Part shown: positions 1 to 64,000 of the stretch, piece by piece
How positions within the stretch are numbered: position 1 is the stretch's first letter
Layout of the letters: each line of letters begins with the position of its first letter
Source of the DNA: Roseimaritima multifibrata
Lineage (GTDB): Bacteria; Planctomycetota; Planctomycetia; Pirellulales; Pirellulaceae
NCBI RefSeq assembly: GCF_007741495.1
Contig: NZ_CP036262.1
Location: forward strand, 2,604,001-2,668,000
Direction: 5' to 3'
Length of the DNA: 64,000 bases
Program-made: the position numbers and the translations under genes
The notes under the pieces: model-generated
Told to the model about the DNA's origin: nothing
Database searches by the model: none
The model's input: only the letters and a program-made list of their open reading frames with translations

Positions 1-333
1 TGGGGATTCCTGGCAGGTTGCTTGGGAGCCCTGGGAGCATTGGGGTTGACGTTTTCGCTGACCAAAGCGGGGGGCAGTCCCTCCTACGTGATGCCGATCA
101 TTTTCGGCGGAGCGGTTTCTATCAATGCACTTGCTTCCTACTTCAGTCACTCGGGGCATTCGATCAATCCGTTGATGTGGGTTGGGATGGCATTGGTGGC
201 GGTTGGAATTTGTTTGACCGCCGGTTTTGCGCCACATGGGCCGCCCAAGAAAGTCGTCACGGCGGAACCGTCGGCAGCCGATGTGGCCGAAACGACAGCC
301 CCCGTGGTTGTTGATGACGATCCTGACAACTGA
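1..333 (+). CDS. C-terminal part of a multi-pass membrane protein, possibly a DMT/EamA-type permease (5' truncated)
   Basis: The frame is open from the first base of the window to the stop at 331-333, so only the last 110 residues are visible. Three hydrophobic stretches can be read: one beginning WGFLAGCLGALG, one around VMPIIFGGAVSINALASYF and one around MWVGMALVAVGICLTAGF. A hydrophilic tail of about 35 residues ends in acidic VVVDDDPDN. Short helices rich in Gly and Ala with a conserved-looking GGSPSYVMPI turn suggest a drug/metabolite-transporter-type permease, but no diagnostic motif is present. The substrate cannot be told. It is followed after 17 bp by another plus-strand gene. Confidence 0.55.
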   Translation, partial: WGFLAGCLGALGALGLTFSLTKAGGSPSYVMPIIFGGAVSINALASYFSHSGHSINPLMWVGMALVAVGICLTAGFAPHGPPKKVVTAEPSAADVAETTAPVVVDDDPDN

Positions 334-350
334 GTGACAGGTTTGTAGCT

Positions 351-710
351 ATGCCGAATGCAGCCGATGATCCCGTGGCGAAGATGACCGCCATCGACCA
401 ACAATTCAGTCACGTCTGGATGGTGCGAACCTTCCTAAAGCACTGTGATGAAGTGGAGGATGATGAAGAACTGCAGTCGGTTGTTCGCGACCTATACGAT
501 GTGCTGCTGGCCGTCGGGCCAGCGGCTTCGCAAGGAGACGCAGCCACCTATCTGAAGATGGCAAAGAAGAAGTGGAAACGGTTGTCGCGGGCGACGGAGC
601 TGTATGTCGATATCCAGCCCGAAGTCAGCGGGCACACCAATTTTGCCATGGCTGCCCGTTCGCTGGCCGTGGCCGCTGCCAAGATCGAAGAATTGCTTGG
701 CAAGAAGTGA
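351..710 (+). CDS. Hypothetical small helical protein, 119 aa
   Basis: I do not recognise a family. The protein has no signal peptide or membrane segment and looks fully helical and soluble, with an acidic stretch CDEVEDDEELQ near residue 33 and a basic KMAKKKWKRLSR patch near residue 73. The ATG lies 17 bp after the stop of the upstream permease fragment, so the two may be co-transcribed. The gene ends 21 bp before the convergent end of xylB. Codon use resembles the neighbours. A role linked to the permease would be a guess. Confidence 0.6.
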   Translation: MPNAADDPVAKMTAIDQQFSHVWMVRTFLKHCDEVEDDEELQSVVRDLYDVLLAVGPAASQGDAATYLKMAKKKWKRLSRATELYVDIQPEVSGHTNFAMAARSLAVAAAKIEELLGKK

Positions 711-731
711 ACGTCGAAGCCGCCCTCGCGG

Positions 732-2252
732 CTATTGCAGTTTTGCTAGTTCTGCAAAGTCCTCCTTCAGGTTGCCGTACAGTCGCTGGTAGATCGGGTA
801 CAGCTGGTTGTAAGTCTTGGTGGCTTTGCGGTCGGCGGGAGTTTGTTCTGCAACTTTGATGGTCGCCTTGCACGCTTCGGCGATCGATTTGTAGGCCTGG
901 TCCCCCACGGCAGCCAATAGCGCGACTCCGAACGCGGGCCCTTGTTCGACTTCTAACGTCGATACTTTTTTGCCAAAGACGTCGGCCTGCATCTGTCGCC
1001 AAAGTGGGTTTTTGCTGCCTCCGCCGGAGGCTCGGATTTCGCGGACGGGGACATCCAATCCGCGGATGATTTCCAGGCTGTCGCGGAGTGCAAAGGTGAC
1101 TCCTTCCATTACCGCCCGAGTCATTTCGGCTCGCTGGTGCGTCGTGTTCAATCCGATAAATGCGCCGCGTGCCGAAGGGTCGGCATGAGGGGTTCGTTCG
1201 CCGTTCAAGTAAGGCAGGAACAACAGGCCACCACTCCCGGCAGCGGCGTTGGCTGCTTCGTTGGTCGCTCCTTGGTAGCGATCCTTTTTGCCAATTCCGG
1301 ACAACCCCTGAAGGATCGAATCGACCCACCACTGCAGGGCGCCTCCGCTGGTTAGGTTCACGCCCATCATGTGCCATTTGCCTCGCACGGCATGGCAGAA
1401 CGTATGGAGGCGACCTTCCGAATCGTATTGTGGAGTGTCGCTATGGACGAACATGACTCCCGAAGTTCCGACCGACGTGCTGAGGATTCCTCGTTTGACA
1501 ACGCCATTGCCAACGGCTCCCGCTGCACAGTCGCCCGCTCCGCCAACGACTTTGCAGTCGGTCGTCAATCCCAACGTTTCGGCCGCTTCCTTTGAAAGGG
1601 TGCCGGTGACGTCCTCGCTTTCGTAGACAGGGGGAAGAAGGTCCGGATCCAGTTCTAGTTTGCTGAGCAGTCTTTTGCTCCATTTTCGTTTGACCACGTC
1701 TAGCAGCAGCGTCCCGCTGGCGTCGCTTACTTCCGAAGCGTATTCGCCGGTCAGGCGACGACGGATTTCATCCTTGGGAAGCAGGACTTTTGCCAAGCGG
1801 TCAAAGTTCCGCGGTTCGCGGTTGCGAAGCCACAAAATCTTGGGGGCGGTGAATCCGGTCAGGGCAGGGTTGGCGACCATTTTGATCAACGCTTTTCGGC
1901 CACCGGCACGCGTCGTGATCTCATCGCATTCCGCGACCGTTCGTTGATCGTTCCACAGCAGCGCCGGTCGAATGACTTTGTCCTGCTTGTCCAAGAAGAC
2001 CGATCCGTGCATTTGGCCGCTCAAGCCGATCGCGCGGACATCGCCTGGTTTGCATTTGGCTATTTGGATGACTTGCCGAACGGTTCGGATCGTCGCCTTC
2101 CACCAATCTTCGGGGTCTTGTTCAGTCCAACCGGCACGCGGCTGATGAAGCGGGTATTCTGCGGAAGCTTCGGCATGCACCGTCCCTTCGCTATCGATGA
2201 GAAGCGATTTGGTACCACTTGTACCAATGTCAATGCCTAAGTAATAACTCAT
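732..2252 (-). CDS. xylB: Xylulokinase (FGGY family carbohydrate kinase)
   Basis: Predicted to phosphorylate D-xylulose to xylulose 5-phosphate with ATP in the cytoplasm, feeding the pentose phosphate pathway. The N-terminus MSYYLGIDIGTSGTKSLL is the FGGY phosphate-1 motif. Near residue 75 comes IGLSGQMHGSVFLD, typical of xylulokinases, and the C-terminal domain carries GGGSKNPLWRQMQADVFG, the family signature. Length (506 aa) fits the family. The frame is open for 83 more codons upstream, but the ATG at 2252 places the kinase motif right at the N-terminus as expected. No clear ribosome binding site is seen. It is divergent from a sugar-binding-type lipoprotein gene 116 bp away, hinting at a shared sugar-use role. 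xylA is not in view. Confidence 0.92.
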   Translation of the reverse strand: MSYYLGIDIGTSGTKSLLIDSEGTVHAEASAEYPLHQPRAGWTEQDPEDWWKATIRTVRQVIQIAKCKPGDVRAIGLSGQMHGSVFLDKQDKVIRPALLWNDQRTVAECDEITTRAGGRKALIKMVANPALTGFTAPKILWLRNREPRNFDRLAKVLLPKDEIRRRLTGEYASEVSDASGTLLLDVVKRKWSKRLLSKLELDPDLLPPVYESEDVTGTLSKEAAETLGLTTDCKVVGGAGDCAAGAVGNGVVKRGILSTSVGTSGVMFVHSDTPQYDSEGRLHTFCHAVRGKWHMMGVNLTSGGALQWWVDSILQGLSGIGKKDRYQGATNEAANAAAGSGGLLFLPYLNGERTPHADPSARGAFIGLNTTHQRAEMTRAVMEGVTFALRDSLEIIRGLDVPVREIRASGGGSKNPLWRQMQADVFGKKVSTLEVEQGPAFGVALLAAVGDQAYKSIAEACKATIKVAEQTPADRKATKTYNQLYPIYQRLYGNLKEDFAELAKLQ

Positions 2253-2368
2253 CAAACGTAACCAACCGCTGGTGGGGAATGTGAAAAGACGTATCGAACA
2301 AGCGATCAATATAATACGTAAACTGTTGGTAGATGTCCCCCGGACGACCGAATTCGACAACTGAATGA

Positions 2369-3790
2369 TTGGCAATTGGCGTGCAGAATGTGATCCGTAG
2401 GAAGACGATTTCGTGGGTTTTAATGCTCTCTTTTGTGGTTGGCGTCGGCTGTCTGGTTGGGTGCTCGCAGCCCGAACCGGCCGTCGAACCTTCGACCGCA
2501 ACGGTTTCGGAGGTACCGCTGCGCATCTTGTACGTCGGGCAGCCTGAAGAAGCCAAGATTATCGAGCGTTCTTGGAGCCTGATTTCCGATCAGGTGCTCG
2601 CTTTTACGGTGGTCCCCCCGGAAAATGCCGTGGAGGATTTGGTCAAGCAAGCGGGAAGACACGACGTGATCGTTTACTTCTCGTCCGATACCGGCCGTTT
2701 GGTTGACGTGCAGGCGATCCGAAGGCTGCGAAGTTCATTGTTTTCGCCGACAGGCGATTCGGACGGCGCCAGGATCGATTTCTTTCCGGCTCTTGAATTT
2801 GGGGCGATGCGGCTGGGCGATGAAGCTTACGGAGTCCCGCTAGGGGCGATGCAACCTATCCTGGTGCATCCTCCCGCGCTTGCCGAATCAAAAACCGCTG
2901 AATCAAAACCGGACGAACCGAGCCGTTGGACCTGGGAAAGTTACGGCCGCCAAATCAAGAACCTGGAACCTGGCAAAGCCGCCGAGCCGCTGGCCGATGG
3001 TTGGGCGGCTCAGGCGCTGTTGGCAAGAGCGAACGGCTACAGCGATTCTTCCTGGATGTTTATGGGTGAGCTGACCCCGGCGCTGGCGACCGCTCCGTAT
3101 CTGCGAGCTTTAAAAGAGTTGGCGGCTGCCGCGGAATCGTATCCCGAGGAACGATTGACTCCGGAGCAGGTTTGGGAGGGAGTGCAGAAAGGACGGTTTG
3201 ATGTCGCGATCACTTGGATCACCAATGCCGAGCCGCTGGAGCAGACGGTGGATGTGGTGCTGGACCGCTTGCCGACCACAAGCGAAGTCTACGAATCGAG
3301 CAAAGGGGAGTGGAGTCCTCGCGAGGTCGATTCCCGTTCGGAATGGGTACTGCTGGGACCCTATACCCGGGTTGGAGCGATCGCGAGCGGGTGCCGGCAA
3401 ACTTCGCTTTCGGAGCGTTTTTTGACTTGGTTGGCCGCAGGGGAGGGAACGGCGGAGATCCGTCGTTCGATTCCCTCGTTCACCGTCACCGCACGGAACT
3501 CCAATGATCTTGCCGGAGGCGCAGGGCGTCTGTCGGGGGAGGGGGCTGAGTACGAAAGTTTGCTGGTGACGGAACTGCAAAATACTTACGTCCGCCCCGG
3601 ATTTCGATTGCCTGGATCCCAGCAGTACTGGGAGGCACTCGACCGCGAGGTGATCGCGGTATTGGAAAAGAAGAAATCCCCTGAAGAGGCTCTGGTGGAC
3701 GCCAGTCGGGCCTGGGATGAAATCAGCGAATCGTTGGACATAAGTCTGCAAAAAAAGGCGTGGCGGGCCGTTCTGCGAAGCAGCCGCTAA
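2369..3790 (+). CDS. Lipoprotein resembling an extracellular solute-binding protein (family 1)
   Basis: The N-terminus has a basic start, a hydrophobic core SWVLMLSFVVGVG and a lipobox LVGC, so the protein should be lipid-anchored outside the inner membrane. The mature part looks like a periplasmic binding fold: a strand VPLRILYVG, a mid-protein RWTWESYGRQI of the type found in sugar-binding proteins, and the family-like end ALDREVIAVLEKKKSPEEAL followed by a WDEI. It may bind a carbohydrate, but no ABC permease genes lie beside it, so it could be an orphan binding protein or sensor. The start is uncertain: TTG at 2369, GTG at 2381 and GTG at 2390 are all in frame and all keep the signal peptide. 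It is divergent from xylB. Confidence 0.7.
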   Translation: MAIGVQNVIRRKTISWVLMLSFVVGVGCLVGCSQPEPAVEPSTATVSEVPLRILYVGQPEEAKIIERSWSLISDQVLAFTVVPPENAVEDLVKQAGRHDVIVYFSSDTGRLVDVQAIRRLRSSLFSPTGDSDGARIDFFPALEFGAMRLGDEAYGVPLGAMQPILVHPPALAESKTAESKPDEPSRWTWESYGRQIKNLEPGKAAEPLADGWAAQALLARANGYSDSSWMFMGELTPALATAPYLRALKELAAAAESYPEERLTPEQVWEGVQKGRFDVAITWITNAEPLEQTVDVVLDRLPTTSEVYESSKGEWSPREVDSRSEWVLLGPYTRVGAIASGCRQTSLSERFLTWLAAGEGTAEIRRSIPSFTVTARNSNDLAGGAGRLSGEGAEYESLLVTELQNTYVRPGFRLPGSQQYWEALDREVIAVLEKKKSPEEALVDASRAWDEISESLDISLQKKAWRAVLRSSR

Positions 3791-3961
3791 TTGTGGCGGC
3801 AGTGTGAGGAGGTGATTAAATGGTACCTCCACTAGTCGGAAACGATCTTAAACTGTCTAATAGTATGCTTTGAAGCCGGTCCAAAATTGCCCTTTGCTAG
3901 TTAATGCGTTGGCATTTCACTGGGTGTGACCGGGTAGACGCCGCGAGTCCTAGGAACCGTT

Positions 3962-4384
3962 ATGACCGATGTTGAACCGGAAGTCGAACCACTCAGAGTT
4001 TCCATTACGTCCGACGACGTAGAAGAAGATGGTTTTATGACCATCTGGAACATTGCGTCGGCTTCCTGTGACAGCGATACCGCTCGGACCCGTCAGCTCG
4101 CATCGAAATTGCTTCTTTTCCTCTGTAAGAAAAAGTGCGATTTTATTGTCACCAGTACGGCCAATGCGGAATATCTGGACAATTGGTTCGAACGCGACAC
4201 GGCAGTTCTTTACAACTGGAAACCGGATAGCGAGTTCGTCGACGTTGTCGCTCAGCATGCCGAGGTTCCAGCCAAAGCTTTCTTGGCTTTCCTGAAAAAC
4301 GAAAAATTTGATTCGGGCGTGAATCACAACGCCACGCGAGCCGCTCGCGTGGAATGGTTCCAGAACATGTGGAGCGTCGGTTAA
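3962..4384 (+). CDS. Hypothetical soluble protein, 140 aa
   Basis: No family is recognised. The protein is acidic at the N-terminus (TDVEPEVEPLRVSITSDDVEEDG) and then alternates strands and helices, with a Cys-containing segment LLLFLCKKKCDFIVTST in the middle and a Trp-rich C-terminus VEWFQNMW. There is no signal peptide. It stands alone, 171 bp after the lipoprotein gene, with its own apparent ATG at 3962. It is convergent with the small membrane protein gene to its right. Confidence 0.6.
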   Translation: MTDVEPEVEPLRVSITSDDVEEDGFMTIWNIASASCDSDTARTRQLASKLLLFLCKKKCDFIVTSTANAEYLDNWFERDTAVLYNWKPDSEFVDVVAQHAEVPAKAFLAFLKNEKFDSGVNHNATRAARVEWFQNMWSVG

Positions 4385-4577
4385 GAAACCGCGCCGCAGG
4401 GTCGATCCTTGCCGATCTCTTCGAACACGCCTCCGCTTTCACGCTCCCTGCCGAGACGTGAAATGGTTGGAGGCGAATGAGGCTTCCAGCGGGATGGATG
4501 CGAAATGCGGGATGGCTGCCAAATATTGAACAGCCTTCCGCTTTGGCTGAAATTATCAGACATGCCGGCGCCCCGCC

Positions 4578-4979
4578 TTAATTAATCAGAAGGTACCCCA
4601 CCCCAACCCCCGTCGCGATTGCGATCAGGATCCCGGTTGTCCCCATCAGGATCTTAAGGGGGGCCCGATAGGTAACTTTTTCGGAAACCCGCATCGCCAA
4701 GTGATGCAGGCCGCCGGCCAGCATCGCTGGTAGCGTTGCCATGCACAGGCAGAGCAGGGTGTAGCCGACGCCACCGACAACGCGTGGTCCCGGAAGCCAA
4801 AGGGAACGCTGCACGGCTTCTGAGGTTTCAGGAGCAAAACCGCCCAGCAGCAGCGTCACGACGCTAAGGACCCAGGTGATCGACAGCGTTTTTTCCCAGT
4901 CGGCCACATCCGTTGTGTACCACGCGGGAGTTCGATTTCTTTGCTTCGTGGGGGGCGGGGGATCGTACGGGTTGGGCAT
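4578..4979 (-). CDS. Small membrane protein, 133 aa, at the end of the first DUF1553/DUF1501 operon
   Basis: The protein has a Pro-rich cytoplasmic-looking N-terminus (PNPYDPPPPTKQRNR) and three predicted membrane helices, around TWVLSVVTLLLGGFA, YTLLCLCMATLPAMLAGG and ILMGTTGILIAIATGVGVGYLL. No domain family is recognised. It starts 33 bp after the stop of the DUF1501 gene and points the same way, so it is probably the third gene of that operon. Its function is unknown; the context suggests a membrane link for that system, but this is inference only. Confidence 0.6.
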   Translation of the reverse strand: MPNPYDPPPPTKQRNRTPAWYTTDVADWEKTLSITWVLSVVTLLLGGFAPETSEAVQRSLWLPGPRVVGGVGYTLLCLCMATLPAMLAGGLHHLAMRVSEKVTYRAPLKILMGTTGILIAIATGVGVGYLLIN

Positions 4980-5012
4980 CGTGGATTCCTGCTTTTCGCG
5001 AAAAGTTGTTGC

Positions 5013-6461
5013 CTACGCGAACAGGTCCTGCACCGCTTTGCCGTGCCCATCCTCGGTTGCGTAAAACGGACGCCGCTCGATGTCAAAAGCCGTTTGCGGG
5101 CTGATTCCCATCGCGGAGAAAATGGTTGCATGCAGGTCGCTGATTCCGACTGGATTTTCAATCGCGATTAATGGTCGTTCGACAGCGGTTTTGCCGTACA
5201 CAAACCCCTTTCGCATTCCTCCACCGAACATCACGACGGACGTCCCCCCGGTGAAATGGCGATGGAGTCCGTAATGTTTCATCTCCGACAGTTTGTCGGT
5301 TTTCGCACGCGACTGGTCTCTGGCGTTGCTGCCGGGAACCCCCTCGATCATCATGTCGCGACTGAATTCGCTGGCGATCACGACCAGCGTGCGGTCCAGC
5401 AGCCCGCTGGCTTCCAGGTCACGAATCAATTGAGCAATCGGGCGATCGATTTCCGACTTCAGTCGAGCCACCGTGGAGTGCCCGTTTTCGTGGGTGTCCC
5501 AGTGGTAAAACGGAACGTATTCGGTTGTCACTTCCACAAAACGGGCACCTGATTCGACAAGCCGTTTCGCAAGCAGGCAGCCATTTCCAAAACGTCCGGT
5601 GTTGTATTTCTCCCGAACCTCTGGGGTTTCAAGCGTTAGGTCAAACGCAGCGCGGTCCTTGGACTGCAGCAGTCGGTTGGCGTTTTCCATCGCCCGAATC
5701 ATCGATTCTTGTTGGTAGTCGCTAGCCCACTGACGTGTCGGCGATGCATCGACCAGTTTCCGGTAGTGCTTGTAGCGATTGGCAAACCGGCCCGGTTGCA
5801 TTCCCTCCGGAGGCCGGACAGCGCGTGCGGCTTCTTCGGGATAGGGCAAATTCATCGGGCCAAATTCGGTCCCGAAAAAACCGCCGGTGGTGAACGCTTT
5901 TAGTTCCTCTTTCTCACCGACGCCTTCCAGGCGTTGACCGATATTGATAAACGGTGGAATGACCGGGTTTTTCGGCCCCAGGACTTTTGCCATCCAAGCT
6001 CCGATGTGCGGTGCCGCCACGGTTTGTGGTGGGACGTAGCCTGTGTGCCAATGGTATTGATGCCGCGAATGGAGGATGTGCCCCAGGTCGGGTTGAACGG
6101 CCGAGCGGATCAAGGTCGCACGGTCCATGACCTGGGCGATATTCTCCAGCCCAGCACTGATTTCCAGGCCGTCAACCGATGTGGGGATCGAGGGGAACGT
6201 GCTGAGGATGCGATCGACCTCAACACCCTCTTTGAAGGGAACGTATCGTTTGGGGTCAAACGTTTCTGGAGCGGCCATCCCTCCCGCCAACCAAATCAAA
6301 ATGCATGAGTCGGCCGTCGCTTCCGGTTGCTGGATGTCGTTTGCGCCCTCGGATACCTGGGGGGCTCCGGTCATCAACGCCGCCAGCGAAGATGCGCTAA
6401 GGGCTTTCAGGAAATCACGCCGAGCGGAATTGGGATCGTCGTTTTTTGCAAAGGATTTCAT
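5013..6461 (-). CDS. DUF1501 family protein with Tat-like leader (sulfatase-like fold)
   Basis: A member of the large planctomycete DUF1501 family, whose fold resembles alkaline phosphatase/sulfatase enzymes and whose biochemical role is unproven. The N-terminus has a twin-arginine motif SARRDFLKALSASSLAAL, so export through Tat is likely. Family landmarks include LIWLAGGMAAPETFDPK near residue 56, the region HSRHQYHWHTG, and VVIASEFSRD in the C-terminal half. Length (482 aa) is normal. It begins 8 bp after the cytochrome/DUF1553 gene at 6470-8530, the usual arrangement for this pair. The final His-rich region AMGISPQTAFDIERRPF is also typical. Confidence 0.9.
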   Translation of the reverse strand: MKSFAKNDDPNSARRDFLKALSASSLAALMTGAPQVSEGANDIQQPEATADSCILIWLAGGMAAPETFDPKRYVPFKEGVEVDRILSTFPSIPTSVDGLEISAGLENIAQVMDRATLIRSAVQPDLGHILHSRHQYHWHTGYVPPQTVAAPHIGAWMAKVLGPKNPVIPPFINIGQRLEGVGEKEELKAFTTGGFFGTEFGPMNLPYPEEAARAVRPPEGMQPGRFANRYKHYRKLVDASPTRQWASDYQQESMIRAMENANRLLQSKDRAAFDLTLETPEVREKYNTGRFGNGCLLAKRLVESGARFVEVTTEYVPFYHWDTHENGHSTVARLKSEIDRPIAQLIRDLEASGLLDRTLVVIASEFSRDMMIEGVPGSNARDQSRAKTDKLSEMKHYGLHRHFTGGTSVVMFGGGMRKGFVYGKTAVERPLIAIENPVGISDLHATIFSAMGISPQTAFDIERRPFYATEDGHGKAVQDLFA

Positions 6462-6469
6462 GTTGGACT

Positions 6470-8530
6470 CTAGCGGATGAGTTGGAATTCAGGGTGCATG
6501 TAAACGGCCCACAACAGGTCTTCGATGCCTGTTGGTCCGGGGACGTCGGCAGGGCCGGCAACCTCAAGTAGATCCAGCGCCAGTTTTTTCTCCGCCGCAG
6601 TTGGTTGGCGAGACAGACAGGCAAGGAAAAAGGAATCTATCAATGTTTCAGCAGAGGCTTCCTGTTTGGCCAGCGACTGGGCGCCGCCCTTTAACAGGTT
6701 TGACATTTCGGAACCGTTGGTCAGGTCGATCGCCTGCAACGTGCTTAGGTCGGCCGGGCGAGTGGTCACCACCTGCTCGCGACTGGGGCGTCCAAGGGCT
6801 CGCATTAGCAAGTCGCTATTGAGTAACGCTGCGCGGGCGGCGGTCCCGGTTCCTCGCTGCTGGGCAATCGGGTTCGGAGTGGGGGCTTTTTTCCCGCCGG
6901 CGGCGATTGCAGCGGGGGCCGTCTGTGTCGTTTGCCAGATGGCATCGATGAATTGTTCCGCGGTTAAGCGTTTCGCGGTGGGGCCTTGGAACACGAAATC
7001 TGCAGGGGCCGCCGAGGGTTCGTGGCTTTCGACCAAGGTTTGGGATTGATAGATTCGCGAGCGAACGATTTGACGCAATGTTTGTTTTAGGTCGTAGTCG
7101 TTTGCGGCCAGGTCGCTGGCCAGATAGTCAAGCAGGTCGGCATCAAACGGCGGAGAGCTCATCGCGTCGACAGGGTGGACAATGCCGCGGCCCATCAATC
7201 GATGCCACAAGCGATTGACGATCGTCCGTGTGACTCGACCGTTGTCAGGGTGGACTACCAGGTCTGCTAATTGTTTTAGGCGTTCGGGTTGTGCGGCAGC
7301 GGGGTCGATGCTCCCCAGTTCAGGAAAGATCCAAGCCGCTGCGGCTTGCTTGCCCGTCGGTTTATCACAGCGATGGATTTCCAGTGGTCGTTCGGAATAG
7401 ACCGCGGCCAGCCCGTAAGCTTGCTCCAGCGTCCATTCATCGATGAAACTGTCATGGCAGGAAGCACACTTCATGTTGATTCCCAGGAACACCTGGGAAA
7501 CGTTTTGCGAGAATTGGATTTCTCTCACTTGGCTGGCGTTGACGTTGCCACGCCAGCGAATGCCGCGGATGAAGCCCTCGGATTCGGGATTGGGTGGAGC
7601 GATCAACTGGCGAACAAACTGGTCGTATGGAAGGTTGGATGCCAGGGCGTCGTAAAGCCAGTCCGTGATTTGTAGACGTCCGCCGTCAATAAACCCGGTG
7701 CCTGAATAATCGTTGCGAAGCAGGTCGTTCCAGAAACTGATCCAGTGATCGGCATAAGCCACGCGGTCGTTAAGCAAAGAATCGATGAGAGCGTCGCGAC
7801 GTTCCTGCTGGGGAACCGATGGGTCGGAAACCTGTTGCAGTTGCTCCGCCGTTGGCAACAGACCGGTCAGGTCCAAAGTGACACGACGGGCGAACGTGGC
7901 GTCATCGATTTCCGCAGGCCATTGGGTCTGATGGGATTTGAAGTAGGCATTGACGATTCGGTCCAGCGGATTGGGGCTTTCCCCCGGTTTCGCGGGCGGA
8001 AGTTCGGGAGTCCGCGGACGGAGGGGGACAACATAGGCCGCAGGAGCGAAACTAAAGCCGGCTTCCCATTTTGCGCCTTCGTTGACCCATGAGGTCAATA
8101 TGGCGATTTCGTCCGCGGTCAGCCGTGGACCTTCGGGGGGCATTTGGTCGCCCTCGTCGGTCGAACGGACCAGTTCGATCAGCCGACTGTTCGCCGCGTC
8201 GCCCGCGATCAGGACCTCGCCACTTTCGCCGCCGCGTAGCATCGCTTCCCGGTTGTTCATCGAAAAGGCACCTAGGCTGGCGTCTTTCGTATGGCATTCG
8301 GCACAATGCTGCCGAAGGATCGGGACAACGTCGTGGGCGAAATCAACCGCGTCGGCCTGCACGTCGGCCTGGCTGCAAACGAGTAGGCAAGCGAAAAGCC
8401 AGCGGGCGGGCCCTGTGCCGAAATGGAGGGAGCGGTGGCTGGGAAAAGGCAACTTAAACAAGGTTGGGAACCCTAAAGGTACTAGAAACCAAGCGGAGAT
8501 TTGGCGGGAAATGCTTTGGGAAACCTTCAT
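6470..8530 (-). CDS. Exported planctomycete cytochrome-like / DUF1549 / DUF1553 protein
   Basis: The mature N-terminus holds a c-type heme motif CAECH within DVVPILRQHCAECHTKDASLG, matching the planctomycete cytochrome C domain. DUF1549 follows (LDRIVNAYFKSHQ, RVTLDLTGLLPT) and then DUF1553 (TRTIVNRLWHRLMGRGIVHP). A second CASCH motif lies at NMKCASCHDSFIDEW inside DUF1549. These proteins are common in planctomycetes next to DUF1501 proteins, and a link to periplasmic polysaccharide use has been proposed but not shown. The start is the ATG at 8530; a TTG six codons further up (8548) is also open. A hydrophobic stretch near residue 45 (WLFACLLVCSQADVQA) would serve as signal. Confidence 0.88.
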   Translation of the reverse strand: MKVSQSISRQISAWFLVPLGFPTLFKLPFPSHRSLHFGTGPARWLFACLLVCSQADVQADAVDFAHDVVPILRQHCAECHTKDASLGAFSMNNREAMLRGGESGEVLIAGDAANSRLIELVRSTDEGDQMPPEGPRLTADEIAILTSWVNEGAKWEAGFSFAPAAYVVPLRPRTPELPPAKPGESPNPLDRIVNAYFKSHQTQWPAEIDDATFARRVTLDLTGLLPTAEQLQQVSDPSVPQQERRDALIDSLLNDRVAYADHWISFWNDLLRNDYSGTGFIDGGRLQITDWLYDALASNLPYDQFVRQLIAPPNPESEGFIRGIRWRGNVNASQVREIQFSQNVSQVFLGINMKCASCHDSFIDEWTLEQAYGLAAVYSERPLEIHRCDKPTGKQAAAAWIFPELGSIDPAAAQPERLKQLADLVVHPDNGRVTRTIVNRLWHRLMGRGIVHPVDAMSSPPFDADLLDYLASDLAANDYDLKQTLRQIVRSRIYQSQTLVESHEPSAAPADFVFQGPTAKRLTAEQFIDAIWQTTQTAPAAIAAGGKKAPTPNPIAQQRGTGTAARAALLNSDLLMRALGRPSREQVVTTRPADLSTLQAIDLTNGSEMSNLLKGGAQSLAKQEASAETLIDSFFLACLSRQPTAAEKKLALDLLEVAGPADVPGPTGIEDLLWAVYMHPEFQLIR

Positions 8531-8745
8531 TGTAAGCCAATTACGCAACGGTTTCAGCGAATCGTATCGCGGATAGCTGATTGTTTTGCTCTCGGTTACA
8601 CTCCCTCTTTTTCCAGAGGATCCTGCCTGACGGGATTTTACCAGCCAGTCCAGTTGAAATCGTTTTTGTATTCAAATGGTTTCTCCAGGCTTGGGATCCT
8701 TCGGTTTTATGGTTGGCGTACCGCACATTAGCAAGAAGTAGACTT

Positions 8746-9729
8746 ATGTACGATGTTGTAGGCGTAGGCAATGCGTTGGTGGACATCCAGACGCAGGTTC
8801 CGGATTCTGTGTTGCGGGAACTGGATGTCGAAAAAGGCATTATGACTTTGGTTGACGATGCTCAGCAGCAAACCGTTTTGACCAAGGTCGCCCGCATGCC
8901 GCGGAATCGTTGTGCGGGCGGTTCCGCCGCCAATACGATCGTCGCGATTGCCGAATTTGGAGGCCGAGCGGCCTACATCGGAAAAGTTTGCCGCGATGAG
9001 GTCGGCGAGTTTTTTCTGCAAGACATGCGAGACATGGGCGTCAAGATCGACGTCGATCTGGCAAGCGAAGGACAGTCGGGCAGCTGTGCGGTTCTGATCA
9101 CCGGCGACGCCCAACGAACGATGCTGACAAACCTGGGCGTTTCGGCGACCCTGGATCCCGAAGACGTTGACGAAGAAGAAATCCGTCAAGCCAAATACGT
9201 CTACGTCGAAGGTTATTTGTTAACCGGCGAATCGACCAAAGCGGCTGCGATGCGAGCGATCGAATTGGCGAAGAAGCACAACGTGCTTGTCGCCTTTACC
9301 GCCTCCGATCCATTCCTCGTCAATATGTTGCGTGATGAACTGTGGACGTTGATCGACGATCATGTCGATCTGTTGTTCTGCAATGAAGAAGAAGCCAAAA
9401 GCCTTACCGGCAAAGATGACTGCCACGAATGTGCCGCCGAACTGCATCGGCATGTCGGCAACGTTGCCCTGACGTTAGGAGCCGAGGGCTCCTTGGTCAT
9501 GCACGATGGCGTGATGACCAAGATCGCTGGAGTTCCCTGCCATGCGATCGACACGACCGGAGCCGGTGACATGTACGCAGGAGCGTTCTTGTACGGAATC
9601 ACCAACGGCATGACCCAGGCGCAGGCTGGAAACTTAGCCTCACACGCAGCATCAAGAATCGTATCGCAGTTGGGGGCACGTTTGCATCATAAGTTCACCC
9701 CTGCCGAGATCGAAGATCTGATGAAATAA
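8746..9729 (+). CDS. PfkB family carbohydrate/nucleoside kinase (adenosine kinase-like)
   Basis: A ribokinase-fold sugar or nucleoside kinase of 327 residues. It opens [14 protein letters not shown], has the PfkB signature 1 region [20 protein letters not shown], and ends with signature 2 [16 protein letters not shown], which contains the GAGD anion hole and the catalytic Asp. The overall pattern ([13 protein letters not shown]..., [10 protein letters not shown]) is closest to the adenosine kinase-like branch common in planctomycetes and alphaproteobacteria, but the substrate cannot be fixed from motifs. The ATG at 8746 is chosen because the frame upstream to 8581 has no kinase features. A strong hairpin follows 25 bp after the stop. 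Confidence 0.85.
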
Positions 9730-9754
9730 GCAGGCGGGCCGTTAATCCGATCCG

Positions 9755-9780
9755 TATCGCCTTTCGCGGGAAAGGCGATA
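9755..9780 (+). terminator. Perfect 11-bp stem-loop after the PfkB kinase gene
   Basis: Arms tatcgcctttc (9755-9765) and gaaaggcgata (9770-9780) pair perfectly around the loop gcgg. It lies 25 bp after the stop codon. There is no run of T on the plus strand, so it may act as an mRNA 3' end or a weak terminator. A second, looser inverted repeat (ctctggcga with tcgccagag) lies about 100 bp further on and may serve the convergent gene. Confidence 0.55.
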
Positions 9781-9966
9781 TTCATAGGCGACGGTTTTCA
9801 CGTGTGGTTTCAAGTCGGCGACGCGAGTCGTGTCGTCGTGACAACAATGCAGTGGGAACCACCCTCTGGCGACGGCAGTGACGGAAACTACGCTCGCCAG
9901 AGCGTGGAAAGACCGCCAATACGATACGGACCAGATTTCGCTTAAACGCAGGCGGCCTCGGTTCGC

Positions 9967-10815
9967 TTAGTTCAGCTGTTCGCGAATGAAGGCTGGACGG
10001 TCGGTGGTAAGGGAGGCGGCTCCTAGGCTGGCAAACTGTTTTGCGTGAGCGGGATCGTTGACCGTCCAGATGTGCAGTTCAACTCCGCTCGCTTTTACTG
10101 CGTCGGCGAACGATTCATTCACAACCGACAGGTTGCCATTGGTTCCCAGTCCGGTCGCTTTGGTGTTTTGCAGTTTGCTGACGACTTGAGTTTGGGAAGG
10201 AGCCCATTTGCTTACCGGGGTCGATCGTTTGTAGGACGTCAACCAATTGGCTTTGTACTGCGGCATCATTTGGCGTGCCTTGCGAATGACCTCTTCATTG
10301 AAGCAGATCAAGACAACTTGATCGTCGGTAAGATCCGACGTGGTCAACTGCTTTTTCAGTTCGGGAAGAATTTCCGGACCACATTTGATTTCAACGAAAA
10401 ACTGCTTTCCGGGAGGGATGGTTTCGATCACTTCGCTGAGTGTCGGAATTTTTTCCCCTTTGAATTTCGGGTCCTTCCAAGCGCCTACCTCGACCGATTT
10501 CAGTTCTTCCATCGTCGACTCGGCCACTTTTAAGACTGGCTGACCGACGGCAACCCGTTTGGTGTTTTTGTCGTGGATGCAGGCGATCTGCCCATCCGAG
10601 GTCAGGTAGAAATCCCCTTCGATGCCGTCAGCACCCTGCTTCCAAGCTTCTTTGAAGGCGGCGACCGTGTTTTCCGGCGCATCAAAAGAGGCTCCGCGGT
10701 GGGCGATCACTTGTTGCGCCGACGCGGAACTGGATACTCCAACCATTAAAAAGAATCCCAAAACAAAGGATTTGGAGGGGCTAGTCATAAACGGACTTAA
10801 CGCAGTGATTTTCAT
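9967..10815 (-). CDS. Exported glycerophosphodiester phosphodiesterase
   Basis: Predicted to hydrolyse glycerophosphodiesters to glycerol 3-phosphate and an alcohol. After a signal peptide (SFVLGFFLMVGVSSSASA) the mature protein begins with the GDPD signature VIAHRGASFDAPENTVAAF, containing the catalytic His and the conserved Arg and Glu. It is followed by GADGIEGDFYLTSDG with metal-binding Glu and Asp, and CIHD with the second His. KQFFVEIKCG is the conserved Glu/Lys strand. Length (282 aa) is typical. The ATG at 10815 starts the most compact signal peptide; a longer frame reaches 10866. It acts outside the cytoplasm. Confidence 0.9.
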   Translation of the reverse strand: MKITALSPFMTSPSKSFVLGFFLMVGVSSSASAQQVIAHRGASFDAPENTVAAFKEAWKQGADGIEGDFYLTSDGQIACIHDKNTKRVAVGQPVLKVAESTMEELKSVEVGAWKDPKFKGEKIPTLSEVIETIPPGKQFFVEIKCGPEILPELKKQLTTSDLTDDQVVLICFNEEVIRKARQMMPQYKANWLTSYKRSTPVSKWAPSQTQVVSKLQNTKATGLGTNGNLSVVNESFADAVKASGVELHIWTVNDPAHAKQFASLGAASLTTDRPAFIREQLN

Positions 10816-10943
10816 GATTGCTATTGATTTGGACAAATGGGTGAGTGGGCGGTCGCCACTGCACAACCGCAGACGATCCGCGGTAGGTACGTTATTCTAA
10901 AGGTCTGATTTCGAGTGCGGACAGCCTAGTTGGCAGTCCAGCC

Positions 10944-12461
10944 ATGTTAATTTATCGCGAAGGACATTTCTTGAATTCGATCACCGCCCTGCTTGGCAAA
11001 ATTCGCATGCGGCTTTGGTGGCGTGAAGTGCTTAAGTCCGCAACGACCGGAATGATGGTGGGATTGGTCGCTGCGACCATTCTTAGCCTGATGCGCTGGG
11101 TCATCTTTCGGTCGGTGCCCGGGATGGAATGGACGCTCCCTTTGTTGGCCGCTGCGGTCGCGGCGATTTGGGCGACGGGGCGAAAGGTGACGCTGCAGGA
11201 CGCGGCGAAATGGATCGATCATCATTATGGCATGAAAGATCGCGCGCTGACGGCTCTAACGTTTGTGCAAACGGCTGAGAACGATTCGGCCGCTTCGGAT
11301 GCCAACTTAAACGTGGCGGAACAGTTACAGGTCCGTGACGCGATCATGCACTGCCGCAAAATTCGTCCGGCAGAATGCCTGCCTGTGATTTCACCCAGTC
11401 CGTTCCGAGAAAGCCTGTTGGTACTGTACCTGCTGATCGCCGCGGGGCTGGTCTACTGGGGAGGCAGTCCTCGCTCTGCAAAGGCTTCTGCCTATCCTGC
11501 TGCAAGCGGTGATCAAGTTGCCCTCCTTCGCTCGACCGTGCTAGAAGAATTTAAGCAATTGGCATCGGAGGATACGGGAACCGATCTGGAACCGGTCGCC
11601 GAGAAACTGGAGACATTGCTTGGGGAACTGGAAACCGAGGTAAATGATCAGGCCGACTGGTTCGCCAAACTGTCGGAAATTGAAGAAACCCTCCAAGAGG
11701 CCGAAGAGAGTTTGCAGATTTCGGCAGAGGACGAAGCGGTCACCGAAGCCCTTGCCGATGCGTTGTCCGATACCTCCGCCACCGAACCGGCCGCGGAAGC
11801 TTTCCGGGAACAAGATTATGAAAAGGCAGCCGACGCGTTAGAAAACGCCGCCGAGCAGTCTTTGCAGCCTGCGGAAAAGAAATCGCTTGCGGAGAAACTA
11901 AAAGCATTGGAACAGGAATTTGCCCAGCAACAATCCAATTCGCTTCAGCAGGCCAGTGAAGAACTGCGTGAAGGTCTTGAGCAGCAAGACCCGGGGAAAA
12001 CCGAATCTGCCATGAAGAAGATGGCGTCTGCCAGTAGGCAACAGGCTGCGAAACAACAGCAAGCCGCCGCGATGGCGGCTCAAATGGAACAAGTCGCCGC
12101 AGCCAAAAATCAAGGGAATGGCAATCGGCCCGGCGACAGTACCGATAAATCGGACCGCAGCTCCACTATGTGGGGACGGGGGACCGCTGGTGACCCGGAC
12201 AAGGGCCCCGAAACCGCCATGCAATCGGAGCGTCGCAAAGAAGAATTGACCGTCAGCGTTGGGGAAGGGGCAAGCGTCACCGAAAAAGTCCGAGGGACTG
12301 CGGATCAGGAATTGGCGACGCGTGAATACGCCGAGCAATTTCAGCGTTTCCAGCAGCAAGCCGAAGCGGTCCTCGAACGCGAGGATCTGCCCGTCGGACA
12401 TCGGCGGACCATTCAGGATTACTTCCGTCGGATTCGGCCGACCACCGAAGACAGCCCCTAG
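10944..12461 (+). CDS. Membrane-anchored coiled-coil protein, 505 aa
   Basis: The N-terminal third has two predicted membrane helices (TTGMMVGLVAATILSLM and WTLPLLAAAVAAIWATG), then a cytoplasmic-looking segment and another helix SLLVLYLLIAAGLVYW near residue 160. Residues of about 190-410 are a long acidic, Gln-rich coiled coil (EETLQEAEESLQ, EQEFAQQQSNSLQQ). It ends LPVGHRRTIQDYFRRIRP, a tail I associate with planctomycete proteins found beside MoxR/DUF58/von Willebrand factor-type operons, but no such genes are next to it here. No enzymatic motif is seen. Function unknown; a scaffold or envelope-spanning role is possible. The ATG at 10944 is used; a TTG in frame near 10970 is an alternative. 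Confidence 0.75.
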   Translation: MLIYREGHFLNSITALLGKIRMRLWWREVLKSATTGMMVGLVAATILSLMRWVIFRSVPGMEWTLPLLAAAVAAIWATGRKVTLQDAAKWIDHHYGMKDRALTALTFVQTAENDSAASDANLNVAEQLQVRDAIMHCRKIRPAECLPVISPSPFRESLLVLYLLIAAGLVYWGGSPRSAKASAYPAASGDQVALLRSTVLEEFKQLASEDTGTDLEPVAEKLETLLGELETEVNDQADWFAKLSEIEETLQEAEESLQISAEDEAVTEALADALSDTSATEPAAEAFREQDYEKAADALENAAEQSLQPAEKKSLAEKLKALEQEFAQQQSNSLQQASEELREGLEQQDPGKTESAMKKMASASRQQAAKQQQAAAMAAQMEQVAAAKNQGNGNRPGDSTDKSDRSSTMWGRGTAGDPDKGPETAMQSERRKEELTVSVGEGASVTEKVRGTADQELATREYAEQFQRFQQQAEAVLEREDLPVGHRRTIQDYFRRIRPTTEDSP

Positions 12462-12521
12462 TCATCGCATTCACTCGCCACTCCGCGAACCGCACCTCAT
12501 TGTTGGAACCCGGGCCCTTTC

Positions 12522-12893
12522 ATGTCGATTTCAAAGCCTCCGAATCCGAACGATCTTTCCCTCCGTCAGGCTCAGGCCGATATCGACGAATGGATTCAAA
12601 CCGTTGGCGTTCGTTACTTTGCTCCGTTGACGAACCTTGCACAGTTGGTCGAAGAGGTGGGCGAGGTCGCTCGAATCCTTTCGCGAACGGTCGGCGAGCA
12701 GTCGTACAAAGCGACCGACACGCAGGGGGATTTGGCCGACGAACTGGCGGACGTCCTGTTTGTCACTCTTTGTCTGGCCAACCAATCGGGAATCGATCTG
12801 CAGACCGCCCTACAGAGAAACCTCGAAAAGAAGACCAAGAGGGATGCCACCCGTCATCGCAACAACCCGAAACTGCAACCACCCACCCAGTAG
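12522..12893 (+). CDS. MazG-like nucleotide pyrophosphohydrolase
   Basis: A 123-residue all-alpha NTP pyrophosphohydrolase of the MazG/iMazG type, expected to hydrolyse (d)NTPs to monophosphates as house cleaning. The metal-binding motifs are visible: LVEEVGEVARIL (an ExxE-type helix near residue 44) and LADELADVLFVTLCLA (ExxD helix near residue 72). After the domain come residues LEKKTKRDATRH and a Pro-rich tail. It follows the coiled-coil gene by 60 bp on the same strand. Confidence 0.88.
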   Translation: MSISKPPNPNDLSLRQAQADIDEWIQTVGVRYFAPLTNLAQLVEEVGEVARILSRTVGEQSYKATDTQGDLADELADVLFVTLCLANQSGIDLQTALQRNLEKKTKRDATRHRNNPKLQPPTQ

Positions 12894-12904
12894 TAAGGTT
12901 GAAC

Positions 12905-13040
12905 ACCCGAGTTCCGTGAGATAGGCTGCCAGCCGATAAAAAGCAGGACAGGCTGCCAGCCAGTCAAGCGATGCGGTAGGCTATAAGCCTGTGGCAGGGA
13001 AGCGAACCCCACCATCGCACCAACGACAAGCGTCCACCCT
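12905..13040. repeat. Short repeat-rich spacer with aggctgccagcc direct repeats
   Basis: The motif ggctgccagcc occurs twice about 30 bp apart (near 12923 and 12950), followed by the related ggctataagcctgtggcagg. This resembles the short GC-rich palindromic material found elsewhere between genes here. No ORF with recognisable content lies in it; the frame of the downstream glycosylase is open through part of it, which argues against the most upstream start for that gene. Confidence 0.4.
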
Positions 13041-13118
13041 AACCGCTTGGCTTGCAGGCATTTACAGACAGCATCCGGCGAACTGGGTGCCGACAACTTC
13101 TACAGGATTTTCGACCGA

Positions 13119-14078
13119 GTGAGTCCCTCTGAAACATCAAACGAATCGCTTCCATCTATTTCGTTTGAGCAGTTATGTTCCTCGTTGGCCTCCATGTCGA
13201 AACACCTCTCGCGGTGCGGTGCGGAGTGGCTGCCTCGCGGCGATGCAGCAAAGGGGGATGCATGGTTAAACGAGCACCTCGCTCAGGATTTGGGTTCCAC
13301 TTCTCAGGCTGCCGCACCAGCTGCGCCCCCCGTTTCGCCAGTAGCACAGGCACCCGCCGCGACACAGGCGACTCCAGCACCCGCTGCAACGCAGGCGACT
13401 CCAGCAACACCAGCGGTTGCTCAAACCAAACCGGCGGCCGCCCCGGCGCCGCCGAAAGCTCCGGTCATAAAAACCCCCTCGGTTCCGTCTCCCTATCCTG
13501 TTTCGTTGCCGCTTGCCGACCGGGAAAACTGGTTGACCGCTGCAGCTGCGAAAGTCGCCGCCTGTGTCGCCTGTGCCGAATTAGCGGGAACTCGAAAGCA
13601 CACGGTCTTTGGGGAAGGGAATCCAGACGCCCGAGTCTGTTTTCTGAGTGATGTTCCCAAGGAAGAAGAGGATCGCTCGGGGCGGCCTTTTGTTGGCCAG
13701 CCAGGGGAACTGCTGACCAAGATGATCGAGGCTTGTAAGCTTCGCCGCGAAGACGTTTATCTAATGAATTCGTTGAAGTGCCGGCCCCCTGGAAACCGGC
13801 ATCCCCGGCAGGATGAAATCGACCGCTGCCGACCCTATTTTACGGCTCAGCTGGACGTGGTTCAGCCGGAGTACATTGTCTGTATGGGGTTGATGGCGGC
13901 GCAGACTTTGCTGCAGACAAAAGAATCGGTTGGTCAACTGCGCGGACGATTTCACGTCTATCGAACGAGCAAAGTGCTGGTCACCTATCATCCGGAATAC
14001 CTTTTACGGACCCCTTCGGCAAAGCGCTTAGCCTGGGAAGACCTCCAACGCATGATGGCCGACATGGGGACCGCGTAG
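13119..14078 (+). CDS. Uracil-DNA glycosylase, family 4-type with iron-sulfur cluster
   Basis: Predicted to remove uracil from DNA in base excision repair. The C-terminal 190 residues carry the domain: CVACAEL and, later, LKCRPPGNRHP with DRC 11 residues on supply the four Cys of a 4Fe-4S cluster; GEGNPDARVCFLSD is motif 1 and contacts the uracil; RPFVGQPGELL follows; HPEYLLR is the motif 2 loop. The N-terminal third is a low-complexity linker rich in Ala, Pro, Thr and Gln (VAQAPAATQATPAPAATQ), repeated in register. The start is uncertain: GTG at 13119 is preferred over TTG at 13047, which lies in repeat-like sequence; ATG at 13195 is also possible. Confidence 0.85.
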   Translation: MSPSETSNESLPSISFEQLCSSLASMSKHLSRCGAEWLPRGDAAKGDAWLNEHLAQDLGSTSQAAAPAAPPVSPVAQAPAATQATPAPAATQATPATPAVAQTKPAAAPAPPKAPVIKTPSVPSPYPVSLPLADRENWLTAAAAKVAACVACAELAGTRKHTVFGEGNPDARVCFLSDVPKEEEDRSGRPFVGQPGELLTKMIEACKLRREDVYLMNSLKCRPPGNRHPRQDEIDRCRPYFTAQLDVVQPEYIVCMGLMAAQTLLQTKESVGQLRGRFHVYRTSKVLVTYHPEYLLRTPSAKRLAWEDLQRMMADMGTA

Positions 14079-14138
14079 TTCAACTATCATTTGTCTTGCA
14101 TTACTATTCTGGCCTGCTATTTCTAATCGTTGATTTCA

Positions 14139-15194
14139 ATGAAGAACCTGAATCCTCGCGAAGCCAAAGATCTCCCTTCCGAAGCGATTGGAGAAGACGA
14201 ATTAGAACGTCCACAACCGGCTGACGAACCGATTGATCGGTTTGCGGGTGGGGATTTGCTGACGGTCATGCGAGGAACCATCGACCGACTGCAAAGAGAC
14301 CGAACCGCGTTGGGGGATCTGAAAATCCTCTCTCGCACGATTCGCGAATTGCGGTACGCATTTAAGGTTTTTCGTCCCTTCCGCCGTCGTCGCAAGGTGA
14401 CCATTTTTGGGTCGGCTCGGACCAAGCCCGATCATCCGCAGTACCTGACCGCCGAAGGGTTCGCTAAACGGATGGCCGAGCACGGCTGGATGGTGATCAC
14501 CGGGGCCGGAGGCGGGATCATGGAAGCGGGCCACAAAGGGGCCGGCCGAGAAGCATCGATGGGGCTGAATATCATGCTCCCCTTCGAACAAAGTTCAAAT
14601 CCCTATATCGAAGGGGATCCTAAACTGGTCACGCTGAAGTACTTCTTCACGCGGAAGTTGATGTTTGTCAAAGAAACCAGCGCCATCGTTTGTTGCCCCG
14701 GTGGATTTGGGACATTGGACGAGACCTTTGAAACGATCACGCTGTTGCAAACCGGTAAACAGACGATGGTCCCGGTCGTGCTGCTGGACGAGCCCGGGGG
14801 AAGTTACTGGAAGGATCTGGGCGTCTTCCTGGAGAAACAATTGATCTCCGGTGGATTGGCTAGTCCGGAGGACGTTTCGCTTTACAAAATCACCGATTCG
14901 ATCGACGAAGCGATTGAAGAGGTCTTGAAGTTTTACCGGGTCTATCACAGCCTTCGCTATGTCCGCGAGAAACTGGTTTTTCGGATCAAGAAGAAATTGT
15001 CGGACGATCGGCTTGCGGAACTGGCAAAGCGGTTTGCCGATATTCTGGTCGAGGGAACCTATGAACAAACGACCGCGTTGCCCGAAGAGAGCGGGGAACC
15101 GGAAGTGGCTGATCTGCCTCGACTGGTCTTCCAGTTCAACCGTCGGAATTTGGGACGACTGCGTATGTTGATCGATTTTATTAACGAATCGTGA
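14139..15194 (+). CDS. LOG family protein (TIGR00730-type, Rossmann fold)
   Basis: The central domain shows the LOG family motifs: VTIFGSARTKPDHPQY, then ITGAGGGIMEAGHKGAG, and the signature PGGFGTLDETFE with the Arg/Glu pair expected at the active site. Characterised members release cytokinin bases from their ribotides as phosphoribohydrolases, but bacterial relatives are often misnamed lysine decarboxylases; the substrate here is unknown. The protein is longer (351 aa) than plain LOG proteins, with about 85 extra N-terminal and 100 extra C-terminal residues that I do not recognise. The ATG at 14139 is chosen over TTG at 14130. Its stop overlaps the start of the methyltransferase by 4 bp. 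Confidence 0.88.
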   Translation: MKNLNPREAKDLPSEAIGEDELERPQPADEPIDRFAGGDLLTVMRGTIDRLQRDRTALGDLKILSRTIRELRYAFKVFRPFRRRRKVTIFGSARTKPDHPQYLTAEGFAKRMAEHGWMVITGAGGGIMEAGHKGAGREASMGLNIMLPFEQSSNPYIEGDPKLVTLKYFFTRKLMFVKETSAIVCCPGGFGTLDETFETITLLQTGKQTMVPVVLLDEPGGSYWKDLGVFLEKQLISGGLASPEDVSLYKITDSIDEAIEEVLKFYRVYHSLRYVREKLVFRIKKKLSDDRLAELAKRFADILVEGTYEQTTALPEESGEPEVADLPRLVFQFNRRNLGRLRMLIDFINES

Positions 15195-16060
15195 GTCCCC
15201 TTTCCGAGAATCCTAACGATCCGCTGGCCGATCGCCGGCAATGGGAACAAGCGGTTGCCCAGAATCGACGTACGTACGATGCGATGGCCGCTGCCAATGC
15301 GCCTCTGTGCCGTCCGGCAACCGATGCGGAATTGAAAAATCCGCTAAAAACGGTCGATCCACTGGGGTGGTTGGGAGGTTCGATCGCCGGTTGGCAGGTT
15401 CTCTGTCTAGCAGCGGGAGGAGGCCGCCAAAGCATGCTTTATGCAGCTGCCGGGGCTCACGTGACGGTCGTGGATATCAGCCCCGCGATGCTGGAACGCG
15501 ATCGGATCGAAGCGCAACAGCGCCAGCTGAAACTAAGGCTGATTGAAACTTCGATGGATTCGCTGTCGATGCTTGCCAATCAATCGTTTGATGCGGTCAT
15601 TCATCCCGTTAGCACCTGCTACCTGCCCGACGTCTCGGCCGTCTTTCGCGAAGTCGCTCGCGTGACACGTCCCGGCGGGTTGTACGTCAGTCAGCATAAG
15701 ACGCCGACCAGCCTGCAAACCTCCGCGCAGCGTGTTTCCGGAGAGTACGTGTTGCAGCATCGCTATTACCGCGAACAACCGATTCCCGCCCCGCCGCGTG
15801 ACAACAACATTACGGCTCGACTACGCGAACCCGGAGCCATTGAATACTTGCACCGCTGGGAACAGTTGGTGGGAGGGATCTGCCGGAGCGGGTTTGCGAT
15901 CGAAGATTTGGTTGAACCGTTCCACGCGAAAGGGAGCCAGGCGGAGGCCGATTCCGGAGACGATTCATTCGCCAACCGAGCCCAGTACGTCGCCCCCTAC
16001 GTCCGCATCAAAGCGCGACGAGCATCGTCAGCGGCGGCGGCACCTCAATTGATCCTGTAG
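15191..16060 (+). CDS. Class I SAM-dependent methyltransferase
   Basis: A 289-residue methyltransferase with the SAM-binding motif I region VLCLAAGGGRQSMLYA, motif II VTVVDISPAMLERDR and the post-motif REVARVTRPGGLYVSQHK. It resembles methyltransferase type 11 domains; the substrate cannot be predicted. It starts with GTG in the overlap GTGA with the stop of the LOG gene, so the two are translationally coupled and likely work together. The N-terminal 60 residues are polar and unique to this subfamily. A cytoplasmic enzyme. Confidence 0.85.
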   Translation: MSPLSENPNDPLADRRQWEQAVAQNRRTYDAMAAANAPLCRPATDAELKNPLKTVDPLGWLGGSIAGWQVLCLAAGGGRQSMLYAAAGAHVTVVDISPAMLERDRIEAQQRQLKLRLIETSMDSLSMLANQSFDAVIHPVSTCYLPDVSAVFREVARVTRPGGLYVSQHKTPTSLQTSAQRVSGEYVLQHRYYREQPIPAPPRDNNITARLREPGAIEYLHRWEQLVGGICRSGFAIEDLVEPFHAKGSQAEADSGDDSFANRAQYVAPYVRIKARRASSAAAAPQLIL

Positions 16061-16199
16061 GGGCGTCTCCGTTTATACGTGACGAAAAATATGGCTCCCC
16101 GCGCCCCTAAGTAAGCTTGTTATCGCGGAAGAAACATTGGCAAGCTCAATACGTCCATCATTGTTTTCTGTTTGATTCGACGAAGCTTGCTTGGGGGAG

Positions 16200-16312
16200 A
16201 GTGAACGCCTAGCCCGCTGGGCTAAAAGCACTGCACTCCGACTCGAATGAGCAGGGTTGAAACCCGTCACCTATAAATCGCACGTCCCCCGCGAAAGGCG
16301 ACACTCGCTAAA
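16200..16312. repeat. Copy of a dispersed intergenic repeat (cccgctgggctaaaagcac family)
   Basis: The segment containing cccgctgggctaaaagcac, then cgactcgaatgagcagg and tataaatcgcacgtcc closely matches segments at about 28588-28665 and 30865-30905. It sits between the methyltransferase and the convergent LapA-like gene. No coding content is seen in 16061-16315 beyond this repeat. Confidence 0.6.
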
Positions 16313-16315
16313 CCG

Positions 16316-16567
16316 TTAGGCGTCGGCTTGAGATTTTGCGGCTTCGATTGCTCGCGCTCGTTTGGCTCGGCGATGCAGCCACATCCCGGTCATCAACGAC
16401 CCCGAAATAAATCCGACCGCGGCGGTCCCAAAAACCAGCAGCGTGGTCGAAATTTCGACCTTCGTAAAAGCCAAATCGATCTCGGTTGGCTCTTTGTTTA
16501 GCAAGCCAAAAATCAATATCGAGGCGAGCAAGATCAGTAGAAGGACGATTTTGATTTTGTGAAGCAT
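16316..16567 (-). CDS. LapA/DUF1049-like small inner-membrane protein
   Basis: An 83-residue protein with two membrane helices: IKIVLLLILLASILIFGLLN and VFGTAAVGFISGSLMTGMW, separated by TEIDLAFTKVEIS and followed by a basic tail LHRRAKRARAIEAAK. This arrangement matches the lipopolysaccharide assembly protein A (DUF1049) family, which in Gammaproteobacteria regulates LPS output together with LapB; no lapB is adjacent here. The ATG at 16567 is preferred over one six codons upstream. It is divergent from imuA with about 300 bp between them. Confidence 0.7.
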   Translation of the reverse strand: MLHKIKIVLLLILLASILIFGLLNKEPTEIDLAFTKVEISTTLLVFGTAAVGFISGSLMTGMWLHRRAKRARAIEAAKSQADA

Positions 16568-16874
16568 GGTTCTTGGAGTTCGCAAATTTCAGAAAAGTGA
16601 AACGTCATGCGAATGACTTGTGCAAAAGCATAACAGGTCCTGGGGGGCAAAATCACGCCACGGGGACCAGAGGTGTCCAACGCTCCGATTAAAAGAGCCC
16701 CCGTTGCTGCGGTTCGGACTTTTTTGTCCCCAATGCAGAAAAAAGATGCAATGCTAGCGTTGTTTCGTTACGATACAGATGTACACAGTTTGTGGCTTTT
16801 TGCTTCCCGCAGCCTGCGTGCCCGAAACGGAACTGATGTTGCTTAGAACTAGTTGGACGCCAAGGAATTCCAGG
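16568..16874. other. Divergent intergenic region between lapA-like gene and imuA
   Basis: About 300 bp should hold promoters for both genes. I looked for a LexA-type operator because imuA-imuB operons are usually SOS genes. No copy of the Gram-positive (CGAAC-type) or alphaproteobacterial (GTTC-N7-GTTC) box is present. A candidate is the tract around 16765-16785 (gtttcgttacgatac), but its match to a known box is weak. Planctomycete LexA boxes are not something I can apply from memory. Confidence 0.3.
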
Positions 16875-17744
16875 ATGGCCATTCAGACAGCGCAGGTGCG
16901 GCGATTGCAGCAGCAGGTCGCCCGTCTTGAAGGAAGCAATCGGGTCGTGGATCAGCCGGCGGTTTCGTGTGGAGTTCCCCCGTTGGATGCTTTGTTGCCC
17001 CGAGGCGGATTTTCGACAAGCGGGATGGTGGAATGGCTGGCGACTTCTCCGGGGGGAGGGGCTCGGTTGCTGTCGATGCTTGCTGCGGCCGCTTGCCTGC
17101 GCGTTCGTTCAGGACCTTTGTTGGTGGTCGATCAAGCGGGGACTTTTTATCCTCCGGCAGCGATTCAGTTGGGGATTCCAGCGGATCGTCTGATCTGGGT
17201 TCGCCCTTCCGAGCGGCAGGACCAGGTGTGGGCGATCGATCAGGGGCTGCGGTGCGGGGCGATCGCGGCGGTCTGGAGTCCGCTTGGCAGTTGGTTGGAT
17301 GATCGGGATGCGAGACGTTTTCAGTTGGCTGCTGAAACTGGAAACACGCAAGCTTTTTTTGTTCGTCCTGGAGCGGTCCATGGAGAACCCAGTCACGCCG
17401 AAGTCCGCTGGTATGTGGCTCAAAAAGAATCAGAGGATCTCTCGCAGACGGCTGCTTCGGAATCCGTTGAGGGCTCAAGCGGGCGAGAAATCCGAGCCAC
17501 ATTGGCTCGCTGCCGAGGCGGCCAGATCAATCGTTCGGCTACGTTTATTGTCAGTGAACAAGGAACCATCGATGCCGTTTCCACCCCGCCACGACGCATC
17601 GCTTCGCACCGCACCGGATCCTCGTCGGGAACACGAACTTCATGGGGACGACAGCCCTCCCGGAACCTCTCCGAGGCGGCTGGCGATCTGGCTGCCCAAT
17701 TGGCCCGTCCAGCGACTGGCCAACGTCGAAAAAATTCCGCCTGA
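16875..17744 (+). CDS. imuA: ImuA-like RecA-related protein (translesion mutagenesis)
   Basis: In other bacteria ImuA works with ImuB and DnaE2 in SOS-induced mutagenesis. Here the N-terminus has a short coiled helix RRLQQQVARLE, then SCGVPPLDALLPRGGFSTSGMVEW, typical of the ImuA/SulA-like RecA-fold family. Strands GPLLVVDQAG and IPADRLIWVRPSE follow, and ARCRGG lies near the end of the domain. The Walker A motif is degenerate, as is usual. The last 58 codons overlap the first 58 of imuB in another frame. The ATG at 16875 is used; the frame is open up to 16779. Confidence 0.82.
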   Translation: MAIQTAQVRRLQQQVARLEGSNRVVDQPAVSCGVPPLDALLPRGGFSTSGMVEWLATSPGGGARLLSMLAAAACLRVRSGPLLVVDQAGTFYPPAAIQLGIPADRLIWVRPSERQDQVWAIDQGLRCGAIAAVWSPLGSWLDDRDARRFQLAAETGNTQAFFVRPGAVHGEPSHAEVRWYVAQKESEDLSQTAASESVEGSSGREIRATLARCRGGQINRSATFIVSEQGTIDAVSTPPRRIASHRTGSSSGTRTSWGRQPSRNLSEAAGDLAAQLARPATGQRRKNSA

Positions 17745-19341
17745 AACGGCGATCGTCCTGTGGGGGACCGACCGGCGTCGGGGGCGTGTTGTCGTGGCCG
17801 CTTCGCGACAAGCTTTTGCGGCAGGGATTCGTCTGCAGATGCCATTGGTGGAAGCCCGAAGCATGCTGGCGATGGGGGCCAAAGCGGATGCGGAACGTTC
17901 TTTTTTTGCGTCCCATGATCCCGATGCCGATCACCTGGCGCTTTCTCAGCTGGCTGAAAAAATCGCTCTGGAGATCAGCCCCCTGGTGGCGATCGAACCT
18001 TTGGAAAAGAAGGCATGGGCGGGGCAAACGCTGCATCAGTCGCAAACCTTGTTGGTTGACGTGACCGGCAGCGGCGAATGGTTTGGGGACGAATCGCAGT
18101 TGGGTTTGCAAACCGCATCCGTTCTCCAGCAAGCTGGCTGGATTGTTCGCATCGCTTTGACTTCAACCGTCGGTTCGGCATGGGCCATCGCCCATGCGGG
18201 CAGTGGAGCACGCTCGCTTGATCGTTATCAAATTCCGTTGGAAGGGACGGGAAGCCACTTCTGGCAGATTCCTCCTGAAGCGACTTCCGAAGCGATCGGT
18301 CGTCTGCCGATTACCGCGCTTCGTTTACCGGTCGAAGCCGCTGAAAAATTGCAGCGTTTAGGGATTGAGCAAATTGCTCAGCTGTTGGAATTGCCTCGTG
18401 GCGGGATAGCGACTCGACTGGGAAAAGAGGTGCTGATGCGAATCGATCAGGCACTTGGTGATGTTGACCAAACGCTGCCGGTGCATCACGCCACGACCAC
18501 CTACAACGCCGAAATCGAACTGGAGTATCCGACCGCGGCGACCGACCTGCTTCAGCACCGTATCGAGCAGCTGATTGGGCAATTAGCCAACAAGCTCCGG
18601 CGTCGGCAGCAAGGGGCGCTGCGGTTAAGCTGCCGCTTTGATTTTTCAGCCAGCAGTTGCCAGACGCTGCAGGTCGGGTTGTTTGCACCGACCGCCGACC
18701 ACGCGCATTTGAACTCGCTGTTGCAAGGTGTTTTTGAACGCCAGCCGTTGGAGGGCCCTGTCCAGCGAATCGCCATCATGGCCCCTTTGACAGGCCCGCT
18801 GCAAATGTATCAACCAAGTTTGCTGCAGGACGACCCAACCCATACGGCAGAAGAAAGCTCTCGCCAGTTGGCTTGTCTGATCGATGGTTTAAGCAGCCGT
18901 TTGGGAAGAACGCAGGTGCTTGGTGTGCGGACCAACGCCAACCCTCTTCCCGAGCAGGCCTTTCGTCCTTTTCCTTTGACCGGTCGTCAGCCAACGCGAC
19001 GTGCGGGCCGATCGTATCCCCGAAAGAGGCCGTTTGTCACTTCGGCAAACCTTCCCACATCGCCCTTGCGACGTCCCTTGGATTTGCTCTCCGCACCTGA
19101 ACCGATTCAGGTTCTTGCCCAAACACCAACTGGCGAGCCGGCTCGTTTGCAGACCAGACGTTCGGCGCAGCCTCTGCAGGTTCAACGCATCTGGGGGCCG
19201 GAACGGATTGAAACGGGGTGGTGGAAAGGCCCCTCCATTCGACGAGACTACTACCGTTTGGAAACGACCACCAGCCAGTGGCTGTGGGTCTTTCGCCAGA
19301 TGGGGAGTGGGCAATGGTATTTGCACGGCTGGTTTGGCTAA
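17572..19341 (+). CDS. imuB: ImuB-like Y-family DNA polymerase homolog
   Basis: The 589-residue protein has the Y-family/ImuB layout, starting with LAIWLPNWPVQRLANVE near residue 38, then VVVAASRQAFAAGIRLQMPL, LVDVTGSGEWFGDESQLG and a helix-hairpin-helix-like LQRLGIEQIAQLLELPRGG. In ImuB the catalytic acidic residues of true Y polymerases are lost; here the palm region LLVDVTG keeps one Asp, so activity cannot be ruled out from sequence alone. The role elsewhere is as a scaffold linking DnaE2 to the sliding clamp. Only ATG at 17572 gives a start before the domain, giving a 173-bp overlap with imuA. No dnaE2 follows; repeat DNA begins 30 bp after the stop. Confidence 0.85.
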   Translation: MPFPPRHDASLRTAPDPRREHELHGDDSPPGTSPRRLAIWLPNWPVQRLANVEKIPPETAIVLWGTDRRRGRVVVAASRQAFAAGIRLQMPLVEARSMLAMGAKADAERSFFASHDPDADHLALSQLAEKIALEISPLVAIEPLEKKAWAGQTLHQSQTLLVDVTGSGEWFGDESQLGLQTASVLQQAGWIVRIALTSTVGSAWAIAHAGSGARSLDRYQIPLEGTGSHFWQIPPEATSEAIGRLPITALRLPVEAAEKLQRLGIEQIAQLLELPRGGIATRLGKEVLMRIDQALGDVDQTLPVHHATTTYNAEIELEYPTAATDLLQHRIEQLIGQLANKLRRRQQGALRLSCRFDFSASSCQTLQVGLFAPTADHAHLNSLLQGVFERQPLEGPVQRIAIMAPLTGPLQMYQPSLLQDDPTHTAEESSRQLACLIDGLSSRLGRTQVLGVRTNANPLPEQAFRPFPLTGRQPTRRAGRSYPRKRPFVTSANLPTSPLRRPLDLLSAPEPIQVLAQTPTGEPARLQTRRSAQPLQVQRIWGPERIETGWWKGPSIRRDYYRLETTTSQWLWVFRQMGSGQWYLHGWFG

Positions 19342-19370
19342 CGGCCCCTCGGTATCGAAGTACCATTCAC

Positions 19371-19507
19371 CGCAACAACATTTCTTAGCGGAATGGCGCA
19401 AGCCGTCCGGCAACCGCAACAACATTTCTTAGCGGAACGGCGCAAGCCGTCCGGCAACCGCATCGAAAACACAATAAATTGGCCGGACGGCTCGCGCCGT
19501 TCCGCTA
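19371..19507. repeat. REP-like element: 44-bp tandem duplication plus inverted copy
   Basis: A 44-bp unit starting cgcaacaacatttc occurs at 19371-19414 and 19415-19458 with one mismatch. Each unit contains agcggaacggcgcaagccgt followed by ccggc. The reverse complement of this core lies at 19482-19507 (ggccggacggctcgcgccgt). The pair can form a long hairpin after imuB. Related single copies occur at 30578, 30956, 38057, 39347 and 52009-52073. Confidence 0.75.
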
Positions 19508-20083
19508 GGAAAAATTGTCCTCAGATGCCAAAGTAGATGGCACTGGAAGATAGCCGTTGGAGATCCGCGGGATGAGAAAAGGCTTTCAAATCGTCTCCGA
19601 CTTGAAAAATTTAGACATTCGCGGAGCCGTTAAATCGGGCCGAAACCAACCGATTGGTCGGCCGCTTAACTGCACAGCGAAAGAAGGGTTCGGGGCTGCC
19701 GTTCTGGCTTGCAGAGCGCCCTCCTCGGCCGCTACTGCGTCAGACTCTTCCGACGCGAAAATTTGCTGGAACCATGCCGCCGCCAAAATCGTTAGCTGGG
19801 GACGTCAGCGACGCGTCTCTTGCCCCCCGAAATCCCCAAAGTACCCCCCCTAGATGCGTTGGCGTAAGCAAGCATTTTACTTGCATAGCAAGCCTGCGGC
19901 CCCTATCATGACAACTGCGGTTGGATGCGCTTGCAATCTTATCTTCCTACTTCTTCACGGACGACGCGTTCAAAACAGTCATTAGCTCATATGTCTGAGC
20001 CTGTTCGGACCTCCTCCTGAAAGTACAGAACCGTTGTCGGCCCTTTTATTTCGACATTCATAATTTATTCAAAGGAGCAGCTC
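19508..20083. other. Intergenic region before the DUF1559 gene
   Basis: Nothing coding is supported in this stretch. Open frames here lack ribosome binding sites and recognisable content. The last 50 bp are AT-rich (tttatttcgacattcataatttattc) and probably hold the promoter of the downstream pseudopilin gene, with the ribosome binding site aaaggag at 20069-20075. Confidence 0.4.
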
Positions 20084-21202
20084 ATGACGCGAAAGCATTT
20101 CTCGCGACAAGGTTTTACGCTTGTCGAACTGTTAGTTGTTATCGCCATCATCGGCGTTTTGGTTGGCCTCTTGCTTCCAGCGGTTCAAGCGGCGCGTGAA
20201 GCGGCTCGTCGAATGCAGTGTGGCAACAATCTAAAACAACTGGGCTTAGCTCTTCACAATTACCACAGCAGCAACGAACAATTTCCAATGCATCTTGGGG
20301 GGACTTCCCCAGGGACGGACACCTCCACCGATGCCGCTTTTCTGACCGGTAACAATCGTCAGTTAAGCTTCCTCGTCGGCTTGCTACCACAGCTGGAGCA
20401 GGGGCCGTTGTACGACGAAATTCGCACTCCAACCGGTTTCCCATCAATGGGACCGGACCCACGGTACGCAGGTTTCACGCCTTGGAGCACTCAGTTGGCG
20501 GCGCTTCGTTGCCCCAGCGATTCGGGAACCGCAACCAGCGGCCAGACCGGACGAACCAATTACGGCCCGAATCTTGGAGACAATCCGATCGCGGCTGGGT
20601 TTGGTGGGTTTAACAAATTTGGCGTCGGCGATCCCGACCGAGCTCATTGCCGAGGAGCCTTTTTCCCTCGTTTGGCGATGCAATTCCGCGATTTCAAGGA
20701 CGGAACCTCCAACACCGTTCATGTCGCTGAACTTGCCACCGATGACGGTACCGGAATCCTTCGCACTCAGGCGATCGTGAATCTTGGAGCTATTTGGGGT
20801 GGTGGAATGGGCCCTGCGAAAGCACCTGCCTGCATTGCAACCATCGATGCCGCGGATCCGCAGTACTACCTAAGCCCAGTCGCAACGGGAAATGTCATCG
20901 GGCGTGGTTCGCATTGGGCTTCGGGAGTTCCGATGTACAGCGGCATCACCACCATTCGGCCTCCAAACGCGGAAAGCTGTGCGGATGCGGGCCCAGGTTC
21001 GGCAGGGCAATTTGCCGCTGGCAGTAATCATCCGGGCGGATGCCAAGTATTGATGGTCGACGGATCGGTCAAATTCGTCGGCGAAACGATCGATACCGGC
21101 GACCAGGCGCTGGCCGCACAAACCGGTGGTAGGAAGAGCAACTACGGCGTATGGGGTGCTGTTGGGACTCGATCTGCCAAAGAAACCAAAACGCTTAACT
21201 GA
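20084..21202 (+). CDS. DUF1559 family type II pseudopilin-like protein
   Basis: The N-terminus has the prepilin cleavage/methylation motif [21 protein letters not shown] with Glu at +5, then [20 protein letters not shown], the standard opening of the DUF1559 family, which is hugely expanded in planctomycetes. The C-terminus has the H-X-G-X box [19 protein letters not shown]. These proteins are thought to be exported pseudopilin-like surface proteins, but their role is unproven. Length (372 aa) is typical. A strong ribosome binding site (aaaggag) sits 8 bp before the ATG, unlike most genes here, and a strong terminator follows, so expression may be high. It stands alone. Confidence 0.92.
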
Positions 21203-21237
21203 TCCTCGTTATAAGCGTTTTAGTTGAGAACCGTTCT

Positions 21238-21272
21238 AAAAACGGGCGTGCCACCCAGCACGCCCGTTTTTT
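21238..21272 (+). terminator. Intrinsic terminator of the DUF1559 gene
   Basis: Arms aaaaacgggcgtg (21238-21250) and cacgcccgttttt (21259-21271) pair perfectly around ccacccag, with a run of six T on the plus strand. It lies 36 bp after the stop. A smaller inverted repeat (aaacgctta with taagcgttt) overlaps the stop codon. Confidence 0.9.
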
Positions 21273-21435
21273 CGTAGATATTTAGCAGCCAAAAGCCTGG
21301 TCGGAATCGACAAGGAGGGCTGTAAGCCCGAAGGTGGTGCGACGTTGATAAGCACCTAGCCTCCGCAACGCGAATAGTGGCATCGTGACAATGCCGTAGC
21401 TCCGCCTCTCGGGCCGTGCGATTTATAAGTGAAGT

Positions 21436-21789
21436 AAGTCTGGCTCCCCTCGCCCCCAAGCGAGCTCTTTGGGGCGGAAGAAATCTCTGCTAGCTCATTG
21501 CGTGATCTCTGCCTCTTTCTTTGATTTAGTGGAGCTCGCTTGGGGGAGAGGGGCTGGGGGAGAGGGGGAGATTTCCAGGCGGCGATTTTGCAGCGAAGAG
21601 GCAGTGAACGCCTCGGATTTCAAGCGGTTATGCCACGCCTTGCCCAACGCTGTCGGCCCCTCTCCCCCAGCCCCTCTCCCCAAAAACAAGCCTTTGAATC
21701 GACCTTAATTGCATTAGCTGGCGAACCGTTGATCCAGTATCAAATCTGTTTTAAGCGAGCTTGTTTTGAGGGCGAGGGGAGCCAGACTT
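21436..21789. mobile_element. MITE-like repeat element, copy 1 (array A)
   Basis: A 354-bp element bounded by terminal inverted repeats aagtctggctcccctcgccc and its reverse complement. Inside lies a second inverted pair, gggggagaggggctggggga near the left and tctcccccagcccctctccc near the right. Its translations (for example a 79-residue frame with GRGAGGEG) repeat between copies but look like by-products of the palindromes. No transposase is encoded. Both ends are intact. Confidence 0.75.
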
Positions 21790-21879
21790 TCTATACTTGT
21801 AAATCTCATCGTCTCGGAGAGACGCTGCTATGGGATTGGATCTCATCGCCTCTCGGGCCGTGCGATTTATAAATGAAGT

Positions 21880-22233
21880 AAGTCTGGCTCCCCTCGCCCC
21901 CAAGCGAGCTCTTTGGGGCGGAAGAAATCTCTGCTAGCTCATTGCGTGATCTCTGCCTCTTTCTTTGATTTAGTGGAGCTCGCTTGGGGGAGAGGGGCTG
22001 GGGGAGAGGGGGGGATTTCCAGGCGGCGATTTTGCAGCGAAGAGGCAGTGAACGCCTCGGATTTCAAGCGGTTATGCCACGCCTTGCCCAACGCTGTCGG
22101 CCCCTCTCCCCCAGCCCCTCTCCCCAAAAACAAGCCTTTGAATCGACCTTAATTGCATTAGCTGGCGAACCGTTGATCCAGTATCAAATCTGTCTTAAGC
22201 GAGCTTGTTTTGAGGGCGAGGGGAGCCAGCCTG
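21880..22233. mobile_element. MITE-like repeat element, copy 2 (array A)
   Basis: Nearly identical to copy 1 over its whole length (differences such as agggggg for agggggag and tcttaagc for ttttaagc). The right end reads gggagccagcctgtcttc instead of gggagccagacttt, so the terminal repeat is slightly altered. It starts 444 bp after the start of copy 1. Confidence 0.75.
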
Positions 22234-22243
22234 TCTTCATATA

Positions 22244-22377
22244 TAGATCTCATCGCCTCTCGGTACGTGCGATTTCTTAATAAAGAAAGTCTGGCTCCCC
22301 TCGCCCCTAATAGATCTCATCGCCTCTCGGTACGTGCGATTTCTTAATAAAGAAAGTCTGGCTCCCCTCGCCCCTAA
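22244..22377. repeat. Perfect 67-bp tandem duplication covering a linker and the left end of copy 3
   Basis: The block starting tagatctcatcgcctctcgg occurs twice without mismatch at 22244-22310 and 22311-22377. Each copy includes the left terminal repeat of the element (agtctggctcccctcgcccc). The first is a truncated element left end only 24 bp long. It looks like a recent slippage or unequal recombination event. Confidence 0.85.
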
Positions 22378-22707
22378 GCGAGCTCTTTGGTGTGGACGAA
22401 ATCTCTGCTAGTTCGTTGCGTGATCTCTGCCTCTTTGTTTGATTTAGTGGAGCTTGCTTGGGGGAGAGGGGCTGGGGGAGAGGGGGAGATTTCCAGGCGG
22501 CGATTTTGCAGCGAAGAGGCAGTGAACGCCTCGGATTTCAAGCGGTTATGCCACGCCTTGCCCAACGCTGTCGGCCCCTCTCCCCCAGCCCCTCTCCCCA
22601 AAAACAAGCCTTTGAATCGACCTTAATTGCATTAGCTGGCGAACCGTTGATCCAGTATCAAATCTGTTTTAAGCGAGCTTGTTTTGAGGGCGAGGGGAGC
22701 CAGACTT
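22354..22707. mobile_element. MITE-like repeat element, copy 3 (array A)
   Basis: A full-length copy with both terminal inverted repeats (aagtctggctcccctcgccc; right end gagccagactt). The left part differs from copies 1 and 2 (tggtgtggacgaaatc, gtggagcttgcttggg) and agrees with the copies of array B near 38.2 kb, so this copy is a mosaic or closest to those. Confidence 0.75.
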
Positions 22708-23231
22708 ACTTCATTTATAAATCGCACGTCCTCCGAGGCGGAGAACTTGGCGAGTACGAGTCTCGGAGAGCCTCGCCTACGTGCGATTCCACCGGGCAGA
22801 AACCACCGTCGCCTGAGCGTGGACAGGACGGCCAATACGTCGCCAACGAACTTCGCGTCCCCCGCGAAAGAAACGCCCCTGAACGCTTAAAAGCGGGCCG
22901 GAAAGGTAAACAGGGCAAGATGAGCCGTCTGTGGGCGTTTCTCCGAGGCTTTGTCGCTCCCTGTTGTCCGTTGGGAGCCGGGAACCTGCAGGGCGTTGAG
23001 GAGGCGTTCGAGGCGTTTTGAACGCCATTTCGGATATTGGGCTTCCAAACCGACTGCAAAGCGTCTTTTCTCGCCCGTTTTTGGGCCTTCAGAATCGTTT
23101 TGAAACAAATATCCTGAATCTTCGTGAAAATCCGCAAGACCGTTGCAAGTTCACACGATAACTCAAACATCGGCGCGAGCTTTCGGCTTGTACCGCATTG
23201 TAGACGTGTCGACCCCAAGGAAGGATGTCGG
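22708..23231. other. Non-coding spacer between repeat array A and the lipoprotein gene
   Basis: It starts with repeat-derived sequence (tataaatcgcacgtcctcc, also at 39328 and 16282). Open frames cross from the repeat into this DNA but have no supported start or known domain, so I do not call them. The last 15 bp hold the ribosome binding site ccaaggaaggatg of the downstream gene. Confidence 0.4.
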
Positions 23232-23819
23232 ATGACGACCCCAATACGACCTACCGCAACACAAGCAATTCTTGGCCTGCTGGCCGCCGTTACAGCCCTG
23301 TCCAGCGTTGGGTGTGTCGGTATCACGACAGGACCAACCCTGGGGATCTTTTCGATCCCTATCCCGGTCAGCCCTTACTATCAGAAAAAGGCTGAAGATG
23401 ATTTTCGCTGGAAAGAACGCTATGAGCGAGTTCCCATCCTAGGGCCAACCACTCATGGCACGACGCCTGTAGCACTCGACCCTCCGTCCGATGACGAAGT
23501 GATTCGAGCCTTCGAGAAAGCGAACCCTGTCGCTGGTGGTGTTCCATTACTTTACGAACGTCAACGCAACAACGTTCGGATCATCAAAGAAAAGATCACC
23601 GACTACATCGATCCACCCCGCTTCTATCCGTTGATCGGGCCGGCTCAATTGCATCATGCTCACTACAAGTGCACGATCTATTACAGCCAGCGGGACATCG
23701 CAGGGTACCCGGTTCCTCACTCCTTGGATGACGAGGAAGCTGTTGAAACGTTGTACATCGACCATAACCACTTCCATATGGTTGGCGATGTCGAACCCTA
23801 CCAGACTCCGACGCTGTAA
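23232..23819 (+). CDS. Conserved planctomycete lipoprotein of unknown function, 195 aa
   Basis: The signal sequence ends in a lipobox (ALSSVGC), predicting a lipid-anchored protein. The mature part carries very ordered blocks: DDEVIRAFEKANPVAGGVPL, YERQRNNVRIIKEKI, DYIDPPRFYPLIGPAQLHHA and YIDHNHFHMVGDV. From memory such blocks recur in unnamed planctomycete proteins, but I cannot check that here. The many His in PAQLHHAHYKC and DHNHFHM could bind metal. The ATG at 23232 has a good ribosome binding site (aaggaagga), so the longer frame from 23124 is rejected. It is convergent with the Cys-rich protein gene across a shared terminator. Confidence 0.82.
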   Translation: MTTPIRPTATQAILGLLAAVTALSSVGCVGITTGPTLGIFSIPIPVSPYYQKKAEDDFRWKERYERVPILGPTTHGTTPVALDPPSDDEVIRAFEKANPVAGGVPLLYERQRNNVRIIKEKITDYIDPPRFYPLIGPAQLHHAHYKCTIYYSQRDIAGYPVPHSLDDEEAVETLYIDHNHFHMVGDVEPYQTPTL

Positions 23820-23878
23820 GCTGGAGTCTCTCAGTCGCAACGATTTAGCCCCTTCCTGTTGAGGGAGGGCGCATGAAA

Positions 23879-23905
23879 AAAGCGAGCGTGATTCACGCTC
23901 GCTTT
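23879..23905. terminator. Bidirectional terminator between convergent genes
   Basis: Arms aaagcgagcgtg (23879-23890) and cacgctcgcttt (23894-23905) with the loop att. A-rich sequence precedes and T-rich sequence follows, so it can work for the lipoprotein gene on the plus strand and for the Cys-rich gene on the minus strand. Confidence 0.85.
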
Positions 23906-23944
23906 CTTCGTTTCTGGTAAAGGATCGAAATCCTTAAGCCATAA

Positions 23945-24313
23945 TTAGTTGCAGCAAACTGGTGCAGGTGCACAGCATTTGCGAGCTGCTTTGCGAGCTT
24001 TAAGTTTTGCGAACAATCCGCAACGCTTGCGAGGAGCTTCGCAGCAAACTGGTTCGCAGCAAGGTGCTGGAGCTGGTTCGCAGCAAACGACTGGAGCTGG
24101 AGCACAGCAAACAACGGGTGCTGGTGCAGGTGCACAGCAAACTGGTTCTGGTGCGCATACAGGAGCAGGTGCTTCGCAGCATACTGGTTCTGGTGCACAT
24201 GCTGGCTGTGGGCAGCAGCCTTTGGCTCGCTTACCGAAGCAACCTGCATCGGCGGTCGAGGTAACAACCATGGCAGCAATAGCAACCAAACCCAAGATCA
24301 TGATCGAACGCAT
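23945..24313 (-). CDS. Small secreted Cys/Pro/Ala-rich repeat protein (22 Cys in 122 aa)
   Basis: A signal peptide (IMILGLVAIAAMVVTSTADA) is followed by a mature part of about 99 residues with 22 Cys, mostly as CC pairs in repeats of the type PVCCEAPAPVCAPEP and APAPVVCC. A basic block PRKRCGLFAKLKARKAARK interrupts the repeat before the final CCAPAPVCCN. No family is recognised. Such a chain could be a disulfide-crosslinked wall or surface protein, or a metal binder; planctomycete envelopes are known to be rich in Cys-containing protein. The ATG has a good ribosome binding site (ggagacgag). Long frames also exist in other phases only because the DNA is repetitive. Confidence 0.8.
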   Translation of the reverse strand: MRSIMILGLVAIAAMVVTSTADAGCFGKRAKGCCPQPACAPEPVCCEAPAPVCAPEPVCCAPAPAPVVCCAPAPVVCCEPAPAPCCEPVCCEAPRKRCGLFAKLKARKAARKCCAPAPVCCN

Positions 24314-24744
24314 AACTCGTCTCCAAGTGGAACGGGGAAGTGAAGTAGCATTTGCTAATTTGGGGGGAGTTTATTGGTTGGGGAAATTGCGTCAACTAGC
24401 GCAGGCAAAATAATTGCCTATTTTTTTGCGGTTCCCCGCCATTTATTCCCAAGATTTCTCCCCCCAAGGCCCATCATCATTGGATCGGGGAATACTAAAG
24501 TAAATGCTAGCAACGACTTAGGGCTGCTGAAATTTTGCCACAGCCAATGAGGGGGGCTGTGGATCCGCTCGCTAAAGCAAATCGTCGAAATATTCATTTT
24601 TTTGACAAGATCTGCACAATCGTTGCAATCCGGCGGCTCGTTCGCATCCGCTATAATCCCGTGCAGCAACGGACGTTACGGCTTGGCGCGAGCCTCCTTC
24701 GAGCCGAATTCGATTCCTTTTTAACCTTTTCGAAGAGCAATTTC
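24314..24744. other. Intergenic region with a TATAAT box
   Basis: No coding content is supported. A perfect -10-like tataat lies at 24652-24657, about 90 bp before the TerB-like start; a ttgaca lies at 24602-24607 but is too far to pair with it. Plus-strand frames through this stretch precede the TerB domain but lack any recognisable feature. Confidence 0.35.
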
Positions 24745-25116
24745 GTGCAGCATCTTTCCCCCATAGTGCAGTTGCAAAACATCGTTGTGATGGCGGCCGC
24801 CGATGGTTCGCTTTCCGCCGATGAAATCGCATTTCTAAGTGAGCGATACTTGGAACTTGGTTTAGAGGAGGATGATCTGCAGCGAGCCATCGCATACGGG
24901 CTGGATGAGAAAGCGGCTTTGCAGGTCCCTCAAAATGTCAACGAGCAGGAAAGCCTGCTCCGCGATTTGGCGCGTATGATGTCGGTCGATCAGCAGATCA
25001 GTGAAAACGAGAAACGCTTGCTTGCACTCGCGGCAGCTATGATGAAAATCGACAGCGAACGACTTTCGAAGATCATCCAGCAAGCCATTCATTCTCCTCC
25101 GCCGAATCAACTTTAG
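24745..25116 (+). CDS. TerB-like (tellurite resistance TerB family) protein, 123 aa
   Basis: A helical protein with the TerB pattern: IVVMAAADGSLSADEIAFL at the first helix pair (acidic residues that may bind metal) and LARMMSVDQQISENEKRLL at the second. TerB-like domains occur in stress-linked membrane-associated proteins, but single-domain members have no fixed role. The start is taken as GTG at 24745, with gaagag just upstream as a weak ribosome binding site and the domain starting soon after; the frame is open to 24535. It ends 12 bp before coaB, so the two form an operon. Confidence 0.75.
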   Translation: MQHLSPIVQLQNIVVMAAADGSLSADEIAFLSERYLELGLEEDDLQRAIAYGLDEKAALQVPQNVNEQESLLRDLARMMSVDQQISENEKRLLALAAAMMKIDSERLSKIIQQAIHSPPPNQL

Positions 25117-25128
25117 ACATTTAAACAC

Positions 25129-25773
25129 GTGGCAAAAATACTAATTACCTCCGGACCGACCCGGCAGTACCTCGACCCTGTCCGCTATTTAACGAATGGA
25201 TCCAGTGGTCGGATGGGCGCTGCACTTGCCAGCGCAGCCGCCTCACGCGGGCATGAAGTGGTGGTCGTGTCAGGTCCGGTTCAGGTTCAATATCCGGATT
25301 CGGTAACCGTCATTCCTGTGGTCACCACGGATGAAATGTTGGCGGCCGCATGTGAGCAGTTTGAATCGTGTGATGGAGCGATCGGTGCTGCGGCTCCATG
25401 CGATTATCAGCCGAGGCAAATGAAGACGGAAAAGATCTCGAAAACCGGCGATACCCTAAAACTAGAATTGATCGAAACGGCCGATGTGATCGCGACGCTT
25501 GGGCAGCGTAAGCGAAAGGGGCAGTGGGTCGTGGGATTCGCGTTGGAAACCGAGGATCGCCGCTTCCGTTCCATCGTGAAACTGGAACAGAAGCATTGCG
25601 ACTTGATGGTTAGCAATGGCCCCGAAGCGATCGATTCCGACGATAACCATGTGGAATTACTGGTCGGCGAAGGAGAGGTTTTGGCATCTCTCCAGGGAAC
25701 CAAAGAGCAAGTTGCGATCGATCTGCTGGCAGCAATCGAGAATCGTTTGATCGAGAAACATTTGATCGGCTAA
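25129..25773 (+). CDS. coaB: Phosphopantothenoylcysteine synthetase domain protein (CoaB)
   Basis: Catalyses joining of phosphopantothenate and cysteine in coenzyme A synthesis. The motif ILITSGPTRQYLDPVRYLTN, followed by SSGRMGAALA, is the nucleotide-binding start of the CoaB domain, and KGQWVVGFALETED and LMVSNG match the later CoaB motifs. In most bacteria CoaB is fused behind the CoaC decarboxylase; here the 214-residue protein is CoaB alone, so coaC must be elsewhere. The start is GTG at 25129. It is the second gene of an operon with the TerB-like gene and ends 29 bp before a convergent gene. Confidence 0.88.
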   Translation: MAKILITSGPTRQYLDPVRYLTNGSSGRMGAALASAAASRGHEVVVVSGPVQVQYPDSVTVIPVVTTDEMLAAACEQFESCDGAIGAAAPCDYQPRQMKTEKISKTGDTLKLELIETADVIATLGQRKRKGQWVVGFALETEDRRFRSIVKLEQKHCDLMVSNGPEAIDSDDNHVELLVGEGEVLASLQGTKEQVAIDLLAAIENRLIEKHLIG

Positions 25774-25802
25774 AAAAAGATCTGCCGTCTTCCCTTGCGG
25801 GA

Positions 25803-26774
25803 TCATCGGGATCGAACAAGCATTTCCACCGGGATTTGCCGCTCTTCTCGATCCGTTTCGATCTCCTCAAGAAACCGGACCGCGTCCTGAGGGTAGCCCG
25901 CGGTCGGTTTCAGCGCTGACACGGTCTCTGCGCCCCAGTATCGATTAAAGCACTCCATCGACCGCTCGCGAGTATATTTGGCCAGCATCGAAGCAAAGGA
26001 CACCGGCGGGAACGAGTCTCCTTTTACGGTGAAACGCCATTCGATCTGTTGCTTGCCAACTTCCAGGCGGTAGCGGCTTTCATTTTTGGTTTCCGATTCA
26101 ATAGTGACGCTGCTTTCGGGGATTGCCTGCTTTAAAAGCGGGCCATAATAAGCGCGTCCTCCGTGCCGGTCACAGTAGACGGCAATTTTCTCATCCGTCT
26201 GTTCGGCGATGACCTGTGCGACCATGCCGTTTGTAAGTTCGGATAGGACCTGTGCCTTATTGGTGGCCTGTTGGCAGGCAAGATTAAAGCGTTTCGCGTC
26301 GATGACCCGCTGTACAACGGAAACCAGTTCGGCCCCCTTCGCCTGCCAGACCCTACGCAGTTCTTCCGCGGCGAATTCTTGGCAATCCTGCAGTCGCGAG
26401 CAGGTGAGGAAGGGAGCTTTTTGGAGGTCGGTTTTCGCGAACCAGGGTTGATCGGTAAGGGGCCGAACGTCCGCTGGAGCACTCATCGCCAGCCAGTCGT
26501 AGAACGATTTTCGTTTCTTCTTCGGAAATGCCCACTGAACGGCGGCGTTCATGGTCGTTTCCAGTCCCAGTAAACCTTGTTTCTGGCGAGGTTTAAAGAC
26601 GGTTTTCGAATCTGCGACCGAGATGGCCGGCAGCCCCGGCAGGACCACTTTTTCGCTCAACGCTTCGATCGCCTGCATCGGTTTCGAATCGGGCAGCCGC
26701 CAAACGGTTGCGGCGATCACCAGCGGTCCAAGCTTTGGCCCATATCCCGCTTCGTCGGTGGCGATCAGCAACAT
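25803..26774 (-). CDS. Divergent RNase HII-like protein
   Basis: The N-terminus LLIATDEAGYGPKLGPLVIA has the DEAG-x-G-P motif of RNase HII with its catalytic Asp and Glu, and VADSKTVFKP has the DSK motif. IAVYCDRHGGRAYY supplies a third acidic residue, and GYPQDAVRFLEE near the end resembles the final motif. The protein (323 aa) is much longer than usual RNase HII (about 200-230 aa), with a central insertion including a Lys-rich PKKKRKSFYDW. It may cut RNA in RNA-DNA hybrids, or have changed its role; a normal rnhB is not in view. Divergent from the PmoA-like gene. Confidence 0.75.
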   Translation of the reverse strand: MLLIATDEAGYGPKLGPLVIAATVWRLPDSKPMQAIEALSEKVVLPGLPAISVADSKTVFKPRQKQGLLGLETTMNAAVQWAFPKKKRKSFYDWLAMSAPADVRPLTDQPWFAKTDLQKAPFLTCSRLQDCQEFAAEELRRVWQAKGAELVSVVQRVIDAKRFNLACQQATNKAQVLSELTNGMVAQVIAEQTDEKIAVYCDRHGGRAYYGPLLKQAIPESSVTIESETKNESRYRLEVGKQQIEWRFTVKGDSFPPVSFASMLAKYTRERSMECFNRYWGAETVSALKPTAGYPQDAVRFLEEIETDREERQIPVEMLVRSR

Positions 26775-26892
26775 CTCGATTCCTTTTCAATTACAGTTAT
26801 CCGTTCTTCCACGTGGTATCATAGGGAGATTGAAAAGAAAAACCTCCCACCAACATTACCCACCCCCTGTCTTTCCTCTTGGAGATCGCTGA

Positions 26893-27891
26893 ATGTTCCA
26901 CAAGTTTCGTCCGATTCGTCGTCGTTGGTTGTTTGCTGTAACCGCCTGCAGTGTTGCAACGTTTTGCGGAGTCCCCGCTACCAGTGACGCTGTCGAACCC
27001 GTTGCCCCCGCCGAACGATATACGGTGGAAACAACGGATGAAGGTGCCACGATCCACCTGGATGGCAAACTTTTGACGAAGTACGTAGCCCATTCGAAAA
27101 GCAAGCCCATTCTGTGGCCGCTGATCGGGCCTGGCGGAGCGGCTGTGACTCGCGGCTATCCGATGCAGGACGCAATCGCCACCGAAAAAGCGGATCATCC
27201 ACATCATCGCTCCTTCTGGATGACTCATGGTGAAGTGAATGGAGTCGACTTTTGGGCCGAAGGAGAAGGAAAGGGGCAAATCGTTGCCGATGGAGCTCCC
27301 GAAGTTAAAGGCGGCGAAAACGCAACTCTGGTTGCCAAACACAACTGGATGGCTCCCGACGGCAAACGCGTGATGGCCGACAAGTGGGAACTGACCTTTG
27401 GCGAAAACGATAGCCAAAGTTGGATCGACTGCGTCTTTTCTTTGACCGCGACCGACGGAGACGTTGTGTTCGGGGATACCAAAGAAGGAAGTTTTGGAAT
27501 CCGAGTTGCCGGAACCATCAAAATGGATGGCGAAGGAAAAGGAAGTATTGTCAACGCAGAAGGTGTGAAAGGAAAAGAGACCTGGGCAAAGTCCTCCGCA
27601 TGGGTCGATTATTACGGGCCTGTCGAAGGCAAGACGCAGGGGATCGCCATCCTGAATCATCCTTCCAGCTTCGGCTATCCAACTCGCTGGCATGTTCGTA
27701 GCTATGGCTTGTTCGCTGCCAACCCGTTTGGCGTCCACCATTTTATTGGAGGCGATGAGACCGAAGGAACACTTTTGCCCGCCGGTGAAACCTTGAAATT
27801 GGTTTATCGTGTTATCCTTCACAATGGCTCAACCGAAGCGGCGGATATCCCAGCTCAGTGGAAAGCGTACAGCGAAACCACTGTTGAATAA
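26893..27891 (+). CDS. Exported DUF6807 (PmoA-like) family protein
   Basis: A signal peptide (LFAVTACSVATFCGVPATSDA) precedes a mature domain with the family landmarks KADHPHHRSFWMTHGEVNGV near residue 97, SSAWVDYYGPVEG and HVRSYGLFAANPFG. This family is often labelled methane oxygenase PmoA in databases, but it has no relation to particulate methane monooxygenase. It is common in planctomycetes near carbohydrate genes and its biochemical role is unknown. The conserved His cluster suggests a metal or sugar site. Ribosome binding site ggagat lies 7 bp before the ATG. Repeat DNA follows the gene. Confidence 0.85.
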   Translation: MFHKFRPIRRRWLFAVTACSVATFCGVPATSDAVEPVAPAERYTVETTDEGATIHLDGKLLTKYVAHSKSKPILWPLIGPGGAAVTRGYPMQDAIATEKADHPHHRSFWMTHGEVNGVDFWAEGEGKGQIVADGAPEVKGGENATLVAKHNWMAPDGKRVMADKWELTFGENDSQSWIDCVFSLTATDGDVVFGDTKEGSFGIRVAGTIKMDGEGKGSIVNAEGVKGKETWAKSSAWVDYYGPVEGKTQGIAILNHPSSFGYPTRWHVRSYGLFAANPFGVHHFIGGDETEGTLLPAGETLKLVYRVILHNGSTEAADIPAQWKAYSETTVE

Positions 27892-27935
27892 CGCTTGGAT
27901 ATGGAACGTTTGGTTCATGCTTAACGGTTAAACGG

Positions 27936-28114
27936 CTAAACGCTCAGACGCGATGCGTCTGGGCGAGTGCCGCTGCCATCTGCGGGGCGATCTCTTTGCC
28001 GGTCGGCGCAAGCAGCTTGTAGGTTTAGTGATTGTCGCCTTTCGCTCGGGACGTTAGATCTATAGGTGACGGGGTTCCAGCCGTTGACGAGTCTACATGC
28101 GGCCGAGTGAAGAT
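27936..28114. repeat. Dispersed intergenic repeat element, copy upstream of the tandem array
   Basis: Contains ggcgcaagcagcttgtaggt, then tttagtgattgtcgcctttc, then tgacggggttccagccgttg. The same order of blocks occurs at 30588-30690. A small palindrome, cagacgcgatgcgtctg, lies near 27948. No coding content. Confidence 0.6.
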
Positions 28115-28570
28115 TTAGCTCGGAGGGCGGCAGATACTTGCCGGCGGTGCAAGCCGCCGAGTGGGTATTGTGAAAAGGAAAGCCCAGCGGGCGCCGGAAC
28201 GGCATCGCTATCGCTCTTTGGTCCGGCCTACTTTTGCTTTTGTGCGTACGCTCGCTAGGTTTCCTTCCTTAGCCCGGAGGGGGGCAGATACTTGCCGGCG
28301 GTGTAAGCCGCCGAGTGGGTATTGCGAGAAGGATTGCCAAGCGTCCGCCGGAACGGCATCGCTATCGCTCTTTGGTCCGGCCTACTTTTGCTTTTTAATG
28401 CGCACACTAGGTTTCCTTAGCCCGGAGGGCGGCAGATATTTGCCGGCGGTGTAAGCCGCCGAGTGGGTATTGCGAGAAGGATTGCCAAGCGTCCGCCGGA
28501 ACGGCATCGCTATCGCTCTTTGGTCCGGCCTACTTTTGCTTTTGTGCGTACGCTCGCTAGGTTTCTGTTG
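28115..28570. repeat. Tandem array of three units of about 150 bp
   Basis: Units begin at 28115, 28269 and 28417, each with ttagcccggagg or close, then ggcagatacttgccggcggt and aagccgccgagtgggtatt, then ggcatcgctatcgctctttg and gtccggcctacttttgcttt. The cttgccggcggtg/gccgccgag part is palindromic. Units 2 and 3 are nearly identical; unit 1 differs (tgtgaaaaggaaagcccagc). A partial unit also occurs at 30698-30745. Repeated short frames (about 80-100 aa) in it are not convincing genes. Confidence 0.8.
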
Positions 28571-28665
28571 GCTTACGCCAACGCCCGCTGGGCTAAAAGC
28601 ACTGCACCCAGGCTCGGATGGGCAGGGTTGAAATCGTCATTTATAGATTTCACGTCCTCGCGAAA
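28571..28665. repeat. Dispersed repeat (cccgctgggctaaaagcac family), second copy
   Basis: Matches the segment at 16200-16312 (cccgctgggctaaaagcac, gggcagggttgaaa, cgcgaaag) and 30834-30905 (gttggcttac-ccaacg). It abuts the 3' end of the DHDPS-family gene. Confidence 0.6.
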
Positions 28666-28666
28666 G

Positions 28667-29608
28667 TTAACATTCGGTTTCCAATCGATCCAGAATATCT
28701 TTTAGGATCGCAACGTCGCTTTCCGGGCGAGTCGGGCTGCCGGGGAACGTGTTTGCGGTTTCGATCCAGCCCCGCAGGTGAAGGAATTGAGCGGCATTGT
28801 GTTTGTAGGCTGGGACCGGATCGCGGAACGCGAACATTCCCAAGTACTGCAGTAAATCGTTCAGCTCGTAGAAAGCCGAATCGCCTTCTTCCCACATCCT
28901 GTCACGACGCGCGAAGGCTTCGGGCGCAAACGTGCTTAGCCCCAGCAGGTAATCGCTTCCGTACATGACCATGTCGATCGCCAAGTCGTTGCCGGTCAGG
29001 ACACGGAAATCGGCTCGCTGGGCATCACGCAGGTCAAGCCGTTGCCATTCCAGGTCGCGTGACAGCGAAGAATGTTTGGCGCCTAGGCAAGCGGCAATCT
29101 GCATCAAGCCAGCGTAGACATCTAGGCTATAGATTTTGCCAAATGGGGCGAACATGGTCCCCAGTTCAAACGCGTAAAAAGTATCGCAGTGGGCGGCAAT
29201 TTTTTCGTAGGCGCTGACGATTGCGTCGTCGTTTTGCTGAGTCAGCCCGTAGGACTGAAACAGGATCGGAGTCCCCCCGTGCTGCTGAATCGATTCGACC
29301 TGCTTGCAGTACGCCGCTTCATTAAAAGCGTCACCCGGTTGATCGCCGACAAAGGCTCCCGCCACATAAGGGCCACCTGCGACAATCCGCTTCGTTTCCG
29401 AAAGCACCTGCACACGCAGTTCTTCCGAAATCAGATTGGCATATCCGGTGTCCATGTTTACCGTTGGCACAAGACCGGCGGCGGCCGTCCGGGCGACATG
29501 GTCTTCAAATCCTTGCCAATCGACCTGATTTTCCTGGGTCAGGGGAAGCAGGATCGCCGACATGCCTTGGATTTTACGTCGAGGACGAATGCGAGAAATA
29601 GTCTCCAA
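28667..29608 (-). CDS. Dihydrodipicolinate synthase (DapA) family aldolase
   Basis: A class I aldolase-type TIM barrel of 313 residues. It opens [19 protein letters not shown] like other family members, has [18 protein letters not shown] at the place of the GTTGE loop, and [14 protein letters not shown] with the likely Schiff-base Lys. The GTTGE motif of true DapA is replaced (NMDTGYAN), so it is probably not lysine biosynthetic; family members act on sugar acids, sialic acid or hydroxyproline products. TTG at 29608 starts the conserved N-terminal strand; ATG at 29563 is the alternative. It stands alone, divergent from the inositol monophosphatase gene. Confidence 0.85.
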
Positions 29609-29725
29609 GAGATCTGCCTCTGGTTGTATGGTGTGGAAAACGTAGGATCATAAACGGAATCCGCTTCGATTTGGAGCCGAACCCTGCATCCTCTCGATAT
29701 TGCACCCGCTGGATAACCCCTGAAT

Positions 29726-30526
29726 ATGAATGATAAGTCACCTTTGCAGACTGCAGTTCGAGCCGCTCGTGCGGGAGCTGTCGAATTAATGCAGCGTTGG
29801 GATCACCGCTTGGTCCGAGAAAAAGGGCCTAAAGACCTAGTGACGGACGCTGATTTGGCGTCTCAGAAAGCGGTGCGAGACATCTTGATGGGGGCGTATC
29901 CCGAAAATGCATTTGTCGGTGAAGAGAACGGAGAAACGCAGCCGCCCGAAGCCGTTCGCGATGGAGAACTTGGAGCCCCCGCATGCTGGATTGTCGATCC
30001 CTTGGATGGGACCGTGAATTACGTGCATCAGTTGCAAAGTTTTGCGGTATCGATAGCTCTTTTTGCAGAAGGAAAGTTACAGGTCGGCGTCGTTTACGAT
30101 CCGACGAGAGAAGAGATGTTCACGGCGGAACGAGGGAAAGGGGCTTTTTTGAACGGGCAACCCTTTACCGCTAGCGATTGCACGAAACTGAACGAAGCCT
30201 TGGTCGCTTGTAGTTTTGCGACCAGTGTTCCCCGCGATTCGGTTGAAATCGAAAGGTTTGTGCGGATGTTGGGGGAATGCCAGTCGATTCGGCGGTTAGG
30301 GTCCTGTGCCTTAAACCTCTGCTACGTCGCCGCCGGCAGGTTGGATGGCTATTGGGCTGCCAGCGTGAAGAGCTGGGATGCGGCGGCAGGAGCTCTCATC
30401 GCGCTGGAGGCTGGAGCTCAAATCGCAGGTTTGGAGGGAGAGCCATTTGATGTTTGGGAACCCAAATTTGTCGCAGCGGCAACACCGGTTCTGCAGCAAA
30501 GGATGCTAAAAATCTTTGCCGATTGA
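29726..30526 (+). CDS. Inositol monophosphatase family protein
   Basis: A Mg-dependent phosphatase of 266 residues. GEENGE near residue 71 and WIVDPLDGTVNYVH near residue 88 supply the metal ligands, and SVKSWDAAAGALIALEAGA is the C-terminal WDxAAG motif. Substrates in this family include inositol 1-phosphate, histidinol phosphate and PAPS; the sequence alone does not decide. Length is normal. The ATG at 29726 is the clear start. It is followed by repeat DNA with a strong hairpin that probably ends the transcript. Confidence 0.88.
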   Translation: MNDKSPLQTAVRAARAGAVELMQRWDHRLVREKGPKDLVTDADLASQKAVRDILMGAYPENAFVGEENGETQPPEAVRDGELGAPACWIVDPLDGTVNYVHQLQSFAVSIALFAEGKLQVGVVYDPTREEMFTAERGKGAFLNGQPFTASDCTKLNEALVACSFATSVPRDSVEIERFVRMLGECQSIRRLGSCALNLCYVAAGRLDGYWAASVKSWDAAAGALIALEAGAQIAGLEGEPFDVWEPKFVAAATPVLQQRMLKIFAD

Positions 30527-30564
30527 TTTGAGCGTAACGGACGGCAAGAGAACCGGAGCTCATT

Positions 30565-30745
30565 GATCAATTTTCTTAGCGGAACGGCGCAAGCGGCTTG
30601 TTGATTTAGTGATTGTCGCTTTTCGTTCGGGACGCGAAATCCACAAATGACGGGGTTATAGCCATTGAAGAATCGACATGGGGCCGAGTGAAGACGTAGC
30701 CCGGAGGGCGGCAGATACTTGCCGGCGGCGTGAGCCGCCGGAGTG
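30565..30745. repeat. REP-like motif plus dispersed repeat element
   Basis: Starts with ttcttagcggaacggcgcaa (REP core), continues with tttagtgattgtcgcttttc and tgacggggttatagcc as at 27990-28085, and then gcccggagggcggcagatac and gccggcggcgtgagccgccg as in the 28.1-28.6 kb array. It is one composite copy of the same intergenic family. Confidence 0.65.
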
Positions 30746-30763
30746 TGGATCGCCACGAAAAGG

Positions 30764-30813
30764 AAAGCCCAGCGGGCGACAGAACCACCCTTGTCTGTCG
30801 CCCGCTGGGCTTT
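30764..30813. terminator. Strong 20-bp hairpin between convergent genes
   Basis: Arms aaagcccagcgggcgacaga (30764-30783) and its perfect reverse complement (30794-30813) around a 10-base loop. A-rich DNA precedes and tttt follows, so it could end transcripts from both the inositol monophosphatase gene and the NfeD-type gene. The sequence gcccagcgggc also recurs in the dispersed repeats, so the hairpin is probably repeat-derived. Confidence 0.75.
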
Positions 30814-30833
30814 TATGCGCTCGTTAGGTTTCC

Positions 30834-31010
<177 letters not shown>

Positions 31011-31029
31011 ATCAGTCGGCGGCGTTGCT

Positions 31030-33378
31030 CTATTCCTCGCCGATCACGACGATTCGATTTCCATGGACTTCTAGGACCGTGATCGGTTCGCCTTCATTGA
31101 TCGCCGAGCCGTCACTGACGACTGCATAGACGTTGTCACCAATTCGAGCTTTGCCTGCGGGACGCAGTGCGGTGACGGTGGTTCCGGTGGTACCGACAAG
31201 GTGTTCGAAATGGACCAGTTGTTCGCGTTGCTCGACCAAGTCACCGTCGGGGGCAGCTAGGTGTAAATGTCCAAACAGTTTGGTGTTGGGCAGCAATAGC
31301 CTTAGCAGGATCACTCCGGCCACCAAGCTGACACAGCTGGCGATCACCATCCATAGCGTTTCGCTCATCCGGGCGTATTGGTACGGGTTGCGTGGGATCA
31401 CAAACGTTTGGCTGGCAAGGACGACTCCGCTGATCAGCATTGCCAGACCGCCCAGCCCAAACACTCCTACCCCCGGGACCACAAAGATCTCAATCAGGAT
31501 AAAGATCACCCCCAATCCAAAGGCGACCAGCTCCAGCCACTCCGCCGTCCCCGCTAGGAAACTCATCCAGAAGAATAACGAAAAGCAGAGCATGGAAATG
31601 AATCCGGGAACGCCCAGCCCAGGAGCGCTCAATTCCATCGAAAACGTCATGAAACCGATCATCAGCAACAGGACGGGGAGGAAGGGGCGGTTCCCTAGCC
31701 ACTCAACCGCTCGGACGATTTTTCGGTCCGACAGTCGACGTGGTTCATTTTTCAGTCCGATTTCGGCGGTGACCGCTTCCAGGTTCTCTGCGATCCCGTC
31801 GGCCAATCCTAGCTCGACCGCTTGGGCCCCTGAAATTCCTTGCGACAAATCGATCGGATCCCCTTGGGACCAGCGTTCGCTTTGGTCCTGTTCTTCTTCG
31901 CGGGCAATCTGTTCGGGGGTTGCGATCCGTTTGCGTCCGGTTTTACCGTCGGTGTAGTGAAAGACCTTTAGTTCGGGATCCAGCAGCCCGGCCAGGACGG
32001 TTGCCGGACGGTTGGCATCCATCGCGATTTGGTCGATCGCTTCCTGCATTTGGCGAACGTCTTGAGGGGTTAAGTTCTGGGCTCCGGGACCTCCCAGACG
32101 GGCGTCACTTGCGACCAAGAAAGGACGGCACGATGCGGCGATAAGAATCGAATCGCCCAACGCTTCGGTTTGTACCCAGCCGGCAGCCAGCCGTTGGTCC
32201 TGGGCAACGACCGAGAACGTACTGGCCAACCGCATGCTGTCTTCCAGGCTGCCGCCAGGACTATCGATGACAACAATCCAGGCGTCGGTGTCACGATGGT
32301 TGGCAGGCGATGCCAAGTTGGCTTCGATTCGCCGAATTCTGTTGGTCGTAACGTTGCCGTTTAATTCGACCAAAGTTCCGTTTTCGACTTTGACGCGGGT
32401 GGTCGCTTCGGGCCGTTCCCAGGCGGCAATTCGCAGCGCGTCCGCAGCCTCTTCTAGCGATTGAACCTGATGGCTTGCCATTCTCGCTTGGCGAAGCGCG
32501 TTGCCATCAAGGATCGCGGTCGCCCCCGGGGTGGAGAGCTGTGATTCTTGCAGCGATTCGCCTGCAGCACGGATCTTGTCTAGTTCTTCACCACTAACCA
32601 GCCGTCGCGTTCCATCGAGTTCCGTGACTTGAACCAGTTCCAAGCCAGGGTTCAACATTGCATCGACCAGTGACTGCGGAAACAGTCCGCGACGTGCCGC
32701 GATCGATTCATACAACAATTGAATGGAGGGATCGGGATCGACGTCGTCTGCAGACGCATCCCCGACGGAGGCTTGCGGGGTTACTAATAGTTGGTCACAA
32801 GCCAGGATGGGTAATACGGCGTGCCCGCGTACCGGCTTGGTTACAAACGCGACGATACGAAGGTTCCGCAGTTCGGGGCCACTGATCACGCGCGCCAGAC
32901 GAAGGGCTTCTTCGAATTCGGTACCCGTCCCATCCTGAGACGAATCGGGCGTCCCGAATTCTAGCAAGACGATTTGACGTTCCCCGACAACCAGCGGCTT
33001 CTTGGCCAACGATTTCAGGCGGTCGATCAATTGGTTGCCAGCTTCGACGGTGATCGGAAGCGGAACCGATAGCACGTATCCTCGTTTCGCCTGCGCAGCT
33101 GGAGCAGCCTGAGCCGCTCTAGGTGCCTGCGCCGCTGGAGCGACGGGGGCTGCGTTGTCTGGTTCGGCTGCCGGCGCAGGATTGGTGTCCGCAGGAGCCT
33201 GTTTTTCCGCAGGAGCCTGTGCGTTTGCTTCGACGAACGGATTTTCTGCTTCCTGGTTCGACCAGCCCAAAGTAGGACCGCCAACACAGAAACCGACTCC
33301 AACGAGTAAAGTGGCCAACAATCGCAGCATAAGACTCGCACGCCATGGAGAGTGATTGGATCGCATCATCGCTCGCAT
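31030..33378 (-). CDS. NfeD-type membrane protein with two ClpP-like domains
   Basis: After a signal sequence (LRLLATLLVGVGFCVGG) and an Ala/Pro/Gln-rich linker come two ClpP/crotonase-like regions. The first, at about residues 100-215, is degenerate. The second, at about 355-480, has AWIVVIDSPGGSLEDSMRLA. Five or so membrane helices follow (for example FLPVLLLMIGFMTFSM and LLVAFGLGVIFILIE-like stretches at 545-690). An NfeD OB-fold ends the chain (GTTGTTVTALRPAGKARIG, VLEVHGNRIVV). Relatives are membrane-bound serine proteases linked to SPFH proteins, but the usual Ser position is not clear here. The start at 33378 is chosen just before the signal; 33366 and 33330 are alternatives. It follows tgt by 47 bp. 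Confidence 0.82.
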   Translation of the reverse strand: MRAMMRSNHSPWRASLMLRLLATLLVGVGFCVGGPTLGWSNQEAENPFVEANAQAPAEKQAPADTNPAPAAEPDNAAPVAPAAQAPRAAQAAPAAQAKRGYVLSVPLPITVEAGNQLIDRLKSLAKKPLVVGERQIVLLEFGTPDSSQDGTGTEFEEALRLARVISGPELRNLRIVAFVTKPVRGHAVLPILACDQLLVTPQASVGDASADDVDPDPSIQLLYESIAARRGLFPQSLVDAMLNPGLELVQVTELDGTRRLVSGEELDKIRAAGESLQESQLSTPGATAILDGNALRQARMASHQVQSLEEAADALRIAAWERPEATTRVKVENGTLVELNGNVTTNRIRRIEANLASPANHRDTDAWIVVIDSPGGSLEDSMRLASTFSVVAQDQRLAAGWVQTEALGDSILIAASCRPFLVASDARLGGPGAQNLTPQDVRQMQEAIDQIAMDANRPATVLAGLLDPELKVFHYTDGKTGRKRIATPEQIAREEEQDQSERWSQGDPIDLSQGISGAQAVELGLADGIAENLEAVTAEIGLKNEPRRLSDRKIVRAVEWLGNRPFLPVLLLMIGFMTFSMELSAPGLGVPGFISMLCFSLFFWMSFLAGTAEWLELVAFGLGVIFILIEIFVVPGVGVFGLGGLAMLISGVVLASQTFVIPRNPYQYARMSETLWMVIASCVSLVAGVILLRLLLPNTKLFGHLHLAAPDGDLVEQREQLVHFEHLVGTTGTTVTALRPAGKARIGDNVYAVVSDGSAINEGEPITVLEVHGNRIVVIGEE

Positions 33379-33425
33379 CGTTAAGCAAACGGATGCTGTA
33401 TTATACCGGCTGAACGCCGGGGGCA

Positions 33426-34559
33426 TCACATCTCTTTGGGAGCGGCGAGCGCGCGGTGGCGTTCCAGCAGTTCCAGGAACGTCCCGGCAAGAATGGCTTC
33501 TCGGGCTTGGTGCATCAACCGCTGGTAATAGGTCAGATTGTGAATTGTCAGCAGAATCGGCCCCAGCATTTCGCCGGTGACAAATAGGTGCCTCAGGTAG
33601 GCCCGGCTGTGTTGGCAGGCGGGGCAGGGGCATGAATCCTCTAGCGGGCGTGGATCGTCCTTGTGGATGGCGTTCCGCAGTTTCAGCGGACCTTCGTCGG
33701 TAAAGGCAAACGCATTTCGTCCATTTCGCGTCGGCATGACGCAATCGAACAGGTCGACCCCTTCGGCGATCGCTTCCAGCATGTCGATCGGCCGTCCGAC
33801 GCCCATCAGGTACCGAGGTTTGTCCTCTGGCAAGTGTGGGCAAGTTGCCTTCACGATCCGGTACATTTCCGGGGGCGGTTCGCCGACACTTAGTCCACCG
33901 ATGGCAAATCCATCAAACGGATGGGCTGCGAGGTCTCGGGCACATTGGGCCCGAATGGTCTCGTTCAGGCCTCCTTGGACGATCGCAAATCGAGCCTGAT
34001 CGGATCGGGTCGCCGCGTTTAGCGAGCGAACGGCCCAGCGTACCGATCGCTCGGTCGCATCGATCACCGCTTCATCGGAGGCGGGCAACGCAATCACATG
34101 GTCTAGGACCATAGCGATATCGCTCCCCAGGGATTCCTGGATCTCGACCGAATACTCGGGCGTCAGGTCAATCTTTCGACCGTCGATATGGCTGTGAAAG
34201 ACCGCCGATCGCTCGTCGATCTTATTCAGCTTCGATAGCGAAAAGACTTGAAATCCACCGCTGTCGGTCAGGATAGGACCATCCCAGTTCATAAACTGGT
34301 GCAGTCCGCCCATCTTGCGAATCAGTTCGTGGCCCGGACGCAGCGCCAAATGGTAGGTATTCCCTAGAATCATTTGGGCTGTAACGTCAGGCAGCGTTGC
34401 GGTGGTCTCACGCAGTTGTGCTGCGGTGACCCCTTTGACGGTTGCCTGCGTACCGACCGGCATAAACGTCGGCGTTTGCACAACCCCGTGTGGGGTTGTG
34501 AACGTACCGCGTCTGGCCGCCGTTTGGCTATCGCGTGCGAGGCACTTGTACTCAGTCAC
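33426..34559 (-). CDS. tgt: Queuine tRNA-ribosyltransferase (tRNA-guanine transglycosylase)
   Basis: Exchanges guanine 34 for preQ1 in tRNAs with GUN anticodons, a step of queuosine synthesis. The catalytic regions are clear: [18 protein letters not shown] with the Asp acid/base, [40 protein letters not shown] with the nucleophilic Asp, and the zinc site [17 protein letters not shown]. Length (377 aa) is normal. Its start codon overlaps by 8 bp the end of the TPR/alpha-CTD gene, so translation is probably coupled. No queA or que genes are visible nearby. Confidence 0.96.
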
Positions 34560-35877
34560 CGCGAAGCTTCAGGCTCATTTCCGTCAGCTTTTCGCGGACT
34601 TCGGTAAGGCTGGTCACACCGAAGTTCTTGCACTCAAGCATTTCGTCGCCCGTCTTGCGGACCAGTTCACCAATGGTGTTCAGGCCAAGGCGGACCATGC
34701 ATTTACGGGCTCGAACCGAAAGGTTCAGGTCCGAGATCGGACGGTCAAGCAAAGCTTGTTCGTCGGCCGACATGTGCGAAGTATCGATCGGTGGATCGGG
34801 TGACTTTTTCTCGTGAGCAAACTGACCCAGGGAAAGTCCCTTGCCGGTCAGCATTTCGCGAATTTCGTACAGGCTGGTTTCGCCAAAGTTCTTACTGGCC
34901 AGCAGCTCGGCTTCGGAAGTTCGGGTCAGATCCCCAAGGGTATCGACGCCCATCTTCTGCAAGCAGTTACGGCTACGGACGGAAAGTTCGAAGTTAGCGA
35001 CCGGCAGGTTCAGTACTTGAGCCAAGCGATCGTTGCGACGTTGGGTTTCTTCGTCGTACAGGACGTTGCCCTGCGCCGAAGCGTCTTTCATGTAGAGGGT
35101 TGCTTGGGGGTGATCTGGATAGCATTCCAGAATTCGCCGGTAGCAGACCTGAGCCCGATCGAACTGATTTCGATCTTCGTACAGGATTCCCAGGTTGATC
35201 AAGACACCAACACCGGTAGGAAATCCGGCCGCGGCTCGCTCGTACATCGCGATCGCTTCGTCATCGTTTCCGTTGCGATCGTTTTCCAAGGCCAACCCAA
35301 ACAATGCTCCGGCATGACCTTCGTCAATCTGGAGGGCTCGTTCGTAGTGGTTGATCGCTTCCGCTTTTTTGTCACCGATTGCGGCGACGGTCGCGGCGCG
35401 TTGGTATTGGTATTCAGCGGTCTGTTCGATGGGGCCGAACATATCGTCCAGGATGTTCATCGAACCTTCGAGGTCACGCATGTACCGTTTCGTTTCCGCA
35501 ACGGCAAGTTTGCACTGATCCTCGTCGTAACCCGCTTTGCGGGCCGCTTCGTATTGGGTGAGGGCCACGTCATATTCGCCCAGTTCGAAAGCGCAGCGTC
35601 CCAGGTAAAACTGGGCAAGTGCTCCACCATCGGAACTGCTAAGCGTCTCGCGAGCCGCTTTGAAGCGACCCAGGAGAAGTTGACAGACACCAAATTTGGT
35701 CTGAGTCGCCGGACTACGGTCGGTTTCCTGTTCCATTTGGTTCACTGCATCGCGCAGTTCACCAAAATGAATGAAATCCGAGGCGATAGCCGTGCGGATG
35801 TTGGCGATCTCTTGGGGACCAAAAGAAGTGTTCGACAGGACGACTTCTTTTAAATCAAGAACTTCGGCTTCAGCCAT
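34552..35877 (-). CDS. TPR protein with two C-terminal RNA polymerase alpha-CTD domains
   Basis: Residues of about 35-265 form TPR-like helix pairs ([39 protein letters not shown]). Residues 290-350 and 378-439 are two copies of the alpha-CTD fold: [20 protein letters not shown] and [20 protein letters not shown], each followed by a helix-hairpin-helix segment [14 protein letters not shown] or [14 protein letters not shown]. These match the E. coli alpha-CTD (VRSANCLKAE..., LGKKSLTEIKDVL) closely. The protein lacks any alpha N-terminal domain, so it is not RpoA. It may bind DNA or regulators, or compete with RNA polymerase. It sits upstream of tgt with an 8-bp overlap, downstream of a tRNA gene. 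Confidence 0.88.
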
Positions 35878-35938
35878 GGTTCGTGAGGCTCCGGTAGACT
35901 CTGGGACTGGAAAACAGCCGTAAATAGGAGAGAGATAA

Positions 35939-36012
35939 AGCCAGCGGTGGGATTTGAACCCACAACCCTCGCATTACGAATGCGATGCTCTGCCAATTGA
36001 AGCTACGCTGGC
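35939..36012 (-). tRNA. tRNA-Thr (anticodon CGT)
   Basis: Reading the minus strand from 36012 gives an acceptor arm gccagcg paired with cgctggc, a D arm gctt...gagc with a TTGG loop, anticodon stem tcgca/tgcga with the loop ttcgtaa (anticodon CGT, reading ACG threonine codons), variable loop and a T arm gtggg-ttcaaat-cccac. The discriminator base is T (U) and CCA is not encoded. It is 62 bp upstream of the TPR/alpha-CTD gene and in the same direction. Confidence 0.95.
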
Positions 36013-36206
36013 AAATCGACAGAAAGTTTTTCTATCTTTCTGCGAGCCCAAGAGAATACTAATTCTAGCCCCTTTTCGTCAATAGCCTCAGGAATCGGCA
36101 TTCCGCATTGACGAATAGGGGGGAAATTTCGTAATGAGCAAGAACTCTGAATCCTCATTTTAACAAACGTTGAAATTTGTTCACGTCCCTTCGCCGAGTC
36201 AAAGTT

Positions 36207-38006
36207 ATGTCTGCATGGATGCCGACACCCTCCACTAGCCACTCTCGATCTCGTCAGGATGGGGGGCGACGTTGCCTTCCGCTGGTTTCCCATGCCTGGT
36301 CGGCAGTTGCGATTGCATGCATGGTGTTTACGCTCAGCGGATGCTCCTTGTTTAGAGGGGACAGTGAAAAGGATGGTGCCCTTGAGGATTTGCTGGTCGT
36401 TCCAGACCCCCCCGAAAAAATCGGTGAAGCGGCCCTGCCGTACGGATTGACCTACGCTCGCGTCCAAGGGGTGGGAGCCGTCAAGGGACTGAACCGGACC
36501 GGAGCTCCCGCGTTGCCCTCGGAGTACCGTGACCGTTTGATCGCGGAAATGAAAACTCACAATGTCGCAGACCCCGACGGGTACCTCGAATCGGATCTCA
36601 CCGCATTGGTGATCACCGAGGCGATCATGTCGCCGGGCGTTAAACGTGGCGATCGCTTGGATATTTTAGTGACGGTTCCTTCCCGGTCGGAAGTGAAGAG
36701 CCTTCAAGGTGGTTGGTTGATGCCTTCACGTTTGCAGGAAATGAGACGATTGGATGTGGTTCGCTCTAGCAATGTTGCGGTGACAGGAACCGGCCCGGTA
36801 TTGGTCCGTAGCTTGCACGACAACAGCGGCGAAGAAATGCAACGAACGGCAACGATCTTAGGCGGAGGCGTCGCCCAGGTGGACCGTCCGGTCGGCTTGG
36901 TCATTCGCCCTCAATATCAACATGCTTTGCTTTCCAGAGAATTCGCCAAAGTCATTAACCAACGATTTTACTTCTTTGACGGATCTTCGCGGCGAGGCAT
37001 CGCGACCGCTCGCGAGGATGATTTCATTGAACTGGACGTGTTGCCCCGCTACGAAGAAAACGTCCACCGCCTGATCGCCGTGGTTCGTGCAATGAATGTG
37101 CAACCGCACGCGGGCGGTCTGCGAGGGCAGTTGGAATCGCTTGATAAAAAATTGAAAGAACCGACGACCGCAGCCGATGCGGCACTCAGCTTGGAAGCGA
37201 TTGGTTCCGACTCCGTCCCGCTGTTGGTCGAAGCCCTGAAGACACCGGATGATGAAATTCGATTCTATGCAGCGGAAGCCCTGGCATACTTGGATGAAGC
37301 GGTAGCGATCGAACCGCTTGCGGAACTGGCCCGAACCGAATCGGCATTCCGTTACCCAGCCCTCAAAGCCCTGCAGGGAATGCCGCAGAATGCCGCGGCA
37401 CAGGCACTGCGTGGCTTGATGAATGATCCAAACAACGAAGTCCGCTACGGAGCCTTTACGGCACTCCGAAAACGTCCCGATTCGGCCGATCTGGTCGGAG
37501 GCCAACGATTCGGCGATGGCTATTACCTGCACACCATTCCCTCGACCGCCGACCCTCTGGTCGCTGTCGGGCTGGGGCATCGGCCCGAAATTGTAATGTT
37601 CGGCAGCAGTTTCCCAATTGAATTGACCGAATCGGTTATCAGCAAAGGGGGAATCGTGATGCGAGACGATGGGGATGGAAAAATCAGTCTCAGTCGATTC
37701 CGCGTCGGCGAAGAGGACCAAACGACAAGCGTTCCTGCCAACATCCCAGCGGTATGTGCCGGGTTGTCCGCGATGGGGGCTGGGTACAGCGACTGTGTCG
37801 ACGTTCTTAGTTCACTCAAGGCGAACCACGCGCTCCCCGCTCGTTTCGCATTCGATCCTAGCCCGCGGGCGTTGCGAACTTACTATCGCAACGAGGAGAA
37901 CTTTATCGATCCAAGTGAACCGCCGTCTCTCGCTCCGCACGACATCACGCCGCCAGTGCCAAAAGAAAAGACCTTCTTCGAAAAAATGTCTTGGTGGAGT
38001 GAATAG
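36207..38006 (+). CDS. FlgI-like lipoprotein with inserted HEAT repeats
   Basis: A lipoprotein (lipobox LSGC, Cys about residue 46) of 599 aa. Residues of about 80-240 match the flagellar P-ring protein FlgI: VQGVGAVKGLNRTGAP, the pair ALVITEAIMSPGVKRGDRLD and LQGGWLMPSRL, then GGGVAQVDRPVGLVI. A HEAT-repeat segment follows at about 320-425 (SVPLLVEALKTPDDEIRFYA, AFRYPALKALQGM). The C-terminal part returns to strands (HRPEIVMFGSSFPIELTES). FlgI normally is a soluble periplasmic protein without HEAT repeats or a lipid anchor, and no flagellar genes are near, so the role may be a P-ring-like envelope ring in another machine. ATG at 36207 is used; 36177 is possible. Confidence 0.82.
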   Translation: MSAWMPTPSTSHSRSRQDGGRRCLPLVSHAWSAVAIACMVFTLSGCSLFRGDSEKDGALEDLLVVPDPPEKIGEAALPYGLTYARVQGVGAVKGLNRTGAPALPSEYRDRLIAEMKTHNVADPDGYLESDLTALVITEAIMSPGVKRGDRLDILVTVPSRSEVKSLQGGWLMPSRLQEMRRLDVVRSSNVAVTGTGPVLVRSLHDNSGEEMQRTATILGGGVAQVDRPVGLVIRPQYQHALLSREFAKVINQRFYFFDGSSRRGIATAREDDFIELDVLPRYEENVHRLIAVVRAMNVQPHAGGLRGQLESLDKKLKEPTTAADAALSLEAIGSDSVPLLVEALKTPDDEIRFYAAEALAYLDEAVAIEPLAELARTESAFRYPALKALQGMPQNAAAQALRGLMNDPNNEVRYGAFTALRKRPDSADLVGGQRFGDGYYLHTIPSTADPLVAVGLGHRPEIVMFGSSFPIELTESVISKGGIVMRDDGDGKISLSRFRVGEEDQTTSVPANIPAVCAGLSAMGAGYSDCVDVLSSLKANHALPARFAFDPSPRALRTYYRNEENFIDPSEPPSLAPHDITPPVPKEKTFFEKMSWWSE

Positions 38007-38055
38007 TCCAGCGGTCAAGTCGCTAACGGTCCCGGCCGGGGTTTGGATTAGATTT

Positions 38056-38130
38056 TCTTAGCGGATCGGCGCGAGCCGACCGGCAAGTACGTAATGATTT
38101 CGGGGCGGTGGCCGGACGGCTTGGGACCGT
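38056..38130. repeat. Diverged REP-like pair before array B
   Basis: ttcttagcggatcggcgcga with agccgaccggc near 38056-38088, and ggccggacggcttgggaccg near 38109-38129, resemble the REP core with changes. Together they can form a loose hairpin downstream of the FlgI-like gene. Confidence 0.5.
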
Positions 38131-38148
38131 GCGATTTAAAAATGAAGA

Positions 38149-38504
38149 AAGTCTGGCTCCCCTCGCCCCTAAGCGAGCTCTTTGGTGTGGACGAAATCTC
38201 TGGTAGTTCGTTGCGTGATCTCTGCCTCTTTGTTTGATTTAGTGGAGCTTGCTTGGGGGAGAGGGGCGGGGGGGGGGGGGGAGATTTCCAGGCGGCGATA
38301 TTGCAGCGAAGACGCGGTGAAAGCCTCGGATTTTAAGCGGTTGTGCCACGCCTTGCCCAACGCTGTCGGCCCCCTCTCCCCCAGCCCCTCTCCCCCAAAA
38401 CAAGCTTTTGAATCGACCTTAATTGAATTAGCTGGCGAACCGTTGATCCAGTATCAAACCTGTTTTAAGCGAGCTTGTTTTGAGGGCGAGGGGAGCCAGC
38501 CTGT
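38149..38504. mobile_element. MITE-like repeat element, copy 4 (array B)
   Basis: Same element as at 21436, with left end aagtctggctcccctcgccc. In place of ctgggggaga it has a run of G (around 38266-38281), a likely slippage change. The right end reads gagccagcctgtcttc as in copies 2 and 5. Terminal repeats are otherwise kept. Confidence 0.75.
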
Positions 38505-38556
38505 CTTCATATATAGATCTCATCGCCTCTCGGTACGTGCGATTTCTTAATAAAGA

Positions 38557-38912
38557 AAGTCTGGCTCCCCTCGCCCCTAAGCGAGCTCTTTGGTGCGGAA
38601 GAAATCTCTGCTAGCTCATTGTGTGATCTCTGCCTCTTTGTTTGATTTAGTGGAGCTTGCTTGGGGGAGAGGGGCTGGGGGAGAGGGGGAGATTTCCAGG
38701 CGGCGATATTGCAGCGAAGACGCGGTGAAAGCCTCGGATTTTAAGCGGTTGTGCCACGCCTTGCCCAACGCTGTCGGCCCCCTCTCCCCCAGCCCCTCTC
38801 CCCCAAAACAAGCCTTTGGATCGTACTTAATTGAATTAGCTGGCGAACCGTTGATCCAGTATCAAACCTGTTTTAAGCGAGCTTGTTTTGAGGGCGAGGG
38901 GAGCCAGCCTGT
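38557..38912. mobile_element. MITE-like repeat element, copy 5 (array B)
   Basis: Starts exactly 408 bp after copy 4 and shares its linker (tctcatcgcctctcggtacg, then gtgcgatttcttaataaag), so element plus linker form one tandem unit. The internal part shares gacgcggtgaaagcctcgg with copy 4. Confidence 0.75.
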
Positions 38913-38964
38913 CTTCATATATAGATCTCATCGCCTCTCGGTACGTGCGATTTCTTAATAAAGA

Positions 38965-39317
38965 AAGTCTGGCTCCCCTCGCCCCTAAGCGAGCTCTTTG
39001 GTGCGGAAGAAATCTCTGCTAGTTCGTTGCGTGATCTCTGCCTCTTTGTTTGATTTAGTGGAGCTTGCTTGGGGGAGAGGGGCTGGGGGAGAGGGGGAGA
39101 TTTCCAGTCGGCGATTTTGCAGCGAAGACGCGGTGAACGCCTCGAATTTCAAGCGATTATGCCACGCCTTGCCCAGCGCTGTCGGCCCCTCTCCCCCAGC
39201 CCCTCTCCCCCAAAACAAGCTTTTGAATCGACCTTAATTGAATTAGCTGGCGAACCGTTGATCCAGTATCAAACCTGTTTTAAGCGAGCTTGTTTTGAGG
39301 GCGAGGGGAGCCAGACT
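38965..39317. mobile_element. MITE-like repeat element, copy 6 (array B)
   Basis: Starts 408 bp after copy 5. It carries its own variants (tttccagtcggcgattttgc, cgcctcgaatttcaagcg). The right end is gagccagactgtcttc, followed by tataaatcgcacgcc, the sequence that also follows copy 3 in array A. A trailing REP half (gcgccgttccgctagga) ends at about 39361. Confidence 0.75.
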
Positions 39318-39404
39318 GTCTTCGTTTATAAATCGCACGCCATTGCGCCGTTCCGCTAGGAATTGGAGTTGCGATCGGCCTCCATTCGCTGCTGACGTCA
39401 CTGC

Positions 39405-40850
39405 TTACAGTAGGTCGGTCAGGACATGCCCGTGGACATCGGTCAAGCGACGATCGATTCCGTTGTGGCGGACGGACAGTCGAGTATGGTCGATGCCCAG
39501 CAGATGCATCGCCGTTGCATGGATGTCGTAGACCTCGGTTTTGTGACCGCGGTCGAGCGGCTTGTATCCCCATAGATCGCTCTCACCGTAGGTCCCGGGG
39601 CGAATCCCCCCGCCGCACATCCAGTTGGTAAACACAAACGGATTATGGTCCCGTCCGAGGCTTCCCTGCGAACAAGGCATTCGCCCAAATTCGGTGGTCC
39701 ACAGGATAAGCGTGTCTTCCAGCAGTCCTCGTTGTGCAAGGTCTTGAATCAGCGCTGAAGCACCATGCGCCATTCCCAGCGCAAGCGGTTCGTGGTCGCG
39801 TTTAACATTTTCGTGACTGTCCCAGTTGCGCCGTGGATGCCCGTTGTCGTTGCCACTCCATACCTGCACAAATCGGACGCCTCGCTCCAGCAGTCGCCTG
39901 GCGATCAAGCATTTGCGCCCAAAGAATTCCTTTTCCGCCGGGACGTTGATTTGATCGTCCGAGACCCCTGGGCCTTGCGAAGACAATCCATAGAGGTCTT
40001 GGATGTATTGCGGTTCATCCGAAACGTCCAACGCATCGGTAGCCGATAACTGCATCGCGGCGGCCAACTGATAGGCATGGACTCGGGCGGCTAAGCGTCC
40101 ATCTTCGGGCCGCTGGTCCGCGTACTGCTGATTCAGTTTCGCCAACGCATCGCGTCCCGCTTGCTCGGTATTGGCGGTGATCGTTGCCGCTTCGGGGGGA
40201 AACAAATCGGCGATAGGTTTCGCGCTTCCCGGACGGATAACGGTCCCCTGATGCTCCGCAGGTAGGAATGCACTTGCCCAGTTCTTTGCCCCGTTGGAAG
40301 CCAATCCGCGGTGGTCTGGCAGGACAACAAAGCTAGGCAGGTTATCGTTTTCGCTTCCTAGTCCATACGAAACCCACGACCCAGCGCTCGGGAAACCAGG
40401 CAGGTTGAACCCGGTTGTTTGCAGTAGCGTTCCCTGGCTATGCACACCCGTTTTGCCGACAACATTGTGGATGAATGCGATGTCATCGACGACTTTTCCC
40501 AAAGGGGCCACGATGTCACTTAACATTTTGCCATGTTCGCCGTAGGGGCGAAATTCCCAAGGGCTTCCCATGGTTGCCCCGGGAGTGCTTTGGAACAGTT
40601 CAACCTTTTCGCCTGGATCCCACGGCGTGCCATGGTGTTTAGTCAGGTAGGGCTTGTGATCAAACGTGTCGACGTGACTGGCGGCTCCTGCCATGAACAA
40701 TTGCACGACCCGTTTGACTCGAGGCGGATGATGCAAGACCGGTGAAGAGGCAGCCGAAGCGGTGATCTCTTTTTGCAAAAGGTCCGCGAGCGCAATTCCT
40801 GCGAATCCGCCTAATCCCTGTTTCAACAAAATGCGTCGTTGTGGATTCAT
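39405..40850 (-). CDS. DUF1501 family protein, second copy in the window
   Basis: A 481-residue exported protein of the same family as the one at 5013 but from another branch. The leader PQRRILLKQGLGGFAGIALA has the twin-arginine-like start. Landmarks include RVKRVVQLFMAGAASHVDTF, VVDDIAFIHNVVGKTGVHSQ, LIARRLLERGVRFVQVWSG and LIWTTEFGRMPCSQG-type residues with the later DHNPFVF. The final HATAMHLLGIDHTRLSVRHN is typical of the sulfatase-like fold. The ATG at 40850 is 1 bp after the stop of the cytochrome/DUF1553 gene, so the two are tightly coupled. Enzymatic function is unproven. Confidence 0.9.
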   Translation of the reverse strand: MNPQRRILLKQGLGGFAGIALADLLQKEITASAASSPVLHHPPRVKRVVQLFMAGAASHVDTFDHKPYLTKHHGTPWDPGEKVELFQSTPGATMGSPWEFRPYGEHGKMLSDIVAPLGKVVDDIAFIHNVVGKTGVHSQGTLLQTTGFNLPGFPSAGSWVSYGLGSENDNLPSFVVLPDHRGLASNGAKNWASAFLPAEHQGTVIRPGSAKPIADLFPPEAATITANTEQAGRDALAKLNQQYADQRPEDGRLAARVHAYQLAAAMQLSATDALDVSDEPQYIQDLYGLSSQGPGVSDDQINVPAEKEFFGRKCLIARRLLERGVRFVQVWSGNDNGHPRRNWDSHENVKRDHEPLALGMAHGASALIQDLAQRGLLEDTLILWTTEFGRMPCSQGSLGRDHNPFVFTNWMCGGGIRPGTYGESDLWGYKPLDRGHKTEVYDIHATAMHLLGIDHTRLSVRHNGIDRRLTDVHGHVLTDLL

Positions 40851-40851
40851 T

Positions 40852-43800
40852 CTATTCAATGTAGGTAAACGGACTGGAGTTCATTAACACACGGCCGAGT
40901 GCCGAACCGCCGTGAACTTTCAAAAGAGGGACCAGCACCGCAAGGTCTTCTTCTGTTGGTGCGCGTCCCCATGCTTGTTGGCAGGCCCACTGAACGGCCG
41001 CTTGTTCGGTGGGAAAGTCCAACGCTTTTAGGCGGACTGCAAACTGGTCTGCCATCGCAATCGAAAGTTGGCTGTTCCACTGCGTCAACGCTTGCAACGC
41101 TGTGGTCGATTCGTCTCGCATCGGGACGCTAATCGATGGGTCGGCACAGTCCAGCGTGGTCAGCATCGGCTGAGGCTGGGAGCGGACGACAAAGCGGTAA
41201 ATACTGCGGCGGTGTGACCGCGGGTCCAGCGGGTCATGCAGGTGGTATTCGTAGTGAGGCGAATGTTGAGGTTTCTCGATGACAAAATCTTGGAAACTTG
41301 CCCCGCCCCGTTGATCGATCTGTAGAACTCCGGCCAACGCCAACATCGAATCACGCAGCTCTTCGGCACTCAGTCGGCGTCGATGGGCCTGCCAGAGATA
41401 ACGATTGTCGGCATCCAAGTCGGCGTTGGCTTCGTCAGTGGTGGCCGCCAAGCGATAGGTTTGGCTGGTCACAAGCAAGCGAATGATTGATTTTAAGGAG
41501 TGGTTCGGATCATCTCGGAGCGTGGCCGCAAGGAAATCGAGAAGTTCGGGATGCGAGGGCAGCATCCCCATCCTGCCGAAATCGTTCGGAGTCCCCACCA
41601 GTGGTTTGCCGAAGGTCCACTGCACCAATCGATTGGCGATCGCACGCCAGGTTAATGGGTTTTCCGGCGAAGTTAGGTACTCTGCAAACGCACCGCGTGC
41701 GGCTTGTTCATCCGTAACAGCGATCCCTTGAAACGGCCAGGATGCTTCGCCCCAGAGGATCGGTCCATCAGGGTGCATCAGGTCTCCAGGGGAACCAATG
41801 TCGCCGCGATGCAATAAGTGGATTGCGCGAGGGGCACCACCGGTCGATCGAAATTGTCCGGCAGGCGAAAATTGAGTGGAAGCTGCGTAGACAAATTCGC
41901 CTTCTGGAAACTGTCCGATTTTTGCTTCTAACGTTTTGGCCTGTTTTTGAATTTCTGTTTGCCGGAGTTCCGCTTGAGGATCGCGGACCTGTTGGACGAA
42001 TTGGTCGCGTTGCTCGAGCAACCGCCAAAGTTCTTGCTGGGCCGAAGCGTCTCGCAGTTCTTGGTAGTAGATCCCATCCACCAAATTGATTTGCCGCCAG
42101 CGTTCCCCCGATTCAATCGAATCGAGTGCCGTGATCGAAGGAGCCGTGGGTAGCTTTTGATCGTCGGTTCCGCCGGACGTTTTGACGTCGCGGTCGATAT
42201 CGAACTCCAGTTCGGCAAGGGCGAAGATGAAGTCGTTTTTTCGTTCTGCAAGTTTCGTGGCGGTCACTCGCAGGTAACGGACGGGGACTCCCTCGCCGGC
42301 AATTTCAACAGGCTTCAATCCAGGGTTCGGCTGGTCGGATGTGGAGGCGTCGTGAAGGAGGCGGACGGTCGCATCCTGAAACAGTGGATCTTGGGAGCCT
42401 TCGACGCGATAGCGGATCGGGAATCCGAAGCCGCCTCCGATCTGGTTGTAATTGTCAAATGCGGCACGCAATCGAATTTTGTCGATTGAAACCACGTCGC
42501 CAAAATCGATTTGGATCCATTTTGCCTCGGCGTTCGATTTCGAAACCTGACTGTGGTACCCATGCTGTGCGGGTGGTTGCTGACCGAATTGGTCTCGCAG
42601 GGCTTTGATTTTTGGATCTAGATCGGCAACCAAGGGGGCCAGTCGAGACTTCGCTTCCGCCGCCAAGCGATTCGATTCCGATTTCAATGCGGCCAGTTCT
42701 GCGACCAACGAATCCCTTTCCTGAAGCTGGTCGGGGGAAAGTCCCGTGTACAAGCGATCGGCTCGATCGACCGCTGCAAAAATCGCATGCCCTTCGTAGT
42801 AATCCTGCATCGATAGCGGATCAAATTTATGATTGTGGCATTGGGCACATTGGATGGTCGTGCTCATGAAGACATTGAAGCAGGCCGCCAGCATTTCGTC
42901 TCGATCTAGATGCTTGGCGATCCGCCCGTCCTGTTTCCCTTCACCGACTTCGACGTGACCAATAAAATCCCAAGGTCCCGCCGCCAAAAAACCAAGGCCG
43001 ACAATTCCGTCAGGCGTTCCTGGGAACAGAACGTCGCCGGCAACCTGTTCTTGGACAAAACGCGAATAGGGTTTGTCGGCGTTGAAACTGGCAATCACGT
43101 AGTCGCGATACGGCCAGGCGTTGGTCCGGAGTTTATCTTTGTCGTACCCATGGGTTTCTGCGTATCGAGCCAGATCCAGCCAATGATGTGCAAATTTCTC
43201 CCCGAAATTATCCGACGCTAACAGGCGATCGACCAATGTCAGCCAAGCGGCTTCGGGATCTGTCTTGCTCTCCTGTAAGAATGCAGCCACTTCATCGCCC
43301 GTCGGTGGCAATCCGGTTAAGTCGTAATAGATTCGCCGTACCAAATTCTCAGGAGAGGCTGTTTGCACAGGAGACAGCCCCTGTTTGGTGTAACCCGCCT
43401 GCACGAAATTATCGACTGGATGAGTGGTTTGGTTGCCTGCCGGCAAAGCGGGACGGGTCAAAGGTTTCAAGGACCACCAATCCAAATCGCTCACAACCGG
43501 ATCGGTCAGGACAACGTCTGACGGCCAGGTCGCTCCTTCCTCGATCCACTGAGCAAGGGTTTTTATCTGTTCGCCGGTCAGGGGGCGTTCATCCTTCGGC
43601 ATTTCCGCTCGTGCGCCGTGGGGAGTGACAAGCGAAATTAAATCACTTTCATCCGGCGAACCTGGCTGGACGTAACCACCGTCGACAAGGTCCTGTGAAG
43701 TTGCCAGCGACAGGCCTCCCTCTGTAACCGAATCATTGTGGCACTGCAGACATCGGTTCTGAAGTAGCGGAGCAACTGATTCCAAGAAAGAAACTTTTTG

Positions 43801-43884
43801 AGCATGCGACTGCTCTGGCAACGTCAACACACAGCAAATCGTAAGCAGTCCGACGGTCGACCATCGGTAGCGTGATAGATGCAC
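40852..43884 (-). CDS. Exported cytochrome / DUF1549 / discoidin / DUF1553 protein
   Basis: A 1010-residue protein. After the signal peptide (YRWSTVGLLTICCVLTLPEQSHA) comes a cytochrome C-like domain with LLQNRCLQCHNDSVTEGGL. DUF1549 follows (VRRIYYDLTGLPPTGDEVAA) with a second heme-like motif IQCAQCHNHKFDPLSMQDYY. A region of about 100-150 residues near the middle (WIQIDFGDVVSIDKIRLRAA, VPVRYLRVTATKLAERKNDF) looks like an F5/8-type C (discoidin) carbohydrate-binding domain. DUF1553 ends the chain (LTWRAIANRLVQWTFGKPLV). The GTG at 43884 is chosen because aagga lies about 10 bp upstream and the signal peptide starts there; the frame extends to 44010. Confidence 0.88.
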   Translation of the reverse strand: MHLSRYRWSTVGLLTICCVLTLPEQSHAQKVSFLESVAPLLQNRCLQCHNDSVTEGGLSLATSQDLVDGGYVQPGSPDESDLISLVTPHGARAEMPKDERPLTGEQIKTLAQWIEEGATWPSDVVLTDPVVSDLDWWSLKPLTRPALPAGNQTTHPVDNFVQAGYTKQGLSPVQTASPENLVRRIYYDLTGLPPTGDEVAAFLQESKTDPEAAWLTLVDRLLASDNFGEKFAHHWLDLARYAETHGYDKDKLRTNAWPYRDYVIASFNADKPYSRFVQEQVAGDVLFPGTPDGIVGLGFLAAGPWDFIGHVEVGEGKQDGRIAKHLDRDEMLAACFNVFMSTTIQCAQCHNHKFDPLSMQDYYEGHAIFAAVDRADRLYTGLSPDQLQERDSLVAELAALKSESNRLAAEAKSRLAPLVADLDPKIKALRDQFGQQPPAQHGYHSQVSKSNAEAKWIQIDFGDVVSIDKIRLRAAFDNYNQIGGGFGFPIRYRVEGSQDPLFQDATVRLLHDASTSDQPNPGLKPVEIAGEGVPVRYLRVTATKLAERKNDFIFALAELEFDIDRDVKTSGGTDDQKLPTAPSITALDSIESGERWRQINLVDGIYYQELRDASAQQELWRLLEQRDQFVQQVRDPQAELRQTEIQKQAKTLEAKIGQFPEGEFVYAASTQFSPAGQFRSTGGAPRAIHLLHRGDIGSPGDLMHPDGPILWGEASWPFQGIAVTDEQAARGAFAEYLTSPENPLTWRAIANRLVQWTFGKPLVGTPNDFGRMGMLPSHPELLDFLAATLRDDPNHSLKSIIRLLVTSQTYRLAATTDEANADLDADNRYLWQAHRRRLSAEELRDSMLALAGVLQIDQRGGASFQDFVIEKPQHSPHYEYHLHDPLDPRSHRRSIYRFVVRSQPQPMLTTLDCADPSISVPMRDESTTALQALTQWNSQLSIAMADQFAVRLKALDFPTEQAAVQWACQQAWGRAPTEEDLAVLVPLLKVHGGSALGRVLMNSSPFTYIE

Positions 43885-44224
43885 AAGGCGTTCCTTGCAA
43901 GCTGGTGGGTGGGGTGGGTAGGCCCAACCTAGTATAGCAGAAACGAATCTCGGTCTGGCGCGAATGTCTTGTCGAAGGTATTGGCGGATCCGAAAGAAGG
44001 GATCACGCACAATCCTGCAAAGAGAATGGCCTTAGAATCGGGGAATGAACCACGGAGGGGCTGCCGGTCAGTCCACGCTCTGGCGAAGTGTCGTTGCGTG
44101 AGTTGAAACCAAACCGGAAACCGTCACTGATTGCTTGCACGTCCCTGGCAACGAAAACCGCGGAAAGCGCCCATTGCGTTGTTTCAATCGGGAATCGGAA
44201 CTTCGCGTTTTCGTTCATTCCATA
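43885..44224. other. Intergenic region between the DUF1553 operon and the oxidoreductase gene
   Basis: About 340 bp in which I see no supported gene. The frame of the DUF1553 protein is open to 44010 but without recognisable content. The ribosome binding site for that gene (aagga near 43895-43900 on the minus strand) and its promoter should lie here. Confidence 0.35.
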
Positions 44225-44258
44225 AAAAACGACGGTAACGTTGATTACCGTCGTTTTT
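44225..44258 (-). terminator. Terminator of the ompH-lpxC-lpxA-oxidoreductase cluster
   Basis: Arms aaaaacgacggtaa (44225-44238) and ttaccgtcgttttt (44245-44258) around cgttga. It lies 38 bp after the stop of the oxidoreductase gene on the minus strand and has a T-run on that strand, so it is a convincing intrinsic terminator. Confidence 0.9.
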
Positions 44259-44296
44259 GTAAATGGAAACTAAATTCGATCGATGTCGAACTCGCG

Positions 44297-45388
44297 TTAC
44301 GCGGCTCGTCGTTGATCGTGGATTCGGCGACTTGTGGCGGCGATCGATTCCTTTGGAGTGGCAAATGGACCGACTGAATCGGGCGTTTGGTCCGCCGTCC
44401 ATTGACGGGCATCGATTGCAGCCAAAACGGCGGTGGCGGTTTGGACCGCTCGAGCGCCTGCCAATCCGCTTACCGTGGGCGTGGCCCCGGTGTCGCAGCA
44501 GATTACAAAGTCGTGCAATTCGTCTAGGATCGCGTTTCGTGGGACGATTTCCGGAGTCTCTACCGGCAACCATTCGCTGAACAATTGATCGCTGAATCCC
44601 ATTGGGTTGTCGGTTTCTTCAGACAATTGGAATTCGCGAGAGAGGATCGCTGGGTTTGGCCGGAGCGTTGTCAGCGAACCGCCAAAGTCGATTGCGGTGA
44701 ACCCTGATTCGCTGAAGACCTGCATGTCTCGGGATGGGGTGGGGCTGACGCGTGAAGCTTTTAGGTTTGCAACCAATCCGCATTCAAAAGTCAGTCGCGC
44801 TTCGGCAAGGTCTTCATGGTCCGATACCATGGAAATTCCGCTTGCGTGAACGGAGCGAAGAGGGGCGTCGGTCAGAGACAAAACCAAGTCGATGTCATGG
44901 ATCATCAAATCCATCACGACGCCAACATCTAAGCAGCGTCCAGGGAAACGGCTTGCTCGAACCGCTTCGATGTATTTGGGCTTTTGAAGAATTTCTTGAG
45001 CGGCAGTCCAAACCGGATTGAACCGTTCGACATGGCCTACCTGCAAGGTGCATCGATTTTCTCGAGCAAGCTGCACCAGTTCAAAGGCATCCTCTGTTCC
45101 GGTCGTCAACGGTTTCTCGACCAACAGATGTTTTCCGGCTCGCAGAAGCTTTGCGGCGGTCGCTGCGTGGTAGGGAGTTGGCGAAGCAATGATCGCGGCA
45201 TCGAAATCGGAGAGGATCGCATCGACGTCGGCAGCAACCGAAACGTCCAGTTGTTCCGCCGCGGTTTGGCGAGCCGATTCCGAAGGGTCGACGACGGCAA
45301 CCAATTCCGCGCCATCCACTTGGCGGATTAAGCGAGCATGGATTTTGCCAAGATGTCCTGCGCCGATAACCGCGATGCGTTGTGTCAC
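44297..45388 (-). CDS. Gfo/Idh/MocA family oxidoreductase, possibly GnnA-like, coupled to lpxA
   Basis: An NAD(P)-dependent sugar oxidoreductase: RIAVIGAGHLGKIHARLI is the Rossmann GxGxxG start, HLLVEKPLTTGTEDA has the EKP motif, and DVGVVMDLMIHDIDLVLSL carries the catalytic Asp and His. Its start overlaps the lpxA stop by 4 bp. In Leptospira and Acidithiobacillus the lpxA-linked oxidoreductase GnnA makes the 3-keto intermediate for UDP-2,3-diamino sugar, letting LpxA attach amide-linked acyl chains; that would fit this position. The partner transaminase GnnB is not seen in the window, so the GnnA role is an inference. 363 aa, about the usual length. Confidence 0.82.
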   Translation of the reverse strand: MTQRIAVIGAGHLGKIHARLIRQVDGAELVAVVDPSESARQTAAEQLDVSVAADVDAILSDFDAAIIASPTPYHAATAAKLLRAGKHLLVEKPLTTGTEDAFELVQLARENRCTLQVGHVERFNPVWTAAQEILQKPKYIEAVRASRFPGRCLDVGVVMDLMIHDIDLVLSLTDAPLRSVHASGISMVSDHEDLAEARLTFECGLVANLKASRVSPTPSRDMQVFSESGFTAIDFGGSLTTLRPNPAILSREFQLSEETDNPMGFSDQLFSEWLPVETPEIVPRNAILDELHDFVICCDTGATPTVSGLAGARAVQTATAVLAAIDARQWTADQTPDSVGPFATPKESIAATSRRIHDQRRAA

Positions 45389-46191
45389 GCTGCTCTCCTA
45401 CGATCGCGGCCACGTCCATGACGTCCACCGCGTGAGTGATCAAGAAAATCGAAGACATGTTTTAGGACCGGCCGAATGGGACCTGTGCTAAGCAGTAGTT
45501 CGGCGGCTTGTTCTTTACCAACTTTGGATCGGTAAAGCAGTTTGAAGGCGTTTTGGAGGACTTTGATATCCTCGGCCGAGAAATTGTTTCGTTTGAGTGC
45601 CACGATATTCACACATCGTGGGTGCGCCGGTCCGCCTTCGGCCAGCATGTAGGGAGGCACATCGTGGAGGACTCGGGACATCGCACCGACGAAGCAGAAC
45701 GATCCGATCGACGCGAACTGGGAAACGCCAACGCCGCCGCTGATGGTGACATCGTCGTGGATGTGCGAATGCCCACCCAGCATGACGTTGTTTGCCATCA
45801 CGACACGGTCGCCAACGCTACAGTCGTGCGCGACGTGAGAACCAGCCATCAAGAAGCAGTTGTTGCCAACCTGCGTGATGCCCTGCTCTTTGGTCGTCGC
45901 TCGGTTTACGGTTACCGATTCGCGGAAAATATTCTTGTTACCGATCAGAACCTTTGTGGGTTCCCCTCGGTAGCTAAGGTCCTGTGGCGCTTCACCGATC
46001 ACCGCACCTTGGAAGAATTGATTGTCTTCCCCGATGGTGGTGTTGCCGGTAATCGTTACATGGTTCGCCAGAACGCATCCGCGGCCCAGTTTGACGTTAG
46101 GCCCGATCACACAGTAATGGCCGATCTCAACCCCCGGATGAATTTCGGCCCGCGGGTCGACAGCGGCAGTTGCGGCAATGTTGACGCTCAT
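45385..46191 (-). CDS. lpxA: Acyl-[ACP]-UDP-N-acetylglucosamine O-acyltransferase (LpxA)
   Basis: First enzyme of lipid A synthesis, transferring an acyl chain from ACP to the UDP sugar. The left-handed beta-helix hexapeptides are clear: AEIHPGVEIGHYCVIGPNVK, FFQGAVIGEAPQDLSYRGEP (a LpxA hallmark), TTKEQGITQVGNNC and FLMAGSHVAHDCSVGDRVVM with the catalytic His (AHDC). The C-terminal helical part follows (NIVALKRNNFSAEDIKVLQ), then an odd basic tail GGRHGRGRDRRRAA. ATG at 46191 is preferred over the longer frame to 46233. It lies between lpxC and the oxidoreductase, with lpxD and fabZ missing from the cluster. Confidence 0.93.
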   Translation of the reverse strand: MSVNIAATAAVDPRAEIHPGVEIGHYCVIGPNVKLGRGCVLANHVTITGNTTIGEDNQFFQGAVIGEAPQDLSYRGEPTKVLIGNKNIFRESVTVNRATTKEQGITQVGNNCFLMAGSHVAHDCSVGDRVVMANNVMLGGHSHIHDDVTISGGVGVSQFASIGSFCFVGAMSRVLHDVPPYMLAEGGPAHPRCVNIVALKRNNFSAEDIKVLQNAFKLLYRSKVGKEQAAELLLSTGPIRPVLKHVFDFLDHSRGGRHGRGRDRRRAA

Positions 46192-46272
46192 AAATGCAAA
46201 TCCTTTTGCAAAACTCTCGCTGTCTATCCGCATTCCAGTTGCAGATAGTGCCAGTCGTCTGATCTCGACAAA

Positions 46273-47151
46273 TTAAGCGGCTCGAGAGTTGCCAATTTCA
46301 AGGCTAGTCTCGGCCAACTTCAGTAGTTTACTTGCTAGTTTGGCGTTCAGGGAATGTCCGCCGCGGTGGGATACGAAGGTTCCAATCACATCGCATCCTA
46401 CCAGTGCTAGGTCACCAACCATATCCAATAGTTTGTGTCTGGCACACTCATCTTTGAACCTTAACAAATTGTCGACAGGTCCGTCATCATCAAAGACTAA
46501 TAAATCTTTGTTCGTTACATGTTTCGCAACACCCGCTTCGCGTAACTGCTCAGCCTGGTCGGCGGTCACAAACGTTCTCGCCGGAGCAACTTCGCGGCAG
46601 AATGAATCGACTCGCAAAGTGGTCCGGTAAGTCTGTGGGCGGATCGGGCATTCAGGGCCGTAATCCAACTGGTATTCGTAATGTGCGTTATTGTCTGGCG
46701 AAGGGGATACTTCGATCCAGCTGGCGGCGTTGCCAACGCGAACCGTTCGGTCCACGACCAACTGTGGCCGAGCAGCGGCTTGGATCACCAAGCCGGCGGA
46801 GCGTAGTGCATCGACATACGCTGCAGCGGAGCCATCCAGTCCGGGCAATTCTTCTGCGTCTATTTCGATAATGCAGTTGTCAATTTCAAGGGCGTACAGG
46901 GCGGCCATCAAATGTTCCACCATTTGAAAGCAGGCGGTCCCTTCCGATAGGGTGGTTCGAAGTTCTTGATTTTGACGTGTCAGTACGTTCGCTTCCAGGA
47001 TCGGAGCACCTTCTAGGTCGGTGCGAACCATCCGGATACCTGTCCCGAGGGATGCGGGCAGCATTCGCACGCAAACCGGGATTCCACTCCAGTACCCGAG
47101 GCCTTGGACTTGGCAATCATGCGCGATTGTGTGTTCGTTTCGTTGTCGCAT
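46273..47151 (-). CDS. lpxC: UDP-3-O-acyl-N-acetylglucosamine deacetylase (LpxC)
   Basis: Zinc deacetylase for the committed step of lipid A synthesis. Zinc site and catalytic motifs are visible: MVEHLMAALYALEIDNCIIE with the first His, and ECARHKLLDMVGDLALVGCD with the second His and Asp. SFCREVAPARTFVTA and SHRGGHSLNAKLASK (catalytic His region) follow the family pattern. Length from ATG 47151 is 292 aa, normal. The longer frame to 47214 has no family features. The gene lies between ompH and lpxA. Confidence 0.93.
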   Translation of the reverse strand: MRQRNEHTIAHDCQVQGLGYWSGIPVCVRMLPASLGTGIRMVRTDLEGAPILEANVLTRQNQELRTTLSEGTACFQMVEHLMAALYALEIDNCIIEIDAEELPGLDGSAAAYVDALRSAGLVIQAAARPQLVVDRTVRVGNAASWIEVSPSPDNNAHYEYQLDYGPECPIRPQTYRTTLRVDSFCREVAPARTFVTADQAEQLREAGVAKHVTNKDLLVFDDDGPVDNLLRFKDECARHKLLDMVGDLALVGCDVIGTFVSHRGGHSLNAKLASKLLKLAETSLEIGNSRAA

Positions 47152-47249
47152 GGTCTTCGGCCTCCTTGCCGAAAAAATTGATTGCGTCAATCCGCAATCG
47201 GCCAGCCGGCACAATGCCGACCGGCAAAACTAGTAATCCTCGAGGACTA

Positions 47250-47861
47250 CTAACGTTTGTTAGCTACTCGCGAATTCAGATACTGCATGACCAAGTCGGT
47301 CATGTCCAACGAAGGTTCGTGGTAGACGATGTTTTTCATCACGCCACGGATAACCGATTCGCCTTTGGCCATGTCCATTTCTTCGCTGTTGTAACGCAAG
47401 ACCAAGTTGATCTTGTTGTAGCTGGCCAAGTATTTGACCGCTTCAGCGATGCTCTGGTAATTTTCAAAGTAGATCCGTGCTTCGGCATCGGACAGTTCTT
47501 TACGTTTGCGAGCCATTTCTAGACGAAGCTTCGATTCCATCTCGGCGACTTTTTCTTCCTGAGCGGTGTACTCAGGGGAGCCCACGTTGTTGACCTTCAG
47601 TTTTTCAACTTCAGCCTTCAGGGCGTCGCGTTTGCCCGCGAGGGTTGCATCGTAAGTCTTCAGTTCATTTTCAACGGCTTCCACTTGGCTTTTGATCGCC
47701 GGGGATTCTTTGAAAATTCGTGCGACATCTACGACGGCAACACGATGGCCGCCGGTAGTTGCTGCGGCTGCTGCGGGGGCCTGAGCCTGGGCAGTGACCG
47801 GGGCCACTGCTCCAATCGCCAAACAACTTAAAACAAAAGCTACTGATTTCGAGATTCGCAC
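47250..47861 (-). CDS. OmpH/Skp family periplasmic chaperone-like protein
   Basis: After a signal peptide (SVAFVLSCLAIGAVAPVTAQA) the 203-residue protein has the OmpH start HRVAVVDVARIFKESPAIKS and a long coiled coil (VENELKTYDATLAGKRDALK and so on). Skp carries outer membrane proteins across the periplasm. The C-terminal part (YNKINLVLRYNSEEMD) resembles other planctomycete OmpH proteins. The GTG at 47861 has a very good ribosome binding site (aaggaga), which rules out the TTG at 47936. It is first in a likely ompH-lpxC-lpxA-oxidoreductase unit. Confidence 0.87.
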   Translation of the reverse strand: MRISKSVAFVLSCLAIGAVAPVTAQAQAPAAAAATTGGHRVAVVDVARIFKESPAIKSQVEAVENELKTYDATLAGKRDALKAEVEKLKVNNVGSPEYTAQEEKVAEMESKLRLEMARKRKELSDAEARIYFENYQSIAEAVKYLASYNKINLVLRYNSEEMDMAKGESVIRGVMKNIVYHEPSLDMTDLVMQYLNSRVANKR

Positions 47862-48020
47862 GTCCGCTCTCCTTGCAATTTGATAGTGCGTTTTTTTGTG
47901 CCGTCGGCGACCGATCCGTCGGCCACGATCGACCAATATTGGTCGGGCAATGACCGCCGGGGTCCTTGCACGCGCGGCTTATTCTGCAGATAGTCCGCTG
48001 TCAGGTAAATAGTAATTTTT

Positions 48021-50180
48021 TTATTCGCGTTGACCAAGTAAAACACGGAACTTTTGGACGTCTGCCCCTCGTTTGACTGCGACCGTCATCAGGTCTGCAG
48101 GATTTTTATTGCGTAGGGCCGCCAATATTTCGTCGGAATGCTTGATCGGTTTTCCATCCATCTGCGTCACAATGTCTCCACTTCTTAGCCCGGCTCGTTC
48201 CGCGGGACTGGAAGGGGCCACTTCCGCGATGCGAACGAAGTTGTCTCCGTTTTGCATGCGAATACCAAGATGAACTGTCAATTGACGGGTAATCTTGGCC
48301 CCAGGCTCGGTCGATTGGTAGGTCGGACGAGTTCCAGTTGCGAGGAATTTAGCAGTGCTAAGTACTGTATCGGTTATTCGGACTAGTCCGCCAAAATCGA
48401 TTTTGTCGAAATCGTCAGAAGGACGGTGATAATCGTTGTGCAGCCCCGTAAAGTAGAACAAAACCGGGATTTTTGCCTGATAAAAAGATGAGTGGTCACT
48501 GGGACCGTATCCGCTAGCAACTCGGGTCAGGTTGAATTGCGATTTCTCATTGATCCGGTCCAGCAAACCGTCGAATTCCATGGCGGTTCCGGTTCCATAG
48601 ACGGTGACTTCATTGTCTTTTAGCCGGCCGACCATGTCTAAATTGATCATTGCGACGGTATCTTGCAAAGGGAAAACCGGGTTTGCAATATAGAACTTAC
48701 TTCCTAGCAGTCCTCGCTCTTCACCGCTAAAGGCAATGAACAGAATCCTGCGGTGGGATTCGGACTCGGCGAACTCCGCCCGCATACGGCGGGCGACTTC
48801 CAGTAGCGTTACGGTTCCACTGCCGTTGTCGTCGGCTCCGTTGTGGACGGCGATCGTCCCCGGCGCAAGTGAGCCATTGCCGCCCATTCCCACGTGGTCA
48901 TAGTGAGCTCCGATCACAACCGTTTCGTTGGCCAGAGGGCCGCGGCCTGGCAGCGTGGCCAACACATTGGACGTCGTGATTTTAGAGTCGCGAATCTCGG
49001 TTTTTACTTTTAGTTCTAAGTCGGGTATTTCGCGGCTTTGTGGCTGATGAGTCGAACCGATCTCTTGTTCGATGGTTTCCAGATCGGATCCGAGCGATTC
49101 CTTTAGCATCTGGCTAGCGGCTTTTCGCGAGAAACTGATGACGGGGGCCGAAACCGGATCTTTCAGGCCTCCCGCCTCTCCGACCTGTAGCAAAGCGTTT
49201 TCCGCCAAAGCGAGTTCCGTTTCCAGCTGTTTGATCTGCTTGACCGACACCTCTCTGGTCTCCTGTAGTCTGGAGATCACCTTGGTGAGACCTGCAGGGG
49301 CATCGGCGATATTTTTGTCGATCGTATCGATCCGTTCCTGTTCGGCCGCGACCCGCTGTTGAAGCCGCCGTCGTTGGGCGGCACCGGATGCGGGATCATT
49401 GACGATCAGGACGCCGGCAGCGCCGCGCTGGACGGCAGCTTGAACTTTGGTGGAAAAGTAGGTGTGGCGAGCGTTCTGCTTCGCATCAAACGGTCCCTTT
49501 TTATCGGGGGTGGTCGGGGCTTTGCGAATCAACATGACGATCGCCCCTTCGATGTCGACACCGGCGAAATCGTCGTAGTTCAATTCGGGGGCGGAGATTC
49601 CGTAGCCCACAAAAACCAAGCGGCCGTTAGCTTCGCCGGAAGCGCCCAAAGCAAGCGGACGCATTCCGACGTCCAAGGCGTATCGCTGGGGGGGACCTTT
49701 CGAGTCGGTTACCAGTACATAGTTGTTCGCTTCGTCGGTCGCTTCAGCGCCCAGTTCGATCTGGAATGGCTGAAAGGGCTGCCCGTCGATCAGGTCCGTC
49801 TTCAGACCCGCATCCCGAAACACGTTGGCAATGTATTCCGCTGCCTGGTCAAGCCCGGGGGTTCCAGGACCGCGTCCGGTTCTTTCGTCGTCCGCCAAAT
49901 AGAACATGTCGGTCTGCAGGCGAGAGAACGCATCGCCATCCGTCAGCGGGCTGATGTCCGCAGCGGGGGCAGCGATTTCAGGGGCATCAACCGCTTGAGA
50001 ATATCCAAGCGTTGGTCCCCCGAGGATTACAATGAACCCCGCAAAAAAGCCTAATGGCGTCGCGCTGAAGCGACTGACAGTGCGGATAGATTGTCCAGTA
50101 AAGAGCACAACATGTACCTTCGGGCGTAGTGACGAGGGGGGAAGTAGCCTGCTAGTTCCATAAGATAACGAACTTTGCAT
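48021..50180 (-). CDS. Exported M28 family zinc aminopeptidase with PDZ domain
   Basis: A 719-residue protein with an N-terminal hydrophobic segment (LGFFAGFIVILGGPTLGY), a PA-like inserted region (GRLVFVGYGISAPELNYDDF, VQRGAAGVLIVNDP) and a coiled insert (QETREVSVKQIKQLETELAL). The M28 zinc site is complete: GAHYDHVGMG, NGADDNGSGT, AFSGEERGLLG, INLDMVGRL and NDYHRPSDD. A C-terminal PDZ domain begins near GIRMQNGDNFVRIAEVAP and includes SGDIVTQMDGKPIK. It probably trims peptides outside the inner membrane. It stands alone, divergent from the histidine kinase gene. Confidence 0.92.
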   Translation of the reverse strand: MQSSLSYGTSRLLPPSSLRPKVHVVLFTGQSIRTVSRFSATPLGFFAGFIVILGGPTLGYSQAVDAPEIAAPAADISPLTDGDAFSRLQTDMFYLADDERTGRGPGTPGLDQAAEYIANVFRDAGLKTDLIDGQPFQPFQIELGAEATDEANNYVLVTDSKGPPQRYALDVGMRPLALGASGEANGRLVFVGYGISAPELNYDDFAGVDIEGAIVMLIRKAPTTPDKKGPFDAKQNARHTYFSTKVQAAVQRGAAGVLIVNDPASGAAQRRRLQQRVAAEQERIDTIDKNIADAPAGLTKVISRLQETREVSVKQIKQLETELALAENALLQVGEAGGLKDPVSAPVISFSRKAASQMLKESLGSDLETIEQEIGSTHQPQSREIPDLELKVKTEIRDSKITTSNVLATLPGRGPLANETVVIGAHYDHVGMGGNGSLAPGTIAVHNGADDNGSGTVTLLEVARRMRAEFAESESHRRILFIAFSGEERGLLGSKFYIANPVFPLQDTVAMINLDMVGRLKDNEVTVYGTGTAMEFDGLLDRINEKSQFNLTRVASGYGPSDHSSFYQAKIPVLFYFTGLHNDYHRPSDDFDKIDFGGLVRITDTVLSTAKFLATGTRPTYQSTEPGAKITRQLTVHLGIRMQNGDNFVRIAEVAPSSPAERAGLRSGDIVTQMDGKPIKHSDEILAALRNKNPADLMTVAVKRGADVQKFRVLLGQRE

Positions 50181-50306
50181 TGCCGGGGGCCTTTGCAGAC
50201 GGCGGACGATTAGGCCCCATAGGTGAAGGATCGATCACTCGACGGTATCATGTGCGGACTGAATGGATCTTCACCCTGCCGCTCCTTTGATTCCCCTTCA
50301 ATTTTC

Positions 50307-52004
50307 ATGGCTTCTTTGTTTGTCATTCGCGGTCGCGACCAAGGACGCCATTTCCCGTTGGAAATGGGTAGGATTACGATCGGTCGTGATCCTACAAACG
50401 CAATTCAGTTGCTGGACAGTGAAGTTTCCCGAGAGCATGCGGCGATCCGATCGGAAAACGGGATCGATTTTTCGATCGCAGACCTAAGCAGCAGCAATGG
50501 TTCTGAAGTGAACGGTGGGCGGATCACGGAACAGACCCTGCAAAGTGGTGACCGGATTCTGATCGGGCAAACCTTGATGATCTTCACCGGATCCAGTCGC
50601 CCCGCTTCACTGGAGGCTGCGCATAGTGTCGATATTGTCCAGCAAGCCTCGTTTGCGGAAGCTTCGCAGATTGTTTCGTCCGCCGAACTTTCTTCAAGCA
50701 ATGCCAGCGGAGATTCGTCGCTGGAGGTGATGTACCTGACCGCTTTGGCAGTTGGCCGGACGACCGAGATTCCAGAATTGCTTGATCGCGTGCTGCATCT
50801 GGTTTTTGACTGGGTGGTGGCGGACCGAGGCTGCGTGATGTTGCTGGACAGCGAGACCGGCGAATTGCGGCCAGCCGCTAGGTGCGACCGCAACGACAAG
50901 AAGGCGACCGAGCCGATATCGATCAGCCGCACCATTTTAGATTACGTCATGGAGCACAAGGAAGCGATCCGGACCAGTGACGCGACCGACGACCAACGCT
51001 GGAATGCGGCTCAGTCGATTGTGCAAGCCGGGATTCGTGAGGCGCTTTGTGTTCCGCTGCAGGGGCGTTACGGCATTGTTGGAGCGTTGTACGTTGATAC
51101 CTACACCTCGCCTGGCAATTTTGTTGCGGGCGGACAGATCGGCCGATTTAATGACGATCAATTGCGGTTGTTGACCGCGATCGGGTACCAGGCCGCACTG
51201 GCGATCGAGGACACCTTCTATTACTCGGCCATGATGCAAAGCGAACGGCTGGCCGTGATGGGGCAAACGATCGCCAATCTATCGCACCACATCAAGAACA
51301 TTCTGCAGGGGATTCGAGGGGGAGGGTATCTGATCGATACCGGCCTGAAACGCGAAGACAACGATGCGGTCCGCCGCGGTTGGGGAATGGTCGAAAAGAA
51401 CCAGGAGCGGATTTCGAATCTGGTGATGGACATGCTGACGTTCAGCAAAGAACGCCAGCCCGAAAGAGTGTTGGCGGACCTGAATGAAACGGTCTGCGAT
51501 GTGGTTGAATTGATGCTGGTACGCGCAGCCGAATGCCGTTGCGATCTGAAAACGGATCTGCAGGATGACATGCCGCTCGCTTTCTTTGATCCCGAGGCGA
51601 TTCACCGGGCGTTGCTGAACCTGGTAACCAACGCCATCGACGCGGCGTCGGAAATGGAACAGCCAGAGGTCTGCGTCAGGACGCTCCGGACGGCGGATCA
51701 GGGGTGTGCAATTGAAGTCGCCGACAATGGCCCCGGTATCCCTGTTGAACAGCGAGCGAATATCTTTTCACCGTTCGAATCGGGAAAAGGGGCTCGAGGG
51801 ACAGGCTTAGGGCTGCCGGTTTGCAAAAAAATCATCGAGGAGCACAAAGGCGAGCTGGAAATTGAAGACGTCGCCAGCGGTGGGACGCTGTTTCGCATCC
51901 AGTTGCCGCCGCCACCCGAACTGAGCGAAGAACGAGAAGGCGGCACCAAAGGGGACGATCCGGCGGACGATTCCCATTTCGGATCGCATGACACAATCGC
52001 ATAG
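50307..52004 (+). CDS. FHA-GAF sensor histidine kinase
   Basis: A cytoplasmic 565-residue protein. Residues of about 5-95 are an FHA phosphothreonine-binding domain (ITIGRDPTNAIQLLDSEVSR, SSSNGSEVNG). A GAF domain spans about 155-300 (DWVVADRGCVMLLDSETGEL, REALCVPLQGRYGIVGALYV). The kinase has a phospho-acceptor His in ANLSHHIKNILQGI (about residue 327), then ALLNLVTNAIDAA, EVADNGPGIP and GTGLGLPVC as the ATP-binding boxes. There is no response regulator beside it. FHA use suggests input from Ser/Thr kinases. ATG at 50307 is chosen since the domain starts at once; the frame extends to 50223. Confidence 0.92.
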   Translation: MASLFVIRGRDQGRHFPLEMGRITIGRDPTNAIQLLDSEVSREHAAIRSENGIDFSIADLSSSNGSEVNGGRITEQTLQSGDRILIGQTLMIFTGSSRPASLEAAHSVDIVQQASFAEASQIVSSAELSSSNASGDSSLEVMYLTALAVGRTTEIPELLDRVLHLVFDWVVADRGCVMLLDSETGELRPAARCDRNDKKATEPISISRTILDYVMEHKEAIRTSDATDDQRWNAAQSIVQAGIREALCVPLQGRYGIVGALYVDTYTSPGNFVAGGQIGRFNDDQLRLLTAIGYQAALAIEDTFYYSAMMQSERLAVMGQTIANLSHHIKNILQGIRGGGYLIDTGLKREDNDAVRRGWGMVEKNQERISNLVMDMLTFSKERQPERVLADLNETVCDVVELMLVRAAECRCDLKTDLQDDMPLAFFDPEAIHRALLNLVTNAIDAASEMEQPEVCVRTLRTADQGCAIEVADNGPGIPVEQRANIFSPFESGKGARGTGLGLPVCKKIIEEHKGELEIEDVASGGTLFRIQLPPPPELSEEREGGTKGDDPADDSHFGSHDTIA

Positions 52005-52041
52005 GGCCGGACGGCTACAATCTTTGTCCGCTTTGGATTAA

Positions 52042-52073
52042 ATCAGCGGAACGGATTGTGCCGTTCCGCTGAT
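52042..52073. terminator. Perfect 13-bp hairpin between convergent genes, built from the REP core
   Basis: Arms atcagcggaacgg (52042-52054) and ccgttccgctgat (52061-52073) around attgtg. It lies between the histidine kinase stop (52004) and the clpB stop (52113), pointing at each other. The arm agcggaacgg is the same as the REP core at 19430 and 30570. An extra half copy (ggccggacggct) lies at 52006-52018. Confidence 0.75.
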
Positions 52074-52112
52074 CGCTGCAGGCGCTTAAATGTCTAACAG
52101 CCTTGCGGAACC

Positions 52113-54791
<2,679 letters not shown>

Positions 54792-54833
54792 GTCAGTCTC
54801 CTGGATTATCTTTGGAAGTCTAAATATTTCCGT

Positions 54834-54865
54834 AAAAAAACCTCGGCTGCATCAAGCTACCGAGG
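54834..54865 (-). terminator. Terminator/attenuator-like hairpin in front of clpB
   Basis: On the minus strand cctcgg and ccgagg (54841-54865) pair around a 13-base loop and are followed by seven T (54834-54840). This is the form of an intrinsic terminator. It lies 191 bp after the dnaK stop and 43 bp before the clpB start, so it either ends dnaK transcripts or attenuates read-through into clpB. The stem is short, so the strength is uncertain. Confidence 0.65.
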
Positions 54866-54905
54866 GCGCAATTAAATCGAATCGTCAGCAAGGAGCTTTC
54901 GAATT

Positions 54906-55000
54906 AGCGTTACGACGGTTGTCGTAACGCTGTAGCCATGCAGTGGAGTGGCGGGAGTCGTTTGGTGTTTGACACCGAATCGAAGGTGTCACTCCGCTGC
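54906..55000. repeat. Two nested inverted repeats in the dnaK-clpB spacer
   Basis: A perfect 11-bp pair agcgttacgac / gtcgtaacgct with the loop ggtt (54906-54931), and an atgcagtggagtg / cactccgctgcat pair (about 54938-55000, one mismatch). They lie just downstream of dnaK and may serve as 3' end structures. No gene is seen in 54866-55055. Confidence 0.6.
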
Positions 55001-55055
55001 ATTGAAATTCGAGCACTCTTTGCGAACGTTTGCGTTTGCAAAAATTTAAAGGTTG

Positions 55056-56987
55056 TTAGTCTTTCACTTCGAACTCGGCGTCGATTGCATCGTCGTCCGC
55101 GTCCGCAGCAGGAGCTCCTCCAGCATCGCCTGCAGGGCTTGCCGAATCGGCTGCACCCTTTTCGTACAGGACCTTGCTGAAAGCTTGGGAAGCGGCTTCA
55201 AGTTCGTCCGTTGCCTGTTTAATCACGGCAACGTCTTCTCCATCGGCGGCTTTCTTGACCTTTTCGATCGCTTGTTCCAGCGGAGCTTTGTCGTCATCCG
55301 ACAATTTCTCGTCGTTGTCTTTCATCAGTTTTTCCAACTGATAGCTCATGTTGCTGGCTTTGTTGCGAGCTTCCGCCAGTTCGAATTGCCGTTTGTCTTC
55401 ATCGGCATTCGATTCAGCGTCTTTCCGCATCTGTTCAATTTCAGATTCGTCCAATCCAGCCGCTTCGTTCATCGTGACCGAAGCCTCTTTGCCGGAACCC
55501 AGTTCCTTCGCTTTGACGTTCAGGATACCGTTTTGGTCGATGTCAAAACTGACTTCGATTTGCGGAGTCCCCCGCGGCGCTGGTGGGATCCCGTCCAGGT
55601 TGAACTCTCCAAGCAGGCGGTTAGCGTTTGCCATTTTCCGCTCACCTTGGAAAACGCGAACCGTGACCGCCGCTTGGTTATCTGCAGCGGTGCTGAAGAC
55701 ATTCTTCTTTTCGACAGGGACGGTTGTGTTGCGTTCTACCAACGCGGTCATCACTCCACCCTCGGTTTCGATACCAAGCGTCAGTGGCGTGACATCGAGT
55801 AGCAGGACGTCGGTTCGGTCGCCAGCAAGAACACTTCCCTGGATCGCGGCACCAATGGCAACGACTTCGTCCGGGTTAACCCCTTGGTGAGGTTCTTTCT
55901 TAAAGATCTCTTTGACGATTTCGCGAACTTTAGGGACGCGGGTACTACCACCAACCAACACGATTTCATCGATTTCGCTTGGCTTCATCCCTGCATCTTC
56001 CAGAGCCTGAAGCAGTGGTTTCTTGCAGCGTTGGACCAAACTGTCGATCAGTTCTTCGAACTTCGCACGGGTGACTGACGTTGTCAGGTGCTTTGGTTGC
56101 CCTGAAGCGTCCATCGTGATGAAGGGAAGATTGATATCGGTTTGCGGCAGCGTGCTTAGTTCTTTCTTCGCTTTTTCGCATGCTTCCTGCAGACGCTGTA
56201 GCGCCATTGGGTCTTTGCGAAGGTCGACGCCACTTTCGGTTTGGAATTGGTCGGCGACGTGGTTGATCAAAGCTTCGTCGAAGTCGTCACCACCGAGGTG
56301 AGTGTCGCCCGAGGTGCTGACAACCTGGAAGACTCGGCTGCTTGATTCTTCGTCGCCACTATCGGCAACTTCAAGGACCGAAACGTCGAAGGTTCCGCCA
56401 CCAAGGTCAAAGACGATGATCTTTTCGTCTTTCTTTTTGTCCAACCCGTAAGCCAAAGCGGCTGCGGTTGGTTCGTTGATGATTCGAGCTACTTCCAGTC
56501 CAGCGATCTGACCCGCATCTTTGGTCGCTTGTCGTTGGCTGTCATTGAAGTAAGCAGGGACCGTGATAACGGCTTTGCTGACCTTGTGTCCCAAGTAGGC
56601 CTCGGCCGACTCTTTCAGTTTGCGAAGGACCTTCGCAGAAATTTCCTGCGGGGTGTGTTCCTTGTCGCCCACTTTGATTTTGACGTAATCGCCAGCGCCG
56701 CCGGTGATTCCATAAGGAACCATCTTTTCTTCGGATTCGACTTCGCTGTGACGGCGACCGATGAATCGTTTCACGCTATAAACGGTTCGAGTTGGATTGG
56801 TCACTGCTTGGCGTCGTGCTGGCTCACCGACAATGGTGTCTGCGTTGTCTGTGAACGCGACCACACTTGGGGTCAAGCGGTTGCCTTCGGAGTTGGGAAT
56901 CACTTTGGGCTCACTTCCCTCCATGACAGCAACAACGCTGTTGGTGGTGCCCAAGTCGATTCCGATGATCTTTTCACCTTGTGCCAT
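55056..56987 (-). CDS. dnaK: Chaperone DnaK (Hsp70)
   Basis: A 643-residue Hsp70: [18 protein letters not shown] is signature 1, [20 protein letters not shown] signature 2 and [18 protein letters not shown] signature 3. The substrate-binding domain follows ([19 protein letters not shown]), and the C-terminus is Ala/Asp-rich, ending in an acidic [12 protein letters not shown], as in bacterial DnaK. It has a good ribosome binding site (taggaga) 8 bp before the ATG. No grpE or dnaJ is adjacent and I see no CIRCE operator in the upstream 320 bp, so control may be by an alternative sigma factor. Confidence 0.98.
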
Positions 56988-57309
56988 AGCTTATTCTCCT
57001 ATTTGTACCGTGTAGTTAGCTGTCGTTCGGCGGTAGGTTGTAATGTGACGTGCACCAGCAATTCGAAGGGTGGCCGGACTATCCGTTCCCAGTCTCGTGC
57101 CTCTTGATTGAAGGTTCTTGAGGGGATGGAAAGGCAACATCCGTGCCATTTGCACTGCCGTGTCGACTGCCTTTGGTTGTAAGTCTTTTGCGGATAACGG
57201 GTTGCAGTAAAAACAAAATGCCAAATAATGATTTGCCGAGGATCCGGCCTGCCATAATGTGCCAGATTGGATTTTCTCTCCCTCCCCTGACTTGGGCCCA
57301 TTTGCCATT
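56988..57309. other. Divergent promoter region of dnaK and pheA
   Basis: About 320 bp between the two starts. I searched for the CIRCE operator (TTAGCACTC and its inverted half) and did not find it. A cataat box lies at 57255-57260 upstream of pheA. No gene is supported. Confidence 0.4.
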
Positions 57310-58392
57310 ATGACAGCACCAGAGAAAGCCGCCTCGGAATCCGAGCTTGTTAACTTGGAACCATTACAAGATTTAGACCGGCAATTGCTTCAGCTGTTGT
57401 TGAAGCGATGGCAGTTGGCTCAGTCCTGTTCGGGGACGGCAATCGAATGGATGGGAGCGTCCAATGCATTTTTCCCCACGATTTTAGGGGAAACGGAGCT
57501 CCCTGCCGGATTGGAGGAAGAATCGATTGCCGCTTGGCTGAGGCATACCGCAAGTCTTTGCAAGCACCCGGACGTGAATTCTCGAGTCGCTTATCTGGGA
57601 CCAAAGTTCAGTTACAGCTATTTGGCGACCACCAAATTTTTTGGAGACGCCGCACCGCTTGCACCTGTCGATACCATCGAAGCGGTCTTTGAAGCGGTAG
57701 CGTGCGGTGATTGTCACGCTGGCGTTGTCCCGATCGAAAACAGCACCGACGGACGGATCGTTGATACGCTGGGGATGCTTGTTAAACATCGCCTGGGGAT
57801 TTGCGGTGAAGTCTTGCTGCCGATCCACCACAACCTGCTCTGCTTGGGAGGGCGGGAAACGATTGTTAAGGTCTGCAGTAAGCCTCAGGCGCTCTCGCAG
57901 TGCCGGCAGTGGCTTGCCAGGCACCTTCCCCAGGCGGAACTGTCGGCGGTTGCCAGCACCACTGAAGCGGCTCGGATGGCGAGCGAACAGCCGGGCGTCG
58001 CGGCCGTTGCCAGTGCCGAAGCCGCTCGGCAATACGGTTTGCAGGTGGTCGATTCCAAGATCGAGGACAACCGGAACAATGTGACGCGTTTTGCGATCCT
58101 GGGAACCGCAACCCCCGCTCCGACAGGTCGTGATAAAACGACGATGCTCTTTCAGGTAACGCATAAACCGGGAGCGTTAGCCGATGCGATGGGGATCTTC
58201 CGTGATCGAGACCTCAATCTGACTTGGATCGAATCGTTCCCTATCCCAGGGCAGAAGGCAGAGTACTTCTTCTTCGTCGAAGCCGAGGGGCATCGCGATG
58301 AACCCAAGATGCGCGACGCGGTGTCAGCGCTCAAGCAGCAGTCGCTTCGCTTGGATGTGCTGGGATCGTATCCCGTCGGAACGATCTCGTAG
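57310..58392 (+). CDS. pheA: Prephenate dehydratase (PheA) with AroQ-like N-terminus
   Basis: Converts prephenate to phenylpyruvate in phenylalanine synthesis. The N-terminus (LQDLDRQLLQLLLKRWQLAQ) looks like the first helix of an AroQ chorismate mutase but lacks a clear complete active site. The dehydratase domain starts at RVAYLGPKFSYSYLATTKFF and contains GVVPIENSTDGRIVDTLGML and the catalytic NNVTRFAILG. A C-terminal ACT domain (VTHKPGALADAMGIFRDRDL, LTWIESFPIPG) should bind phenylalanine for feedback control. ATG at 57310 is used; the frame runs up to 57259. 360 aa is a normal P-protein length. Confidence 0.92.
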   Translation: MTAPEKAASESELVNLEPLQDLDRQLLQLLLKRWQLAQSCSGTAIEWMGASNAFFPTILGETELPAGLEEESIAAWLRHTASLCKHPDVNSRVAYLGPKFSYSYLATTKFFGDAAPLAPVDTIEAVFEAVACGDCHAGVVPIENSTDGRIVDTLGMLVKHRLGICGEVLLPIHHNLLCLGGRETIVKVCSKPQALSQCRQWLARHLPQAELSAVASTTEAARMASEQPGVAAVASAEAARQYGLQVVDSKIEDNRNNVTRFAILGTATPAPTGRDKTTMLFQVTHKPGALADAMGIFRDRDLNLTWIESFPIPGQKAEYFFFVEAEGHRDEPKMRDAVSALKQQSLRLDVLGSYPVGTIS

Positions 58393-58451
58393 TCGTCAGC
58401 ACCAGCGGTTTAGAGATCGTCCGGCGTTACGGGTGGTCTGCGGCCTTCGCC

Positions 58452-58553
58452 GTCGCCCGCACAGTAACGTCGCCTGCACAGGAACGTCATCCGCACAGTA
58501 GCGTCGCCTGCACAGGAACGTCATCCGCACAGGAACCTCGCCTGCTCAGTGAC
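58452..58553. repeat. Six units of a 17-bp tandem repeat reaching into the metallophosphoesterase 3' end
   Basis: Units gtcgcccgcacagtaac, gtcgcctgcacaggaac, gtcatccgcacagtagc, a second gtcgcctgcacaggaac, gtcatccgcacaggaac and ctcgcctgctcagtgac follow with no spacing. The last unit contains the stop codon and the last codons of the minus-strand gene at 58546. There are no spacers, so this is not a CRISPR array. Confidence 0.9.
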
Positions 58554-59304
58554 CGTCGCGTAGCCGATAACCAAGGTAGTTATCCAGTTGCGGTTCGTTT
58601 TCGATCGCTTGGACCGTTCGCTCGATATCGTATTCGATGCGGCGGAACTGCACGGTGTCTCCATCAAAGATCACGTAGCAGCTGCGCGGATCATGGTCGC
58701 GTGGTTGACCGACGCTGCCGACGTTGACCATCGCCTTCTGGGAAGGCGAGAAAGTGAACCCGGTTTCGGGGAGATCTTGGCTGCGTACAAATCGCATGTC
58801 GGACGAAAAAACCCCCGGAACATGGGTGTGTCCTTGGAAGCAGATCTGCGGGACTAGGGCGAACAGTTTTTCCATCTTGCGAGGGTTGTTGGCGTCCTCG
58901 GGAAAGACGTATTCGGTGGTCGGTCCCCGCGGTGAACCATGCACGAACAGCAGGTTCCCTTCGCGAACAACTCGAGGAAGTTCCAGCAGGAATTCCATTC
59001 GTCGCCGCGATGGTTCCGGGCCATCGGGGCCACATTCCATTTGAGATCGAGTCCAGAAGATCGCTTTCTCTGCCGCGGCATTGAAACCCTCGGGGTCAAA
59101 CAACGCACTGTTGTCGTGGTTGCCGAGGATTGAGAAATCGAATTTCATTGCATGGTCGATACAAGCACAGGGCTCGGGACCATATCCCACGGTATCTCCC
59201 AAGCAAACAATTCCATCGACTTGCTGGGTTTCGATATCGGCCAGGACCGCTTCGAGGGCGGCTAGGTTCCCATGGATATCACTGATGATGGCACGTCGAG
59301 ACAC
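58546..59304 (-). CDS. Metallophosphoesterase, tandem copy 2
   Basis: A calcineurin-like phosphoesterase of 252 residues. The metal site is complete: ISDIHGNLAALEAVL, CLGDTVGYGPEP, ILGNHDNSAL, LLFVHGSPRG and CFQGHTHVPGVF, and the C-terminal MVNVGSVGQPRDHDP. This small MJ0936/YfcE-like group hydrolyses phosphodiesters; the substrate is unknown. It is a close paralog of the gene at 59310 (same CLGD-GYGP, LFDPEGFN and NVGSVGQPRD blocks), starts 5 bp after it, and is likely co-expressed. Its 3' end lies in a 17-bp tandem repeat. Confidence 0.9.
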   Translation of the reverse strand: MSRRAIISDIHGNLAALEAVLADIETQQVDGIVCLGDTVGYGPEPCACIDHAMKFDFSILGNHDNSALFDPEGFNAAAEKAIFWTRSQMECGPDGPEPSRRRMEFLLELPRVVREGNLLFVHGSPRGPTTEYVFPEDANNPRKMEKLFALVPQICFQGHTHVPGVFSSDMRFVRSQDLPETGFTFSPSQKAMVNVGSVGQPRDHDPRSCYVIFDGDTVQFRRIEYDIERTVQAIENEPQLDNYLGYRLRDGH

Positions 59305-59309
59305 GTTGG

Positions 59310-60077
59310 CTACCGTCCTTGTTTAATGCGATCACCCAACTGATTCGGCAGATCGATTTCGTTGTAGATCTTGTCGGCCGTAATGTTGAAATCGTAGGGA
59401 ATTCGCCGGAAGCGAATCATGCGATCGATGGTGTTTACGATCGTGTAGCAGCTAAGCGGATTATCGTCCCGCGGCTGTCCGACACTGCCGACGTTCACCA
59501 GTATCTTTTCATCCCCAAGGGGGAATTCGTAGTTGCAGTCTTCGGGGGTCAGGAATTCCGCGTGGGAGGTGAAGACGCCTGGCAGATGGGTGTGCCCCAT
59601 AAAGCAGTAGCGTTCGACCTTTCCAAACAGGATTTCCAGTTTCCGTTGATCGTAGACATATTCAGGAAAGACGTATTCATTGGTCGGATCACGGGGCGAA
59701 CCGTGAACGTACATGAATTCACCGTCCGACTTGAAAGTCGGCAGTTCACCAAGGAAATCCCAGCGTCCATTCACTACGTCGCTTGAACCGGGGCCGCGGT
59801 CGAGTTGATCTCGCGTCCAGTAGATTGCTTGTAGTGCGACAGGATTGAATCCCTCCGGATCGAACAATGCGGCTTGATCATGGTTTCCAAGAATCGTCAC
59901 CTGACAATTCTTCATGACCAAATCCAAGCACTCGCAAGGGTTTGGCCCATAGCCAATGATGTCACCTAGACAGTAGATTTCATCTACGTTTTGTTCCTTG
60001 ATATCCGCCAGCACCGCTTGAAGGGCTTCAAGGTTTCCGTGAATATCGCTGATTAAGGCCCGCTTCACGCTGGTCAT
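59310..60077 (-). CDS. Metallophosphoesterase, tandem copy 1
   Basis: A 255-residue calcineurin-like phosphoesterase with the full motif set: ALISDIHGNLEALQAVLADI, CLGDIIGYGPNPCECL, TILGNHDQAALFDPEG, FMYVHGSPRDPTNEYVF, CFMGHTHLPGVF and LVNVGSVGQPRDDNP. Substrate unknown. ATG at 60077 puts the motif near the N-terminus; the frame extends to 60107. Upstream lies the divergent tsaB gene 131 bp away. It is the first gene of a two-gene paralog operon. Confidence 0.9.
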   Translation of the reverse strand: MTSVKRALISDIHGNLEALQAVLADIKEQNVDEIYCLGDIIGYGPNPCECLDLVMKNCQVTILGNHDQAALFDPEGFNPVALQAIYWTRDQLDRGPGSSDVVNGRWDFLGELPTFKSDGEFMYVHGSPRDPTNEYVFPEYVYDQRKLEILFGKVERYCFMGHTHLPGVFTSHAEFLTPEDCNYEFPLGDEKILVNVGSVGQPRDDNPLSCYTIVNTIDRMIRFRRIPYDFNITADKIYNEIDLPNQLGDRIKQGR

Positions 60078-60208
60078 CCCCTCCAATATCGGGTTCGTGA
60101 GTCGCAACAGCCCTCACCACAAGGACTTCCCAGTCTAACGCTGGCAAAGGAGATTGTAGGGGTAAGCAATTTTTCACAGCAATCCCCCGGACGCAAAGAG
60201 ATGAAGAA

Positions 60209-60904
60209 ATGACCTGTTGGCAGCTGGCGATCGAAACGAGTGCACGGGTTGGGTCGATTGCACTATTCGCGGATGGGCAGCTCGATCGGCAAATCGAACT
60301 GCCTGCGACCGAACGGACGGCGGCCAGCCTAAGTGTGGCAATGGACGCGCTTCTGTGCGTTGTCCGTGACGCGGGCGGACAGTTGGATCTGATTAGTGTG
60401 ACCGATGGGCCGGGGTCGTTTACAGGGCTGCGGATCGGAGTCACAGCAGCGAAAACGCTTGCTTATGCAGTAAATTGCAAACTAACGGCCGTCGACACCT
60501 TGGCCGTCATCGGACAGCAGTGCCTTGACGCAAGTCCTGAGATCGAATTTTTGCAGATTGGCATGAAGGCTTATCGCGGTCAAATCTTCACTCGTACACT
60601 CGACCGGAACCAGCCCGACATCGCTGAAACGACGGTGATGGAAGGGACCGCATGGAGCCATTTTGTCGAACGATTGCCCCACCACTGGGGGCTTGGGGGA
60701 GATGCGGCTGGGCTGAAAGAATTGAAAATTTCTTCCAAAATATTTTTGGTGGATCCCCAATATTGGCACCCCCAAGCTCAAACGGTCGGTCTGCTTGGGG
60801 CGATTCAGGCTGACAAAGGCCATTTTGTCGAACCGCTCGCCTTAATGCCAAGGTACCTCCGCCCCAGCGCCGCCGAAGAAAAGAGCTTACCTTCCACCTC
60901 CTAG
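60209..60904 (+). CDS. tsaB: TsaB, tRNA threonylcarbamoyladenosine synthesis protein
   Basis: Partner of TsaD and TsaE in making t6A37 in ANN-decoding tRNAs. The start WQLAIETSARVGSIALF is the ASKHA fold, and TDGPGSFTGLRIGVTAAKTL is the TsaB hallmark. The C-terminal segment is variable. 231 aa is normal. The ATG at 60209 follows an aaagagatgaag tract. No other tsa genes are near. It is convergent with kbl across a repeat-rich 302-bp gap. Confidence 0.93.
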   Translation: MTCWQLAIETSARVGSIALFADGQLDRQIELPATERTAASLSVAMDALLCVVRDAGGQLDLISVTDGPGSFTGLRIGVTAAKTLAYAVNCKLTAVDTLAVIGQQCLDASPEIEFLQIGMKAYRGQIFTRTLDRNQPDIAETTVMEGTAWSHFVERLPHHWGLGGDAAGLKELKISSKIFLVDPQYWHPQAQTVGLLGAIQADKGHFVEPLALMPRYLRPSAAEEKSLPSTS

Positions 60905-61005
60905 GTCGAAGGAAAGAAGCCTGGCTTTTCGGAGGAAGAGTGTCGCCATTCGTTCTGCGAAAGAACGCCCGTAGACGCAATTTCCGCTCGCACAACGCAC
61001 AAGCA

Positions 61006-61159
61006 AATACAAGCACGAAGCGCAAGCGAGTGAATAAGCGACTAGCTGACGCGGGGCCAATTTAATCGCAAGCGTGACGGTCCTGAATACTCGCTCGCGC
61101 TCTTAATCCTAATCGACAGGCCGGTCCTGAATACTCGCTTGCGCTTCGTGCTCGTATTC
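61006..61159. repeat. Inverted and direct repeats between convergent tsaB and kbl
   Basis: In the 302-bp gap 60905-61206, aatacaagcacgaagcgcaa followed by gcgagtgaata (from 61006) is a near-perfect reverse complement of atactcgcttgcgcttcgtg followed by ctcgtatt (61131-61158). A direct repeat ggtcctgaatactcgct lies at 61079 and 61122. No gene is supported in the gap. It may act as transcript ends for both genes. Confidence 0.65.
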
Positions 61160-61206
61160 GACAAGTCTATTCACCACGTTCGGACGCATCCGGCCCTGCA
61201 GTCGAT

Positions 61207-62385
61207 TTACAACTGCGATTTCACTTTGGCGAAACAGTCGATTGCGAATTGCAGATCGGCCTCTGTATGTGCGGCCGAAATCTGTGTTCGGATCCTTGCC
61301 TTGCCTTGAGGGACGACCGGGTAGGAAAACCCGATCACGTAAACCCCTTCGGCTAACATGGCATCGGCAAATCGTGCGGCCAGGGCGGCGTCCCCTAACA
61401 TCACTGGGACGATTGGATGTTCGCCGGGAAGCAGGTCGAAGCCAAGTTTCGACATTCCGGCTCGGAAAAATTTGGTGTTCGATTCCAGTTTGTCTCGGAG
61501 GTCGGTCGAATGGCTGATCAAATCAAGGGCTTTGATCGACGCGGCCACGATCGGCGGCGCGACGGAATTAGAGAACAGGTAGGGACGCGAACGCTGACGG
61601 AGGATATCGATAATCTCCTTCTTCCCGCTCGTGTAACCACCGCTGGCGCCTCCCAAGGCTTTGCCCAACGTACCGGTCAAAATATCGACCCGGTCCATGA
61701 CATTGTGGTGCTCATGAGTCCCTTTGCCATGTTTCCCCATGAAGCCTACAGAGTGGGAATCGTCCACCATCACCAGGGCATCGTATTTCTCGGCAAGGTC
61801 ACAGATTCCTGGCAGATTCGCGATGAAGCCATCCATCGAGAACACACCGTCGGTCGCGATCAAACGGTTTCGCGCCCCGGATGCCTCTTTCAGTTTCTGT
61901 TCCAAGTCTTCCAGATTGTTGTTGCGATAGCGATACCGCTGCGCTTTGCATAATCGGATACCATCGATGATGGAGGCGTGGTTTAGCTCGTCGGAGATCA
62001 CCGCGTCTTCTGCGGTCAGCAAGGTTTCGAACAACCCGCCATTCGCGTCAAAGCACGAGGTGTAAAGGATCGTATCTTCGGTGCCGAGGAACTCGCTTAG
62101 GCGTTCTTCCAGTTGCCGGTGAACGGCCTGCGTTCCACAGATGAAGCGAACCGAGGCGAGCCCATATCCCCAGTCTCGGAGGCCTTGGTGAGCGGCTTCG
62201 ATGATCTCGGGATGTTGAGCTAGGCCGAGATAGTTGTTGGCACACAGGTTGAGGACTTCTCTGCCTTCGTCGACACGAATGTGTGCGGCTTGGGGGGATT
62301 CAATGATCCGTTCGGTCTTGAAAGTGCCAGCATCCCGAATGGTCGCCACTTGGTCGACCAATTGTTTTTGAAACGAATCGTTCAT
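61207..62385 (-). CDS. kbl: Glycine C-acetyltransferase (2-amino-3-ketobutyrate CoA ligase)
   Basis: A PLP enzyme that splits 2-amino-3-ketobutyrate with CoA into glycine and acetyl-CoA. The 392 residues show the alpha-oxoamine synthase features: [48 protein letters not shown] and [20 protein letters not shown]. The PLP-Lys lies in [20 protein letters not shown]. Length and motifs fit Kbl better than BioF or HemA. It follows tdh by 25 bp, which supports the function: Tdh makes the substrate. Confidence 0.95.
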
Positions 62386-62410
62386 CGATTCTACCTCGAC
62401 TGGAGTTACG

Positions 62411-63436
62411 TCAGCTCCAGTTTAGGATCACTTTTCCCGACTGGCCCGACATCATGACTTGAAAACCTGCTTCGAAATCCCCCGCGTCGAAACGATGGGT
62501 GATCACCGGGGCCAGATCGAGGCCGCCTTGAAGCATCACAGTCATTTTGTACCAAGTCTCGTACATTTCGCGACCGTAGATACCTTTGATGGTCAGCATA
62601 TTAAAGACGACCAAGTTCCAGTCGATTGCCATCGGAGCGGAGGGGATCCCCAGCATCGCAATTTTGCCGCCATGGCACATGTTGGTAATCATGTCGTTAA
62701 AAGCACTGGGGTTGCCCGACATTTCCAGGCCCACGTCAAACCCTTCTCGCATCCCGAGTTCTTTTTGAACATCCGCCAGCGATTCGCTGCGGACGTCGAC
62801 GATTCGGGTTGCCCCAAGCTTGGAAGCTAGGTTCAAACGCCAGGGGTTCACGTCCGTGACGACCACCGCTCGAGCTCCCGCATGGCGGACGACTGCCGCT
62901 GCGATACAGCCGATCGGTCCCGCCCCGGTGATCAGGACATCTTCACCCAGCAGATCAAACGAGAGGGCCGTATGCACGGCGTTTCCGAAAGGATCGAAGA
63001 TCGCCGCGACGTCTCGATCGACTTTCGGATCATGGTGCCAAACGTTGGTCATCGGCAGCGAAATGAATTCCGCAAACGCACCCGGACGATTGACCCCAAT
63101 CCCCGCGGTATCGGCACACAGGTGCCGTCTTCCTGCCAAGCAGTTCCGGCAGCGTCCACAGACGACGTGCCCTTCGCCGCTGACCAATTCGCCGGGATGG
63201 AAATCGGTCACATTGGATCCGACTTCGACGATGGTTCCTACGAATTCGTGGCCCACGACCATTGGAACGGGGACCGTTTTGGCAGCCCAGTCGTCCCATT
63301 GATAGATATGGACGTCGGTTCCGCAGATTCCCGTTCGCTCTACTTTGATCAAAACGTCATTGATGCCAACTTCCGGTTCGGGGACGTCCTCCATCCACAA
63401 ACCGGGTTCAGCGCGTTTCTTAATCAGGGCCTTCAT
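62411..63436 (-). CDS. tdh: L-threonine 3-dehydrogenase (zinc-dependent)
   Basis: Oxidises threonine to 2-amino-3-ketobutyrate with NAD. The medium-chain dehydrogenase has the catalytic zinc Cys in [16 protein letters not shown], the [12 protein letters not shown] motif, a structural zinc [15 protein letters not shown], and the NAD fold [20 protein letters not shown]. The block [14 protein letters not shown] is typical of Tdh. 341 aa is the normal length. It lies 9 bp after the msrB fusion gene and 25 bp before kbl, forming a threonine-degradation operon. Confidence 0.95.
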
Positions 63437-63445
63437 TCGGCTTGC

Positions 63446-64000
63446 CTATTCCTTCTTTGCGTCTTGATCAACCACGATCATCGGAGGAAGCTCTTCGCCT
63501 TTAGGGACGAAGGTCATCGAAATCGAATTGACGCAGTGACGGGTGTTTTTTTCCGTGTAGCGTTCGCCAAGGAAGACATGTCCTAGGTGACCGTTGCAGT
63601 TTTCGCAAACGATCTCGGTTCTTCTTCCATCAGCGTCCGGCAGTTGGCGAACGGCGCCTTCGATTTCGTCATCAAAGCTGGGCCAGCCACAATGACTTTC
63701 GAATTTGTCTGTGCTGTGATACAGCGGTGCGTTGCAGCGGCGGCAGACGTAGGTTCCCGCTTCTTTCAGGTTCGTGTATTCGCCGATTCCAGGGCGTTCG
63801 GTCCCTTTCTTCAGCAGCACAAACGCTTCTTGTGGGGTTAGCGGGTTGTACTCTTTGGCAACGATTTTTTTGTTCATGATCTTATGGGCGTGTTTGGGTT
63901 CTGAATCAAGCACCATGATTTCCACTTTGCGAAAGTCGCAAGGATGGCTTTCGGATTGCAGTGAAATGGTTCCCCCAGAGAGCATCAGCCCGCCTGCAGC
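63446..64000 (-). CDS. msrB: DUF1080-MsrB fusion, peptide-methionine (R)-S-oxide reductase (5' truncated)
   Basis: The visible 184 residues (from the window edge) hold a full MsrB domain: [12 protein letters not shown] and [14 protein letters not shown] are the zinc CxxC pairs, and [15 protein letters not shown] has the catalytic Cys. MsrB reduces methionine-R-sulfoxide. Before it, the sequence [20 protein letters not shown] matches the C-terminal end of DUF1080 (3-keto-disaccharide hydrolase-like) domains, and no stop separates them. The gene therefore probably encodes a DUF1080-MsrB fusion whose 5' part lies beyond the window. An internal start near 63877 ([10 protein letters not shown]) would give a plain MsrB. 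It is the first visible gene of the msrB-tdh-kbl unit. Confidence 0.88.

Follow-up and report, generated by a model that had tools for sequence, protein, structure and literature searches.

Between a DUF1559 gene on one side and an open frame starting at position 23124 on the other, the 64,000-nucleotide stretch of Roseimaritima multifibrata DNA analysed here (the window) contains three near-identical repeat cores of 352 nt each, with complementary ends (array A, Table 1), confirming the original prediction of three copies with terminal inverted repeats. The terminal repeat of each core is AGTCTGGCTCCCCTCGCCC with its complement, and an inner inverted pair, TTGGGGGAGAGGGGCTGGGGGAGAGGGG and its complement, is 96% complementary at a spacing of 89 nt. 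The predicted 354-bp unit is real as a repeat but is not the whole element, which measures ca. 404 bp in full and extends ca. 26 bp past each core end. Conservation beyond the cores reaches GGGACGTGCGATTTATAAATGAAGAA and its complement and then drops. The outer end has the consensus GGGACGTG[AC][AG]ATTTATAA, and this motif occurs 12 times in the window, compared with 0.12 occurrences expected from shuffles.

The 67-bp tandem duplication that precedes copy 3 is a slippage-type scar. Because the array units are near-identical and this scar is perfect, we read the array as having grown in tandem, by slippage or unequal exchange, following a single insertion. By our reading, a host palindrome, CCGGACGGC-TT/T-GC-GCCGTTCCG (the slash marking the element), also appears to flank array B, a second group of three cores at 38.1-39.3 kb, on both sides, with a diverged right end. 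The arm repeats create open frames of 110 and 187 amino acids in array A and two of 122 amino acids in array B, as had been anticipated, and the three of these frames that were scanned gave no Pfam match; annotators should be aware that such GRGAGGEG frames are not genes. Elsewhere in the window, positions 28115-28566 hold a REP-rich unit of 148 bp, present three times, inside another element with outer ends (Table 1).

Table 1. Positions of array A, its parts and its relatives in the window.
Feature	Positions	Strand	Remark
Left half of host REP palindrome: stem CTCCGCCTC (21400-21408) and loop bases TC	21400-21410		
Array A inserted block, from outer end GGGCCGTGCGATTTATAA to complement ...CACGTCCT	21411-22732	+	
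Outer end motif, copy 1	21411-21428	+	
Core copy 1, 352 nt; closing stem 21437-21455 with 21770-21788	21437-21788	+	
Arm A, stem 21458-21467 with 21532-21541	21458-21541	+	3 pairs changed on both sides
Arm M, 25-bp stem 21543-21567 with 21657-21681	21543-21681	+	10 of 22 sequences carry a change on both sides of one pair
Arm B, stem 21683-21691 with 21759-21767	21683-21767	+	Nearly invariant, hence uninformative on covariation
Core copy 2	21881-22232	+	
67-bp tandem duplication of left end, 100% identical, before copy 3	22243-22376	+	
Core copy 3	22355-22706	+	
Outer end motif, right end of array A	22715-22732	-	
Right half of host palindrome: C (duplicated middle loop base, as read), C, stem GAGGCGGAG	22733-22743		
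Array B inserted block; cores 38150-38502, 38558-38910 and 38966-39317	38123-39343	+	
Other element with the outer ends of array A, in a CTTTCGC..GCGAAAG palindrome	28048-28658		
Decayed relative: arm-A half of the element at left, outer end at right	16063-16288		

The core is dispersed throughout the 7.2-Mb genome, in which its 18-mer end is found 96 times in forward and 104 times in reverse orientation (up to 2 mismatches; reversed control 0), corresponding to ca. 100 core end pairs. At least 68 paired elements were delineated from 44 stretches, at a minimum of 51 loci of which nine are arrays of two to four, and these figures are lower bounds since the 68 elements were drawn from the first 100 of the 200 end motifs. 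Core lengths are 352 nt (35 elements), 337-339 (13), 351 or 353 (8), 344-345 (2), 324 (2), 126-127 (5) and 528-542 (3). The alignment attributes the 14-nt steps in length to the loss of one CCCCTCTCCCCCAG unit within an arm, and the 126-127-nt forms retain a single arm, either A or B. At one locus (L070:2344-2695), a 14-bp unit has been lost from one arm of stem M and gained in the other. Short, non-coding, present in many dispersed copies and bounded by terminal inverted repeats with ends in common, the element is MITE-like, in agreement with the original prediction.

The element was matched in 13 of 60 genomes (its own included). Among the matches listed, full-length copies occur only in the same-genus genome G002 (68-71%), and the others consist of the G-rich arm motif only. 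An exact 20-mer of the end had a single match in a collection of 84,980 species, from which close relatives may be missing; this lies in a coding frame of a Nitrospirota genome and is due to chance. The outer end is present in 100 copies in the own genome (46+54, with at most 1 mismatch; control 0) and was detected in 7 of 149 genomes of the family, with 20 copies in G002, 12 in G135, 8 in G160 and one or two in each of the remaining three. Many of the 100 sites in the own genome belong to several other non-coding elements, whose interiors are unrelated. The clearest of these is F2, a young sister family of the main element with a length of 293 bp; its 21 copies are at least 93% identical across 275 bp or longer, and for six of them the identity is reported as 100%.

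The folded core is a four-way junction, in which a 19-bp closing stem is joined to hairpins A (10 bp), M (25 bp) and B (9 bp) that nearly abut, with hardly any unpaired base between them. Thus the terminal and inner inverted pairs that had been predicted both exist, but there are four such pairs in all: the closing stem and arms A, M and B. RNA folding yields this junction with z-scores of -11.5 (+ strand) and -9.6 (- strand), and the fold obtained with DNA energies is identical (z -10.9). In the sister species (G002), the arms are ca. 70% identical and include some compensatory changes. Covariation was analysed in 26 sequences, 16 of them from the own genome (taken from an alignment of 60 of the 68 elements, 320-360 nt) and 10 from the 11 G002 loci, the eleventh (L111) being incomplete. 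Across these sequences 97.6% of the paired cells are retained as pairs. Changes on both sides affect 6 of 63 pairs and 31 cells, compared with 14.0 cells in shuffled data, and the covariation score of 0.075 exceeds that of the shuffles (0.051; 0/500) and falls to 0.028 or less when slid. Two of the five covariation measures are at the shuffle level, namely the existence of further pair types and the number of both-sides pairs itself, which at 6 versus 4.7 (106/500) is not above the shuffles. The clear cases are a G-C pair of the closing stem that has become T-A in 9 of the 10 G002 copies, an A-T pair of arm M that is now T-A and, in arm A, an A-T pair replaced by G-C. Taken at the level of the alignment, the arms appear to be preserved as pairs, mostly through sequence conservation. 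No Rfam family matched the element at its cut-off; weaker Rfam matches (102, with E values up to 10 and animal miRNA models leading) lie far below the cut-offs and were dismissed as a product of the G-rich inverted repeat. The original suggestion of a folded RNA or DNA unit rather than a plain MITE is supported in part, by the four-armed fold and the partial compensatory conservation of its arms; no result marks the element as an RNA, and the evidence from insertion sites is that of mobile DNA.

This evidence lies in the flanks of the elements. Outer-end elements lie in the middle of palindromes other than their own, usually separating the last two bases of a three-base loop, and the symmetry of these palindromes, together with unoccupied REP copies, points to a target-site duplication of 1 bp, the middle base of the loop. 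In F2 copies, the left flank consists of the stem followed by N1N2 and the right flank of N2N3 followed by the complement of the stem. N2 is repeated in 17 of the 19 F2 copies with a placed right end (our count) and 12 of 19 have, two bases away, a perfect stem of 5 bp or longer; this sample omits L171 and L172, whose right end was misplaced by the script. Against the rule, L125 and L167 have no stem at all, and L166 and L169 lack the same base. The F2 hosts comprise the REP palindromes CTCCGCCTC-TCC-GAGGCGGAG and CTTTCGC-TCC-GCGAAAG as well as non-REP palindromes (GATTTC-TA/AT-GAAATC, CGATGC-TT/TC-GCATCG and AATCGC-TC/CA-GCGATT), and array A lies in CTCCGCCTC-TC/CC-GAGGCGGAG. Unoccupied REP copies with a three-base loop are present as well, 6 of one kind and 21 of another (CTCCGCCTCTCCGAGGCGGAG) in the examined stretches of the own genome. 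Target-site duplications had been named as a check in the original prediction, and the flanks are read as a 1-bp duplication in the loop of the host palindrome.

The same marks are seen in the main family, for which the 68 elements were merged to 51 loci: flank complementarity is 5.45, compared with 4.18 in permuted flanks (10/10,000), and the same base is found in 25 of 51 loci versus 16.0 (19/5,000). When all end pairs are considered (60-2500 bp apart, up to 6 mismatches in total, repeats of identical flanks removed), the stem score in the own genome is 3.99 compared with 2.28 in permutations (n=82; sd 0.29; 0/10,000), and the same base is present in 35 of 82 versus 23.1 (17/10,000). In the other genomes (n=26), the stem score is 4.0 versus 1.5 (0/10,000) and the same base is present in 16 versus 7.2 (3/10,000), with the best register in both sets being two bases in on each side. 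Against the rule, 47 of the 82 own-genome pairs are without the same base and 45 have a stem score below 5; many of these may be old, nested or mispaired by the script. Both marks occur together in 28 of 105 distinct flank pairs, with loops GGA/TCC (11), GAA/TTC (7), TGA/TCA (4) and others (6), and the closing pair is C-G in 23 of these 28 sites. GNA loops closed by C-G form very stable DNA hairpins. At four loci (L086, L077, L146 and L132), the long left and right flanks are copies of a single palindrome arm, as though one flank had served as the template of the other.

It could be argued that the palindrome arms on either side belong to the element as its outer edge, so that a nested hairpin is copied as one unit and no hairpin is targeted. 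Long perfect same-arm flanks at some loci (scores of 15 for L086, 14 for L077 and 13 for L146) and the halves of the same palindrome that lie between the array copies suit this proposal, which is nevertheless quite unlikely, considering that the arm sequence varies by locus while the ends stay fixed, that several host palindromes are short and not REPs, that unoccupied REP copies with three-base loops exist and that the same-base mark exceeds permutation. Very unlikely is an origin by tandem amplification only, with arrays arising by slippage or unequal exchange, dispersal by REP-REP recombination and no transposase of the family; although the 67-bp scar and the loss of 14-bp arm units (lengths 352, 338 and 324) are of the kind that it predicts, it is opposed by the fixed outer ends and varied flanks of at least 51 dispersed loci and by F2 copies reported as 100% identical at different sites. 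An equally poor prospect is a four-armed structured non-coding RNA that is kept in many copies and is mobile only incidentally. The fold z-scores and the 31 both-sides cells agree with such an RNA, but the fold is the same with DNA energies and forms on both strands, as for any long inverted repeat, one-arm forms of 126-127 nt exist and Rfam gave no match at its cut-off.

The prediction that the window holds no transposase is borne out by a Pfam scan of 45 of its frames, none of which matched one; these were 42 of 46 chosen non-overlapping frames of at least 120 amino acids, four being left unscanned, and 3 others. A longer element with its own transposase, the finding that would have spoken against the original prediction, was looked for and not found, and no parent transposon with matching ends was detected among the PF01609, PF13701, PF00665 or PF01797 genes of the own genome (G000). 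In fact, none of the DDE_Tnp_1, DDE_Tnp_1_4, rve and Y1 genes of the own genome is bounded by outer ends. The one exception is an insertion sequence at L243 with an end-like motif on either side (3 mismatches in each); since these ends are absent from its second copy, L244, we read it as nested in a REP inside an outer-end element and rejected it as an autonomous form. PF01548 (IS110) had no match in G000, its control being positive in 4 of 14 genomes, and PF07592 likewise had none, with a control that was also silent. A 1.7-kb insertion (L083:2880-4585) contains a 538-amino-acid frame that had no meaningful match in Pfam or NCBIfam and may be an undescribed transposase. It was discounted as an autonomous form of the element, being a foreign insertion in one core, with ends TGGACTGTCAAAA rather than the outer ends and an apparent 9-bp repeat (GGCTGGGGG) within the core. 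In G135, a broken IS1380-like frame lies 235 bp inside an outer end without a matching right end (L192/L210), and at the candidate locus L204/L211 the start of another frame, which we take to resemble IS110, is located beside an assembly gap.

A Y1 (RAYT/IS200-like) transposase acting on single-stranded DNA of the lagging strand, the mechanism of REPINs, is unlikely to account for the elements, even though single-strand chemistry suits both foldback elements and hairpin targets, eight Y1_Tnp genes are present in the own genome and REP dimers within palindromes are described for other bacteria (PMC3733652). Seven of the eight Y1 genes have no outer end within 1.5 kb, and the eighth has one 1.1 kb away. 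Furthermore, element orientation has no two-arc pattern (permutation 1241/2000), and the loop strand is unbiased with respect to the replichore (16 of 33; the GC skew, as sampled, switches sign at about 3.5 Mb). This lack of bias in both tests counts against lagging-strand chemistry, and a lagging-strand preference was rejected. Joining of the IS200 type is also not expected to duplicate the target.

We consider it probable (ca. 0.7) that array A is a MITE-like foldback element, non-autonomous and amplified locally, that was moved in trans into the centre of a palindrome, with duplication of the middle loop base. A transposase acting in trans would recognise the outer end and place the element symmetrically in the middle of a palindrome able to extrude as a small hairpin, the target usually being a three-base loop closed by C-G whose middle base would be duplicated. 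Once inserted, the array would grow in tandem. Our first guess is that the enzyme is of the DDE type. That it is structure-specific, reading the tip of an extruded hairpin instead of sequence or a palindromic duplex, cutting either side of one loop base and inserting four-armed foldback DNA, is a possibility that we advance only tentatively. If true, palindromes would nest in palindromes, and non-coding elements whose interiors are unrelated would have one end pair in common, across several genera of a single bacterial family. The insertion rule would explain the stacked-palindrome look of such intergenic regions.

Nesting of this kind has precedents. REPs are known as targets of insertion sequences, among them members of the IS3, IS110, IS4, IS256 and IS5 families (Tobes and Pareja, 2006; PMC1525189), and REP dimers are known inside palindromes: GTAG-23 units lie within small palindromes with loops of 3-4 bases in T. 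roseum, GTAG-15 dimers within palindromes in A. variabilis and CGTC-1 dimers likewise in H. neapolitanus (Di Nocera et al., 2013; PMC3733652). REP dimers, or REPINs, and their RAYTs (GTAG and CGTC superfamilies) resemble the present elements as short non-coding foldback repeats nested with other palindromes. Compared with these, the element described here is ca. 404 bp long, has three internal arms and ends GGGACGTG..CACGTCCC, is read as making a 1-bp duplication and has no Y1 gene with these ends; the combination of two inverted REPs with a GTAG or CGTC foot and a flanked RAYT gene was not found. In the CGTC superfamily, CGTC is followed by an 8-9-bp stem beginning with AT and a loop of 4-5 bases (PMC3733652). 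Here CGTC occurs inside CACGTCCC, but the host palindrome follows in place of such a stem. The REP-targeting insertion sequences share the REP palindrome as target but are autonomous and are described as aiming at the REP of their own host (PMC1525189), whereas the present elements use many unrelated palindromes, and G000 has no DEDD transposase gene of the IS110 type by PF01548. TIRtrons, in which terminal inverted repeats flank tyrosine transposases, include gene-less families of long terminal inverted repeats (PMC3733652), but no Y1 gene of the own genome is flanked by outer ends. MITEs are likewise non-coding, dispersed, of high copy number and bounded by terminal inverted repeats; the present element differs in its branched interior, its palindrome-centre target and the parent transposon, none having been found here.

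In the open literature, we found no report of the element, its branched architecture or a 1-bp duplication at hairpin tips, and no account of one end pair common to unrelated foldback elements. Nesting in REP palindromes has been reported before, and no rule for its origin was found described. The rule proposed here (hairpin centre, one base duplicated) can be read from sequence, here as well as in other genomes of the family, and this opens the missing enzyme and its selection of targets to direct testing.

Palindrome centres are a common target in this genome: three of its resident insertion sequences likewise sit at hairpin tips. An IS4-family element of 469 amino acids is present in three copies that are 99-100% identical (L237-L239; G000 positions 1955654, 2843827 and 5554534), each in a hairpin tip, either of the GGGC-GCGA-GCCC type or GGC-GATA-GCC, and the 6 bp duplicated there have the loop at their centre. 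Two further multi-copy insertion sequences (L245-L246 and L243-L244) lie at REP hairpin tips; by our reading one duplicates 4 bp, equivalent to the GTAA loop, and the other 10 bp (GGCGTAAGCC), both centred on the tip. Finally, Y1 transposase genes at L153, L157 and L158 are flanked by REP repeats of the own genome, as in REPtrons, with a 42-bp inverted pair of the AAAAGTAGGCCGG repeat at L157.

Follow-up and report, generated by a model that had tools for sequence, protein, structure and literature searches.

The FlgI-HEAT protein (FH) encoded in the window, the whole 64,000-nucleotide stretch of Roseimaritima multifibrata DNA analysed here, is very probably a paralogue of the flagellar P-ring protein FlgI that functions independently of the flagellum and carries an inserted module of HEAT repeats. 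FlgI builds a ring of 26 subunits within the peptidoglycan layer. In these planctomycetes, a component of the flagellar ring seems to have taken on a new function in the envelope.

The FH gene spans positions 36207-38006 on the forward strand and encodes a protein of 599 aa, which matches the family profile over its full length (612 bits). The protein starts with a predicted signal peptide and lipobox (LSGC; 36207-36344), in which the lipidation cysteine, Cys46 (36342-36344), follows a hydrophobic stretch. Residues 80-301 (36444-37109, forward strand) match the Pfam FlgI family PF02119 at positions 10-228 of its 343-residue profile (57.3 bits, cut-off 25.3; E = 1.6e-15) and correspond to the IRU and OR domains of FlgI. 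They are followed by a HEAT-repeat insert (residues 310-425; 37134-37481, forward strand), in which Pfam detects HEAT_2 (E = 4.5e-14) and HEAT (E = 4.1e-6) repeats over residues ~318-425. Residues ~457-551 (37575-37859, forward strand), starting with RPEIVMFG, correspond to the IRL domain. Searches of solved structures lead from the N-terminal part to flagellar P-ring proteins and from the middle to alphaRep/HEAT proteins. The NCBIfam FlgI subfamily model gives window FH 51.2 bits, below its cut-off of 300. A sequence-only reading of the window had described a FlgI-like protein with HEAT repeats and a lipobox, and both descriptions are borne out by these matches and by conservation of the cysteine in the family. 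It had also confined the likeness to FlgI to the N-terminal half; this holds for residues 80-301, but the C-terminal domain of FlgI is present as well, past the HEAT repeats.

The domain assignment comes from a profile-profile comparison of 62 aligned FH relatives with 11 checked canonical FlgI sequences from planctomycetes. The N-terminal part of FH aligns with canonical FlgI with an hhalign probability of 99.9 (E = 3.9e-33). Residues ~457-551 align with the C-terminal domain of FlgI with a score of 44.5 (probability 86.7), compared with at most 18.7 in 100 column shuffles. Because this domain matches past the HEAT repeats, the HEAT unit is an insertion within an otherwise complete FlgI. In FlgI numbering, the insertion point lies at about residues 229-237, where the OR domain of FlgI (residues 1-11 and 160-230) borders on the IRL domain (residues 231-346; PMC8298488). 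As judged from the profiles, FH retains all three FlgI domains (IRU, OR, and IRL), with the HEAT module at the OR/IRL boundary. The HEAT part is conserved equally well as the N-terminal FlgI part, with mean pairwise identities of 0.355 and 0.340, respectively, and 0.269 for the C-terminal part. The insert is of the same repeat type as HEAT/PBS-lyase-type repeat proteins (PF13646) and designed alphaReps, but in FH the repeats are embedded in an exported FlgI scaffold. The P-ring fold was assessed through profile comparison only; AlphaFold2 models of residues 70-584 and 80-310, computed from window FH and one extra sequence (from locus L033), have pLDDT values of 46.6 and 37.0 and are of low confidence except in the HEAT part.

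FH is predicted to be exported and, in most members, lipid-anchored. The lipobox cysteine is aligned in 53 of the 62 members, and in none of these 53 is it followed by Asp. Twin-arginine-type signals with a lipobox occur in three members. The cysteine is lacking in all six FH sequences examined from one family of the class, f99.

The window genome also encodes a second, canonical FlgI (210.7 bits; G000:C1:5631291-5632307), which lies 3 Mb from FH and is adjoined by flgH (5632471-5632959). The sequence-only reading had suggested looking for such a protein, and held that its proposal would fall if FH were the only FlgI of the genome and lay in the flagellar regulon. Neither is the case: a normal FlgI is encoded elsewhere, and FH occurs in 53 genomes of the class that lack FlgH. 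The genes tested near FH in the window include no flagellar gene, as that reading had stated; they encode tgt, NfeD, a TPR/RNA-polymerase-alpha-CTD protein, inositol monophosphatase, DUF1501, and PSCyt/PSD1 proteins.

The distribution of FH differs from that of the flagellum. Of the 119 genomes of the class, 118 contain FH by the family profile, in exactly one copy each; in G367 a contig end truncates the copy, and G375, which lacks FH, is a 94%-complete draft. Over 140 family sequences were located in all. A scan of genome contigs with a single FH protein as the query gave one locus. In the same 119 genomes, FlgH is found in 65, flagellin in 67, and FHIPEP, the FlhA-type export gate, in 103. 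FH is present in genomes without FHIPEP, FlgH, or flagellin, and because it is found in 118 of 119 genomes, 53 of them without flgH and 15 without the FlhA-type gate, FH is not a flagellar part. Overall, FH is homologous to FlgI (PF02119; structures 7CLR, 7BGL, and 9IYC) over IRU and OR (1.6e-15; 3.9e-33) and over IRL, and both proteins are exported, FH by prediction. FH differs from FlgI in its lipid anchor, in the HEAT module at the OR/IRL boundary, in its occurrence in genomes without FlgH or flagellin, and in the linkage of its gene to smc rather than to flagellar genes. The FlgI residues that contact the rod are Lys63 and Lys95 (PMC8298488). These positions are mostly not basic in FH (basic at the Lys63 position in 15 of 62 members and at the Lys95 position in 3 of 62), but canonical planctomycete FlgI is often without Lys there too, which makes this a weak distinction. 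Support for FH as a FlgI paralogue outside the flagellum is strong.

Beyond the class, a set of 294 genomes from the phylum yields FH-type matches in nine families; in one of the nine, f33, the matches are fragments scattered over separate contigs. Other families outside the class in the same set, several of them with near-complete genomes, have canonical FlgI only. A tree of the FlgI part, in which five canonical rows were mis-extracted and which was used for FH branch order only, tracks the family groupings, suggesting that FH has been inherited by vertical descent. In the genus g7 there is a third PF02119 protein, distinct from both FH and canonical FlgI, in an open frame of ~590-670 aa (for example, G181:C1:1793579-1794406 and G342:C1:1864283-1865128).

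The linkage of FH to smc is new and strong. In most loci, the gene directly downstream of FH encodes a protein of 1,190-1,410 aa with SMC_N and SMC_hinge domains, and smc, which encodes the chromosome condensin, is the conserved neighbour in 49 of the 62 20-kb FH neighbourhoods examined. Of these 49 linked loci, in and out of the class, 48 have a gap of 3-290 bp between the two genes; in the remaining locus (L058), they are 2.8 kb apart. FH lies directly upstream of smc, on the same strand, in 76 of the 87 genomes of the class that bear smc. The 11 exceptions include true relocations in the window genome and in G167, each of which is a single contig; in the others, FH and smc lie on different contigs, and several of these may be assembly breaks. 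Outside the class, the pair is present in 16 of 18 neighbourhoods, and besides smc, no gene common to the loci of the class remains alongside FH.

In several members of the class, the cluster goes on with a gene for an HTH_17/response-regulator protein, moaC, and a polyprenyl synthetase gene. The small protein with an HTH_17 domain and a response-regulator receiver domain is encoded beside the FH-smc cluster in many members (for example, L042:14735-15445 and L102:12082-12822), and it is a possible DNA-binding partner. In the family f99 (for example, loci L100-L105), FH and the HTH-REC, moaC, and polyprenyl-synthetase genes are kept, minus smc. An SMC hinge was found in 0 of the 17 f99 genomes tested, and there was no SMC match in them either, so smc seems to have been dropped from the middle of the cluster. 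Since FH is retained in f99 without SMC, FH is independent of SMC.

In the window genome, FH has been relocated away from smc. The relocated gene is flanked upstream by a tRNA-Thr (CGT) gene on the reverse strand (35939-36012) and downstream by three tandem copies of a repeat with a 408-bp period (38128-39337); both belong to the context of the relocated gene and lie outside the system. Further upstream, at 34552-35877 on the reverse strand, a gene next to tgt encodes a protein that combines many TPR units with two RNA-polymerase-alpha C-terminal domains.

We propose the following explanation. FH would be exported through its signal peptide and usually held at the membrane by a lipid on the lipobox cysteine (Cys46 in the window). 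Its FlgI domains, which make the ring contacts in FlgI (PMC8298488), would most likely still assemble into an annular or patch-like scaffold in the envelope; the chance that FH still oligomerises is, in our estimate, only a little short of even, and the HEAT insert is a point against it, as it could spoil the ring geometry. The scaffold is perhaps attached to peptidoglycan through the OR domain, which in FlgI resembles OmpA-type domains and may contact peptidoglycan (PMC8298488). FH would no longer grip the flagellar rod, and the HEAT module is perhaps a docking face for another envelope protein. In these bacteria without FtsZ, FH may act in cell division and the segregation of chromosomes, or be co-expressed with these processes. 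According to PMC10632474, all Planctomycetes have lost ftsZ, and it is this loss, together with the standing position of FH before smc, that points to such a role; we put it forward tentatively. Direct contact between FH and SMC is unlikely because SMC is cytoplasmic and FH is exported. Taken as a whole, the explanation (a flagellum-free P-ring paralogue in the envelope with HEAT docking, perhaps serving division or segregation) is our best one, and its probability is somewhat below one half. A more specific version, in which FH forms a P-ring-derived, lipid-anchored annulus for division or chromosome passage, co-expressed with SMC as the envelope side of an FtsZ-less apparatus, is unlikely.

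The main rival is that FH is a lipoprotein for general maintenance of the envelope and takes no part in segregation or division; it might, for instance, be a scaffold bound to peptidoglycan or to the outer membrane. The link to smc would then be only historical or regulatory, through a shared promoter or growth-coupled expression. The persistence of FH where smc has been lost, and where FH has moved off smc, is consistent with this reading, as is the sharing of the cluster in several members of the class with moaC and polyprenyl synthetase, which have no obvious functional tie to it. However, outside the class, FH and smc are the only pair kept amid a shuffled neighbourhood, and moaC and polyprenyl synthetase are not kept, which counts against this rival. 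We regard this rival as a serious possibility, to be given well under an even chance.

The sequence-only reading had proposed that FH forms a ring or bushing in a secretion or pilus-like machine. FlgI makes annuli, its OR domain is similar to domain N3 of secretins (PMC8298488), and FH is anchored in the envelope, all of which would suit such a machine. However, the genes conserved around FH include none identified as a secretion or pilus gene, the conserved neighbour being smc (49 of 62), and FH is kept in 15 genomes without FHIPEP. The part of the proposal that places FH outside the flagellum is supported, given the 53 genomes of the class without FlgH, and the part that assigns it to secretion or a pilus gains no support; we consider the latter improbable. 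We also rejected a flagellar-type export system without a filament: a cluster of this kind exists in one f99 genome, yet FH also occurs without FHIPEP. The cluster, at L124 (G301:C132:145000-164999), encodes FHIPEP, FlhB, FliR, FliQ, a FliG-like protein, an SRP54-type GTPase, and a sigma factor; no flagellin, FlgH, or canonical FlgI was detected in that genome despite the export cluster. The remaining f99 genomes also carry FHIPEP.

Two further readings have very little probability left. In one, FH stays in the cytoplasm and binds SMC or a kleisin through its HEAT repeats, as do the HEAT subunits of condensin (HAWKs); FH resembles SMC-ScpAB condensin/HAWKs in being encoded directly before smc and in carrying HEAT repeats. 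It differs from them in being exported, as indicated by a signal peptide with a lipobox in 53 of 62 members, twin-arginine-type signals in three, and a FlgI fold that is periplasmic; in its short HEAT unit (~115 aa) of PBS-lyase/alphaRep-type repeats; in keeping the FlgI scaffold; and in surviving where SMC has been lost. We rejected a cytoplasmic condensin-type subunit on account of the export signals and the independence from SMC. In the other, equally remote, FH serves planctomycete flagella as an accessory part or is left over from a flagellum that has been lost. Its homology to FlgI and the flagellar-type export cluster kept by at least one flagellin-less genome could speak for this reading, but it is already largely refuted by the distribution (118 of 119 genomes for FH versus 65 of 119 for FlgH, with FH in genomes without FHIPEP, FlgH, or flagellin), and the sequence is well conserved and its neighbour is smc, not a flagellar gene.

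In the literature searched, no description of the FH family was found. It is an open question how Planctomycetota, which lack FtsZ and whose peptidoglycan genes are dispensable, divide and segregate their chromosomes (PMC10632474). FH is a concrete, testable candidate for the envelope side of these processes: it is single-copy, nearly class-wide, predicted to be exported, encoded directly before smc, and descended from a flagellar ring. If the proposed explanation is true, FH would offer a clear example of a P-ring protein whose existence is independent of any flagellum.
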